Part shown: piece by piece, positions 1-42,039 of the stretch
Position numbering within the stretch: the first letter of the stretch is position 1
Layout of the letters: the number at the start of each line of letters is the position of its first letter
Source of the DNA: Deltaproteobacteria bacterium
GTDB lineage: Bacteria; Desulfobacterota; GWC2-55-46
Reading direction: 5' to 3'
NCBI GenBank assembly: GCA_016212705.1
Contig: JACREU010000093.1
Coordinates: forward strand, 1-42,039
Length of the DNA: 42,039 bases
The notes under the pieces: generated by a model
Database searches by the model: none
Seen by the model: only the letters and a program-made list of their open reading frames with translations
Told to the model about the DNA's origin: nothing
Position numbers and translations under genes: made by a program

Positions 1-90
1 CTGCCTGCCGCCCGCGCCTGCCGGCCCCGGTCTTTTGCCCGTTGCACCGGGCCAGTTGCAAAACGCGGCTTTTCATATATGCTTTATACA

Positions 91-164
91 TGGAGCGGGT
101 GATGGGAATCGAACCCACGCATCCAGCTTGGAAGGCTGGAGTTCTACCATTGAACTACACCCGC
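91..164 (-). tRNA. tRNA-Gly (anticodon TCC)
   Basis: On the minus strand the sequence folds as a complete cloverleaf. Acceptor GCGGGTG pairs with CACCCGC, the anticodon stem is CCAGC/GCTGG with loop CTTCCAA, so the anticodon is TCC (Gly), and the T-arm contains GGTTCGA. The CCA end is encoded (91-93). It is the last tRNA visible in the Thr-Tyr-Gly operon; such clusters normally run into tuf, which would lie left of this window (inference). Confidence 0.97.
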
Positions 165-213
165 AAAAACAAAACCGGAGGCGGCATCAAATCCGCTCAT
201 TATATTCTAAAGA

Positions 214-234
214 TGGTGGAGAGGGGAGGATTCG
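214..234 (-). repeat. Partial copy of the tRNA-Tyr 3' end
   Basis: This 21-bp stretch is identical to positions 364-384, the T-arm, acceptor and CCA end of the adjacent tRNA-Tyr gene. The match stops inside the T-loop, and no 5' tRNA half is found beyond it. It is therefore not a functional tRNA. It is either a scar of unequal recombination in the tRNA array or the leftover attachment core of an element that once used tRNA-Tyr. The two copies are direct repeats 150 bp apart. Confidence 0.8.
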
Positions 235-363
235 GTCTCTGTTCGTCGACCTCCTGTCTCCTCGCTCCGACCGGCCGCCCTCACTTCCGGCCGCATCCTG
301 CGGCCTGATCCGCCCAGGGTCGGCGTTCGGGCGGTTTCGAATCCATCTATTAATATAAAAATC

Positions 364-448
364 TGGTGGAGAGGGGAGGATTCGAACCTCCGAAGGCTGA
401 GCCAGCAGATTTACAGTCTGCCCCCTTTGGCCGCTCGGGAACCTCTCC
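364..448 (-). tRNA. tRNA-Tyr (anticodon GTA)
   Basis: This is a class II tRNA with a long variable arm. Acceptor GGAGAGG pairs with CCTCTCC, the anticodon stem is GCAGA/TCTGC with loop CTGTAAA, giving anticodon GTA (Tyr), and the T-arm contains GGTTCGAATCC. CCA is encoded at 364-366. It is the middle gene of the Thr-Tyr-Gly cluster. Its 3' end is duplicated at 214-234. Confidence 0.97.
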
Positions 449-689
449 GTGCACAAACCAAAACAAAAAAATTCCCGCCCCTTATCTATCCGCCTCTTCG
501 AGGGGGTAAAAGGGATTCGTATAAAATTCCTTGTAGCGCCTACGGATTAAGCTGTTACAGGCACAACGAAACAGGTCTCGCGGCAAATTCCGGCGCCGCC
601 TCTATAAACACACGGGAGAGAGGCCCTAAACCACCTTCGCCCCATTACCAACACCCATCTCGCCCCTGCCCCGGCGCCTGACGAGACAC

Positions 690-764
690 TGGAGCTGGCG
701 ATGGGATTCGAACCCGCAACCTGCTGATTACAAATCAGCTGCTCTACCATTGAGCTACGCCAGC
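690..764 (-). tRNA. tRNA-Thr (anticodon TGT)
   Basis: Acceptor GCTGGCG pairs with CGCCAGC, the anticodon stem is GCTGA/TCAGC with loop TTTGTAA, so the anticodon is TGT (Thr), and the T-arm contains GGTTCGAATCC. CCA is encoded at 690-692. It is the promoter-proximal gene of the tRNA operon. The 241 bases between it and tRNA-Tyr (449-689) show no convincing gene. Confidence 0.97.
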
Positions 765-839
765 GAAAAATCTGCGGAAATCCCAAAAACAAAAAATGGC
801 AGACTCCACCGCCCTCTGACGGTAGGAACTGAATTGTAA

Positions 840-868
840 TATATAAAACACGGGCGCTATTTTGTCAA
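840..868 (-). promoter_or_regulatory. Sigma-70 promoter of the tRNA operon
   Basis: On the minus strand TTGACA (863-868) is followed by a 17-base spacer and TATATA (840-845), about 75 bases before tRNA-Thr. This is close to the sigma-70 consensus and is the only good promoter upstream of the tRNA cluster. Confidence 0.8.
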
Positions 869-985
869 GGCTTTTTTTAAGGCAATTTTAAGGCAAGAGG
901 AAGAGAGATATCTGGAAAAATTACGAAAATTCGGTCCGGCCAGACATAGCTGGACACGGCAGACGGCCGATCTCCTTACTTTTTC

Positions 986-1066
986 CAGGCCGCAGGGCTT
1001 ATAGCTCCCCGGCCTGTAACACGCTTATCCAGCGCACCCGGCCACCCGGCCTTTTCCGGGTGCGCT
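986..1066. other. Two hairpins in the gap beyond prfB
   Basis: The 338-base gap 765-1102 holds the tRNA promoter and two strong inverted repeats. One pairs 1031-1041 with 1056-1066 (11 bp, perfect). The other pairs 986-992 with 1010-1016 and has a possible inner GGG/CCC extension. Neither is followed by a T-run on either strand. They may protect the prfB mRNA 3' end or help termination, but they are not classic intrinsic terminators. No small gene is supported here. Confidence 0.45.
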
Positions 1067-1102
1067 CATTATGCCGGAATTTCGCCCGACTTGCCAACCC
1101 TT

Positions 1103-2210
1103 TTATTTCCTGCCCTGCTTGGCGCTCAAAAGGAAGCCTTCAATGAAGGCGTCGATGTCGCCGTCCAAAACCGCGTCGACGTTCCCCATCTCGATGCCGG
1201 TCCTGTGGTCCTTTGCGAGCCTGTACGGCTGGAGGACATATGAGCGGATCTGGCTCCCCCAGGCGATATCGCGTTTCTCATTATGGTAGACCTGCATCTT
1301 CTCCTCCTGCTCCTTGAGCTTTAGCTCATAGAGCCTTGCGCGGAGGAACTTCATGGCCATCGCCTTGTTTTTGTGCTGGCTTCTCTCGTTCTGGCACCCG
1401 ACGACTATGCCGGTCGGCATGTGCGTTATGCGTATCGCGGACTCCGTCTTGTTTACGTGCTGGCCGCCCGCGCTCGATGACCTGAAGGTGTCGATCTTCA
1501 AGTCCGCCTCGTCTATCTCGACCTCTATGGTATCGTCTATCTCGGGGTATACGAATACGGAGGCAAAAGAAGTATGCCTCCTCTTGTTCGCGTCAAAGGG
1601 GGATATGCGCACAAGCCTGTGGACGCCCATCTCGGCCTTCAGGTACCCGTAGGCGAACTCTCCCGTAACCGTAAAGGTCACGCTTTTGAGCCCCGCTTCC
1701 TCTCCGGGGAGGAAGTCCGCGGTCTCGGTCGCGTATCCCTTGCGCTCGGCCCACCGGAGGTACATGCGGAGCAGTATGGACGCCCAGTCCTGCGCCTCCG
1801 TGCCCCCGGCGCCGGGGTGGATGGAGACTATGGCGTTCAAGCGGTCGTTCTCGCCTCCGAGCATCCTCTGGACTTCAGCCGACCTTATCGCCTCTTTCGC
1901 CTCATTGAGCTTGCCTTCGGCCTCTTTGGCCGAGGCTGAGTCATGCGCCTCCTCGGCAAGCTCAAGGTGTATCTCCGCCTCTTCTATAAGCCCCAGTATC
2001 TTCTCAACACCTTCGAGCGACGAGGATAGTTCGGCCTTTCTCTTCAGGAGCTTCTGCGCCTCAGCCTGGTCGGCCCAGAGCTCCGGGCGGGAGGTCTTCT
2101 CCTCTATTTCGTTCAGTTCCTTCTGCTTGGCATCCTGGTCAAAGAAAACTCCGTAGGTCGTCGAACTTCCCCTTGACCGTGCCGAGCGATTCCTTTATCT
2201 CTTCAAACAT
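1103..2210 (-). CDS. prfB: Peptide chain release factor 2 (programmed +1 frameshift)
   Basis: RF2 recognises UGA and UAA stop codons and triggers peptide release on the ribosome. Translation from ATG at 2210 meets an in-frame TGA (2139-2141) at codon 24. A +1 shift at CTT-TGA-C joins the two parts into a protein of 368 residues, the usual RF2 length. The anticodon-like SPF tripeptide is at about residues 203-205 and the catalytic GGQ at about 248-250, both where expected. The start lies immediately after the lnt stop (TAA-ATG), with GGAGG just upstream inside lnt, so the two are probably co-transcribed and coupled. The shadow start at 1864 would miss the whole N-terminal helical domain. Confidence 0.97.
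2139..2152 (-). promoter_or_regulatory. RF2 autoregulatory +1 frameshift site
   Basis: On the minus strand, an internal Shine-Dalgarno-like GGAG (2149-2152) stands four bases before CTT, followed by TGA and C. This matches the known RF2 recoding site, where low RF2 lets the ribosome pause at UGA and slip forward by one base. The internal Shine-Dalgarno is weaker than the AGGGGG of E. coli. Confidence 0.93.
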
Positions 2211-3749
2211 TTATTTCCTCCGTGTAGTTGCGGCCGATATTATAAATAGCGCCGCCATGCCGAGACAGCCGAAAGCGAAGACGTCCCCGCGCTCGGTATA
2301 GAACGTCGGCGAACCCCTTTTAAGCCCTATTGTGTCTACTATTATGTCCCTCTTGAAAAGCCCGGTCTTCTGCCTGACCCTGCCGACCGGGTCTATTACG
2401 CCGCTTATCCCGGTATTCGCCGAGCGGAGCACGAAGACCTTGTTCTCGACCGCCCGGAAAATCGACATCTGGAAGTGCTGGTACGGGGCCGAGGTCGTCC
2501 CGAACCACGCGTCGTTTGTGATGTTCACGAGCACCGTCGCGCCGTTCCTGACAAAGCCCGCTGAAAGCTCCGGGAAGATCGACTCGAAACAGACGAGCGT
2601 GCCGATAGAGCCCCCCTCGAAGTCTATAGGTACTGGGCCCGGCCCAACGGAGAAATCCCCAATGCCGACCGTAAGTTTTTTTACGAACGGCAGGAACTTC
2701 TTCAACGGCACGTACTCGCCGAAGGGGACGAGGTGCACCTTGTCGTACTTGCCTATGGACTCGCCCTTGGGCGAAAGGAGAAACGCGCTGTTGAAGTAAT
2801 CGATCCTGTCCGTGGCCGGATTATATGAGTAAGAGGGACTGCCGGTCAATATGAAACTCCCGGTCTCCCTCGTTATATCCCCTATGAGCCCGTCCCTGAT
2901 CTTGTCAGGCTCGAAGTAGAACGGTATCGCGGCCTCGGGCCATACGATGAGGCTGGCGCCCATCTTCCCGGCGCTTAAGCTTAATGCCCTGTATATGTCG
3001 AGCGTCGCCCTCTGGTAAGAGGGGTCCCATTTGAGCGACTGGTCGATCGACCCCTGGGCTATGCCGACCCTCATGGTGTTCCAGAGGCGGGTCTCATTAT
3101 CGACCTGCCTTACTCGCATAACGCCGTAGGATACGACGGAGACGAGGAGGGCGAGCGCTATTGCCGACTCCTTAAGCGGGAGCGAGCGCGTCTTTTTAAA
3201 GAGGTATTCGATATTATAAAAAACAGCCACGTTCACGATGAGGACGAGAAACGATACGCCCCAGACGCCGGTCGTGTCCGCTATCTGAACGACCGGTATG
3301 TACGACGCCTGCGTATAGCCGGTAAGGACCCAGGGTAGCCCGGTAAAGATGTAACCCCTCCCGTATTCGAGCGCGACCCACAGGGCCGGCAGCGCTATGA
3401 GCCTCAAGACCTTGTCCTGCCTGACCGTCGAAGAAAATACGAGGCCGAAGACGGCCGGGTAGACCGAGAGGTATACGACGAGCAGGAGCATGACGAGGGC
3501 GCTTGTCGTGTACGGCACCCCGCCGTAGTAGTACATGGAATGTATTACCCAGTAGACGGTGCCCAGAAAGAACGCGAGGCCGAAGACAAAGCCTGTCGCC
3601 AATCCCTTAAGTCTCCCGCCCTCCTTGTCGTCCAACGCATAAAGGAGCGGCACGTACCCGAACCACGCAAGCCAGCCCAGATCAAACGGCGGGAAGGCGA
3701 GCGCAAGGAGCGCGCCCGAGACTATCGCGAGTATTATCCGTTTTATCAT
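2211..3749 (-). CDS. lnt: Apolipoprotein N-acyltransferase
   Basis: Lnt adds the third acyl chain to the N-terminal cysteine of lipoproteins in the inner membrane. The 512-residue product has several N-terminal membrane helices (about residues 1-215) followed by a nitrilase-fold catalytic domain. The catalytic triad is visible: Glu272 in WPEAAIPF, Lys337 in GKYDKVHL and Cys387 in VCFESIFPE. The start at 3749 is favoured because its ATG overlaps the TGA of the upstream kinase/phosphatase gene (ATGA). The longer reading frame back to 4034 only runs over that gene. It is followed directly by prfB. Confidence 0.95.
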   Translation of the reverse strand: MIKRIILAIVSGALLALAFPPFDLGWLAWFGYVPLLYALDDKEGGRLKGLATGFVFGLAFFLGTVYWVIHSMYYYGGVPYTTSALVMLLLVVYLSVYPAVFGLVFSSTVRQDKVLRLIALPALWVALEYGRGYIFTGLPWVLTGYTQASYIPVVQIADTTGVWGVSFLVLIVNVAVFYNIEYLFKKTRSLPLKESAIALALLVSVVSYGVMRVRQVDNETRLWNTMRVGIAQGSIDQSLKWDPSYQRATLDIYRALSLSAGKMGASLIVWPEAAIPFYFEPDKIRDGLIGDITRETGSFILTGSPSYSYNPATDRIDYFNSAFLLSPKGESIGKYDKVHLVPFGEYVPLKKFLPFVKKLTVGIGDFSVGPGPVPIDFEGGSIGTLVCFESIFPELSAGFVRNGATVLVNITNDAWFGTTSAPYQHFQMSIFRAVENKVFVLRSANTGISGVIDPVGRVRQKTGLFKRDIIVDTIGLKRGSPTFYTERGDVFAFGCLGMAALFIISAATTRRK

Positions 3750-4477
3750 TTGAGGGTCGCGAAGAATATCCGGAAGACGAGGAGCGTCAGCCCGAAGCCC
3801 AAAAGCCCGCCTAAAAAGACCTCGAGCTTCGTGTGTATGCCGCCTATAAGCCTCGACTGGCAGACCATGACGGCCATTACGAAAGAGAATATCATGACGA
3901 GCGGGTCGAGCGTTAGTAGAGTTATCGAAGTAAAGAGAGAGAACGCCACGGCGGAATGCCCGCTCGGCATGCCGCCGTGTAGCGGGGTGCCCTTTCCGAG
4001 CCGGGCCTTGAGCGTAACGACGGCTATGAGGCAAAGGAGCAACGCGATAATCGCGATGTGGCCGGAAAACACCCGGGCCTCCCTCAAGACCAACCCGGCG
4101 GGCTCATAGATGTACTTCGTGAATATCATGTAGACCGTGATGACGACGCCTATGGAGGAGACCAGCACGGCCCCGGCTGAGACGTCCTTGGCGCGCTTGG
4201 CGAAGATATTGTACTTATCCTCCATGAGGTTCACGGACTCCTCTATCGCGGTGTTCATCATCTCGGCGAAGAGGAGTATGACTACCGAGAGCGAGAACAT
4301 CACGAACTCGGCTATGGGGAGCTCAAGGAAGAGGCTTAAGATGAGCGCGGAGGCGGCTATCACATAATGATACCTTATGTGCCTCTGGGTCTTGAAGGCG
4401 TATATGACGCCCTCTATCGCGTAGTTCAGCGACTCGAACCAGCTCTTCGGCTTTGGGACTTCTTTGCGCTCGTCCAT
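3746..4477 (-). CDS. DgkA-type lipid kinase fused to PAP2 phosphatase
   Basis: Residues 1-125 form a prokaryotic diacylglycerol/undecaprenol kinase domain with three membrane segments. Its signature EMMNTAIEE lies near 72-80 and KDVSAGAV near 97-104. Residues 130-243 form a PAP2-type phosphatase domain with a K-x6-TP segment, PSGH at 171-174 and SR-x5-H at about 208-215. The kinase makes lipid phosphate and PAP2 removes phosphate, so the fusion probably acts on undecaprenol/undecaprenyl (pyro)phosphate or diacylglycerol (inference). In the PAP2 KxxxxxxRP motif the Arg appears replaced by Thr, so activity of that half is less certain. It is coupled to lnt through an ATGA overlap. Confidence 0.88.
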   Translation of the reverse strand: MDERKEVPKPKSWFESLNYAIEGVIYAFKTQRHIRYHYVIAASALILSLFLELPIAEFVMFSLSVVILLFAEMMNTAIEESVNLMEDKYNIFAKRAKDVSAGAVLVSSIGVVITVYMIFTKYIYEPAGLVLREARVFSGHIAIIALLLCLIAVVTLKARLGKGTPLHGGMPSGHSAVAFSLFTSITLLTLDPLVMIFSFVMAVMVCQSRLIGGIHTKLEVFLGGLLGFGLTLLVFRIFFATLK

Positions 4478-4566
4478 TATGAAATTTTAAATGATTTCGT
4501 CAAGGTAAGCAAATTCAAAAATCGCGCGGGGTGAATTGCCCTGTATCCGTCAAAAAAATATTCCGA

Positions 4567-4995
4567 TCAAACCAGCTTCTTTTCCTTTAAAAAGGCCAAA
4601 ACCTCCTCCTCCTTCCCCCTCATCTCCTTCGCCTGCCTGCCGCCTGTCACATGGTCGTATCCGAGGAGGTGGAGAAGCCCGTGGACTAGGAGACGGCCTA
4701 ACTCTTCATCTACCGCGACCCTGAACTCTTTTGCCTGCGCCACTGTTTTCTCATAAGAGATGACAACGTCGCCGAGCATTTCCGTATCTTCCATCGGAAA
4801 ACTCAATACGTCCGTCGCCTTGTCGATCTTCCTGTATTGTTTGTTGAGCGCCCTTATCTCATCGTTCCCCGTAATAAGCACGGAGAGCTCTGAGTCACCG
4901 TATCCCAAGCCTCTTAAGGCGCTCTCTGACATCTTCCTTATCTTTGCCTTCACCCCTTTCGGCAGTTGTACCCTCGCCTCGACCAAGACTTTCAA
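4567..4995 (-). CDS. ybeY: Endoribonuclease YbeY (rRNA maturation)
   Basis: YbeY is a metal-dependent single-strand RNase involved in 16S rRNA 3' maturation and ribosome quality control. The 142-residue product has the family metal-binding motif HGLLHLLGYDH near the C-terminus and the TDVLSFP segment in the middle. The start is TTG at 4995, preceded six bases upstream by a strong AAGGAGG. This places the first 101 bases inside the upstream HD-hydrolase gene in another frame. The position directly downstream of phoH and the 7TM-HD gene is typical. Confidence 0.95.
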   Translation of the reverse strand: MKVLVEARVQLPKGVKAKIRKMSESALRGLGYGDSELSVLITGNDEIRALNKQYRKIDKATDVLSFPMEDTEMLGDVVISYEKTVAQAKEFRVAVDEELGRLLVHGLLHLLGYDHVTGGRQAKEMRGKEEEVLAFLKEKKLV

Positions 4996-6634
4996 TCCTT
5001 TCCTCCTTAACCATGTAGGCCGGCTCCGGGTAGTCTATCCTCTGGTGGTAGATACCGGCGAATACCCGGGTGAAGGACCTCGTTATCGAGTGGAGGTCCT
5101 TCAAGGTCAGCTCGCACTCGTCGAGCTGGCCGTCGGTGAATATCTTGTTCACTATCTTTTGCGTAAGCCACTGAATTTTATCGGGCGTGGGGTCGGGTAT
5201 CGTCTTCGAGGCCGCCTCTATCGCGTCGGCGAGCATCACGAGCCCTGCCTCCTTTGTCTGAGGCTTGGGGCCGGGGTACCTGTACTGCGCCTCGTCGATC
5301 TCGGCGTCCCCTGCCTCGGACTTGGCCTTCTGATAGAAATACGTGATGAGCGAGGTCCCGTGGTGCTCCCTTATGACGTCTATTATCTCGGCGCCGAGCC
5401 TCTCTTCTTCGGCGAGCTCAACGCCCTCTTTTATGTGATTGACGAGTATGAGCGCGCTCATCGAAGGCGCGAGCTTGTCGTGCCTGTTCTCCTCCGTTAT
5501 GTTCTCGATGAAATACGCTGGCATCTTGACCTTCCCGATGTCGTGGTAGTACGCGGCGACACGGGCAAGGAGCGGATTCGCGCTGATGGACGCCGCCGCG
5601 GCCTCTACCAGCGTGCCTATGACTATGGAGTGGTGGTACGTCCCGGGCGCCCTCATGGCGAGCTCTTTCAAGAGCGGGTGGTCCATGCGCGAGAGCTCAA
5701 GCAACTTTATGTTCGTCGTGTACTGGAAGGCGGATTCGAGCGCCGGGGCTATGCCAACGGCAAGGACGGAGGTCGCTATGCCGTTCAACACCCCCACTAC
5801 TATCATGCGGACCACGTCGCCCGTTACCGGCGCGGACCTCGACACCATGAGCGTAAGTATCACTGCCGCGTTCACCGCGCCGAGTATGAGCCCGGCCTTT
5901 ATGACGACCGAGCGGTGCGTGCAATGGCGCACCCCCATCGCGGCCACAACTCCGCCTATGAGCGTATAGGCCGCGGCGTCCAGGGACCCGCCCATGTAGA
6001 ACCCGGCGAGGACCGAGCTTACGGCCGCGAAAACGAGCGCCATCTCAGAGTTCAAAAGGAGCCTTATGAGCATCGGCCCCACGGCGACCGGGATTATGTA
6101 CTTGTATACGTCGGACGGGCCGGGCGACATCGTCTTCAAGACGAGAGAGACTGCGTCCGAGAGCCTGAGCATTATCAACACGCCGACGAGGACGAGAGAC
6201 ATAAGGAGCAGGTCCTTGGGGGCGGATGAAAACTTCCTGATGTTCCGCGTGGCGAACCAGACTGACGCGGAGATGAATATCGCGGTGAAAGCGAAGAAAC
6301 CGACGGCCGGGAGCCACCTGGACTTTTCTTTCAGGGCCGCGCTTATGAGCCCGACTTTGGCGAGGTCGCCTTCGGTTATGACCTGGCCGTCCCTTACGAC
6401 TATCTCGCCCTTCCTTATGCGTACGTCTCCGGCGTCTATCGCCACCGGGGATTTAATGTCGATAAGCGCCACGTCCCCTGGGGCGTACGAGTATCCAACG
6501 AACGAGAGGGAGGGAAAGAAGAGGACGGTTGAGAAGAAGCTTACGAAGGCGAGGAGGGCGAGCCTCTTGAAAATGGCGTGCATCCCGGCTTCCCTGCCGG
6601 AAAAAGAGAGCCATTCCGAGAGGCGCGCGCTCAT
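4895..6634 (-). CDS. 7TM-HD membrane phosphodiesterase, PgpH family
   Basis: Members of this family degrade cyclic di-AMP in the cytoplasm; the substrate here is inferred. The 579-residue protein has an N-terminal membrane anchor (about 20-45) and a short extracytoplasmic segment (about 46-105). A multi-helix membrane block follows (about 108-300), then a cytoplasmic HD domain with YHDIGK at about 363-368 and HHGTS further on. The extracytoplasmic part is much shorter than in Listeria PgpH. Its ATG follows the phoH stop by one base, with GGAGGAGG upstream. The last 34 residues, rich in Gly, Arg and Lys, overlap ybeY. Confidence 0.92.
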   Translation of the reverse strand: MSARLSEWLSFSGREAGMHAIFKRLALLAFVSFFSTVLFFPSLSFVGYSYAPGDVALIDIKSPVAIDAGDVRIRKGEIVVRDGQVITEGDLAKVGLISAALKEKSRWLPAVGFFAFTAIFISASVWFATRNIRKFSSAPKDLLLMSLVLVGVLIMLRLSDAVSLVLKTMSPGPSDVYKYIIPVAVGPMLIRLLLNSEMALVFAAVSSVLAGFYMGGSLDAAAYTLIGGVVAAMGVRHCTHRSVVIKAGLILGAVNAAVILTLMVSRSAPVTGDVVRMIVVGVLNGIATSVLAVGIAPALESAFQYTTNIKLLELSRMDHPLLKELAMRAPGTYHHSIVIGTLVEAAAASISANPLLARVAAYYHDIGKVKMPAYFIENITEENRHDKLAPSMSALILVNHIKEGVELAEEERLGAEIIDVIREHHGTSLITYFYQKAKSEAGDAEIDEAQYRYPGPKPQTKEAGLVMLADAIEAASKTIPDPTPDKIQWLTQKIVNKIFTDGQLDECELTLKDLHSITRSFTRVFAGIYHQRIDYPEPAYMVKEERIESLGRGEGTTAERGEGKDKEDVRERLKRLGIR

Positions 6635-6635
6635 T

Positions 6636-7655
6636 TCAAGCCTCCTCCAATATGGTCGCTTTTTTTCTGGACTCGGCCTTCTCGAACGCCTTTACGACCT
6701 TCTGGACGAGAGGGTGCCTGACCACATCCACCTCTGAGAATAAGACGAACTCGATGCCATCGACCCCCGCGAGTATCTTCTGGACCTCGACCAGCCCCGA
6801 GGGCTTGGCGAGCGGGAGGTCTATCTGCGTGATGTCGCCGGTTATGACGGCCTTTGAGCCGAAGCCCAGGCGCGTAAGAAACATCTTCATCTGCTCGGTC
6901 GTGGTGTTCTGCGCCTCGTCGAGTATCACGAACGAGTCGTTCAGCGTTCTCCCTCTCATGAAGGCGAGCGGCGCCACCTCTATCGCGCCCCTCTCGAGGT
7001 ACTTGTCGGCCCTTTCGTAGTCTATCATGTCGTGGAGGGCGTCGTAGAGCGGCCTGAGGTACGGGTCGACCTTGGCGGCAAGGTCTCCGGGGAGGAACCC
7101 GAGCTTCTCTCCGGCCTCCACCGCCGGGCGCGTGAGTATTATCCTCTCAACGGCCTTTGAAGTGAGAGCCGCAACAGCCATGGCCATCGCGAGATAGGTC
7201 TTTCCCGTCCCGGCCGGGCCTATGCCGAAGACTACGTCGTGCCTCCGGATGGCGTCCACGTATCTCTTCTGGGCGACACTCTTCGGGGCTATTACCTTTT
7301 TCCTGTATGAGGTATAGACGGCGTCCATGAAGACGTCGGCGACGCGGACTGAAGGGTCGGCGGATACCATGCGGATGGCGTATTCGAGGTCGTGCTGGTA
7401 GAGGGGATAGCCCTTTTCAATGAGGCCGTAGAGCTCGAGCAGGGTCCTTTCCGCGAGATCGACATTCCCGCCCTCTCCGGATATGGTCACAAGAGAGCCC
7501 CTGGTGTGGAGCTCGATCCCGAGCTTTTTCTCAATTCTCCTTAAGTTCTCGCCGCCCTCTCCGAAAAGCCGAAGGGCAATTGCGTTGTCCTCAAGGTTTA
7601 CCTGTTTCTTTTTCTTACCGTTACTGTTCAAATCCGGTTTTACCTTGTTTGCCAT
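6636..7655 (-). CDS. phoH: PhoH family ATPase/RNA helicase-like protein
   Basis: The 339-residue product has an N-terminal KH-like region (about 20-85) and a P-loop ATPase domain. Walker A GPAGTGKT is at 146-153 and Walker [11 protein letters not shown] at 241-250. The charged Lys-rich start (residues 4-20) is typical of the long PhoH form. It is the first gene of the phoH-HD-ybeY-dgk-lnt-prfB operon and has a clear promoter upstream. The function is RNA metabolism or stress-linked ribosome biogenesis, inferred from its partnership with ybeY. Confidence 0.93.
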
Positions 7656-7740
7656 GGGATCAGTTCGGAGCTTTCAGGCAAACCCTTGACTGTTTTTTTA
7701 AAATTGTTTTTTGAGGTAGCCCTTATAATGCCACTCTAAA

Positions 7741-7769
7741 ATATTACCATATTTCAGGGGGTTTTTCAA
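7741..7769 (-). promoter_or_regulatory. Sigma-70 promoter of the phoH operon
   Basis: TTGAAA (7764-7769), a 17-base spacer and TAATAT (7741-7746) lie on the minus strand, leaving a leader of about 80 bases before phoH. No other credible promoter was seen between lpxC and phoH. Confidence 0.75.
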
Positions 7770-7877
7770 TTTATGGCACTTCGCCTACCCCGCCGCAACC
7801 ATCCAAACGCCCCGCCCCCTGACAATCCCGCCAAGTAAAACTCCGTCAACAGGAGTATGGTGATGGATAGGCCAAAT

Positions 7878-7901
7878 AAAAAAAGCCCCTGAATAGGGGC
7901 T
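7878..7901 (-). terminator. Intrinsic terminator of lpxC
   Basis: Minus-strand hairpin AGCCCCT-ATTC-AGGGGCT is followed directly by seven T residues (7878-7884). It lies 24 bases after the lpxC stop codon, so lpxC is cut off from the phoH operon. The bases between it and the phoH promoter hold nothing recognisable. Confidence 0.93.
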
Positions 7902-7924
7902 GTGATTCAAATATCAGCGGTGCC

Positions 7925-8839
7925 TCAGACGGTCGCCATCTTCTCGACAAGGGGACAGTGCGCCTCCGCAGGCTCGTCTTTCGACGGGGCCTCAGTGAGG
8001 ACCCAGTTCTCGGGCCACTTGAGTATCTCCTGGACGAGCTTGAAGTTGAGGGCGTGCCCGGACCTGTGGGCCTTCAACTGGCCTATCACAGTAAAACCGA
8101 GGAGGGAGATGTCGCCCATAAGGTCCAATACCTTGTGCCTTACAAACTCGTCCGGGTATCTTAAGCCCTCTTCGTTCAGTATTTCGTTGTCTCCAATGAC
8201 TATGGCGTTATCGAGGGAGCCGCCCTTGGCAAGCCCGTTTTTCTTGAGCATCTCGTAGTCGCTCAAAAACCCGAAGGTCCTGGCCCTGCCGACGCCGTCC
8301 CTGAAGACGTCCCCGGAAAAAAGCCCTGAGAACGACTGCTTGGTGATGAACGGATGGGCGAAGTCTATCGAGTAATCTACCGTGAACTCGTCGTCCTCTG
8401 AAGGGGCTATCTCGACAAACTTGTCGCGGTCGGCTACCCTTATCGGCTCTTTTATGACAAGATACTTTTTAGGCGCTGAAAGGTCTTTGAGGCCCGAAGA
8501 CTCTATCATCGAGATGAACTCAGAGGCCGAGCCGTCCATTATCGGCACCTCGGGGCCGTCGAGCTCTACCCGGGCGTTATCTACCCCAAGCCCGTAAAAC
8601 GCGGCAAGGAGGTGCTCGACGGTCGATACCGTTAGGCCCTTCCTGCCGAGCGTCGTCGCGTAGCTCGTTGCCACGACGTTCTCTGCCGTGGCCCTTATGA
8701 TAGGGGATGAAGGGACGTCCGTCCTTAAGAATACTATCCCGGTATCCTCGTTCGCGGGCAGTATCCTCACCCTTATCTCGTGGCCGGTGTGGAGGCCTAT
8801 GCCGGAGAACTCTATCTTGTTTTTTATCGTCTTCTGCAT
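7925..8839 (-). CDS. lpxC: UDP-3-O-acyl-N-acetylglucosamine deacetylase
   Basis: LpxC is the zinc enzyme of the first committed step of lipid A synthesis in the cytoplasm. From ATG at 8839 the product is 304 residues. The zinc ligands are visible as His76 in STVEHLLAA, His235 and Asp239 in HKVLDLMGD, and the catalytic His262 lies in HRSGHALN. This start gives the MQKTIKNKIEFSGIGLHTG beginning that matches the family. ATGs at 8854 and 8884 are in frame and cannot be excluded, since no start has a strong Shine-Dalgarno. It appears monocistronic. Confidence 0.95.
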   Translation of the reverse strand: MQKTIKNKIEFSGIGLHTGHEIRVRILPANEDTGIVFLRTDVPSSPIIRATAENVVATSYATTLGRKGLTVSTVEHLLAAFYGLGVDNARVELDGPEVPIMDGSASEFISMIESSGLKDLSAPKKYLVIKEPIRVADRDKFVEIAPSEDDEFTVDYSIDFAHPFITKQSFSGLFSGDVFRDGVGRARTFGFLSDYEMLKKNGLAKGGSLDNAIVIGDNEILNEEGLRYPDEFVRHKVLDLMGDISLLGFTVIGQLKAHRSGHALNFKLVQEILKWPENWVLTEAPSKDEPAEAHCPLVEKMATV

Positions 8840-8939
8840 CCTGATGCTATTCATACCGGATATACTAAGCAATATGTGTGCCATAGCCAGAGTCCAATCA
8901 ATTCAAAGAGTTATAAAAGCATGTAGGCTTTAAATATGT

Positions 8940-8967
8940 ATTATAAACACAACAAGCCGGGGTTAAA
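8940..8967 (-). promoter_or_regulatory. Candidate promoter of lpxC
   Basis: A perfect minus-strand TATAAT (8940-8945) follows a weak -35 TTTAAC (8962-8967) with a 16-base spacer. It would start transcription about 95 bases before the chosen lpxC start. Confidence 0.5.
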
Positions 8968-9015
8968 TCTCTTTTTTACAACACACCCCTTGCATCCGGA
9001 CTAACAGAACCCGCC

Positions 9016-9222
9016 TCAGCGCCTTGTAAAGAAGTAAAATATCACGGAAAGGATTATGCTGATTATTATGGAGGTCGCGAGCGGGAAATAGAATACGAAG
9101 TTCTCCCTCTTTATCAGGATATCGCCGGGGAGCCTCCCGATGAACGGGACCTTAGGCGCTATCGTAAAGATAACCCCTGTTATTACGATAATGACCCCGA
9201 TAATTATAAGGCTTCTGCCCAT
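9016..9222 (-). CDS. DUF2905 family small membrane protein
   Basis: The 68-residue protein has two membrane segments (about 3-24 and 47-66). They flank the conserved stretch PKVPFIGRLPGDILIKREN and a following FYFP motif, all hallmarks of DUF2905. Function is unknown. A GGGAG lies eight bases before the ATG and a good promoter stands just upstream, so it is its own unit. It is the last core gene before the phage element. Confidence 0.88.
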   Translation of the reverse strand: MGRSLIIIGVIIVITGVIFTIAPKVPFIGRLPGDILIKRENFVFYFPLATSIIISIILSVIFYFFTRR

Positions 9223-9246
9223 CCGTAACGCTCCCGTTCAATCCAG

Positions 9247-9275
9247 ATTGTAAATTAAGAAGGCCGGCCTGTCAA
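9247..9275 (-). promoter_or_regulatory. Sigma-70 promoter of the DUF2905 gene
   Basis: Consensus TTGACA (9270-9275), 17-base spacer and TACAAT (9247-9252) lie on the minus strand 25 bases before the DUF2905 start. The short gap 9276-9370 to the holin stop holds weak hairpins without T-runs; no phage terminator is evident there. Confidence 0.8.
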
Positions 9276-9370
9276 TCGAGGAGGTAACCCCCACTCCTCC
9301 CATTTCTTGAACCGAATCGACAGGCGGGACTTCCCAGTCCAACCGTCCTTCGCTTAATACGGCTTTTTCC

Positions 9371-9793
9371 CTACTTCCCCCAGACGATCCCCGCCGCCTT
9401 CTCTATCGACCTGCCGCCGAAATAAAATATGATGACCGTCTGCATGACGTCCCTGTGGACCTCGGACAATGGAAAGGCCGGGAACCCAGCGTAAGGCGCC
9501 GCTATGGTCCACGCGAATATCGCGAGCACAAGGAAACTCCACGCCGGACGGTGCGTCACCGTCAGTATCTTCGTCCAGCCGGGAGCTCCGTCGGACTCCT
9601 TTCCGGCAAGCTCCCTCGCGGTCGCCATGTCCGCTGTCGCGGTCTTGTACTCCTCGACGGCGAGCCTCTGCGCCTCCTTCTGGAACTCGGCCTTTTCCAC
9701 CTCGCCCAAGGTGGATGGCAGGTACTTATCCGCGAGTTTCCCCACCACCTTGCCGACTGTATTGCTTATCAGATCCCCTATGACCGGCGTCAT
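9371..9793 (-). CDS. Phage holin, 3-TM family
   Basis: The 140-residue product starts with an amphipathic/helical region (about 1-75, TPVIGDLISNTVGKVVGKLADKYLP type). It ends with two or three membrane segments (about 85-102 and 112-130) in the pattern of the Holin_3TMs family. Holins permeabilise the inner membrane so that endolysin reaches the wall. The start at 9793 is chosen because AAGGAGG lies eight bases upstream. It is the last gene of the phage late operon, directly after the endolysin. Confidence 0.78.
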   Translation of the reverse strand: MTPVIGDLISNTVGKVVGKLADKYLPSTLGEVEKAEFQKEAQRLAVEEYKTATADMATARELAGKESDGAPGWTKILTVTHRPAWSFLVLAIFAWTIAAPYAGFPAFPLSEVHRDVMQTVIIFYFGGRSIEKAAGIVWGK

Positions 9794-9871
9794 CTTCCCT
9801 GCCTCCTTGATTTCGTCCGCTAAGCGCCCCTGCGACCCCCATCCCATGAGCCTTATCCAGGCTTACGGCCC

Positions 9872-10300
9872 CTATACATACGGCGAGTACCCCTTGCCGT
9901 CATAGACGAGCCTCTGCTGGTTCGGCCCTCCTATCCTCGGAAGCGACAGGTGTATCCAGTCGGCCCCGTTCTTCGCCTCCCTTATCGCCTGCCCGAAGCA
10001 TATTGACCCGTCCCTTGCTATCCAGCCGAAGACCTCGTCGATGTCCGCGTCAATTGGCGCAATGTCAGCGGCCTCGCCCTTCAAGTGCTGGCTCGTTCCT
10101 GAACCGTTGACGCGCGCGTTCACGGCTTCAGACCGAAACGCGCTCGTCACCCTTATCCTTCCCCATTTTTTTCTAACCGGCTCAAGGAGGTATGTCGCCG
10201 TTAAGAGGAGTTTTTCCGTCTCCGTCTTACCGGGCCTGTTCAATAGCCCCGTAGCGGTCTTCGTCAGCTCTTCAAGGCTGAAGTTCTCGGTTATCAGCAT
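9872..10300 (-). CDS. M15-family peptidase endolysin
   Basis: The 142-residue protein matches the zinc D-Ala-D-Ala carboxypeptidase/endopeptidase M15 fold used by many phage lysins. SQHLKGEAAD (about 70-79) supplies the His and Asp zinc ligands, and WIHLSL (about 115-120) supplies the second His. An N-terminal NFSLEEL motif is typical. It has no signal peptide, so release would depend on the holin. The ATG at 10300 has GGGGAGGA directly upstream; the longer frame to 10402 overlaps the previous gene. It should cleave peptidoglycan peptide bridges during lysis. Confidence 0.88.
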   Translation of the reverse strand: MLITENFSLEELTKTATGLLNRPGKTETEKLLLTATYLLEPVRKKWGRIRVTSAFRSEAVNARVNGSGTSQHLKGEAADIAPIDADIDEVFGWIARDGSICFGQAIREAKNGADWIHLSLPRIGGPNQQRLVYDGKGYSPYV

Positions 10301-10314
10301 TCCTCCCCTCCCCC

Positions 10315-10638
10315 TCAGGCCTTCAGCACGCCGCTGATTATAGTCCCCACCGCGCCGATCCCCAGGACCGCCATCACATAGATTACGGCCTTGAATACCC
10401 ACCCGGAGGCCATTACGAGGTTCGGGAGCGCCTTCTCAACCGATTCTATTCTCTCGCCGTTCTTTCTTATGAGCTTGAAGGCGCGCTTGATCGCGTCAGT
10501 CACGGCGTTATGCCGTTCTTCGAGGACAGCGAGCGTCTTTAAAGACACGGCGATGTCTTTCAACGCCTCCTTTATCTCGAAGAGGTCCACTGAGACCGAT
10601 TTGAGCCCCTCTTCCACCCTGATGAGTCTTTCTTCCAT
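10315..10638 (-). CDS. XhlA-like lysis accessory protein
   Basis: The 107-residue product has a long charged coiled-coil region (about 1-75, heptad-like Ile/Leu/Val spacing) and a single C-terminal membrane helix (about 82-104). This layout resembles haemolysin XhlA and similar holin partners coded beside phage lysis genes. The assignment rests on layout and context, not on a catalytic motif. GGGGGAG precedes the start. It is co-transcribed with endolysin and holin. Confidence 0.6.
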   Translation of the reverse strand: MEERLIRVEEGLKSVSVDLFEIKEALKDIAVSLKTLAVLEERHNAVTDAIKRAFKLIRKNGERIESVEKALPNLVMASGWVFKAVIYVMAVLGIGAVGTIISGVLKA

Positions 10639-10674
10639 CTGACTCCCCCGTAAAAACCCGACTTGTCCGGCCTT

Positions 10675-11205
10675 CTAAGTCATCCTTCCGACGGCCTTGT
10701 CTATGTACGCGTTATAGCTCCCGGTGGTGTGCGAGAGCTGTACCTCGAACGTCTGCCATCCGCTCAAGGCGGAAACGTCTATGGTGCCGGGGCCGTGCCA
10801 GGCGTATACCGTCTCATCCGGCGTCCCCTGCACGGTGGTCCCGTCCGTCGCGCCTTTTTTAAGCCTCATATCGGCGCGGCCCGTGAACTCCACCTTTGTC
10901 CTCGCGCAGTACGCGAGCGCGGTCAAGTCCGCCGGTATGTAGAGCATGACCGTGTCTATTGTCACGAACGACAGCGAGACCGTCATGGCGTCCCTGTCCA
11001 TGAGGAGCGTCTGGCCGCCGGAGATGGACCTGCTGTTCACGCCGTCGTGGCTGTGGTTCGACTCCGCCGCGTAGTCCCCACCGAGCCACTCCCTCAAATG
11101 TACGTCGTTGTCCCGGAGCGACGTCATAAGGGAGACGTCTATGGGGCTGTCCGCGTCCACCGCCGAATCTGTTATTACCGTAAATGTCTTGCTCGGATAA
11201 GCCAT
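10675..11205 (-). CDS. Putative tail-tip/appendage protein
   Basis: The 176-residue protein begins MAYPSKTFTVITDSAVDADS and continues with a segment SLMTSLRDNDVHLREWLG. This N-terminal pattern recurs in tail appendage or fibre proteins of many phages, where it is followed by an NHxHDGxNS motif (here NHSHDGVNS, near 50-58). The rest looks beta-rich and ends in a small domain that could bind a surface ligand. It lies between the hub and lysis genes, a usual place for appendage genes. No enzyme motif is seen. Confidence 0.55.
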   Translation of the reverse strand: MAYPSKTFTVITDSAVDADSPIDVSLMTSLRDNDVHLREWLGGDYAAESNHSHDGVNSRSISGGQTLLMDRDAMTVSLSFVTIDTVMLYIPADLTALAYCARTKVEFTGRADMRLKKGATDGTTVQGTPDETVYAWHGPGTIDVSALSGWQTFEVQLSHTTGSYNAYIDKAVGRMT

Positions 11206-11214
11206 CTCCCCCTC

Positions 11215-12819
11215 CTACCAGATGTGTGACCTTGCCGCGAAACCGTAGGCGCGCGTCTCCTTCGAGGCCGCGCCGTAATCCGGGGTATCCGGAGGCGCCA
11301 CGAACCCGTAGTTCCGCATCATCTTCGACCTCATCGCCTCAATTGCCGTCTTCCCGGCCGTGATATCGGGCCTTACGGACGTTATCATCACCCGCTCCCT
11401 CTGCCAGCTCGATACCCCCTTGTCCGAGGCCTCGTCGGTTGTTATGTCCAACAGGTCCGTCGGCCTTAAAAAACGCCCGCTCGTCGTCCCGTTGTTGATA
11501 TCCACCTCGAAGGAGACCGTCGACGACGGGTCGCGGTAGAAGTTCAGAAGCTTGTTCGCCACGGACGAAGCGAGGACCGGGCCGTTCAATGGCTCGACCG
11601 TTATATAGTCCGTAGCGTCCGCGGCAGGGAGCGCCCCCGCGTCCACTATGACCCTTAAATACTTAGACCCGTCCGCGTCGCTTATGTCGTACCTCCCGCT
11701 CTCCGCGACCTCTACGGCACTGCCAGCCGTACCTCCGGGCGGGGTCCATTGGAGCGTGTTACCGGCCTTAATGTAGACGAGGGCGCCGCTCCCAACTCCG
11801 TTCGACTTCGAGGCGTGAAAGACTACCACCCCGGTTATGGTCGAGGCCTGGGAGAACGTATAAGACCTTATCCATCTCGCCTTCACGGTCTTTGTCGAGG
11901 CCTCGTCCCACTGGAGAGCGTCCTCTGACGCGGCGTCCAGGGCAATAACGGCGGACTCGAAATTTTCAGTCCCGTCGCTCCCCGACTCGTCGTAATCGTA
12001 ATAGACGACGACCCTATTGAAGAAGTTGTCCCTGTACCCGCTCTTCTGCGAGAAACTCTTCTCCAGTATTTCCTTATCTGTCCACTCCTCGACCGTTTCG
12101 CCCGGGAGCGGCGGCGCGTAGACCTTAAGAGATATCCTCTCGCCGTCGTGTATTATGAACGAGTTAGTCTCGGCCTGGAGTTCGTTAAGGTACTCGTTCG
12201 CCGCCTCCGGCTCGGTAATAACGCGGGAGAACTTCCAGCCGTTAAGCCAGAGATCGCGCTCTGAGGCGAATTTTCCGGTATCGACGCACTCAGGCGCCAC
12301 CCCGAGCCGGTTTACGAGGATGTCCGCCATGATGTCAGCCGGGTTCGCTCCGAGATAGCTTATGTACTGGGTGTTCTCCTCGGTCTCCTCCGGTATCTTT
12401 ATCGTAGCGTCGATAAGGTCGTCGGATATTGTAATGGTAAGCTCATCGCCCTTCCTCGACCAGTCCGAGACGATCCCTGTGTACGTCGCCGCGTAATCCG
12501 CGTAGCAAAACCCCTCCGAGACAAAACCATCCTTCCTCGTCACCCTGCGGTTTTTAACGTACTCTCCCTTAATAAGCTCCCGGAAGTTCTCCCTGCCCGT
12601 GATTACCGCGGTTATCTCTCCCCTTGTCGTGTAGCCCTTCTTGGTGTCGAGCTTGGACTGGAACGAGGATACGGTCTTGAGGCACGGGACGATATCGAAA
12701 AACCCGCCCGTGTGAAAACCGAACTTCCTTACGCCTGAGTCCAGATATAGCTCAAGGACGACGTTCGGCACGTTCACATTCTCCTTGAGCTCCTTAAGGT
12801 ATCTCTCCGTCAATCCCAT
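11215..12819 (-). CDS. Tail hub/tip protein with an inserted beta domain
   Basis: From ATG at 12819 the product is 534 residues. The first about 280 residues, and the end with SSWQRERVMITSVRPDITAGKTAIEAM, resemble baseplate hub/tail-tip proteins that cap siphovirus tails. A beta-rich insertion (about 285-420), including a TGVVVFHASKSNGVG stretch, looks like a carbohydrate-binding module. It follows the tailspike gene by seven bases and is likely part of the adsorption device. The family call is by context and general pattern. The ORF extension to 12849 overlaps the tailspike and is not used. Confidence 0.55.
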   Translation of the reverse strand: MGLTERYLKELKENVNVPNVVLELYLDSGVRKFGFHTGGFFDIVPCLKTVSSFQSKLDTKKGYTTRGEITAVITGRENFRELIKGEYVKNRRVTRKDGFVSEGFCYADYAATYTGIVSDWSRKGDELTITISDDLIDATIKIPEETEENTQYISYLGANPADIMADILVNRLGVAPECVDTGKFASERDLWLNGWKFSRVITEPEAANEYLNELQAETNSFIIHDGERISLKVYAPPLPGETVEEWTDKEILEKSFSQKSGYRDNFFNRVVVYYDYDESGSDGTENFESAVIALDAASEDALQWDEASTKTVKARWIRSYTFSQASTITGVVVFHASKSNGVGSGALVYIKAGNTLQWTPPGGTAGSAVEVAESGRYDISDADGSKYLRVIVDAGALPAADATDYITVEPLNGPVLASSVANKLLNFYRDPSSTVSFEVDINNGTTSGRFLRPTDLLDITTDEASDKGVSSWQRERVMITSVRPDITAGKTAIEAMRSKMMRNYGFVAPPDTPDYGAASKETRAYGFAARSHIW

Positions 12820-12826
12820 GGCCGCC

Positions 12827-14485
12827 CTATGTGTTGTTTGATACCGCACAGTACCAGTAAGTCCCGTCGAATACGGCGCTCATGGTATCCCCGGAGGACG
12901 CCGTAAAGTCAGCCCCGCCGTTCCCCTTAAGATTCGTCCCTGTAAAATCAACGGTCGTATTTGCGTCGTTAAAGAGGATAAGCACCTCCTGCCCCGCAAA
13001 ACCGTCATCGAGCATGGTGATGGTCGTCGCCCCTGCGTTTGCCGTCTTGAAAAGGCTTCCATTAGCCACACTCGGCGTCGCGTCAAGAGAGGTGAAGGAC
13101 ACGAAGTTCCCCCTCTTCTGCGAGGACAGCCCGTAGGTCGTATCGAACCTGGTGAAAAGGTCTATCCTTGCCGGGTTCGATATGGTGGTGGTGAGGGTAG
13201 AATCCATCTCGTTCCCTTCGACGCGCAGGCCCCTCTGGGCGACGTCCTGAATATCAATTCCTATGGTCGTACCGGGTGCAGAGGCGGATTTATAGAACTT
13301 GTTCCTGAGAATCTCCTTGCCATACGAATACAGGCTCCCCCAGACCTGAACGCCCGTTACGAGGATATTGGCGAAGATGCAATCCTCGACCGTGGCCCTG
13401 TCTATCCCTGCCACGTTGTTGTCGCCGTCGCTCTTGCCGAGGGAAAGGGATATGTCGCAGTTTGAGAACCACGACCCCTTTACACTCGTTACCTGCGCCC
13501 GGTTATGGATGAGCATGCCTATCCCTCCGTTCGCCCCGTCCTGGCAAGCCTCGATGTACGACCCCAACCAGTTGATATTCTTCGCGCCGCTCCCTACAAG
13601 GACCCCGTATGTCTTATGGGTCGTAGCCTGACAGCCTATGCAATTAATGGTCGTGATTATCGAGCCTGACGCATACGTGTTATGCCCCAGCTCCCATCCC
13701 TTGTCGAAGGCCACGGTGTTGACGTTTATGAAGTTGAGGTTGCCGCCCCCGTTCTGCGAGGTAAGCGTGCGGACGATGAGTCCTGTCCCTGAAACGGTCT
13801 TACCAGCGCCGTAAATCAATATATCCGACCAGGTGCAAACGTAGCCCCCCTCATAAAGTATCCCGCCGCCAGACCCCTTTTGCCCGACAAGAAGCCTGTT
13901 CAGCGTAAACCCGTAATTGGCTATGTCTATGTCAAAGACCTGAGTCGTGTTCGTGGCGATGATAGACATGTCCTCGATAACAAAATTGGACATCCTTGAG
14001 CCGACGCCTGTGCCGTCCATTTTTATCGCCGGGCCTGTCGCGTCGGTCGATTCAAGCACCGTACCCGTCCAGACGGAATATAGGAAGTTGTAGCCCCCCA
14101 CCGCACCGTCGCCCATTATCTTAACTTTACCCTCGTAACCAGCGGTCTGCGGCCAACCTGGGTTGCTTGTAGCGTCGTAATGAAAGTAGAGCCGCGTGAA
14201 TTTGTAATGCCCCTCCGGCGCATAGACGTTCAGCCCGTTCGTGGCCGCGTAGTTTATCGCGCTCTGCAACGCCGTAGTATCGTCCGTCGCTCCGTCGCCC
14301 GTTGCGCCGAAGGCCCTTACGTCCACCCAGGGCCTCTTTGCCACGAGGTCCGAATATACGTTAGCGGACTTGTGTGTCCCGTCGTTATTGTGCTCTACGA
14401 GCGAGAGCCTGTTTATGGTGTCGGCCTTGGCCGCGTGGTTCGCGCCTACGAGCTCCTCGGTGTACTGTATCCTCTGGTCCGCCAT
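12827..14485 (-). CDS. Tailspike, pectate-lyase-like beta helix
   Basis: The 552-residue protein has an N-terminal adaptor (about 1-52) and then WVDVRAFGATGDGATDDTTA (about 53-72), the classic start of right-handed parallel beta-helix tailspikes. Helix coils fill about 75-450, with many short hydrophobic beta repeats. A C-terminal domain of about 80 residues starting near ATPSVANGSLFKTANA occurs in many receptor-binding proteins. It probably binds or hydrolyses a surface polysaccharide. Catalytic residues cannot be assigned from sequence alone. GGAG lies before the ATG. Confidence 0.82.
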   Translation of the reverse strand: MADQRIQYTEELVGANHAAKADTINRLSLVEHNNDGTHKSANVYSDLVAKRPWVDVRAFGATGDGATDDTTALQSAINYAATNGLNVYAPEGHYKFTRLYFHYDATSNPGWPQTAGYEGKVKIMGDGAVGGYNFLYSVWTGTVLESTDATGPAIKMDGTGVGSRMSNFVIEDMSIIATNTTQVFDIDIANYGFTLNRLLVGQKGSGGGILYEGGYVCTWSDILIYGAGKTVSGTGLIVRTLTSQNGGGNLNFINVNTVAFDKGWELGHNTYASGSIITTINCIGCQATTHKTYGVLVGSGAKNINWLGSYIEACQDGANGGIGMLIHNRAQVTSVKGSWFSNCDISLSLGKSDGDNNVAGIDRATVEDCIFANILVTGVQVWGSLYSYGKEILRNKFYKSASAPGTTIGIDIQDVAQRGLRVEGNEMDSTLTTTISNPARIDLFTRFDTTYGLSSQKRGNFVSFTSLDATPSVANGSLFKTANAGATTITMLDDGFAGQEVLILFNDANTTVDFTGTNLKGNGGADFTASSGDTMSAVFDGTYWYCAVSNNT

Positions 14486-14488
14486 GTG

Positions 14489-15343
14489 CTACTCCTTCCG
14501 CCCCTTGAGTTTGATTGCAATGTCCCTGTAGCACCCGCCGCCCTTTAGAGGGTTTTTGAACTTCCCCTCGGGCCTCATCAGAAATACCTCGGCAGGCTTT
14601 CCGGAGGTCTCCCACCCGACGAAGAAGTTCCTCATGCCGGATATGTCCCACCAGCGCCTTACCTTCTCGTACAGGGTCACCGTATCAGACCCCTTTGCCG
14701 TAATCGCGCCGTCGGCCCTGTACGAGCCGTCCGCGAAGTACCCGCTTGGCCTCACGTCCACGTCCTCGAACTTAAGCGACATCGACTTTTCCGTGTACCT
14801 TGAATGTATTCCTGCGACGTGCCCGCCGTAGCTCAAATTCACCTCGGCGACAGCCTCTTCCTCGTTCGGGTCGTAGCTTGAGCTCGCGTAATCGAGTTCG
14901 GTAGCCACCCCCCACGCGCATATCGAAATGCATGGCTCGACCCTGTGCCCGGTGATCTTGAGCCTCCAGTACCTCCTGGCCCCCGGGTTCTGGAACTCCT
15001 TCAGGAAGGCCTTGTCCGAGATTACGCATGTAGCCTGGAAAGCGTCCGTGTAATTCACCCCGTCTTCCGAGAATTGGAGTGTGACATCCGCGCTCGCTGT
15101 CCCGAGGTTGTGCCCGTAGATGGCAAGGTAGTCCGCGGACGACCGGACCGACCCGAGGCCGGTATCGAGCGTTATGAAGTGCGGGTCCGTAAGGTCCGCC
15201 GCCTTCCACATCGTCGTCTCCATCATGCCGGAGATATTATCCACGCGTGAATCCTCCGAGGCCTCCGTTGATGCCGTAAGCGCCGCCCCGCTCTGCCCAA
15301 GCAACGTGTCGTAATATATTTTTACCTTCGCCCATACAGCCAT
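14489..15343 (-). CDS. Distal-tail-like protein with discoidin-like domain
   Basis: The 284-residue product carries an N-terminal beta-sandwich (about 5-155) of F5/8 type C/discoidin character, with a DTGLGSVRSSADYLAIYGHN stretch. A second domain runs about 165-284 and ends in GMRNFFVGWETSGKPAEVFL and a Lys/Gly-rich tail. Such proteins sit at the tail end, after the tape measure, and may organise the tip or bind glycans. Position between tape measure and tailspike fits a Dit-like role. The start has AAAGGGGTG upstream. Confidence 0.5.
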   Translation of the reverse strand: MAVWAKVKIYYDTLLGQSGAALTASTEASEDSRVDNISGMMETTMWKAADLTDPHFITLDTGLGSVRSSADYLAIYGHNLGTASADVTLQFSEDGVNYTDAFQATCVISDKAFLKEFQNPGARRYWRLKITGHRVEPCISICAWGVATELDYASSSYDPNEEEAVAEVNLSYGGHVAGIHSRYTEKSMSLKFEDVDVRPSGYFADGSYRADGAITAKGSDTVTLYEKVRRWWDISGMRNFFVGWETSGKPAEVFLMRPEGKFKNPLKGGGCYRDIAIKLKGRKE

Positions 15344-15489
15344 CGTTCACCCCTTTAAGGCCACCTCTAAAAATTGTTATTTTTCCTGACTGCTCGGCGC
15401 AGGGCCAGAGTTGGTACGGAGTCTCTGGTCAAATCAATTCTCCAACCGTTTGATATGGATTTGCCCGTCCGGCAGGACTGCGTCAGAAC

Positions 15490-15539
15490 GGAAATAAAAA
15501 TGCTCACATATTCACATATATGCTACGCTTTTTATTTCC
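15490..15539. repeat. Long AT-rich inverted repeat beyond the lipoprotein gene
   Basis: Perfect 11-bp arms at 15490-15500 and 15529-15539 (GGAAATAAAAA and its complement) enclose 28 bases that contain CACATAT twice. The arm sequence recurs once at 29653-29663, in the tail of the terminator there. It lies in the 273-base gap 15344-15616, which holds no gene I can support. It may terminate the lipoprotein transcript or be a protein-binding site. Confidence 0.5.
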
Positions 15540-15616
15540 ACCCTTCCTTGACCTCAGAAAAAATTCCTAATTTTTAGAGATAGCCTTATTTGCCTTTTAT
15601 AAGACTCCCACAACTT

Positions 15617-16387
15617 TTATTCACCTTCCTTAATAGACGTAGTTTCCGGCATGGATTTCAATCTGTGGAGCTCAAAGAACTTCCATTTTATCTTATCCAA
15701 TAGCCTTTGCTTATACTGAAATGCTTGGGCGTCGGGTTCCCAGCGTTTATATTGCGGCGTCTTGAACAGAGACTCTGATCTGGCTTTTACGATCACCTCT
15801 ATATATTCATCTTCTTTTGTCAACCATACGGTCAATTTGCTCCTCGTGTCCCCGTCATTTTTTATATTGGTCGACATGTACCCGTCCTCTTTATTCATCT
15901 GAGCCAGGACATACCCGAGCTCGTCTATACTGTCCCTAACGACCCGCCACATCCTGTCATAGCTGGTCTTGACCTCAAAGTAATTGGTCTGGCGTGCGAA
16001 ATACCCGATCTGGTATCTTGGCCCAATATCAATAAAGTACTTTAAGAAGTCAGGGTCGAAAAAATAATCCCCGACGACATATCCGGATTCACAATTTTCG
16101 AGCTTTATTTTATAGAAAATGGTTTTAGCATCTTTGAGTCTATCGTTCTCATCCAAATCCAAAATGCATTCCCCATCCTTTTTGCCTTGGCCGCATTCAA
16201 CCCCCTCTATTACAAATCTAACTGGCTTCATGACAAAAAAAGTCTCACTATCCGCTGATGGGTTTTTGCTAAAAGCAATCTTCTCAGGGACAACCAGCGC
16301 GAACTTTTCGCCTATCATCATTTTATGAGTTACTGTGCACCCGGCTATTGTCAAAAGAAAAGCTATCAACAATATTATTCTTTTCAT
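15617..16387 (-). CDS. Phage-borne lipoprotein, BamC/NlpB-like segment (moron)
   Basis: From ATG at 16387 the product is 256 residues. The signal peptide is MKRIILLIAFLLTIAG and the lipobox cysteine is Cys17, so it should be lipid-anchored. A segment around 140-165 (YDRMWRVVRDSIDELGYVLA, then DGYMSTN) resembles the repeat unit of BamC/NlpB-type lipoproteins. The gene is visibly AT-rich compared with its neighbours. It has long non-coding flanks and interrupts the tape-measure-to-distal-tail order. These are marks of a moron (cargo) gene with its own expression. Superinfection exclusion or envelope modification is a reasonable guess, not shown. The upstream stretch 16388-16458 is AT-rich with several possible -10 boxes but no clear -35. 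Confidence 0.75.
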   Translation of the reverse strand: MKRIILLIAFLLTIAGCTVTHKMMIGEKFALVVPEKIAFSKNPSADSETFFVMKPVRFVIEGVECGQGKKDGECILDLDENDRLKDAKTIFYKIKLENCESGYVVGDYFFDPDFLKYFIDIGPRYQIGYFARQTNYFEVKTSYDRMWRVVRDSIDELGYVLAQMNKEDGYMSTNIKNDGDTRSKLTVWLTKEDEYIEVIVKARSESLFKTPQYKRWEPDAQAFQYKQRLLDKIKWKFFELHRLKSMPETTSIKEGE

Positions 16388-16458
16388 CTCATCCTCCAAA
16401 ATAATTTAATATTTTCATGTATAACCATATCATATATGCCATATATTCAATAAACTGT

Positions 16459-17319
16459 TTATTTATTGACTGAAATTGTTATATTCTTCTCCGCCGCGCT
16501 GTTAAGCGCAGGCACTATGCTCTCCTCCACTATCTTTTGCCAGTTCTGCTCAGAAAGGGGGTTGTAGATATTGACTGTCACCTGCTGTGTCGTCCCTGCA
16601 GAGCCCGAATCATACGCCTGCACCGATGAAGACGACTGGGTCGAAGAGGTCTCCGAAGACGAAGACGACGACTCATCGCTCTCCCCAGGCACAAGCGCCT
16701 CCACCCCGGCCGCGGCCGCAAGCGAAGCCCCGGCTATCACCCCGAACTCCTCGGCCGCCGCAAAGTGCATCCCCGCCGTTCCCGCAGAACCCACGGCCAG
16801 GTCCTTAAGCCCCATAGCGGTCTCGTATATCGCCCATATCGCGGCCTTCGCGGCAAGCCCCGTAAGCTCGATCTTGACCTGCTCTGCCATGACTCTCGCG
16901 AGCTCGCCTATCGAGAATTTGTGTGTCTCGACGAGCTTCAAAAGCTCGTCCCCAAGCGCCTGATACGCCTTCGTCTCCACTGACTGCATGGATTTAACAC
17001 CCGCCTCATGGAGCTTCCTGTATCCGTCAAGTGCCGAGAACCCCTCTTTTTCGAGATCTATCCTTGCCTTGAAATACTCCTCTTCCTCCTTGAACCTCTC
17101 CCCTATCTCAAGAAAGCCGAATATCGACCCCTCTTCGGCCTTGAACGACTCCAGCGCCGCGCCTGCCTCGCTCACAGCCGACATGAACTCGCTTGCCGAG
17201 CCGCTTAAACTCCAGTACCGCTCCTCAACGGACGAAAGCGCGGCCTCGAACCCCAGAAGGGCCTCCGTGGCCTCCTGATAACCGCTGTCCTTATTGAAAC
17301 TATCCTGCCTTCTCGCCAT
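16459..17319 (-). CDS. Short tail tape measure protein
   Basis: The 286-residue product is mostly helical (about 15-200). It has the alternating hydrophobic and Ala/Gly-rich C-terminal part typical of tape measures (MAEQVKIELTGLAAKAAIWA and following), a Ser-rich linker near 215-245, and a small terminal domain. It directly follows the frameshifted tail chaperone gene, the expected place. Tape measures usually exceed 600 residues and set tail length, so this one predicts a very short tail. The start at 17319 lies 20 bases before the chaperone stop, with GGAAGG upstream. A longer frame to 17376 exists. Confidence 0.7.
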   Translation of the reverse strand: MARRQDSFNKDSGYQEATEALLGFEAALSSVEERYWSLSGSASEFMSAVSEAGAALESFKAEEGSIFGFLEIGERFKEEEEYFKARIDLEKEGFSALDGYRKLHEAGVKSMQSVETKAYQALGDELLKLVETHKFSIGELARVMAEQVKIELTGLAAKAAIWAIYETAMGLKDLAVGSAGTAGMHFAAAEEFGVIAGASLAAAAGVEALVPGESDESSSSSSETSSTQSSSSVQAYDSGSAGTTQQVTVNIYNPLSEQNWQKIVEESIVPALNSAAEKNITISVNK

Positions 17320-17719
17320 CCGCCCCATCCTTCCTGAACGCCGCACTTTCTGACCTGAATATCTCGAACGCCTCAACGAGCCATGCGCTCTGGTCGCCCC
17401 AGCCGCCGTTCATAAAGAGCCTACCTCCGCCTTCCATAAGGTAGACCGCCCTTACAATCTCCCGCGTCTCCCATGATATGTAGCTCAATGGGCACTCATA
17501 CAACCTCAGGCCCCGGAGGCTGAAGACCTTCGGAGCCCCCTTTGCCTTGAGCTCCTCGGCGACCCCTTCCGTGTAATTAAAGACCGCCTTTGCCGCTTCC
17601 GTCAGACCGAGCGAGTTTCCGCAGTTCCTCTGAGAGCGGTCCCTGGGGCCGCATCTCCCGCAATCGAACGGGCTACCATCCCTTGCCGCCAGCAGGCTCA
17701 GGCGGAAGCCCGTTGTCAG
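17300..17719 (-). CDS. Tail assembly chaperone GT extension (-1 frameshift)
   Basis: This frame stays open for 139 codons from the slippery site to a TAG at 17300-17302. It has no ATG before 17503, so it is best read as the continuation of the 17716-18090 gene. The fusion would be 263 residues. The extension contains C-x2-C-x9-C (DCGRCG...NC, fused residues about 144-157), possibly a metal site. In lambda and relatives, G and GT bind the tape measure and tail tube during assembly. Here too the pair sits between tail tube and tape measure. Translation from ATG 17503 alone would give only 67 residues. Confidence 0.8.
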   Translation of the reverse strand: MTTGFRLSLLAARDGSPFDCGRCGPRDRSQRNCGNSLGLTEAAKAVFNYTEGVAEELKAKGAPKVFSLRGLRLYECPLSYISWETREIVRAVYLMEGGGRLFMNGGWGDQSAWLVEAFEIFRSESAAFRKDGADGEKAG

Positions 17720-18090
17720 TTTTTTATTTGACCTTCAGAGAGCTTCGAGCTTGACTCCATCGCCTTTATTATTTCCAGTATAAGGTCGGTGTCCGCCGTA
17801 TCGTATAACCTCTCGGGGTCGCGCGCCTCGACGCCGTCTACGAAGTAGTTCGAGACACCCTCCACATTCTCGACGAACTGCCTCTTTTGCACCTCCTGGC
17901 CGACCTCGGCGAGCTTAAGGTTATCGCCCGCGCCCTTGGCCCTCGTTGCTATGAGGCGGGAGTAATGTTGCACCCGCGAGTACGGGCAGAATTTGAGCCT
18001 CACTACACACGGGTCCGCGCTCTCCCTGTTCCCGGCGTAGGCCGGGACGTAATCTATAAGAGCTTCTTTGTCGAACGATATTATCGCCAT
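17716..18090 (-). CDS. Tail assembly chaperone G
   Basis: The 124-residue product follows the tail tube gene and precedes the tape measure, the position of lambda gpG-type chaperones. It contains no enzymatic motif; its C-terminal half is acidic and helical (TADTDLILEIIKAMESSSK). AAAAAGGAG stands upstream of the ATG. Its last codons ATA AAA AAC TGA contain a canonical slippery heptamer that gives the longer GT form. Confidence 0.75.
   Translation of the reverse strand: MAIISFDKEALIDYVPAYAGNRESADPCVVRLKFCPYSRVQHYSRLIATRAKGAGDNLKLAEVGQEVQKRQFVENVEGVSNYFVDGVEARDPERLYDTADTDLILEIIKAMESSSKLSEGQIKN
17719..17725 (-). promoter_or_regulatory. -1 programmed frameshift heptamer A AAA AAC
   Basis: In the G frame the codons ATA AAA AAC come just before the TGA (17716-17718). 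Tandem slippage gives AAA AAA followed by CTG ACA ACG in the GT frame. A 5-bp GC hairpin CCGCC/GGCGG with a 10-base loop begins about 13 bases downstream and may stimulate slippage. Confidence 0.82.
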
Positions 18091-18140
18091 CCAGGTATCT
18101 CCTTTTTGCTTTTACTTCCCCCTCCCTCTTTCTTTTACCT

Positions 18141-18178
18141 CCCCTCCCTCGATGGGAGGGGATTGAGGGGAGGGTGAA
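18141..18178 (+). repeat. REP-like palindromic element A
   Basis: Hairpin CCCCTCCC (18141-18148) / GGGAGGGG (18154-18161) is followed by a GGGGAGGGTGAA tail. The hairpin and the next two bases are identical to positions 34717-34739. It lies in the gap between the tail tube and chaperone genes. Confidence 0.7.
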
Positions 18179-18245
18179 ATCTTTTTTCTACCCCAACCTG
18201 CTTTCGGATCAAACGGTAAGAGTATCTCCTTGACGCTCTTTTTTA

Positions 18246-18286
18246 CCCCCTCCCCCTTGACGGGGGAGGGCGAGGGTGGGGGTGAA
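18246..18286 (+). repeat. REP-like palindromic element B
   Basis: Hairpin CCCTCCCCC (18248-18256) / GGGGGAGGG (18262-18270) is followed by GAGGGTGGGGGTGAA. It is a variant of element A in the same orientation. Both lie inside the phage late operon, 68 bases apart. Confidence 0.65.
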
Positions 18287-18309
18287 TAAGTCCCCCTTGC
18301 ACGGGGTAT

Positions 18310-19398
18310 CTATAGAACCGCCGCCGTGTTTTTGAGCATGACCCCGGCTATGTATCCGGCCTCCACGCTCAAGAGCCCCTCGTACTTGAGCGTTATCATC
18401 GGGTCCTTGTCAGTCCCGTACTCCGGCGCGCCGCCGAGCCTCTTTAAAACCGGGAGGTCGATAAACAACCCGTGGTTATCCCCGGTCCCGGCCTGAGTGC
18501 CTGTGTCCCACTTAAGAAAGAGGTTCGTTGAGTTGTCTCCCGCGGCCCAGTCGTTGAACTCGGAAACGGATGAAAAACCGGATGCCGGGTCCTCCCAGTC
18601 TATCGTGAGCTCCGCCGTCACCTTGAACTGCCCCATCCGGGTCTTGTCGGGGTAATCCACGCCGGCGATCCTTAAAACATCCTTCATCCCGTTTTCGATC
18701 TTAACCGTTATCTTGTCCGGCTTTATGATAGTCGCGGAGCCGAACGAAAATCCGGTAAAGTCAGGCGCGGGACCTGTCCTCGTTATCGTCCCGGTATAGA
18801 CGGTGAGGTTATTGTAGTCGCACCTCAAGCCTTCGTCGGCGAATACCGGGCTTCCCACCTCTGCCGTTGGCGTCTCCCTCTTCTGCCCGAACAGCTCGGA
18901 GGTAAGCTTAAGGGGACTGCCCGCCTCCTGAGCAAACGAAAGCCCCTTGACCCTGCCTCCGACGAACGGCCAGTTCTTCGTCGACGCTCCCTCGTTTATG
19001 TTGAAGTTGACGGTAAGGGCCTTTGTCCCGAGGTTCGCGTCCGAAAACGGGTCCGCCTCCGGGTACGCCATGTGATAGTACTGCCCCGTCGCCCCGTTCT
19101 GCCCGGACGTGTTCTTCCCGAAGAAGTGCCTTAATATCTTCCCTGTTATCCCCTTTGCCGAGCCTGATTCCGTGTAAAAGGGCATCTCAATGGACGCGCT
19201 CCACTTCTGCCCCATGCGCTCATAAGACGACGCGCCCTTTACCGACTCCTGCCCCCTGAACTCGGTCCGCTTCTTCTCGTCGAACTCTATCTTCGGGATT
19301 GACGGGCTTAAAACAGGGACAAACCCGATTGTCGCCGCTTCCTTCGTCCCCCTTACCGCCTCTTCCCCTATCGCCACGTATATCTTGTTGTTGGCCAT
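18310..19398 (-). CDS. Major tail tube protein
   Basis: The 362-residue product begins MANNKIYVAIGEEAVRGTKE, a common start for tail tube subunits. It is beta-rich throughout, with a WSASIEMPFYTESG stretch and a C-terminal LKYEGLLSVEAGY region typical of immunoglobulin-like tube domains. It is followed by the G/GT chaperones and preceded by a tail-terminator-like gene. There is one tube gene and no sheath gene, so a non-contractile tail is inferred. GAGGAGGGGG precedes the ATG. Confidence 0.7.
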   Translation of the reverse strand: MANNKIYVAIGEEAVRGTKEAATIGFVPVLSPSIPKIEFDEKKRTEFRGQESVKGASSYERMGQKWSASIEMPFYTESGSAKGITGKILRHFFGKNTSGQNGATGQYYHMAYPEADPFSDANLGTKALTVNFNINEGASTKNWPFVGGRVKGLSFAQEAGSPLKLTSELFGQKRETPTAEVGSPVFADEGLRCDYNNLTVYTGTITRTGPAPDFTGFSFGSATIIKPDKITVKIENGMKDVLRIAGVDYPDKTRMGQFKVTAELTIDWEDPASGFSSVSEFNDWAAGDNSTNLFLKWDTGTQAGTGDNHGLFIDLPVLKRLGGAPEYGTDKDPMITLKYEGLLSVEAGYIAGVMLKNTAAVL

Positions 19399-19413
19399 CT
19401 TTTTCCCCCTCCT

Positions 19414-19842
19414 CTAATCCACCCTGTATCTCACAAGGGCCTTAACAACGAGCGAAGCGCTCTCCTTGTTGTTTACGACACTCGCCTTCGGGATCCTCAC
19501 CCTGCTGACGGACTTTCCGGCCGCGAGCCCTCCGGCGTTCAAGACATCTACCGAGAGCGCCGTCCTTACGGCGTGAGCCCACCTCTGCTCCTCTCTGACA
19601 GCCTCTGCCGGGTCTCCAGTTCGCATCTCCACCAATATCCCGAACTCTGCCTCCGAATAACCGGGCCTCTCGCCGTGCGTAGGCTCAAAGGTCTCTCCCT
19701 CGTAGGAGATACTCCCTGCCGGGAGCATGCTTGCCGCCGTCGCCTTATCCTTGTCAACGGCTCCCACGGTAAATTTGAGCCCCAGGGACTCAAGCGTTGC
19801 CCTCATATTCTCCGTTATGGCCCTGATAGTTACGAAGCTCAT
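19414..19842 (-). CDS. Putative tail terminator / head-tail joining protein
   Basis: The 142-residue protein has an N-terminal helix (TIRAITENMRATLESLG) and then alternating strands ending in LVVKALVRYRVD. This layout is seen in small tail-terminator and neck proteins. No catalytic motif is present. Its ATG overlaps the TGA of the upstream adaptor gene (ATGA) and it directly precedes the tail tube gene, which supports the role. Assignment is mainly positional. Confidence 0.5.
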   Translation of the reverse strand: MSFVTIRAITENMRATLESLGLKFTVGAVDKDKATAASMLPAGSISYEGETFEPTHGERPGYSEAEFGILVEMRTGDPAEAVREEQRWAHAVRTALSVDVLNAGGLAAGKSVSRVRIPKASVVNNKESASLVVKALVRYRVD

Positions 19843-20726
19843 ACCCGCGCCGTCCTTATGACGCTCATCGCCGAGTCGGTCTCATTCGCGCCTATGCGGC
19901 CGTCATCTGAAGAATCGTACTTGAAGTTGATGTTCCTGAACGAGTCCTCCGCCTTCTTCTCGTACTCCTTCCACATCTCCTGCCAGAGGGACTCGCTCTC
20001 ATTTATTAGCCCCTTGCACGCCTCGGCGACCGACTGGTATATATGGACCTCGCGGAGGTCATACGGGTCGAGTACCAGGTGCGGCCTCCTGCCGAGCCTC
20101 GTTATCCTCTCTTCAGCCTTCTCAAACGCCCTTTGTATCTCCCTTGAGAACGAGCGCGTAAGGAGGTACTTCTCCCCTGTTGCTATGGCTGAAGAGAACG
20201 CCTCAGCCGTGACCGTCCCGGTTGACCGCGCGAAGGCCGTCACCTCACGGGTCTCATCCTTGTCGAAGGAGTACGCGGTCCCGCCGGTAAAGTAATCGTC
20301 CTCGTACCTCTTAAGCTCAGCGTCGACGATCGTCGTTGCGGTCCCCGAGTCCGCCGTCCCCCTCACCCTCCAGCCGCGGTCCTTCAACTGCGGGAGTTCT
20401 GATACGAGGTCGTCGTCTGTTACGACCTTCACGAGCCGCGACTTCACGACGTCGTAGAAGAGCGTCGCGTACGAGGTCGCGCCGTTAAGTACATACGTTA
20501 TGGCGGCCCTGTAGTTCTCGGCAGGCTCCGAGTTCTGGGACGCGCTGAGCCCGTAGGAAAGGAGCCCGTCCGAGGCAATAGACATCGCCTCGTCGTCTGC
20601 GAGCCTCAAGTCTCCGCCCGGCCTGTATACCGTGATCCGGGCGGACGAGGGCACTGTCCGCCTGTTGTTCTCGTAGATCCAGGTCTTGAACGTATCCAGG
20701 GTGTTGACGATAAACTGTTGCTTCAT
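19839..20726 (-). CDS. Putative head-tail connector protein
   Basis: The 295-residue product has a beta-rich N-terminal half (about 1-165). The helical C-terminal half contains SREIQRAFEKAEERITRLG and LWQEMWKEYEKKAEDSF, then a YDSSDDGRI end. Such a C-terminal pattern (long helices, then a Phe/Tyr-Asp-x-Asp turn) is common in head-tail adaptors. It overlaps both neighbours by ATGA junctions, so the three are translationally coupled. The N-terminal part is not recognised. Confidence 0.5.
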   Translation of the reverse strand: MKQQFIVNTLDTFKTWIYENNRRTVPSSARITVYRPGGDLRLADDEAMSIASDGLLSYGLSASQNSEPAENYRAAITYVLNGATSYATLFYDVVKSRLVKVVTDDDLVSELPQLKDRGWRVRGTADSGTATTIVDAELKRYEDDYFTGGTAYSFDKDETREVTAFARSTGTVTAEAFSSAIATGEKYLLTRSFSREIQRAFEKAEERITRLGRRPHLVLDPYDLREVHIYQSVAEACKGLINESESLWQEMWKEYEKKAEDSFRNINFKYDSSDDGRIGANETDSAMSVIRTARV

Positions 20727-21133
20727 ATGCCTCCGTTCTTCCGTATCAGGACTTTTGCCGTATCCGTGCCGGTCTCTACCCTTTGCGCCTTCTGGCGGGC
20801 GTCTGCTATTGCGCCTTGACCTGCATCGTCATGGACGCTTCTACCCTCCCCGGTCCTGGGCCCGGCCTTTGACGCCCGAGCGAGCTCTGACCACTTCGAT
20901 CTCCGCTTCGGCTCTCCGAACCCGCCTTTTCCGCCGCTCCCTGCGTTGACCCGGCAAACCATGCCCATTTGAGCGCCCCTGTATACGACCCTGTTATCCG
21001 CAACCCTTGACGCCCTGTTCATGCTTGCGGCCTTTGCCCATGCATGAACAGGCTTTCCCGGCTCTCCGAACCAGCCCCAGAACGCCGCGGACTTGACCCC
21101 TTCGTTGTACCCCCAATTCCAGACCCCTGTCAT
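20723..21133 (-). CDS. Hypothetical phage protein, Trp/Gly-rich, basic
   Basis: From ATG at 21133 the product is 136 residues. It starts with the Trp-rich MTGVWNWGYNEGVKSAAFWG, contains GEP-x2-P/R motifs twice, and has a Gly/Lys/Arg-rich middle and end. No membrane helix or enzyme motif is seen. The start overlaps the upstream stop (ATGA) and the end overlaps the next start (ATGA), so it is translated in series with its neighbours. Function unknown; a structural or DNA-contacting role is possible given the charge. Confidence 0.6.
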   Translation of the reverse strand: MTGVWNWGYNEGVKSAAFWGWFGEPGKPVHAWAKAASMNRASRVADNRVVYRGAQMGMVCRVNAGSGGKGGFGEPKRRSKWSELARASKAGPRTGEGRSVHDDAGQGAIADARQKAQRVETGTDTAKVLIRKNGGI

Positions 21134-21396
21134 ACCGCCTTTTCCCTCGTCTTCGAGGCCGGGTCCCATGTCCAGGTCTTCAGGGCCGTCGCGCTGTCGT
21201 CGTCAAAAAGCCTGACGGTCTCGGTGCCGTCGTTGTTGACGGTTATAGAGAGCCTGTTCAAGACCCACTTCTCTATGAACCCCATCGTCGCCTCCTTCGC
21301 CAGCACCGTCGAGGCCTCGATTGCCGCGAGCGTCGGCGCGTTATACCACGTAGGCGCGTCCGCGTCCGGGAAGTATCCGTCAGGTATGTATCCCAT
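21130..21396 (-). CDS. Hypothetical phage structural-module protein
   Basis: The 88-residue product begins MGYIPDGYFPDADAPTWYN and includes the stretch FIEKWVLNRLSITVNNDGTE. It begins one base after the upstream stop codon. The upstream protein ends with RITATTDGNNNRTSVTIDG, a C-terminal pattern often seen next to such short proteins in phage structural modules. No known domain is recognised. The longer frame up to 21624 lies inside the upstream gene and is rejected. Confidence 0.6.
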   Translation of the reverse strand: MGYIPDGYFPDADAPTWYNAPTLAAIEASTVLAKEATMGFIEKWVLNRLSITVNNDGTETVRLFDDDSATALKTWTWDPASKTREKAV

Positions 21397-21397
21397 C

Positions 21398-22363
21398 TTA
21401 CTCTCCGTCGATAGTGACGCTTGTGCGGTTATTATTTCCATCGGTCGTTGCCGTGATTCTGGCCTTCGTATCGGCGTTATCTCTGAACGTCTTGGTTGTG
21501 GTCCCGCCGCCGGAGGCCTTGCCCGCCGCGAATGAGAGAACCACACGGAGGAGTGACTTGGCCTTGAGCGTCCCCTCCACCACAAAGTCCCAGATCGCCT
21601 GTACCCCGGCTGTGGAGAGCGCATACCCGGCCTTGTCGGTTACTATAACGGCGTTCGCCTGGATGTAGCCATTGCCGTCAAGCGCGGCAGGGATTCTCGC
21701 CTGGATATTATCCGTATCAGACTGCACCACGGCGATGTCGGAGGCGATTGAAGCCCCGGTGGGCGCGCCAAGCCGAGTATAAGCGTCTCCTGTCTGCGGG
21801 GTATGCCCTGTAAGGGTCGTCACCGTCGGGACAACCGCCCCTGTGTGCGTTACCCCTGCCAGCGTAACCAGTCCGCTGGTCAGACTGATTTGCCCGGCGC
21901 CTGTGCCGGATGAGAGCAGTACGCTCGCACCTAAGTCCCTCGCGGTCTGCGCTGTGCCAGCAAGGTGAGTCACGTTGACGTCGGCCTGCAGGTCTACCTC
22001 AAGTTGGCAATCGGCCATGCCAGTGGCCCCTGCCAGCATTATGATAAGGCTCCCGCCCGTCAAGTTCATCCAGTCATTGTGCACGTGGAGCTCGTACAAG
22101 CCTTTTGAGGGGTCCGCGCCAGAGACCTCCTTAAACCTCATATTGGTGTTCGCAGTCGGGGCCTGATACGTCCCGAGCGTGGTTATGTCCTCAAGTGTAA
22201 TCGAGGCCGATAGAGTACCCCCAGCGTTGATATACCGGCAGACGAGGGAGGCCGTGTTGTACGCAAGCCCTGTTTTCCCCGCGCCGGTCGTGGAGGTCGA
22301 GTCCTTTATGACCACGTGGAATATCTGCGAGGTCGTGCCTTTTTTCCGCGATAATTTAGCCAT
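21398..22363 (-). CDS. Phage structural protein, BppU-like composition
   Basis: The 321-residue product has a beta-rich N-terminal domain (about 1-125, ending near LEVDLQADVN) and a low-complexity Thr/Ala/Gly linker (about 130-230). The C-terminal segment AGVQAIWDFVVEGTLKAKSLLRVVLSFAAGKASGGG recurs in head and tail decoration proteins of many phages. It overlaps the upstream stop by eight bases. It is likely a virion decoration or baseplate-type protein, by pattern only. Confidence 0.55.
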   Translation of the reverse strand: MAKLSRKKGTTSQIFHVVIKDSTSTTGAGKTGLAYNTASLVCRYINAGGTLSASITLEDITTLGTYQAPTANTNMRFKEVSGADPSKGLYELHVHNDWMNLTGGSLIIMLAGATGMADCQLEVDLQADVNVTHLAGTAQTARDLGASVLLSSGTGAGQISLTSGLVTLAGVTHTGAVVPTVTTLTGHTPQTGDAYTRLGAPTGASIASDIAVVQSDTDNIQARIPAALDGNGYIQANAVIVTDKAGYALSTAGVQAIWDFVVEGTLKAKSLLRVVLSFAAGKASGGGTTTKTFRDNADTKARITATTDGNNNRTSVTIDGE

Positions 22364-23447
22364 TGATCCCCCCTGTCATTCCCGGGTGCCACAAGAGCCC
22401 ACCACCTCCACCGCCGCCCACGCCGTCGTCGAACTGGTCAAGGACCAGCCCCATCCACGGACGCTTTGTCGTGGTATCTGTCCATGCCCCCGCGTCTGTC
22501 CGGGTCGTCAGATGAAAGTTCTGCCCACCCTCGAAACAATCCATGAGCGCAACCGCATTGACGGTGAAATCGTAAAATGAGTTTGACGTGGTAGTCGTCG
22601 GTTTTACGACAAGACGATAGAACGTGTCCTTGCTCAGGGTCTGCGGCGTGGCAAATTTAAAATAAAACATCCTCGGCGCGGCGTTTACCTTTTGGAAATC
22701 TATGGAGTGTGTCTGCAATGCCGTAGTCCCGTCGCTATCGTATAGCACTATGTCCGCGGACCCCGTAACCCCGGTAACGCGATAGTTCAACCAGAAACCG
22801 GAAAGCCTCGCCGGAAACGGGATGGAAAATTTAAGCCCCCTCTCATCCGGCGTCGAGGATGAATTGAAGGCGGTCTCCGTTGTCGCACTCACCGGGTAAC
22901 AGCCGTAGATAAAGCCATACGAGCCGTCGCTGTATTTTATTGAAAAAAGAGGCCTTGCGGCGATGTTGGCCCACGAGGCCGTATATTGTTTCGATTCAGG
23001 GAACCCGCATACGTTACTGCTGGACCCGCTGGACCCGTCCAGTACGGCTATGCGAAGATTACCGGCTACATAGGAATTGAACTCTATTACGACAGCCACG
23101 ACATCATCTGCCGTTGCGTTAGCATTTGTCCCAAGTGCCACGTTGTACCAGGTATTCGCGGCGGGTGTAGCTTGCGTCCCGGCGACCATGCTCCCGTAGG
23201 CCGTCGTGGTGGGGTTGTTCGACGTATCTACCGTGTACAATCCGACTTTCAGTGTATCCGTGACCGTCACCGCGCCTGTGCGAAAGCCTATCTCGGTTAT
23301 CGTTCCGCTCTTAGGGATTTTAAAGATGAATGCGACCTTTTCGGCGGTAGCGTCTATCAGATACCCTGTAAGGTCATTCGGAGCCCCCAAAACAGCCTCT
23401 ACCTGGTGCGGGATAGTCAGGCCGCCGACGATAGTCTGCATTGTCAT
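22356..23447 (-). CDS. Putative virion decoration protein, two beta-sandwich domains
   Basis: The 363-residue protein seems to consist of two similar-sized beta-sandwich regions (about 20-165 and 185-325). A Gly-rich hinge (VGGGGGGG) follows, then the short tail LLWHPGMTGGING. The composition (Thr, Ser, Asn, aromatic) suggests an exposed carbohydrate-contacting or capsid-decorating protein. No catalytic motif is apparent. Its ATG overlaps the preceding TGA. The role is inferred from its position after the capsid genes. Confidence 0.5.
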   Translation of the reverse strand: MTMQTIVGGLTIPHQVEAVLGAPNDLTGYLIDATAEKVAFIFKIPKSGTITEIGFRTGAVTVTDTLKVGLYTVDTSNNPTTTAYGSMVAGTQATPAANTWYNVALGTNANATADDVVAVVIEFNSYVAGNLRIAVLDGSSGSSSNVCGFPESKQYTASWANIAARPLFSIKYSDGSYGFIYGCYPVSATTETAFNSSSTPDERGLKFSIPFPARLSGFWLNYRVTGVTGSADIVLYDSDGTTALQTHSIDFQKVNAAPRMFYFKFATPQTLSKDTFYRLVVKPTTTTSNSFYDFTVNAVALMDCFEGGQNFHLTTRTDAGAWTDTTTKRPWMGLVLDQFDDGVGGGGGGGLLWHPGMTGGING

Positions 23448-23692
23448 ATCTTAAACTCCTTCGTCTTCAGCACGGACTTCATGGCTGTCCAATCACTGCT
23501 CCCGGACAGTCTGCAAAAGACCTTCAGGTTGTGAAGGACGATGTCCGCCGGGTGCTCGGATAAGTAGGTATCTGCCTTAGGGTCCATCATCGCCGTCTTG
23601 GTCGTGATGATGGTATGCGCTACGCCGGATATCGTTACGTCAATCTTGATATGCTCTCCGCACGGGAGCACGGTCAAGTCTACAGTAGCCAC
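23444..23692 (-). CDS. Hypothetical small phage protein
   Basis: The 82-residue product begins MATVDLTVLPCGEHIKIDVT from a GTG start, with GGAGGGG seven bases upstream. It reads as a small beta domain followed by a charged helix. No family is recognised. It is coupled by ATGA overlap to the 363-residue gene that follows. Confidence 0.6.
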   Translation of the reverse strand: MATVDLTVLPCGEHIKIDVTISGVAHTIITTKTAMMDPKADTYLSEHPADIVLHNLKVFCRLSGSSDWTAMKSVLKTKEFKI

Positions 23693-23716
23693 TTATAAAC
23701 CCCTCCCTGTCACTTT

Positions 23717-23839
23717 TCACTCGATTACGAGCCCGTCCTCGGAGGTATTCACCCTTACGAGCTTGCCCTTCTGCCCGGCCTATGAATCAGGCGTATCGGT
23801 CAGCCCTGTATAATGTGGAAAAACCCGCCCCGCTCCCAG
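23717..23839 (-). pseudogene. Remnant of a phage fibre/tail gene with in-frame TAG
   Basis: In one minus-strand frame the segment reads HYTGLTDTPDS, then TAG (23780-23782), then AGQKGKLVRVNTSEDGLVIE and TGA (23717-23719). This is close to the widespread phage tail/fibre pattern LTDTP(S/D)SY-x-GQ-x-GK-x-VRVN-x-x-E-x-GL, with the stop where Tyr is expected. No start codon or Shine-Dalgarno lies in the frame, and two stops bound it upstream. It is best read as the decayed tail of a lost gene. The 191-base gap 23693-23883 has nothing else. Confidence 0.6.
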
Positions 23840-23883
23840 CTATCAATTCAAGCAACACAAAAAACCTCTCCTTGCGTGTAACC

Positions 23884-24042
23884 TTATTTTCGGCTTTTCC
23901 TATTCTCCGTATCCATCGCCGTCTTTTTCGCCTTTACCTCTATCTCCCTCGTCTCTCTGCCCGAGGGGAGCTTCCCTGTCTTTTTAAGCCGCTCCTTGTA
24001 TATCCTCTCTATCAGCCTTTCAACGGCCCTTCTCTCCCTCAT
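23884..24042 (-). CDS. Small basic phage protein (52 aa)
   Basis: The ATG at 24040-24042 overlaps the TGA of the upstream gene (ATGA), so it is translationally coupled. The product is strongly basic (starts MRERRAVERLIERIYKERLK, ends KSRK) and predicted helical. No family is recognised. Support comes from coupling and clean composition rather than homology. Confidence 0.55.
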   Translation of the reverse strand: MRERRAVERLIERIYKERLKKTGKLPSGRETREIEVKAKKTAMDTENRKSRK

Positions 24043-24425
24043 CGCTCGCCTCTCACCATCGTTTTCAATCCGTGGCTCAAATACTCCTCCGGCAGTGGAT
24101 CGGGGTCTTTAAGGAACTCCTCTTGAGGGAGCTTATCCCTCAAATTCGAGCACCTTCTAAGCGCCGCCTCCATCCTCCTTAAAAGCCCCGCGTCAATTTT
24201 CTTAATTGGCACCCACCCGTCGCAATAATACCTTTTAGCCGCCTCTTTGATGTCGTTTACCTTGACGGTCTGCAAGACCTTTCCCCCTCCCGCCTCCTCG
24301 ATGAACTGCCTGTTCCACATCCAAAAATCATGAAGCGGCTCGCCTTGCCAGGCGATGCCCGCGTGCCTGTTGACGGCAAGCGGGATGTACCCGCGTTTAA
24401 TATACGAACCTATGCTTGTAGCCAT
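24039..24425 (-). CDS. Hypothetical phage protein after the capsid gene
   Basis: From ATG at 24425 the product is 128 residues, beginning MATSIGSYIKRGYIPLAVNR and ending with DPLPEEYLSHGLKTMVRGER. Tryptophan pairs (WQGEPLHDFWMWNRQF) and Cys residues are present but no known motif. An upstream in-frame ATG at 24467 is possible; neither has a strong Shine-Dalgarno. Position after the capsid gene suggests a connector or neck accessory, which is inference only. Confidence 0.5.
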   Translation of the reverse strand: MATSIGSYIKRGYIPLAVNRHAGIAWQGEPLHDFWMWNRQFIEEAGGGKVLQTVKVNDIKEAAKRYYCDGWVPIKKIDAGLLRRMEAALRRCSNLRDKLPQEEFLKDPDPLPEEYLSHGLKTMVRGER

Positions 24426-24489
24426 CTTTATTAGTCTCGTGCCACGGCATAGCCGCGGACTTACCATGTTTGTAATTATGGTTTAAGGC

Positions 24490-24513
24490 AGGAGGGGCTT
24501 TTACGCCCCTCCT
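24490..24513. repeat. Hairpin behind the capsid gene
   Basis: Perfect 9-bp arms AGGAGGGGC (24490-24498) and GCCCCTCCT (24505-24513) with a 6-base loop lie nine bases after the capsid stop. There is no T-run, so it looks more like an mRNA processing or partial terminator element that lets capsid mRNA accumulate. Confidence 0.45.
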
Positions 24514-24521
24514 TTACCGCC

Positions 24522-25385
24522 TTACTCGTGCTTGGTTATTATCTTTACCCCGCCGTTCGCCGCGGTGTTTACGCACCCGTGGCCGTATACGGCGGTTACG
24601 ATTATCTCGGTCGCCCTGAGTGAGGCGTCCCTCTGGAACTCGGTCTTCGCCCCTGTCTTCAGAACATACGCGAGCCCCGACTGCGTCCCGAGCGGCATCA
24701 TGACGCCGAGTCTATCCGCGTTGGCGTTGACGGACGCGCAGTTCGTCGACTGGACGATGTCCACCCCGTAGAGCGTGCCCATCGAGCCTATGTCCCTTGC
24801 CGGAGCCGTGGGCCCGCCCCATACCGCGCCGGTAGTCGCGGCTATGGACGACCTTAAGTTGCTCACCTGGTACGGATGGAGCACGGCGACGAACGGCCCC
24901 TTGGCGTTCCCCAGCTCGAGCGAGTATATGGCCGAGAGGAAGTTCGCCTCTGTCATGTCCGCGCCCGACGTGCCTACCGAGCCCGCAAGGGTTGCCGCGC
25001 TCAACAGGAGGTCCGAGTCTATCTTGTTCGCCAGCGCCTTTCCAAGCTCGGTCGCGAAGGGCTCAAGTCCGCCGAGCCCCGCTCCGTTCATGAGCATGTC
25101 CGTTACCGTGATCATGATCCCGGCCTCGTCCGCGACGACTACGGTTGAAGCCGTGTTGACGGCGGTATTCGACATGTCCGTCGCTTCCGTCAGGTCGGAA
25201 GCGGACAGGAGCGGCCACTTCGGGAACTCAACCGAAAGGCTCCCGTCAGCGCTTATGTCCGCGACCCTTACGAGCGGCGGCATCACCGCCTCCGCGTACG
25301 CGGCGTCTATTACGAGCCTTGATACTATTTCCGCGGCTATTAGCTCCCCTGCGGAAGCCGTAGCCGATGTCACTTCATTTGCCAT
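24522..25385 (-). CDS. Major capsid protein, HK97-fold type
   Basis: The 287-residue protein has the expected size and order. An N-terminal helical arm (about 1-40) is followed by VEFPKWPLLSASDLTEATDM. The P-domain-like helix FATELGKALANKIDSDLLL comes next, and then an A-domain with FVAVLHPYQVSNLR. The LHPxQ motif is very common in such coat proteins. It follows the scaffold gene, with TTAGGAGG before the ATG, and it should form the icosahedral shell. Confidence 0.78.
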   Translation of the reverse strand: MANEVTSATASAGELIAAEIVSRLVIDAAYAEAVMPPLVRVADISADGSLSVEFPKWPLLSASDLTEATDMSNTAVNTASTVVVADEAGIMITVTDMLMNGAGLGGLEPFATELGKALANKIDSDLLLSAATLAGSVGTSGADMTEANFLSAIYSLELGNAKGPFVAVLHPYQVSNLRSSIAATTGAVWGGPTAPARDIGSMGTLYGVDIVQSTNCASVNANADRLGVMMPLGTQSGLAYVLKTGAKTEFQRDASLRATEIIVTAVYGHGCVNTAANGGVKIITKHE

Positions 25386-25401
25386 CTGATCCTCCTAAGT
25401 T

Positions 25402-26058
25402 TTAAACCGCTGATTGGAACTTGCGTCTGCGCGCCTCGAGGAACGGGTTCTTTACGTCCCTGAACCCGTAGCTCTGGCCCGCGGAGCCCTGCACGTTCAC
25501 CCCGTCTTTCAAGAGCCTGTCGAGCTCTTCCCTCGGCATGTTTCGCCAGGAGAGCGGGTCCGAGAGGTTGTGTCTGCGCTCGCCGTATGAGAACCTCGCG
25601 CCCAGGGAGCCCGCCCCGGCGCCGGCGGCGGGCCTCAGGTGGTGTGGCCTCTCGGAGAGCCAGGCTGAGACGAACTCGTCTACCGACATCGGCCCTCCCA
25701 TGCTGTTCACCATGGCCGCGCCCGAATCGTTGGTCACCGACGCCTCGTTGCCTTCGTCGAGCCTTATGCGCCTCTTGAGGAGCTCGGCGACCTCCTCGGC
25801 GTCAACGACCCCGTGCCTGGAGATCGACCTCAACAGCACGGCCGCCTTCCTCTCCTCCCGGAGCCTCTCCACCTCTGTTTTAAGCCTCTCGAACTCCTCC
25901 GTGGAGGAACGCTTCGAGGCCTTCGCGTACGCCTTCCTGTACGCCTCGTCTATGAGTTCCTGGACCTTCGCCTGTTGCTCCGGCTGAAAGCTCACCCTGC
26001 CCTCGTCTCCCGCGCTCAAGCCGTCCGTTGAGACCGTTTTAAGTTCGTCAACCTGCAT
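25402..26058 (-). CDS. Capsid scaffolding protein
   Basis: The 218-residue protein has a central charged coiled-coil (about 25-110), with an EFERLKTEVERLREERKAA stretch. It is flanked by Gly/Asp-rich parts and has a basic C-terminal end (FLEARRRKFQSAV). It sits between the portal and coat genes, the standard scaffold position, and no separate prohead protease gene is visible. It would guide coat assembly and then leave the head. GGAGGAGGGG precedes the ATG. Confidence 0.65.
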   Translation of the reverse strand: MQVDELKTVSTDGLSAGDEGRVSFQPEQQAKVQELIDEAYRKAYAKASKRSSTEEFERLKTEVERLREERKAAVLLRSISRHGVVDAEEVAELLKRRIRLDEGNEASVTNDSGAAMVNSMGGPMSVDEFVSAWLSERPHHLRPAAGAGAGSLGARFSYGERRHNLSDPLSWRNMPREELDRLLKDGVNVQGSAGQSYGFRDVKNPFLEARRRKFQSAV

Positions 26059-26115
26059 TTTGAACCCCTCCTCCCCCGCGTTTCCCTGCCGCTCCTCGCC
26101 CCGGGGTTAGGGCCC

Positions 26116-26343
26116 TTAAAGATGACGGCAATCCGCCTCGTCTGACAGGAGCGCCTTAATCGCCTCCATGTCACTAAGACCCGTTGTCGCCTCGCGGCAG
26201 ATTTCGGCCTTCTCGGTCATCAAGAGCCTCATCCATTCGCCGGCCCCGATGGCCGCGATGACCGAATTCCTCGCCTCAAGCAATACTCGCCGCGTTATCC
26301 ATTCCGCGGTCTTGTCGTCTATTGAGCGGACGCCCCCGCTCAT
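26116..26343 (-). CDS. Hypothetical small phage protein
   Basis: The 75-residue product starts MSGGVRSIDDKTAEWITRRV and is predicted helical, ending in SDEADCRHL. No family recognised. Its ATG overlaps the portal TGA (ATGA), so it is co-translated between the portal and scaffold genes. It may be a minor head accessory, by position only. Confidence 0.55.
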   Translation of the reverse strand: MSGGVRSIDDKTAEWITRRVLLEARNSVIAAIGAGEWMRLLMTEKAEICREATTGLSDMEAIKALLSDEADCRHL

Positions 26344-27689
26344 GCCTTCGCTATCTCTTCGCTTATGAGGGACTTAACCCCCTCGTCGAGCTTCGGGAGC
26401 ACCGCGAACGCTATCTTCTTTTGTAGCTCCTTCCTGAATGTCTCAGAGTCCACGCGCGCGGTCTGCGCGCTTATCGCCCTGCCGAGGTCGTTTTCGAGAT
26501 CGCGCGCCGAGAAGTCGTCCGGGTAGTCTATCGTCCCGTCAAAGGCCCTCCCCTCCCACTTCGCCCAGAGCTCGATGACCCTCGTCTCGGCCTGTTCGAG
26601 GTTGTCGGCCTTCTCGCTCAGGGCCGAGTGGAGCTGTCTCTGTTCGACTTCGAGCGCCGCGCCGGAGCGCGCCTGCGCGGATTCCTCCGTAGCCCTCGCC
26701 CCTCCCATCCTCGCGATCCTGTATATCTCGGCTATATCGTTCCTCACCCACTCCCTTATCTCGGTCAAGGACGAGTGCGGGGCCTCGAGCCAGTACGGCC
26801 TTCCGTTCGGGAGCTCCGGGTCGAACTGCAGTATATTGTGCGGCCCGACCTCCTTGTCCCCGCGGTCGGCCCCTCTCGAATACGGTATCGCGAGCATTGG
26901 AAAGGCCGTGTTCTCGATTATTTCTCTCGCGTCGGAGCAGAGGTAGTAGATGTTCCTGTTGATGTCGGCTATGTCGTTCAGGTCCGATATGCCAATCATC
27001 CTTATCCCGGACTGTTTGTTGTAGAGGTTCACGACCGGCACTTCACCCAGCCCGTGCTCGCCGGCGTCCGCAAGGACGGCCTCGCCGTCGCTCCCCTCCT
27101 GCCAGAGCTCCCAACCCTGCCTGGTCCATATCCTGCACGCGCCGGGGGCCTCCATTATCTTTATCGTTTCAAGCGCCATCCTGCCCGTTGACGGGTCCCT
27201 GTCATACGACCAGTCGAGGAGGTTCTCCGGTGTAACGAGCGCGACATACGGCCTTACGCCGAAGGCCTCCGCCTCCGCCCTCGTCGTCGCCTTGCCCCTC
27301 GGCTTGTCAACGACAATCGACACCCTGCCGTAGGCGGACGCGAACCGCTGGGCCTCCCTCATGAAGTGCCTGAACGTGTTGCCTTCGAGGTCAGCGTCCT
27401 TCAAGAACGCGCGGAAGAGCGGGTCCGAGCCCAGAGACCCGAACTCACGCCTCGCGTCATTCCTGAAGAGGTGAGAGACGAATGTGTCGACTATCGGGCC
27501 GCAATAGTTGTAGAAGTAGCTCGTTTCCTTCCTCCGCGCGTAATTGGCATCGCTCTCGAAAGGGTGCTTCAAAAGATAGTTGCCGTCCCTGTACGTCCTC
27601 CCCCCGAAGTACGAGCGTATGTGGAACCTCCACTCGTCGACGAGCGCCTCATAGCTGGGGTGCTTCTTCTCTAACTCGTCTCTCGTCAT
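26340..27689 (-). CDS. Phage portal protein
   Basis: The 449-residue protein has the portal layout: an N-terminal part with NYARRKETSYFYNYCGPIV, a beta/helix core with VTPENLLDWSYDRDPSTG, then long helical clip and crown regions with Glu/Ala-rich segments (about 320-440). Similar proteins form the DNA-entry dodecamer. It starts 11 bases after terL, as usual, with CAGGAGAAG before the ATG. Assignment is by pattern, size and position. Confidence 0.75.
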   Translation of the reverse strand: MTRDELEKKHPSYEALVDEWRFHIRSYFGGRTYRDGNYLLKHPFESDANYARRKETSYFYNYCGPIVDTFVSHLFRNDARREFGSLGSDPLFRAFLKDADLEGNTFRHFMREAQRFASAYGRVSIVVDKPRGKATTRAEAEAFGVRPYVALVTPENLLDWSYDRDPSTGRMALETIKIMEAPGACRIWTRQGWELWQEGSDGEAVLADAGEHGLGEVPVVNLYNKQSGIRMIGISDLNDIADINRNIYYLCSDAREIIENTAFPMLAIPYSRGADRGDKEVGPHNILQFDPELPNGRPYWLEAPHSSLTEIREWVRNDIAEIYRIARMGGARATEESAQARSGAALEVEQRQLHSALSEKADNLEQAETRVIELWAKWEGRAFDGTIDYPDDFSARDLENDLGRAISAQTARVDSETFRKELQKKIAFAVLPKLDEGVKSLISEEIAKA

Positions 27690-27700
27690 CTCTTCTCCTG

Positions 27701-28966
27701 TTATTTGTAAAACCTCGTGGCCGGGTCGCGCCTCAATATCCTCAGCGGGAACTCGTACTCGACGAAGTACCCAAGCGCGTCGGAGGCGTGGGTAAGCTCT
27801 TTTTTCGCCTTATCCATCCCGTTTGAACCGGCCCATTCTATCGTCTCAAGGTCTTTCCTTAAGGCGGCGCACCTCGGGTGATGGCTGAGCCTCGCTTCAC
27901 CCCCGGCGCTACCTAAAAGCGCGTTCACGGCGTTCACCCTGTCCCTTACGGCCGGGTTCGAGCGCTTCAGCCTCTGCTCCTTAAACCCCATCTCGAAGAG
28001 GATAGCGTAATCGCTCTTCCCGGCGGTAGAGCGCGCCGAGCCTGCCGCGTCTCCGTATATGACTACCCCTTCTTTGTGGCGGCCGTACCTCTTTAGCGCC
28101 TCTCGCCCCATCTCCGCGGTATTGGTGTCCCTCAAGACTATCTCGTCGGCAACCCACACCCTTTTCCCGTCTGTCTGAGCTATCTCCCATACGCACGGGT
28201 CTACGTTGAAGTCACAGCATATCGATACCGGCGCCCCAGGCCTTATCGCGACGGATGCGTCCTCGTGGACCTCGGCGCTGTATGCGTAGTAGACCCTGCC
28301 TGTGGCCCCCTCGAAGCTCGCCTCGTACTCCTGCCTGAAGGTCCTGGGATCGAGCACCCTTCTGGCCGCCTCTACCTCCTCGGGCGGGAGTATCTCGGAT
28401 GAGCGCCAGGTGTAGGCCCCCCAGTCCTCGTCCGCGCTGAACCTGGCGTAGTCATAGAGCTCCTTATAATGGCCGAGCCCTTCGGGGACGCCTATGAACC
28501 AGCACCAGCCGCCCCTGTCCGAGAGGGCGGGCCTGATGTTTTCCGCCCAGGCCTCAGGCCTCATGTTCGCGTACTCGTCGAGTACGCCGCCGTCCCAGGG
28601 AGTCCCCTCTATTCTCTGCGGCTTGTCGAGCCCTACGACCCATAGCTCGCTCCCGAAGACGGTCACAAGGCAGAGGTCGGTCTCGTATACCTTCCTGATC
28701 CACCCCGGTGGAGAGAGCGCCTTCAAGTCCCTCCAGAATATGCGTTTGGCCTGGTCCCTCGTAGGCGCGGCCGCGAAGTACCTCGGGTCGCTCCAGTTTC
28801 TTTTTATCGGGAGCGACATGACGAGTCTGCGCTTGGCTATCTCCGTCTTTCCGCTCCTCCTGCCCGCCGGCACTACCGCGAACCTCTTATTCTCCGAAAG
28901 GAGCCTCGCCTGCTCCCTGTTGAACCGTAACCCGTGCCATCTCCGCGGCAGTCTCTGTAGCGTCAT
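27701..28966 (-). CDS. Terminase large subunit
   Basis: The 421-residue packaging motor has an ATPase domain with Walker A GRRSGKT (35-41) and Walker B GGVLDEY (126-132). Its RNase-H-like nuclease domain carries Asp252 in CCDFNVDP, Asp306 in IYGDAAG and a further Asp in THASDALGY. It cuts and pumps DNA into proheads. The start at 28966 is preceded six bases upstream by GGAGG; the ORF also opens further upstream. It overlaps terS by 80 bases in a different frame. Confidence 0.93.
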   Translation of the reverse strand: MTLQRLPRRWHGLRFNREQARLLSENKRFAVVPAGRRSGKTEIAKRRLVMSLPIKRNWSDPRYFAAAPTRDQAKRIFWRDLKALSPPGWIRKVYETDLCLVTVFGSELWVVGLDKPQRIEGTPWDGGVLDEYANMRPEAWAENIRPALSDRGGWCWFIGVPEGLGHYKELYDYARFSADEDWGAYTWRSSEILPPEEVEAARRVLDPRTFRQEYEASFEGATGRVYYAYSAEVHEDASVAIRPGAPVSICCDFNVDPCVWEIAQTDGKRVWVADEIVLRDTNTAEMGREALKRYGRHKEGVVIYGDAAGSARSTAGKSDYAILFEMGFKEQRLKRSNPAVRDRVNAVNALLGSAGGEARLSHHPRCAALRKDLETIEWAGSNGMDKAKKELTHASDALGYFVEYEFPLRILRRDPATRFYK

Positions 28967-29327
28967 CCGTCGCCTCCGGCCCTTCTTCAAGCCCCCAGGC
29001 CATGCGCTCGCCCCTTATCACGCTGGAGAGTACCTCTCCTGCGATTTTGGCCACTTTAAGCTCTTCCAGCCCGAGCTTCGCGTCGTTGTTGCTTAAGCCC
29101 TTTACAAGCCTCTTCTTCACGCCTTTCCAGAGGTCCCTGTGGTCGACGAGCAGCTCTCCGTGTACCGGCTCGTCCCTGAGCGCTTGAGGTGCTTCCCCCC
29201 TCTCCCATCCCTCTTTCCCGGCCCGCCTTCTTATCGTGCTCTCATGGCATCCGTGGGACCTTGCAAGGCCCCGCACCGCCACGCCTGCCTCATATCCGGT
29301 CCTGACCGCGTTCCAGTCTATCGCCAC
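28887..29327 (-). CDS. Terminase small subunit
   Basis: The 146-residue protein has an N-terminal helix-turn-helix (DWNAVRTGYEAGVAVRGLAR ... STIRRRA, about 4-35) typical of TerS. A central helical oligomerisation part (about 55-110) and a low-complexity acidic end follow. It starts with GTG at 29327. It lies directly upstream of terL and overlaps it, fitting a packaging pair that recognises DNA and delivers it to TerL. Confidence 0.8.
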   Translation of the reverse strand: MAIDWNAVRTGYEAGVAVRGLARSHGCHESTIRRRAGKEGWERGEAPQALRDEPVHGELLVDHRDLWKGVKKRLVKGLSNNDAKLGLEELKVAKIAGEVLSSVIRGERMAWGLEEGPEATDDATETAAEMARVTVQQGAGEAPFGE

Positions 29328-29364
29328 TTCCCACCCCCGGCCCTTATCTCCTCCGGCACCCCTC

Positions 29365-29538
29365 TCAGACTTCGTCGAGCCCTTCGTGCTCCTCGCACCT
29401 CCTCAAGGGATAGAGGCTTACGTATACCCTGTTGCATTCGGCACAGCGCTCCGGCTCTCGCAGGAGCACCCGGCTCCCCCGCCCGCCGCCAGTCCACCTT
29501 CCGAAATCCGCCGACTTGGAACCAAGGCTCATCTCCAT
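29365..29538 (-). CDS. Small zinc-finger protein upstream of terS
   Basis: The 57-residue product, from ATG at 29538 with GGAGGAGAG upstream, carries C-x2-C-x12-C-x2-H (Cys32, Cys35, Cys48, His51). It is therefore a probable zinc ribbon or finger. The N-terminal half is Gly/Arg-rich. It is the first gene after the upstream terminator, so it opens the packaging operon. Function unknown; DNA or RNA binding is inferred. No HNH motif is seen. Confidence 0.65.
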   Translation of the reverse strand: MEMSLGSKSADFGRWTGGGRGSRVLLREPERCAECNRVYVSLYPLRRCEEHEGLDEV

Positions 29539-29651
29539 CGCCGCTCTCCTCCAGGTGTAATTTTACTTAGTGCGGTCTTTTTTCTACCCCTGCGGCGGAA
29601 TCCTCACGATTTTGAAGGAGGAAATCCGGTTTTTTATTCTTGCGCCCGGGC

Positions 29652-29689
29652 CGGAAATAAAAACAGGCCGGGCATATCGCCCGGCCTGT
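29652..29689 (-). terminator. Terminator between regulator genes and packaging operon
   Basis: A perfect 11-bp stem (29663-29673 with 29679-29689) is followed on the minus strand by TTTTTATTTCC (29652-29662). It closes the short transcript from 30473, so the structural operon needs its own promoter or antitermination. The rest of the 288-base gap 29539-29826 holds no clear promoter or gene. Confidence 0.88.
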
Positions 29690-29826
29690 CAATTTCAAAA
29701 AAATCAGTTTTTAAACACCCCGCCTTTTCTAAATAATGGCCGATGGGTCTATAATGTCAGATATCCTCCCTTAATTGACAACCGTTGTTTCTAATCCCTG
29801 ACGCGGCGGCTACTGCCAGCTAACGC

Positions 29827-30030
29827 TCAATTCTCCTGATGGTCCTCGGTAAGCCAGCCATAACCGTTCTCGGTCGCCCAGAGGGCCTTTCTCTCTATCA
29901 TGCTCTCGACCCCTCCGCCAAACCCGTATACCTTCATCTCCCCGAGCAAGTCGCCCATCGACTGATACTGCCTCATGGTCTTGTACTCAAGCCAGTCCAT
30001 CTTGTTGTCGCCGGTTTTTTCAGCCTTCAC
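29827..30030 (-). CDS. Hypothetical small phage protein beside the regulator
   Basis: From GTG at 30030 the product is 67 residues: VKAEKTGDNKMDWLEYKTM, then a helical segment and a Trp/Asp end (WLTEDHQEN). A one-base gap separates it from the preceding stop, and GGAGAAGG is present upstream. No family is recognised. An ATG a few codons further on would give about 57 residues. Confidence 0.55.
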   Translation of the reverse strand: MKAEKTGDNKMDWLEYKTMRQYQSMGDLLGEMKVYGFGGGVESMIERKALWATENGYGWLTEDHQEN

Positions 30031-30031
30031 C

Positions 30032-30295
30032 TCAAAGGTCCTTCTCCTCCTCCTGTGTCCTTGAAGACGCGACCTTCTCCTCTGCCCTGTAGAGTATCTC
30101 ATATGCCCTCCCGAGTGAGATTCTGTGGCTCTCAGCTATAACCTTCATGTGGGTGTTCCAGTAATGATATTCCGTAAAGACGGACCTCTCCCTGGGGCTA
30201 AGGTCGACAAGCGGCCACAAAAGGTGCCTTACCTCCTCGCCGCTCCCCTTGAGAGCGCCGTAGAACTGGTCCGGGTCTATCCTTATCTTTTCCAC
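30032..30295 (-). CDS. Sigma-region-4-like regulator (ArpU/RinA-like)
   Basis: The 87-residue product, from a GTG start, has LSPRERSVFTEYHYWN, followed by VIAESHRISLGRAYEILYRAEEKV. This is the pattern of a sigma-70 region 4 helix-turn-helix, without region 2. Small proteins of this kind (ArpU/RinA type) sit just upstream of terS in many phages and switch on packaging genes. By that analogy it may activate the operon beginning at 29538. The specific family assignment is tentative. Confidence 0.6.
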   Translation of the reverse strand: MEKIRIDPDQFYGALKGSGEEVRHLLWPLVDLSPRERSVFTEYHYWNTHMKVIAESHRISLGRAYEILYRAEEKVASSRTQEEEKDL

Positions 30296-30331
30296 TCTTT
30301 TAAGCCCCCTTGAAAAAACAGAAAACCCTAA

Positions 30332-30367
30332 CGCCCGCTTGGGCGCATGCGGTCCCGCTTGAGACCG
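30332..30367 (-). promoter_or_regulatory. Tandem hairpins with direct repeats in the phage leader
   Basis: The 5' leader of the regulator contains two short hairpins (30332-30345 and 30350-30367). The loop regions share CCCGCTTG (30334-30341 and 30354-30361) at 20-base spacing, two DNA turns. They could be a tandem operator or an RNA leader structure. The 335-base gap 30296-30630 also holds the promoter below and the ychF terminator. Confidence 0.45.
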
Positions 30368-30472
30368 GATTATGAATTTTATCAGAGCAGGGATACTTGG
30401 AGGGCGGCTTTGTGAATACAGAGGCTTCAGTTTTTATAAAAAAGATTTATAATTATATAAAATTTACATATT

Positions 30473-30501
30473 ATTATACATTATTGTTTTATATCTGTCA
30501 A
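30473..30501 (-). promoter_or_regulatory. Consensus sigma-70 promoter of the phage regulator genes
   Basis: Perfect TTGACA (30496-30501), a 17-base spacer and perfect TATAAT (30473-30478) lie on the minus strand in a very AT-rich stretch. Transcription would start about 170 bases before the regulator gene and end at 29652-29689. Confidence 0.85.
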
Positions 30502-30554
30502 GGTAATCGGAATTATCGACACCGTAAAAAGATGCCGCCGGGACCGCGGGGTCC

Positions 30555-30592
30555 AAAAAAAGCCCCCCCCGCCTGTCGGCAGGGGGGGGGCT
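30555..30592 (-). terminator. Intrinsic terminator of ychF
   Basis: A long G/C stem (runs of eight and nine C/G, 30561-30592) is followed on the minus strand by seven T residues. It stops ychF transcription before the phage promoter. A run of A after the stem on the other strand makes it possibly bidirectional. Confidence 0.92.
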
Positions 30593-30630
30593 ATAAAAAC
30601 GCTTTTTAGCTTGTCCGCGGGGACGGCGTC

Positions 30631-31719
30631 TCAGACGTTGAACTTGAAGTGCATTATGTCTCCGTCCTTGACTACGTAGTCCTTGCCCTCTACCCGGAGC
30701 AGACCTTTTTCACGGCAGGCGGCCTCAGAGCCGTATCTTACGAAGTCCTCATAGGCCATCACCTCGGCCTTTATGAAACCGCGCTCGAAGTCGCTGTGTA
30801 TCACCCCTGCGGCCTTCGGGGCCTTCGAGTCGCGCTCGACCGTCCAGGCCCGCACCTCTTTTTTACCGGCGGTAAAGTAGGTAATGAGCCCGAGGAGCGA
30901 GTACGCCGCGACGGCCAGCCTGTCGAGGCCGGACTCCTTAAGGCCGAGGCCTTTCAGGAACTCGGCCCTCTCCTCCTCTGAGAGTTCGGCGATTTCAGAC
31001 TCAATCTTTCCGCATATCACGACAAATCCAGCGCCCTCTTTTTCCGCGACCTCCCTTACGGCCTCTGCCGCGGCTGAATTCCCGGCAAGGTCCTCCTCGC
31101 CGACATTGGCCACGTAGATAATAGGCTTCGCCGTAAGGAGGTTCAGGTCTTTTACTATGGACGCCGTCTCCTTTGAGAGGACCGTCCTCGCAGGGCGTCC
31201 GGCCTCGAAGGCCGCCTTGAGTTCGTTGTATACGGGCAGGGCCTCTGCCATGGCCTTGTCGGTCTTGGCGAGGCGCGAGGCCTTTTCAAGCCTCTTATCG
31301 ACCGAGTCCATGTCCGCGAGTATGAGCTCCGTCTCTATTACCTCTATGTCGCCTTTGGGGTCTATCCTTCCGTCGACGTGGACGATCCCCGGGTCCTCGA
31401 AGCACCTGACGACGTGGACGATGGTATCGACGCTCCTTATGTTGCCGAGGAACTGGTTCCCGAGCCCCTCGCCCTTGGACGCCCCCTTCACGATACCGGC
31501 GATGTCCACGAACTCGACGGCCGTGGGCAAGACCCGCTCCGGCTTTACCAGAGCGGCGAGTTTCTGCATCCTCTCGTCGCGCAGAGGCACCATCCCGATG
31601 TTCGGGTCTATGGTGCAGAACGGATAGTTTGACGCCTCGGCCCCGGCCGCCGTCATGGCGTTGAATATGGTGGACTTCCCGACGTTCGGGAGCCCTATGA
31701 TCCCGCAGTTGAACCCCAT
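30631..31719 (-). CDS. ychF: Redox/ribosome-associated ATPase YchF
   Basis: YchF is an Obg-family P-loop protein that prefers ATP and associates with ribosomes. From ATG at 31719 the product is 362 residues, the usual length. G1 GLPNVGKS is at 9-16, the switch region FVDIAG near 70, and NVGEED stands in place of the usual NKxD. A TGS domain forms the C-terminus (about 278-362), ending KDGDIMHFKFNV. The longer frame to 31899 runs through terminators and is rejected. Confidence 0.96.
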   Translation of the reverse strand: MGFNCGIIGLPNVGKSTIFNAMTAAGAEASNYPFCTIDPNIGMVPLRDERMQKLAALVKPERVLPTAVEFVDIAGIVKGASKGEGLGNQFLGNIRSVDTIVHVVRCFEDPGIVHVDGRIDPKGDIEVIETELILADMDSVDKRLEKASRLAKTDKAMAEALPVYNELKAAFEAGRPARTVLSKETASIVKDLNLLTAKPIIYVANVGEEDLAGNSAAAEAVREVAEKEGAGFVVICGKIESEIAELSEEERAEFLKGLGLKESGLDRLAVAAYSLLGLITYFTAGKKEVRAWTVERDSKAPKAAGVIHSDFERGFIKAEVMAYEDFVRYGSEAACREKGLLRVEGKDYVVKDGDIMHFKFNV

Positions 31720-31748
31720 CTCTAAGAGAATTCCTTTCGTAGTTAATA

Positions 31749-31772
31749 AAAATCCCCGCGGAATCCGCGGGG
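31749..31772 (-). terminator. Hairpin with T-run in the ychF leader
   Basis: Perfect CCCCGCGGA/TCCGCGGGG (31754-31772) is followed on the minus strand by ATTTTTATT. It lies 35 bases before the ychF start. It may be a second stop for hppA readthrough or an attenuator acting on ychF. Confidence 0.6.
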
Positions 31773-31852
31773 CGTCCTGCAAAAAAAACCTCCCCGCGCC
31801 CGATAGAAGAAAGGTGAGCGGGAATATAGGGTTTTTACCCGGTGCAGGCCCT

Positions 31853-31887
31853 AAAAAAGACAAGGCAGGTAAATACCTGCCTTGTCT
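31853..31887 (-). terminator. Intrinsic terminator of hppA
   Basis: A perfect 14-bp stem (31858-31871 with 31874-31887) is followed by six T residues on the minus strand. It is 34 bases beyond the hppA stop codon. Confidence 0.93.
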
Positions 31888-31920
31888 CGCATAATACAAT
31901 ATTTATGCGGAATAATAAAT

Positions 31921-33939
31921 CTAAATTATGAGAGGCGCGATTATGAGCGCGACGATAGACATGAGCTTTATGAGTATGTTCATCGCGGGGCCGGAAGTAT
32001 CCTTGAAGGGGTCTCCGACGGTATCTCCGACGACCGCGGCCTTGTGTGCGTCAGACCCCTTGCCGCCGGGTCTCTTCTCTATGTATTTTTTGGCGTTGTC
32101 CCACGCGCCCCCGGCGTTGGCCATGAATATGGCGAGGAGCACGCCGGTAACAGTCGCGCCCGCGAGCATCCCGCCGAGCGCCTCGGGGCCGAGGACGAAC
32201 CCTACGACCACCGGAGCGGAGACCGCGAGGACCCCCGGCAGTATCATCTCCCGGAGCGCCGCTTTGGTGCTTATGTCTATGCATTTGTCGACGTCCGGCT
32301 TAACGCCTTCCCTGCCTTCCAATAGCCCTGGGATCTCCCTGAACTGCCGCCTTATCTCCTGCACCATCTTGTAGGCGGCCTTTCCGACGCTCGTCATGGT
32401 AAGCGCGCCTATGAAGAACGGGATGACCCCGCCGAGGAGCATCCCTATGACGACGCCGGGGGTCGTAAAAGAGACGCTGAAGGGCTTGCCCGTAGCCACG
32501 CTTATCGTCTCCCCGAAGGCTGAAAAGAGCGCGAGCGCCGTCAACGCCGCCGACCCTATTGCGAACCCCTTGCCTATCGCCGCGGTCGTGTTGCCGAGGG
32601 AGTCGAGCGAGTCCGTTATCTCCCGCACGTCGTGGCCGAGGCCGCTCATCTCGCTGATGCCCCCGGCGTTATCGGCTATGGGGCCGTAGGCGTCCACGCT
32701 CATTATGATGCCGGTCGTCGCGAGCATCCCGACGGCCGCGACGGCTATCCCGTAAATACCGGCGGCGTAGTCGGCGATCCATATCGCGACACAGATGGAT
32801 ATGAGCGGCAGCGCGGTGGACTCGAGCCCCACGGCGAGCCCGGTGATTATATTGGTGGCCGCCCCGGTCTCTGACGCCTCGGCTATCCTTTTTACCGGCC
32901 CTGAGGATGTAAAGTACTCTGTAATAAGCCCAATGAGGGACCCGCCTATGCACCCGGCGGCGACCGCCAGATAGACCTTTACGCTCAAGCCGGTGGCTAT
33001 CGTTACGAAGTAGCCGAGGGCGAGGAATATGGCCGTCGTTGCGAGCGTTGTATACCGGAGCGCCTCAGCCGGGCCGATCCCCTTGAGAATTCTAAGGACA
33101 AAGACCCCGATCATCGACGAAACGAGCCCGGCCGTCACAAGGAGTATCGGATATGACATGAGCGCCTCAGCCGGGCCGAGCGCGCCTATCGCGCCGCCGG
33201 ACATGGCCGTCGCGCCGAGAGCGATCGTTGCGATGATTGACCCTACGTAGGACTCGAATATATCGGCCCCGAGCCCGGCCACGTCGCCGACGTTGTCGCC
33301 GACGTTGTCGGCTATGACGCCCGGGTTTCTCGGGTCGTCCTCCGGGATACCGGCCTCGATCTTGCCGACGAGGTCCGCGCCGACGTCGGCGGTCTTTGTA
33401 AATATGCCGCCTCCGACCCTCGCGAAGAGCGCGATCGACGACGCGCCCATTGCGTAGCCGTTTATGACCGAGGCCGTCGCCGGGTCCCCGAATATCAGGA
33501 AGAGCCCGCCGACGCCGACGAGCCCGATGCTTGCCACAGCCAATCCCATTATCGAGCCCCCGAAAAAGGCCGTCGAGAGCGCCTCAGCCATCGATGGCTT
33601 GTGGACGCGCGCCGCCTCGGCGGTCCTCACGTTCGCCTTTGTCGCGCCCTTCATCCCTATGAAACCGGCGAGCATGGATGAGAACCCCCCGGCTATGTAG
33701 GCGATGGCGGTGTACGGGCCTATGAACGCCCAGAGGGCGATGGCGGCCGCCGCGACGAATACCACGAGGATGGAATACTGCCTCTTCAAGTAGACCATAG
33801 AGCCCCGGTGGATGAGAGAGGCTATCTCCCTCATGCGGGCGTTCCCATCCGGCAATCTTCTTACGTGGAGATAGATGAGGAGAGTCATTACGAGCCCGCC
33901 AAGACCGACAAGCGGCGAGACCGAGGTAAGAAAGTCCAT
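31921..33939 (-). CDS. hppA: Membrane ion-translocating pyrophosphatase, K+-dependent type
   Basis: The 672-residue protein spans the membrane about 16 times and couples PPi hydrolysis to H+ or Na+ export. The catalytic segment DVGADLVGK (185-193), the EDDPRNPG run and DNVGDNVGD (211-219) are intact. In the diagnostic loop [10 protein letters not shown] (449-458), Ala and Gly occupy the positions that are Lys and Thr in K+-independent enzymes. It should therefore need K+. H+ versus Na+ transport cannot be decided here. It has its own promoter (33996-34024), AAAGGAGG before the ATG, and a terminator, so it is a single-gene unit. Confidence 0.96.
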
Positions 33940-33995
33940 AAGACCTCCTTTAAGGTGGGGAGACTGAGTGCGGTCCGAGAGGACGGACTGACGGA

Positions 33996-34024
33996 ATTAT
34001 ACCCGCAAACAGCCGAAGTGGCAA
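33996..34024 (-). promoter_or_regulatory. Sigma-70 promoter of hppA
   Basis: TTGCCA (34019-34024), a 17-base spacer and a perfect TATAAT (33996-34001) lie on the minus strand, about 57 bases before the hppA start. Confidence 0.75.
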
Positions 34025-34107
34025 ATGAATACCGCCCGTAAACCCGCCGGTTATTTCTCAGGCCCCCCCGTCCATGAGACTGCGGCCGGGCGGGAAAAAG
34101 ACACCGC

Positions 34108-34665
34108 TCAGAGCGAGTTGAACCTGTTCATGGCTGAGTCGATCCCCTCCGCGACGATGACCTCAAGAGAGGCGATGGCCTTTGACACCATCTCATCGAG
34201 CGCCCCCTTCTCGTCGGGCGCGAAAGGGCTCAATACATACTCGGCCGTATCAACACCCTCGCGCCTTCCGATGCCCAGACGTATCCTTTTAAAGTCCTTT
34301 GTCCCCAGGTGATGGACCATCGATTCCACGCCCCTGTGGCCGCCGGACCCGCCGTTCTTACGTAGCCTCACCCTGCCGAGCGGCAGGTCGCAGTCGTCGT
34401 ATACCGCTATGATCGATTCGGCGGTAAGGGCGTTCGCGTCGACGAACGCCCTTACCGCCTCTCCGCAGAGGTTCATGTAGGTAAGGGGCTTTAACAACGC
34501 GGCCTCAACGCCCTTTATCGAGCCTCTCCCCGACAACGCCTTCCCGGACCTCTTAAACCTTATGCCGTACGAGAGCGCCGCCCTGTCGACGAGCATGAAC
34601 CCGACGTTATGCCGGGTCTCCTCGTACTCCGCGCCTGGATTTCCAAGACCGACTATAAGGAACAA
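34108..34665 (-). CDS. pth: Peptidyl-tRNA hydrolase
   Basis: Pth frees tRNA from drop-off peptidyl-tRNA. The 185-residue product has VGLGNPGAEYEETRHNVGF near the start (catalytic His about residue 19), MNLCGEAV, DDCDLPLG and GGSGGHRG, all family hallmarks. The start is TTG at 34665, with GGAG eight bases upstream. It stands downstream of rplY, separated by a strong terminator and a REP-like element. Confidence 0.95.
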   Translation of the reverse strand: MFLIVGLGNPGAEYEETRHNVGFMLVDRAALSYGIRFKRSGKALSGRGSIKGVEAALLKPLTYMNLCGEAVRAFVDANALTAESIIAVYDDCDLPLGRVRLRKNGGSGGHRGVESMVHHLGTKDFKRIRLGIGRREGVDTAEYVLSPFAPDEKGALDEMVSKAIASLEVIVAEGIDSAMNRFNSL

Positions 34666-34714
34666 TACCGGATCTCCTGAAAATAGAATGAATTGCCCAG
34701 TAACAAGTCTAAAC

Positions 34715-34747
34715 TTCCCCTCCCTCGATGGGAGGGGATATCGGGGG
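34715..34747 (+). repeat. REP-like palindromic element C
   Basis: The hairpin CCCCTCCC (34717-34724) / GGGAGGGG (34730-34737) and the next two bases are identical to element A at 18141. It lies in the gap between rplY and pth. The stretch 34748-34841 shows no gene. Confidence 0.7.
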
Positions 34748-34841
34748 CTTTAGCGGCTTGGATTCAACACGAGGCCCTCACACACCCAAGAGTAAACAAA
34801 AACAGCCGGCGCCTCAAACTCTTTTACACGCCGCGCCCGGC

Positions 34842-34874
34842 AAAAAAAAAGAGGGGGGAATCCCCCCCTCTTTT
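34842..34874 (-). terminator. Intrinsic terminator of rplY
   Basis: A G/C-rich stem with arms AAAGAGGGGGG and CCCCCCCTCTTTT is followed by nine T residues on the minus strand. It lies about 50 bases after the rplY stop. Confidence 0.93.
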
Positions 34875-34925
34875 GAATAGCGATATTCCCGGCGCCCGTA
34901 CATGAGGCGCTCCGGCAAAGGAGTG

Positions 34926-35585
34926 CTACTTCTCCTCCTCCTTCTTCCCGGCCTCTTCCTTCTCCTCGAAGGACTTGGCAAGCTCGGCCTCGACCTCTTC
35001 AGCGGTCTTCGGCGCGACCTCGTCGGTCGGCGCTACGACTGAGACAATAGTGGCGTCCAGATCGCCGACGGCCTTCAGCCCCTCGGCGAGGATCAAGTCC
35101 TTAACGTGGAGCGAGAAACCCACGTTCAGCGGGGTGACGTCCACGTCTATGGAGTCCGGTATCTGCGTGGGCAGGCACTCGACCTTGAGCCTTCTGAGTT
35201 CCTGGGTGACTATGCCGCCGTATGCGATCCCGACGGCCTTGCCCATGACGTGCAACGGGACCTCGACCACGATCTTGTGGTCCATGAGTATCTCCATGAG
35301 GTCCACGTGCTCGATAGAGCCCTTGAGCGGGTGGCGGGTAAGCTCCTTGAACATCGCCATCCTCGCCCTCTTGTCCCCCTCAATCACTAGGCTCACAAGG
35401 ACGTTGCCTCCCGCGGCGGTGTGGAGCACCTTGCCGAGTTCCTTGCCGTTCAGCTTAAGCGCGACCGCGCCCTTTATGCTCGGTCCGTAAAGGATAGCCG
35501 GCACCGAACCCGCCGCCCTCATCCTACCTGCATGCCCCTTCCCGATCTCGTTCCTCGGCTGGGCCGTAAGGCTTATCTGTTCCAT
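34926..35585 (-). CDS. rplY: 50S ribosomal protein L25 (long, Ctc/TL5 type)
   Basis: The 219-residue protein binds 5S rRNA. Residues 1-90 form the L25 domain (RNEIGKGHAGRMRAAGSVPAILYG). Residues 95-180 form the extra beta domain of the long Ctc form, and the end is a Lys/Glu tail. It starts at 35585 with GGAGGA about 11 bases upstream. It follows prs in the same direction and probably shares its transcript; the stretch 35586-35708 shows no good promoter. Confidence 0.95.
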   Translation of the reverse strand: MEQISLTAQPRNEIGKGHAGRMRAAGSVPAILYGPSIKGAVALKLNGKELGKVLHTAAGGNVLVSLVIEGDKRARMAMFKELTRHPLKGSIEHVDLMEILMDHKIVVEVPLHVMGKAVGIAYGGIVTQELRRLKVECLPTQIPDSIDVDVTPLNVGFSLHVKDLILAEGLKAVGDLDATIVSVVAPTDEVAPKTAEEVEAELAKSFEEKEEAGKKEEEK

Positions 35586-35708
35586 AGTATTCCATTCCTC
35601 CGTAATGTCTCAGCGCGTCAAACTAAAGCATGCCTGCGTTGCTCTGTTCCGACGCCCTGATATTTAATATTTTAAAATCTTTGCCTTGTCCTGCCTCGAC
35701 CTGTAAAC

Positions 35709-36647
35709 CTAAACGAAGAGCGAGCTTACCGACTCCCCGAAGTGTATCCTCTTTATCGCTTCGCCGAGGAGCGGCCCGACCGAGAGCCTCTTGACCTTCT
35801 CCGACGTCGCGCTGTCCCTCTTGGGTATCGTGTTCGTCACCACAAGCTCCTTTATCGGCGACTTCTCGAGCCTCTCTATGGCCGGGCCGGAGAGGACCGC
35901 ATGCGTACAGCAGGCATATACCTGCCGGGCGCCGTTCAGTTTCAGCGCCTCGGCGGCCTGGGTTATAGTCCCGGCGGTGTCTATCATGTCGTCGAGTATT
36001 ATGGCCGTCCTGCCCTCGATCTCGCCTATTATGTTCATGACCTCGGAGACGTTAGGGCGCGGACGCCTCTTGTCTATTATCGCGAGGTTCGCCGAGAGCC
36101 TCTTTGCAAACGCCCTGGCCCTCTCAACGCCTCCGGCGTCCGGGGAGACGACGACGACGTCGTCCTGGAAGTTTTCCTTTATATAATTGAGGAGCACCGG
36201 GGTGGCGTAGAGGTGGTCGACCGGGATATTGAAAAACCCCTGTATCTGCCCGGCGTGGAGGTCCACGCACACGACCCTTGTCGCGCCGGCCACAGTTATG
36301 AGGTCCGCGACGAGCTTCGCCGTTATCGGCGTCCTCGGGGCTACTTTCCTGTCCTGCCTCGCGTAGCCGTAGTACGGGATTACGGCTGTGACGGAGGATG
36401 CCGAGGCCCTCTTGAAGGCGTCGAGCATTATAAGGAGCTCCATCAGGTTATTGTTGCAGGGCATGCACGTCGACTGCACGACGTACACCTCGACACCGCG
36501 CACGCTCTCCTGTATGTCGACGAATACCTCTCCGTCGCTGAAGCTCCGCACCTCGGATTTGCCGAGCTGTATACCCAGGTGCTCGCATATCTCGAGGGAG
36601 AGCCCCCTGTTTGAATTTCCTGTAAATACCTTTATCTTGTCCATCAT
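35709..36647 (-). CDS. prs: Ribose-phosphate pyrophosphokinase
   Basis: Prs makes PRPP for nucleotide, His and Trp synthesis in the cytoplasm. The 312-residue product has [27 protein letters not shown] and the PRPP-binding loop [13 protein letters not shown] near 218-230. The GGAAG-preceded ATG at 36647 is chosen. The frame continues upstream only because it runs through tRNA-Gln. It directly follows tRNA-Gln. Confidence 0.96.
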
Positions 36648-36670
36648 AACACTTCCGGGTTGTCGTTTTA

Positions 36671-36745
36671 TGGCTGGGGCGGGAGGATTCGAACCTCCGG
36701 GTGCGGGGATCAAAACCCCGTGCCTTACCGCTTGGCGACGCCCCA
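36671..36745 (-). tRNA. tRNA-Gln (anticodon TTG)
   Basis: Acceptor TGGGGCG pairs with CGCCCCA, the anticodon stem is CGGGG/CCCCG with loop TTTTGAT (anticodon TTG, Gln), and the T-arm contains GGTTCGA. CCA is encoded at 36671-36673. The tRNA-Gln to prs adjacency is common. The stretch 36746-36966 upstream shows no clear promoter or gene. Confidence 0.97.
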
Positions 36746-36966
36746 ATCAGATTCGGAGGACCCTAATTGAATGCCGCTCCACTATTTGCGGTTACGCCAA
36801 GCTAATGCCCTTAATCCCCTCTGGTCAGCACAGCCATTTGTCTCTATACGGCAAGCACTCAACTGAGCGCCCATTTTCTCCACACGGGACTCAAACAGCA
36901 CATTGGTCGACTGAGCCCCTTGACTCCATACATCGCTACCCGGAACCCTCTGACCGCAAGGCCCCG

Positions 36967-37824
36967 TCAACTCAGCCCCTCTGCGAGGGAGACGAAAAAA
37001 TTATCCGGGAACCTTTTTCTCAAAGGCGCCAACGCCGCCTGCGCGCCCCGCCTGTCGCTGAAGACGCCAAAGACAGTAGGGCCGCTACCGGACATGAGCG
37101 AGGCTATCGCGCCTGACTCGACGAGGGCGTTTTTAATGCCGTGGATGACCGGATACTCCCGGAGGGTTACCTCCTCGAGGTCGTTGACGAGGAGCGTTTT
37201 CAGGTCTTCAGCCTTCGCGGGGGTCTTTCCAGAATGTGATAGGATATTATCTTCGCAATTTTTTGTCAAGTCCAAATTGCTGTAGGCCCAGGCCGTGGAG
37301 ACCTGAAAACCAGGATTTATCAATATATACGCGAACTTGGGCAGATCAACCGGCATTAGCCGCTCTCCCCTTCCCTCGGCGTATGCCGGCTTTCCCGAAA
37401 TAAAGAACGGGCAGTCGGACCCGAGGGAGGCTGATAGCTCCAGCAACCTCTCATGACCGAGCCTCCCGCCTTCGAGCTCGTCAAGGGCCTTCAAAACCGT
37501 CGCCGCGTTCGACGACCCGCCTCCGAGCCCGGCGCCGACGGGGATATTCTTCTCGATCCGTATCGAGACCTTTTTTTTTACGCCGGTTGTCTTAAGATAT
37601 AGGTCCGCGGCCCTGTACGCGAGGTTTGAGGAGTCATCGGGGAGCATGGGATCTGAGCACCAGATGGTGACGCCTTCGCCCTCGCCTGTCTCGACCGACA
37701 CCCGGTCAAAGAGGGAGACGGCCTGCATGAGCGTGGCGATGTCGTGGTATCCGTCGCTTCTTTTTCGGAGGACTTTAAGGAAGAGGTTAACCTTTGCCGG
37801 GGAAGACAGGGTTAAGCTACTCAT
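36967..37824 (-). CDS. ispE: 4-diphosphocytidyl-2-C-methylerythritol kinase
   Basis: IspE is the GHMP-family kinase of the MEP isoprenoid pathway. The 285-residue product has SPAKVNLFLKVLRKRSDGYH near the start, the phosphate loop PVGAGLGGGSSNAA at 95-108, and MSGSGPTVFG near the end. The ATG overlaps the stop of the His-rich gene by eight bases, so translation is coupled to the nuo operon end. IspE supplies precursors for quinone and undecaprenol tails. Confidence 0.96.
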   Translation of the reverse strand: MSSLTLSSPAKVNLFLKVLRKRSDGYHDIATLMQAVSLFDRVSVETGEGEGVTIWCSDPMLPDDSSNLAYRAADLYLKTTGVKKKVSIRIEKNIPVGAGLGGGSSNAATVLKALDELEGGRLGHERLLELSASLGSDCPFFISGKPAYAEGRGERLMPVDLPKFAYILINPGFQVSTAWAYSNLDLTKNCEDNILSHSGKTPAKAEDLKTLLVNDLEEVTLREYPVIHGIKNALVESGAIASLMSGSGPTVFGVFSDRRGAQAALAPLRKRFPDNFFVSLAEGLS

Positions 37825-38086
37825 CCAGCTTGAAGTCTACGCGCTTTCTTTCGTTGCTCTCCCAGCGCGCGCCTCCTAAGAAGAACCCGAGGAGCGAAAA
37901 ATTGGTCGTCGCGTCGAACGGGAGCCTCCACCATTGCCTATTGCCGGTATCCGGGGGCTCCGCGGGTTCTGCGTGGGCGTCGTCGGCGTGGGAATCGTGC
38001 TCGTCGTGGCCTCCTCCGTGGAGAAGGAGGTCGTCGTGAGCGTCCCCGTGGGCGCCGTGTCCGTGGTTGTCGTCGTGGCCTGCCAT
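37817..38086 (-). CDS. Small His/Asp-rich protein between nuoN and ispE
   Basis: The 89-residue product has ten His and nine Asp in its first 38 residues (HxxxHxH, DDN, HDEHDSH patterns), a strong metal-binding signature. A Pro/Glu-rich linker follows, and then RQWWRLPFDATTNFSLLGFFLGG, a possible short membrane segment, with a charged end. CGGAG stands six bases before the ATG, 11 bases after nuoN. It overlaps ispE by eight bases. No family recognised. It may store or deliver Ni, Zn or Co, or buffer metal near complex I (inference). Confidence 0.75.
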   Translation of the reverse strand: MAGHDDNHGHGAHGDAHDDLLLHGGGHDEHDSHADDAHAEPAEPPDTGNRQWWRLPFDATTNFSLLGFFLGGARWESNERKRVDFKLDE

Positions 38087-38097
38087 ATCGCACTCCG

Positions 38098-39537
38098 TTA
38101 CATTAATAAGGGTCTTACGGCCTTTACAGCCATGTCGATGAATGGCGCGGGGTATACGCCGAGGAAGACCGTCCCTATCGCCGTGCAGAAGAGCACTATA
38201 TTATAAATAACCCCGGATGCGGGGGCTATCTCCGCGCCGTGGTCCGGTTCCTTCATGTACATGTAGAATATGACCTTCGCGTAGAAGAAGAGCGATATCG
38301 CGGTGGACACGACGCCGATGGACGCGAGCCAGTAGTACTTCGCGTCTATCGCGGCGGACAGGATAAAGAACTTCGCGGCAAACCCTCCAGTCGGAGGAAT
38401 GCCGGCAAGGGACAGTAGGAAGAGCGCCATGAGGAACGCAAGGAGCGGCCTTGTCGTCGAGAGCCCCTTGTACTCGTCGATGTTCTCGAACCTGCCCTTG
38501 TCCCTGAAGAGCGCGACTATCGTGAACGCGCCCATGTTCATGAAGGCGTATACGAGGAGGTAGTAGGCGACACCCGCGAGCCCGGTATCGTTAAAGACGA
38601 TGAGGCCTATCATTATTATTCCGGCGTGGGCGATCGACGAGTACGCGAGCATCCTTACGATGTTCCTCTGCGATATGGCTACGACGGCCCCGAATATCAT
38701 GGTCGCCGCCGAGACGATCCATAGCATCGAGGACCAGTCTGCCTGGAACGCCGGGAATGCCGCGGTAAAGACCCTTAGGAAGGCCGCGAAGGCCGCGGCC
38801 TTCGAGCCGACCGAGAGCAGCGCTGTCACTGGCGTGGGCGCGCCCTCGTAGACGTCGGGCGACCACATGTGGAACGGCACCGCCGCTATCTTGAAACCGA
38901 AACCGACGGCCATGAGGGTGATGCCGAGCGTAAGGTATGTGTTATCGCCCTTGCCGAGGGCTCCGGCTATCTCCATGAAGTTGGTGGACCCCGCCGCGCC
39001 GTAGGCGAATGACATGCCGTAGAGGAGTATGCCTGAAGACAGCGCGCCGAGGACGAAGTACTTGAGCGCGCCTTCAACGGACCTTGAGCTCTTCACCCTG
39101 TAAGCGACGAGTATGTAGAAGGAGAGCGCCATGAGCTCGAGCCCGACGTAGACGTTGATAAGGTCGTTCGCCGCACCCATTACCATCATGCCGACTGTCG
39201 CGAACAGGGTTATATGGTAGTACTCGCCCCTGTCGACGCCTATTTTCCTGAGATAATCCATCGAGATGAGTATCGTGAATATCGCCGCGATTATGAATAT
39301 AACGTTGAAAAACGCCGAGAAGCTGTCGGCTATGATCGTGCCGCCGAATACCGGGTACGGCTCGTTAGTGTAGGCCGCGAAGGGCAGGATGCAGATTAGC
39401 CCTATGACGGAGACCCATCCGAGCGCGGCCTTGTTCTTCCTTATGAAGAAGTCGAGGACAAGCACGATGAGCGCGAGCGCCGTTACGAGTATCTCCGGCA
39501 TGACCGCGTAGAAGTTTATGTTTAGTCCGGCCGGCAT
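38098..39537 (-). CDS. nuoN: NADH-quinone oxidoreductase subunit N
   Basis: NuoN is a proton-pumping, antiporter-like membrane subunit of complex I. The 479-residue protein has about 14 membrane helices and the conserved segments GLELMALSFYILVAY (Glu at the pump centre), KIAAVPFHMWSPDVYEGAPTP and AYSSIAHAG. The ATG at 39537 overlaps the nuoM stop (TGATG) with AGGAAGG upstream; a GTG one codon earlier is possible. Confidence 0.95.
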   Translation of the reverse strand: MPAGLNINFYAVMPEILVTALALIVLVLDFFIRKNKAALGWVSVIGLICILPFAAYTNEPYPVFGGTIIADSFSAFFNVIFIIAAIFTILISMDYLRKIGVDRGEYYHITLFATVGMMVMGAANDLINVYVGLELMALSFYILVAYRVKSSRSVEGALKYFVLGALSSGILLYGMSFAYGAAGSTNFMEIAGALGKGDNTYLTLGITLMAVGFGFKIAAVPFHMWSPDVYEGAPTPVTALLSVGSKAAAFAAFLRVFTAAFPAFQADWSSMLWIVSAATMIFGAVVAISQRNIVRMLAYSSIAHAGIIMIGLIVFNDTGLAGVAYYLLVYAFMNMGAFTIVALFRDKGRFENIDEYKGLSTTRPLLAFLMALFLLSLAGIPPTGGFAAKFFILSAAIDAKYYWLASIGVVSTAISLFFYAKVIFYMYMKEPDHGAEIAPASGVIYNIVLFCTAIGTVFLGVYPAPFIDMAVKAVRPLLM

Positions 39538-41111
39538 CACTCAACCTTCCTTTCGACAACTGCGGCGCCGAGCGAGGCCTGCGGCGGAACAACTTCGCCG
39601 TTGCCCTTCCTGTAGTTCGTCTCCACCTGCTCTACAAGCTTCGTCAGGGACGCGTCCATGACGTTCAGGAACGGCTTCGGGTAGAGGCCTATCCAGAATA
39701 TGAGGACTATTAGCGGGGCCGTCTCTATTATCTCGCGTAGCCCCAGGTCCTTGAGCCCGTGCCCTCCCGCGTAGCGGAAGTTCCCGAGGAAGACCCTCTG
39801 GAAGAGCCAGATGAGGTAGGCCGCGCCGAGGAGGACGCCGAACGCGACGAATACGGCGTAGACCCAGTGGGCCTTGAACGCGCCTATGAGGATAAAGAGC
39901 TCCCCGACAAACCCGTTGGTGGTCGGCAGGCCCATGGAAGAGAGGACGACTATGAGGAAGAAGACCCCGTATACGGGGAGCTCCTTAAAGAGGCCCGTGT
40001 AATCGCCTATCATCCTCGTGTGCGTCCTTTCGTATATCATGCCGACGAGGAGGAAGAGCGCGCCGGTCGATATCCCGTGATTGAGCATCTGCAGGACGCT
40101 CCCTTTGAGCCCCTCTATGTTGAATACGAATATGCCGAGCATGACAAAACCCATGTGGCTCACGCTCGAATAGGCGATGAGCTTCTTTATGTCCTTCTGG
40201 GCGATCGTGACGAGCGCGCCGTAGATGATCGCGAAGAGCGAGACCCCTATCATGAGGGGCGCAAACAGCATCGAGGCGTTCGGGAGCATGGGGAGCGTGA
40301 ACCGGACAAAGGCGTATGTGCCGAGCTTCAGGAGCACCGCGGCAAGGACGATAGACCCGGCCGTGGGCGCGTCCGTGTGCGCGTCCGGGAGCCAGGTGTG
40401 GAGCGGGAACATCGGCACCTTTACCGCAAACCCTAAGAAGAACGCTATGAATACCCAGAACTGTACCGCGGGCGCCACGGGCGCAAGCGAGAGTATCGTA
40501 GAATCGAAGGTATACACCCCCGTGACCTTGCCGTGGTAGAAATAGATGGCAAGGATGCCGAGGAGCATGAACAGGCTCCCCACGAAGGTGAATATGAAGA
40601 ACTTGATCGCCGAGTAGAACTTCCTCGCGCCGCCCCATATCCCGATTATGAAGACCATTGGGATGAGTACCGCTTCCCAGAAGACGTAAAATAGGAAGAG
40701 GTCCATGGCCATGAAGATGCCGAGCGAGAATGTCTCGGTCAGGAGGAAGAGCGCCATGTAGCCCTTGAGCTTCGTGTTTATCTCCCTCCACGAGGCGAGG
40801 ATGCAGATTATCGTCATGAAGGTCGTAAGGAGCACGAGGAGGAGGCTTATGCCGTCGACCCCCATGTAGTACGAAATCCCGAACCTCTCTATCCAGACGG
40901 TCTTTTCGACCCACTGGAGGCCGGGGTCGGCCATGTCGAAGGTAAGCGGCAGATAGAGCGAGACGGCGAATGTCACGGCCGAGGTGCCGAGCGCGGTCCA
41001 CTTTATGAGGTCGGTCCAGTCCTTCTTATAAAACAGGATGATGACGAGCGCGCCGAGCGCCGGCAGGAATGCTATCGTCGAAAGTATCGGGAAGCCCGTG
41101 AGCCCGGTCAT
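39537..41111 (-). CDS. nuoM: NADH-quinone oxidoreductase subunit M (nuoM)
   Basis: NuoM is the third antiporter-like pump subunit of complex I. The 524-residue protein has about 14 helices and typical segments: FYVFWEAVLIPM (pump Glu), [27 protein letters not shown]-like AYSSVSHMG and NHGISTGALFLLVGMIYERTHTR. It directly follows a second nuoM-type gene (TAA-ATG) and overlaps nuoN by one base. Confidence 0.95.
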   Translation of the reverse strand: MTGLTGFPILSTIAFLPALGALVIILFYKKDWTDLIKWTALGTSAVTFAVSLYLPLTFDMADPGLQWVEKTVWIERFGISYYMGVDGISLLLVLLTTFMTIICILASWREINTKLKGYMALFLLTETFSLGIFMAMDLFLFYVFWEAVLIPMVFIIGIWGGARKFYSAIKFFIFTFVGSLFMLLGILAIYFYHGKVTGVYTFDSTILSLAPVAPAVQFWVFIAFFLGFAVKVPMFPLHTWLPDAHTDAPTAGSIVLAAVLLKLGTYAFVRFTLPMLPNASMLFAPLMIGVSLFAIIYGALVTIAQKDIKKLIAYSSVSHMGFVMLGIFVFNIEGLKGSVLQMLNHGISTGALFLLVGMIYERTHTRMIGDYTGLFKELPVYGVFFLIVVLSSMGLPTTNGFVGELFILIGAFKAHWVYAVFVAFGVLLGAAYLIWLFQRVFLGNFRYAGGHGLKDLGLREIIETAPLIVLIFWIGLYPKPFLNVMDASLTKLVEQVETNYRKGNGEVVPPQASLGAAVVERKVE

Positions 41112-42039
41112 TTAATGCGTACCTCCGTGAGCTTCGGCGTGGACGGTTTCATGCGGCTGCGCTTGGCGGGCGGTTTGCGCCGCGTGCAGGGGCCGCTCCG
41201 CCTTGGGCGCGTTCCTCTCGACTATCTCCGCTATGCGGGCGGTAGAAGCCGCGGAGAGCGAGAGGAAGTGCTTCGGATAGATGCCTATCCAGAGTATGAG
41301 GCCGATTATCGGCAAAAGGATCAGGACCTCCCTCGCGTTTATGTCCTTGAGGACAAGGTTCTCCCTCCTGGTTATCTTCCCGAATATCACCCTCTGCGTC
41401 ATCCAGAGCATGTACGCCGCGCCGAGTATGACGCCCGTGGCCGCGAATACGGCCGCCGTGACGCTTGTTTTGAAGAGGCCCATGAGTATGAGTATCTCGC
41501 CTACAAAGCCGTTGGTGCCGGGCAGGCCGATGGAGGAGAACACTATGATGAGGACGAGTGCCGAGTAGACCGGCATCACCCTGGCGATGCCCCCGAAGTC
41601 GGAGATGAGCCTCGTGTGCCGCCTCTCGTATATCATGCCTATGACGAGGAAGAGCCCGCCGGTCGATACCCCGTGGTTTATCATCTGCAATACGCCGCCG
41701 TCGATGCCCTGCTGATTTAACGCGAAGAGCCCGGCCATGACCGCGCCGAGGTGGCTCACGCTCGAGTACGCGACGAGCTTCTTTATGTCCTTCTGCGCCA
41801 TCGCGAGAAACGCCCCGTATACTATGCCTATGACCGCGAGCGCCAGTATGAAGGGCGTAAAGGCCCTGCTGGCGTCCGCCAACAGCGGGAGGTTGAACCT
41901 GACGAACCCGTAGGTGCCCATCTTCAAAAGTACGGCGGCCAGGATGACACTGCCCGCGGTCGGGGCCTCGACGTGCGCGTCAGGGAGCCACGTATGGAAC
42001 GGGAATACCGGCACCTTTATGGCGAACCCGAGAAAGAAC
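41112..42039 (-). CDS. Second NuoM-type subunit (partial, cut by window end)
   Basis: This frame runs off the window at 42039; 308 codons are visible, the C-terminal part. It begins inside [19 protein letters not shown] and carries [29 protein letters not shown] and [23 protein letters not shown], all NuoM features. NuoL would lack this last signature. It is thus a NuoM paralogue, not NuoL. The C-terminus has an extra His-rich tail ([14 protein letters not shown]). Two tandem NuoM genes before nuoN are the mark of '2M' complex I. Confidence 0.9.

Follow-up and report, generated by a model that had tools for sequence, protein, structure and literature searches.

The window studied here, i.e., the whole stretch of DNA that was analysed, comprises 42,039 nt (contig JACREU010000093.1 of assembly GCA_016212705.1, Deltaproteobacteria bacterium), and the genes and signals described below lie on its minus strand. 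A phage-like cluster (9371-30102), identified by family searches and by its occurrence at the same site in related genomes, is located between two host genes. One flank is formed by a gene at 7925-8884 that we take to be lpxC, based on our own reading of the sequence and not on a family search, the opposite one by ychF (30631-31899; Pfam YchF-GTPase_C). The cluster encodes holin-like, peptidase M15, tail spike, tail, capsid, scaffold and portal proteins as well as the large and small terminase subunits. Among its particle genes, terminase, portal, tube and spike were matched, and the capsid match is below the Pfam cut-off. There is also a single sub-threshold Pfam match to GTA_holin_3TM (E=0.002). 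No integrase, repressor or replication gene was recognised with confidence among the scanned ORFs of the window and of the G009 clusters, many of which are without family match; some ORFs, e.g., 23444-23692, were outside the scan.

A lipoprotein-like gene (15617-16458) follows the putative tape measure gene and looks like a late insert, given its G+C content of 40% vs. 57% for the cluster. Relatives are present in 11/34 loci. L039 shows 81% identity, and the remaining ten, of which two are the same contig, have 29-37%. The tail spike gene (12827-14485) shows a dN of 0.76 over 54 codons between genomes G009 and G028, as if receptor-binding parts had been swapped. Outside the cluster, CTT TGA C at 2138-2144 follows an ATG (2210) in the same frame, and the +1 frame continues a release factor 2-like gene. 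By its look, this is presumably the usual prfB +1 frameshift site, where both gene name and motif are our assumption.

The tail tube gene (18310-19398; Pfam Phage_tube_2, E=4e-14) is followed by the zero-frame gene G of a short tail assembly chaperone (17716-18090; 124 aa), an extension in the -1 frame, denoted T (17300-17719; 139 aa plus stop), which is identified by its open frame and conservation, and a short putative tape measure gene (16459-17319). The latter is assigned based on position, overlap and a sub-threshold match to Tape_meas_lam_C (E=0.024; 15.1 bits vs. a cut-off of 23). G ends with CAA ATA AAA AAC TGA. That is, the slippery heptamer A AAA AAC (17725-17719) is found in zero-frame phase, i.e., in the phase X XXY YYZ that is right for tandem -1 slippage, and is directly followed by the zero-frame stop TGA (17718-17716). 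The -1 frame is bounded upstream by a stop at 17737-17735; it stays open from 17734 onwards and offers 139 codons past the slip until a stop ending at 17300. It contains no ATG, GTG or TTG upstream of 17503. If the tape measure starts with the ATG at 17319, T overlaps it by 20 nt; an alternative in-frame ATG is at 17328. Across loci, the longest ORF with a start close to the T end encodes 281 to 346 aa in 23/36 cases and deviates or is truncated in the remaining 13; such a length is small for a tape measure and would imply a short tail. An earlier note on this DNA had described the in-phase heptamer just ahead of the zero-frame stop, the 139 open codons, the 20-base overlap and the order tail tube, G/GT, tape measure, all of which agree with our reading (the overlap given ATG 17319). 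Its statement that no ATG precedes 17503 holds as well, but the codon at 17503 is a TTG, the first of this frame, whose first ATG comes at 17437.

Within the window, AAAAAAC is over-represented (12 occurrences vs. 3.49 expected; 0/100 shuffles as high), such that the word by itself is weak evidence. Among the 12 copies, only 17725-17719 ends a long frame (129 codons open upstream, 0 to the stop) and is accompanied by a 139-codon -1 frame. The other 11 are without a long frame end plus a long -1 frame downstream, and a chance heptamer is thus rejected. One of these copies (8819-8825) is in phase inside lpxC, where the -1 frame is open for 80 codons, probably by chance.

G resembles a tail assembly chaperone in its predicted fold. 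The AlphaFold model (mean pLDDT 81) was compared with 169 chains using VIA-align, where the HK97 tail assembly chaperone 2ob9 is ranked first (Z 6.0; 94 residues) and YqbN 3klu second (Z 5.7; 91 residues); a Z of 6 can reflect a common arrangement. A Foldseek search of the model against the PDB gave no match at E <= 0.001. On the sequence level, G matches nothing in Pfam at E <= 0.1, and phrog_16934 (E=0.019) is its sole match in PHROGs. G is 124 aa long in 32/34 alignment rows, with 128 aa in L070 and 123 aa in L071, when the start nearest to 125 codons is chosen. Its dN/dS of 0.03 to 0.08 is lower still than the respective values for T (0.10-0.30; 9 pairs), which is likewise under purifying selection.

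The extension T carries four cysteines, i.e., C20 and C23 (codons within 17651-17662), C33 (17621-17623) and C76 (17492-17494; YECP motif), that show no variation in 27 sequences. The first three form the C-x2-C-x9-C motif already pointed out in the earlier note, to which C76 is added here. The respective alignment (A2) comprises the loci from a whole-protein search with T and one near-duplicate from IMG/VR. We base the four-cysteine statement on A2, since in the pattern-scan rows of alignment A3 the YECP cysteine is invariant by construction. T is modelled by AlphaFold with a mean pLDDT of 93.4. Searched as a single sequence, T of the window has no Pfam or PHROGs match at E <= 0.1, and scanning all 27 T sequences one by one yields only weak matches (best: C2HC zinc finger, E=0.016, in Pfam; E=0.11 in PHROGs). 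A T profile finds nothing better than E=0.31 among PDB sequences. For the model, Foldseek reports no fold match in the PDB at E <= 0.001, the best VIA Z is 3.5, and the best match among viral structures has an E of 0.05. In 50,697 phage records, tblastn finds no match to G or T at E <= 0.1. T is thus a new four-cysteine domain without significant relative in Pfam, PHROGs, the PDB and the phage records, whose cysteines probably hold a structural metal ion.

We studied how T and the cluster are distributed. The whole-protein search detects T in 32/48 genomes of one order and in 0/11 class relatives outside of it. In a phylum sample, 8/395 genomes are positive, all 8 from this order. The 26 loci from the named genome collection are labelled Deltaproteobacteria bacterium in 25 cases and bacterium in one. 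Considering portal or T, the cluster is present in 36/48 order genomes. In 25 of these 36, ychF and/or lpxC share a contig with the element; the available contigs of the other 11 show no linkage. The distance between ychF and portal is 3.8 to 7.3 kb in 21 genomes, and lpxC is on the element's contig in 17. In 11 genomes, the whole arrangement is on one contig, with the starts of ychF and lpxC 16 to 27 kb apart. Portal without T is found in G008, G011, G020 and G022, where the contig ends at most about 0.6 kb from the portal gene in G008, G020 and G022. G036 shows a 36th, partial T match with internal stops (E=3.6e-4). In G029 (L088, G029:C143), ychF and lpxC are adjacent with no cluster in between, and in G035 (L089, G035:C14) their starts are about 6 kb apart; judged from the sequence, the latter site looks like a holin-like ORF, a terminase-small-like ORF and a probable insertion sequence.

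We evaluated whether these surroundings represent a conventional prophage or satellite with one preferred site of repeated insertion, and not a vertically inherited element. Related tail genes do occur off-site: second T copies with the heptamer kept are found in G014 (L019, G014:C32), G034 (L035, G034:C40) and G028 (L038, G028:C1) and may be related prophages, there is a second portal in G021 (G021:C16), and the IMG/VR loci L070 and L071 are diverged. In G032, ychF is missing from the 71-kb contig that carries the portal gene. Portal relatives are present in 143 phage records, the best with 37.1% identity in a Pelagibacter phage. Furthermore, the spike genes diverge above the rest, and in genus g1 (G000 vs. 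G003) the dS of cluster genes is widely scattered (0.04 to 0.68) compared to 0.13 for both ychF and lpxC, such that close relatives have likely exchanged genes in this genus.

On the other hand, the linkage to ychF and/or lpxC in 25/36 genomes and the lack of a recognised integrase among the scanned ORFs speak against a mobile prophage, and the gene trees do so, too. For 30 genomes, portal and ychF trees share 16/27 splits, compared to a mean of 0.23 and a maximum of 3 in 2,000 label shuffles. Respective tree distances correlate at 0.73 (0/5,000 permutations as high). Members of the largest family form a single clade in the portal tree, which is not the case in the ychF tree with its weak resolution. 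In genus g6 (G009 vs. G028), head and chaperone genes show a dS near that of the host genes, i.e., 0.25 for portal, 0.25 for capsid, 0.29 for terminase, 0.28 for tube, 0.22 for G and 0.26 for T compared to 0.26 for ychF and 0.26 for lpxC; outliers are the tail gene p11215 (0.46) and the spike (1.18 over 54 codons). As far as this can be read from the sequences, the cluster seems to have been passed on with the host chromosome and not by infection. We consider the prophage or satellite reading possible but doubtful.

The alternative to a prophage is a gene transfer agent (GTA). In PMC9662315, GTAs are characterised by features of which those readable from sequence are found for the cluster, known here from its genes alone and not classed as a GTA by us: particle genes derived from a tailed phage, full endogenisation (linkage in 25/36 genomes) and vertical inheritance along with co-diversification with the host. 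By this definition, a GTA also packages largely random host DNA, is unable to take up its entire own genome and passes DNA on to other cells. The cluster may be an undescribed GTA. On balance, we lean towards the frameshift belonging to an undescribed GTA family. That is, a head-tail cluster would have become fixed beside ychF/lpxC in the common ancestor of the uncultured order; purifying selection would have maintained it together with its frameshift, while some lineages lost it, and its chaperone would have a new four-cysteine, probably metal-binding domain that is made only via the slip. Among the open-licence PMC papers listed for such an agent, the frameshift or the cysteines, none describes the element as judged from title and abstract opening. 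The agent of Desulfovibrio, a sulfate reducer, is the only deltaproteobacterial GTA met in the literature covered (PMC9662315). If the cluster is a GTA, retention of the frameshift suggests ongoing particle assembly with a controlled tail, and the uncultured order would possess its own inherent means of exchanging genes.

The earlier note had proposed to check homologous loci for the heptamer and had named its loss, along with an independent start for the second frame, as speaking against frameshifting. Such a loss is not observed, as all 42/42 distinct loci (window counted) carry A AAA AAC in phase. The set consists of 35 loci (window counted) and the 7 IMG/VR loci L066-L072, where the former stem from the whole-protein T search of 59 related genomes (32 positive, 35 places). 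The letters of the IMG/VR locus L002 agree with those of L006, and the pair is therefore counted once; when L002 is read together with the 35 places, 36/36 have the in-phase heptamer. The same holds for all 26 genome-contig loci, which are left out of the 42 since they come from the same genomes as the whole-protein search. The loci are related to each other, i.e., these counts are not independent events. In 41/42 loci, the zero-frame stop is right next to the heptamer or one codon away; the exception is L071, where it is 45 codons past the heptamer.

The codons at the site are conserved beyond the needs of the protein. The residue before Lys-Asn can be Arg, Ile, Val or, in L072, Ala, but the last base of the respective codon is always A, with AGA in 22, CGA in 7, ATA in 6 and GTA in 1 of 36 loci. 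Such codons are uncommon in the remainder of G and T, where A is the last base in 14% of the Arg codons and AAA accounts for 28% of the Lys codons; for Asn, AAC is the usual choice (69%). In many loci, GAGGG is found upstream of the heptamer. We do not claim it as a Shine-Dalgarno-like element, because the stretch also encodes a conserved Glu-Gly.

A putative stimulatory stem is found downstream of the heptamer, supported by pairing and covariation across loci. In the window, its 5' arm is located at 17702-17712, i.e., 6 nt past the heptamer, and its 3' arm at 17669-17679. Across loci, the 11-nt arm starting 6 nt after the heptamer finds a partner arm that starts 33 to 42 nt after it in 34/35 loci; in L038, the best partner starts at 32 nt in a different phase. 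For the 35 loci, 8 to 11 of the 11 positions are paired with a mean of 10.17, compared to 9.63 when arms are swapped between loci (0/20,000 permutations as high) and to 8.12 for the null of synonymous-codon shuffling. The stem is also obtained with RNAalifold, where 3 pairs are compensated. Based on 33 sequences, 97.0% of the cells pair vs. 93.5% when shuffled and the covariation score is 0.200 vs. 0.130 (each 0/500 as high), while 3 pairs are changed on both sides vs. 0.9 when shuffled (5/500 shuffles reach 3). In L019 and L026, both arms are changed together, which alters the encoded residue on each side. The window's own stem has 9/11 positions paired, a value reached by 30% of the synonymous shuffles of its gene, and the 79 nt at its site fold no better than shuffles (z 0.01).

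The conservation of the heptamer, the gene order and the chaperone-like G model support the lambda-type programmed frameshifting put forward in the earlier note, and we consider a lambda-type programmed -1 ribosomal frameshift to be very probable. Here, most ribosomes would terminate at the TGA and release G, the tail assembly chaperone. In a minority of cases, tRNALys (AAA) and tRNAAsn (AAC) would slip back by one base at A AAA AAC, aided by the hairpin 6 nt downstream, and the ribosome would continue for 139 codons to produce the fusion G-T. By analogy to lambda, many G and few G-T copies would coat the tape measure protein and the T part would recruit tube subunits. Chaperones of this type are produced both as G and as G-T, with G in excess, and are missing from mature particles. 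We infer the slippage itself, its rate, the role of the hairpin, the binding partners and the metal. A AAA AAC is reported to be less shift-prone than A_AAA_AAG in E. coli, such that a low ratio of G-T to G is to be expected. For two genes of another tail chaperone cluster, 6 and 7% were measured (PMC3711429).

Frameshifting might be dispensable if T were translated from its own start, i.e., by re-initiation past the stop of G, which would yield a separate protein and not a fusion. An ATG, GTG or TTG is indeed present in the -1 frame ahead of the first conserved cysteine in 14/35 loci, e.g., GTG at +12 in L009 and L027 or ATG at +9 in L013. The remaining 21/35 loci, however, have none of these codons before the cysteine, and in L004, L014, L016 and L031 the -1 frame opens just 9 nt ahead of the heptamer. 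Neither is a CTG start conserved, given that 6/35 loci have CTA or CTC as their first codon. An own start also leaves the conserved AAAAAAC with its uncommon codons unexplained, and we regard it as very unlikely.

The fusion could also arise at transcription. A runs can slip, and an RNA polymerase slipping on the A6 run would produce mRNAs with an extra A, where one additional A yields the same frame change. But transcriptional slippage should favour longer runs and does not need the C, whereas the run length is exactly 6 and the next base is C in 35/35 loci. The covarying downstream stem also fits ribosomes better than a slipping polymerase, which makes this source of the fusion highly improbable. 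Homopolymers are error-prone, but a gene broken in a single genome by a frame-disrupting indel or an assembly error has a negligible chance of accounting for the same arrangement in 42/42 distinct loci with both parts under purifying selection. Stop-codon readthrough was rejected as well: it adds just 5 zero-frame codons in the window and at most 8 in 14/35 loci. For the programmed frameshift that we prefer, the mechanism is ordinary, and the interest lies in the four-cysteine domain and in the inherited, selected cluster.

Finally, we compared the locus with known systems. With GTAs such as RcGTA, it shares a phage-derived head-tail cluster that is fixed in the chromosome and co-diversifies with the host (PMC9662315). 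It differs in its host group and in being known from genes alone, and apart from the sub-threshold GTA_holin_3TM match no homology to RcGTA was seen. The predicted G fold is akin to the HK97 chaperone 2ob9, but with 6% identity, an rmsd of 5.1 and a chain of 107 residues for 2ob9 vs. the longer G with 124. The same applies to YqbN 3klu, with 9% identity and an rmsd of 4.5.

Compared to lambda G/GT, where the heptamer is GGGAAAG, the site differs by its heptamer A AAA AAC, by the covarying stem and by a T part with four invariant cysteines and without detected sequence relative. Alike are the order of tube, G, T in the -1 frame and tape measure as well as the slip near the end of G. In lambda, two products at a ratio of 30:1 are linked by a low-level -1 slip, with the G part as binding partner of the tape measure and the T part as that of the tube protein (PMC5009743). 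Given this lambda-like gene order together with the signals, the lambda-type reading is the best one. The heptamer AAAAAAC is shared with gp12/gp13 of Acinetobacter phage Loki, where it is also right beside the stop (PMC5313236), and with gp93/gp94 of Caulobacter phage phiCbK (PMC3556154); in contrast, no protein relation to either phage was found (tblastn, 50,697 phage records, E <= 0.1). Since AAAAAAC has been described in the tail-chaperone role for Loki and phiCbK, the device itself is known, and the present locus adds a well-supported case of it that combines the reportedly less shift-prone heptamer with a stem whose arms covary.
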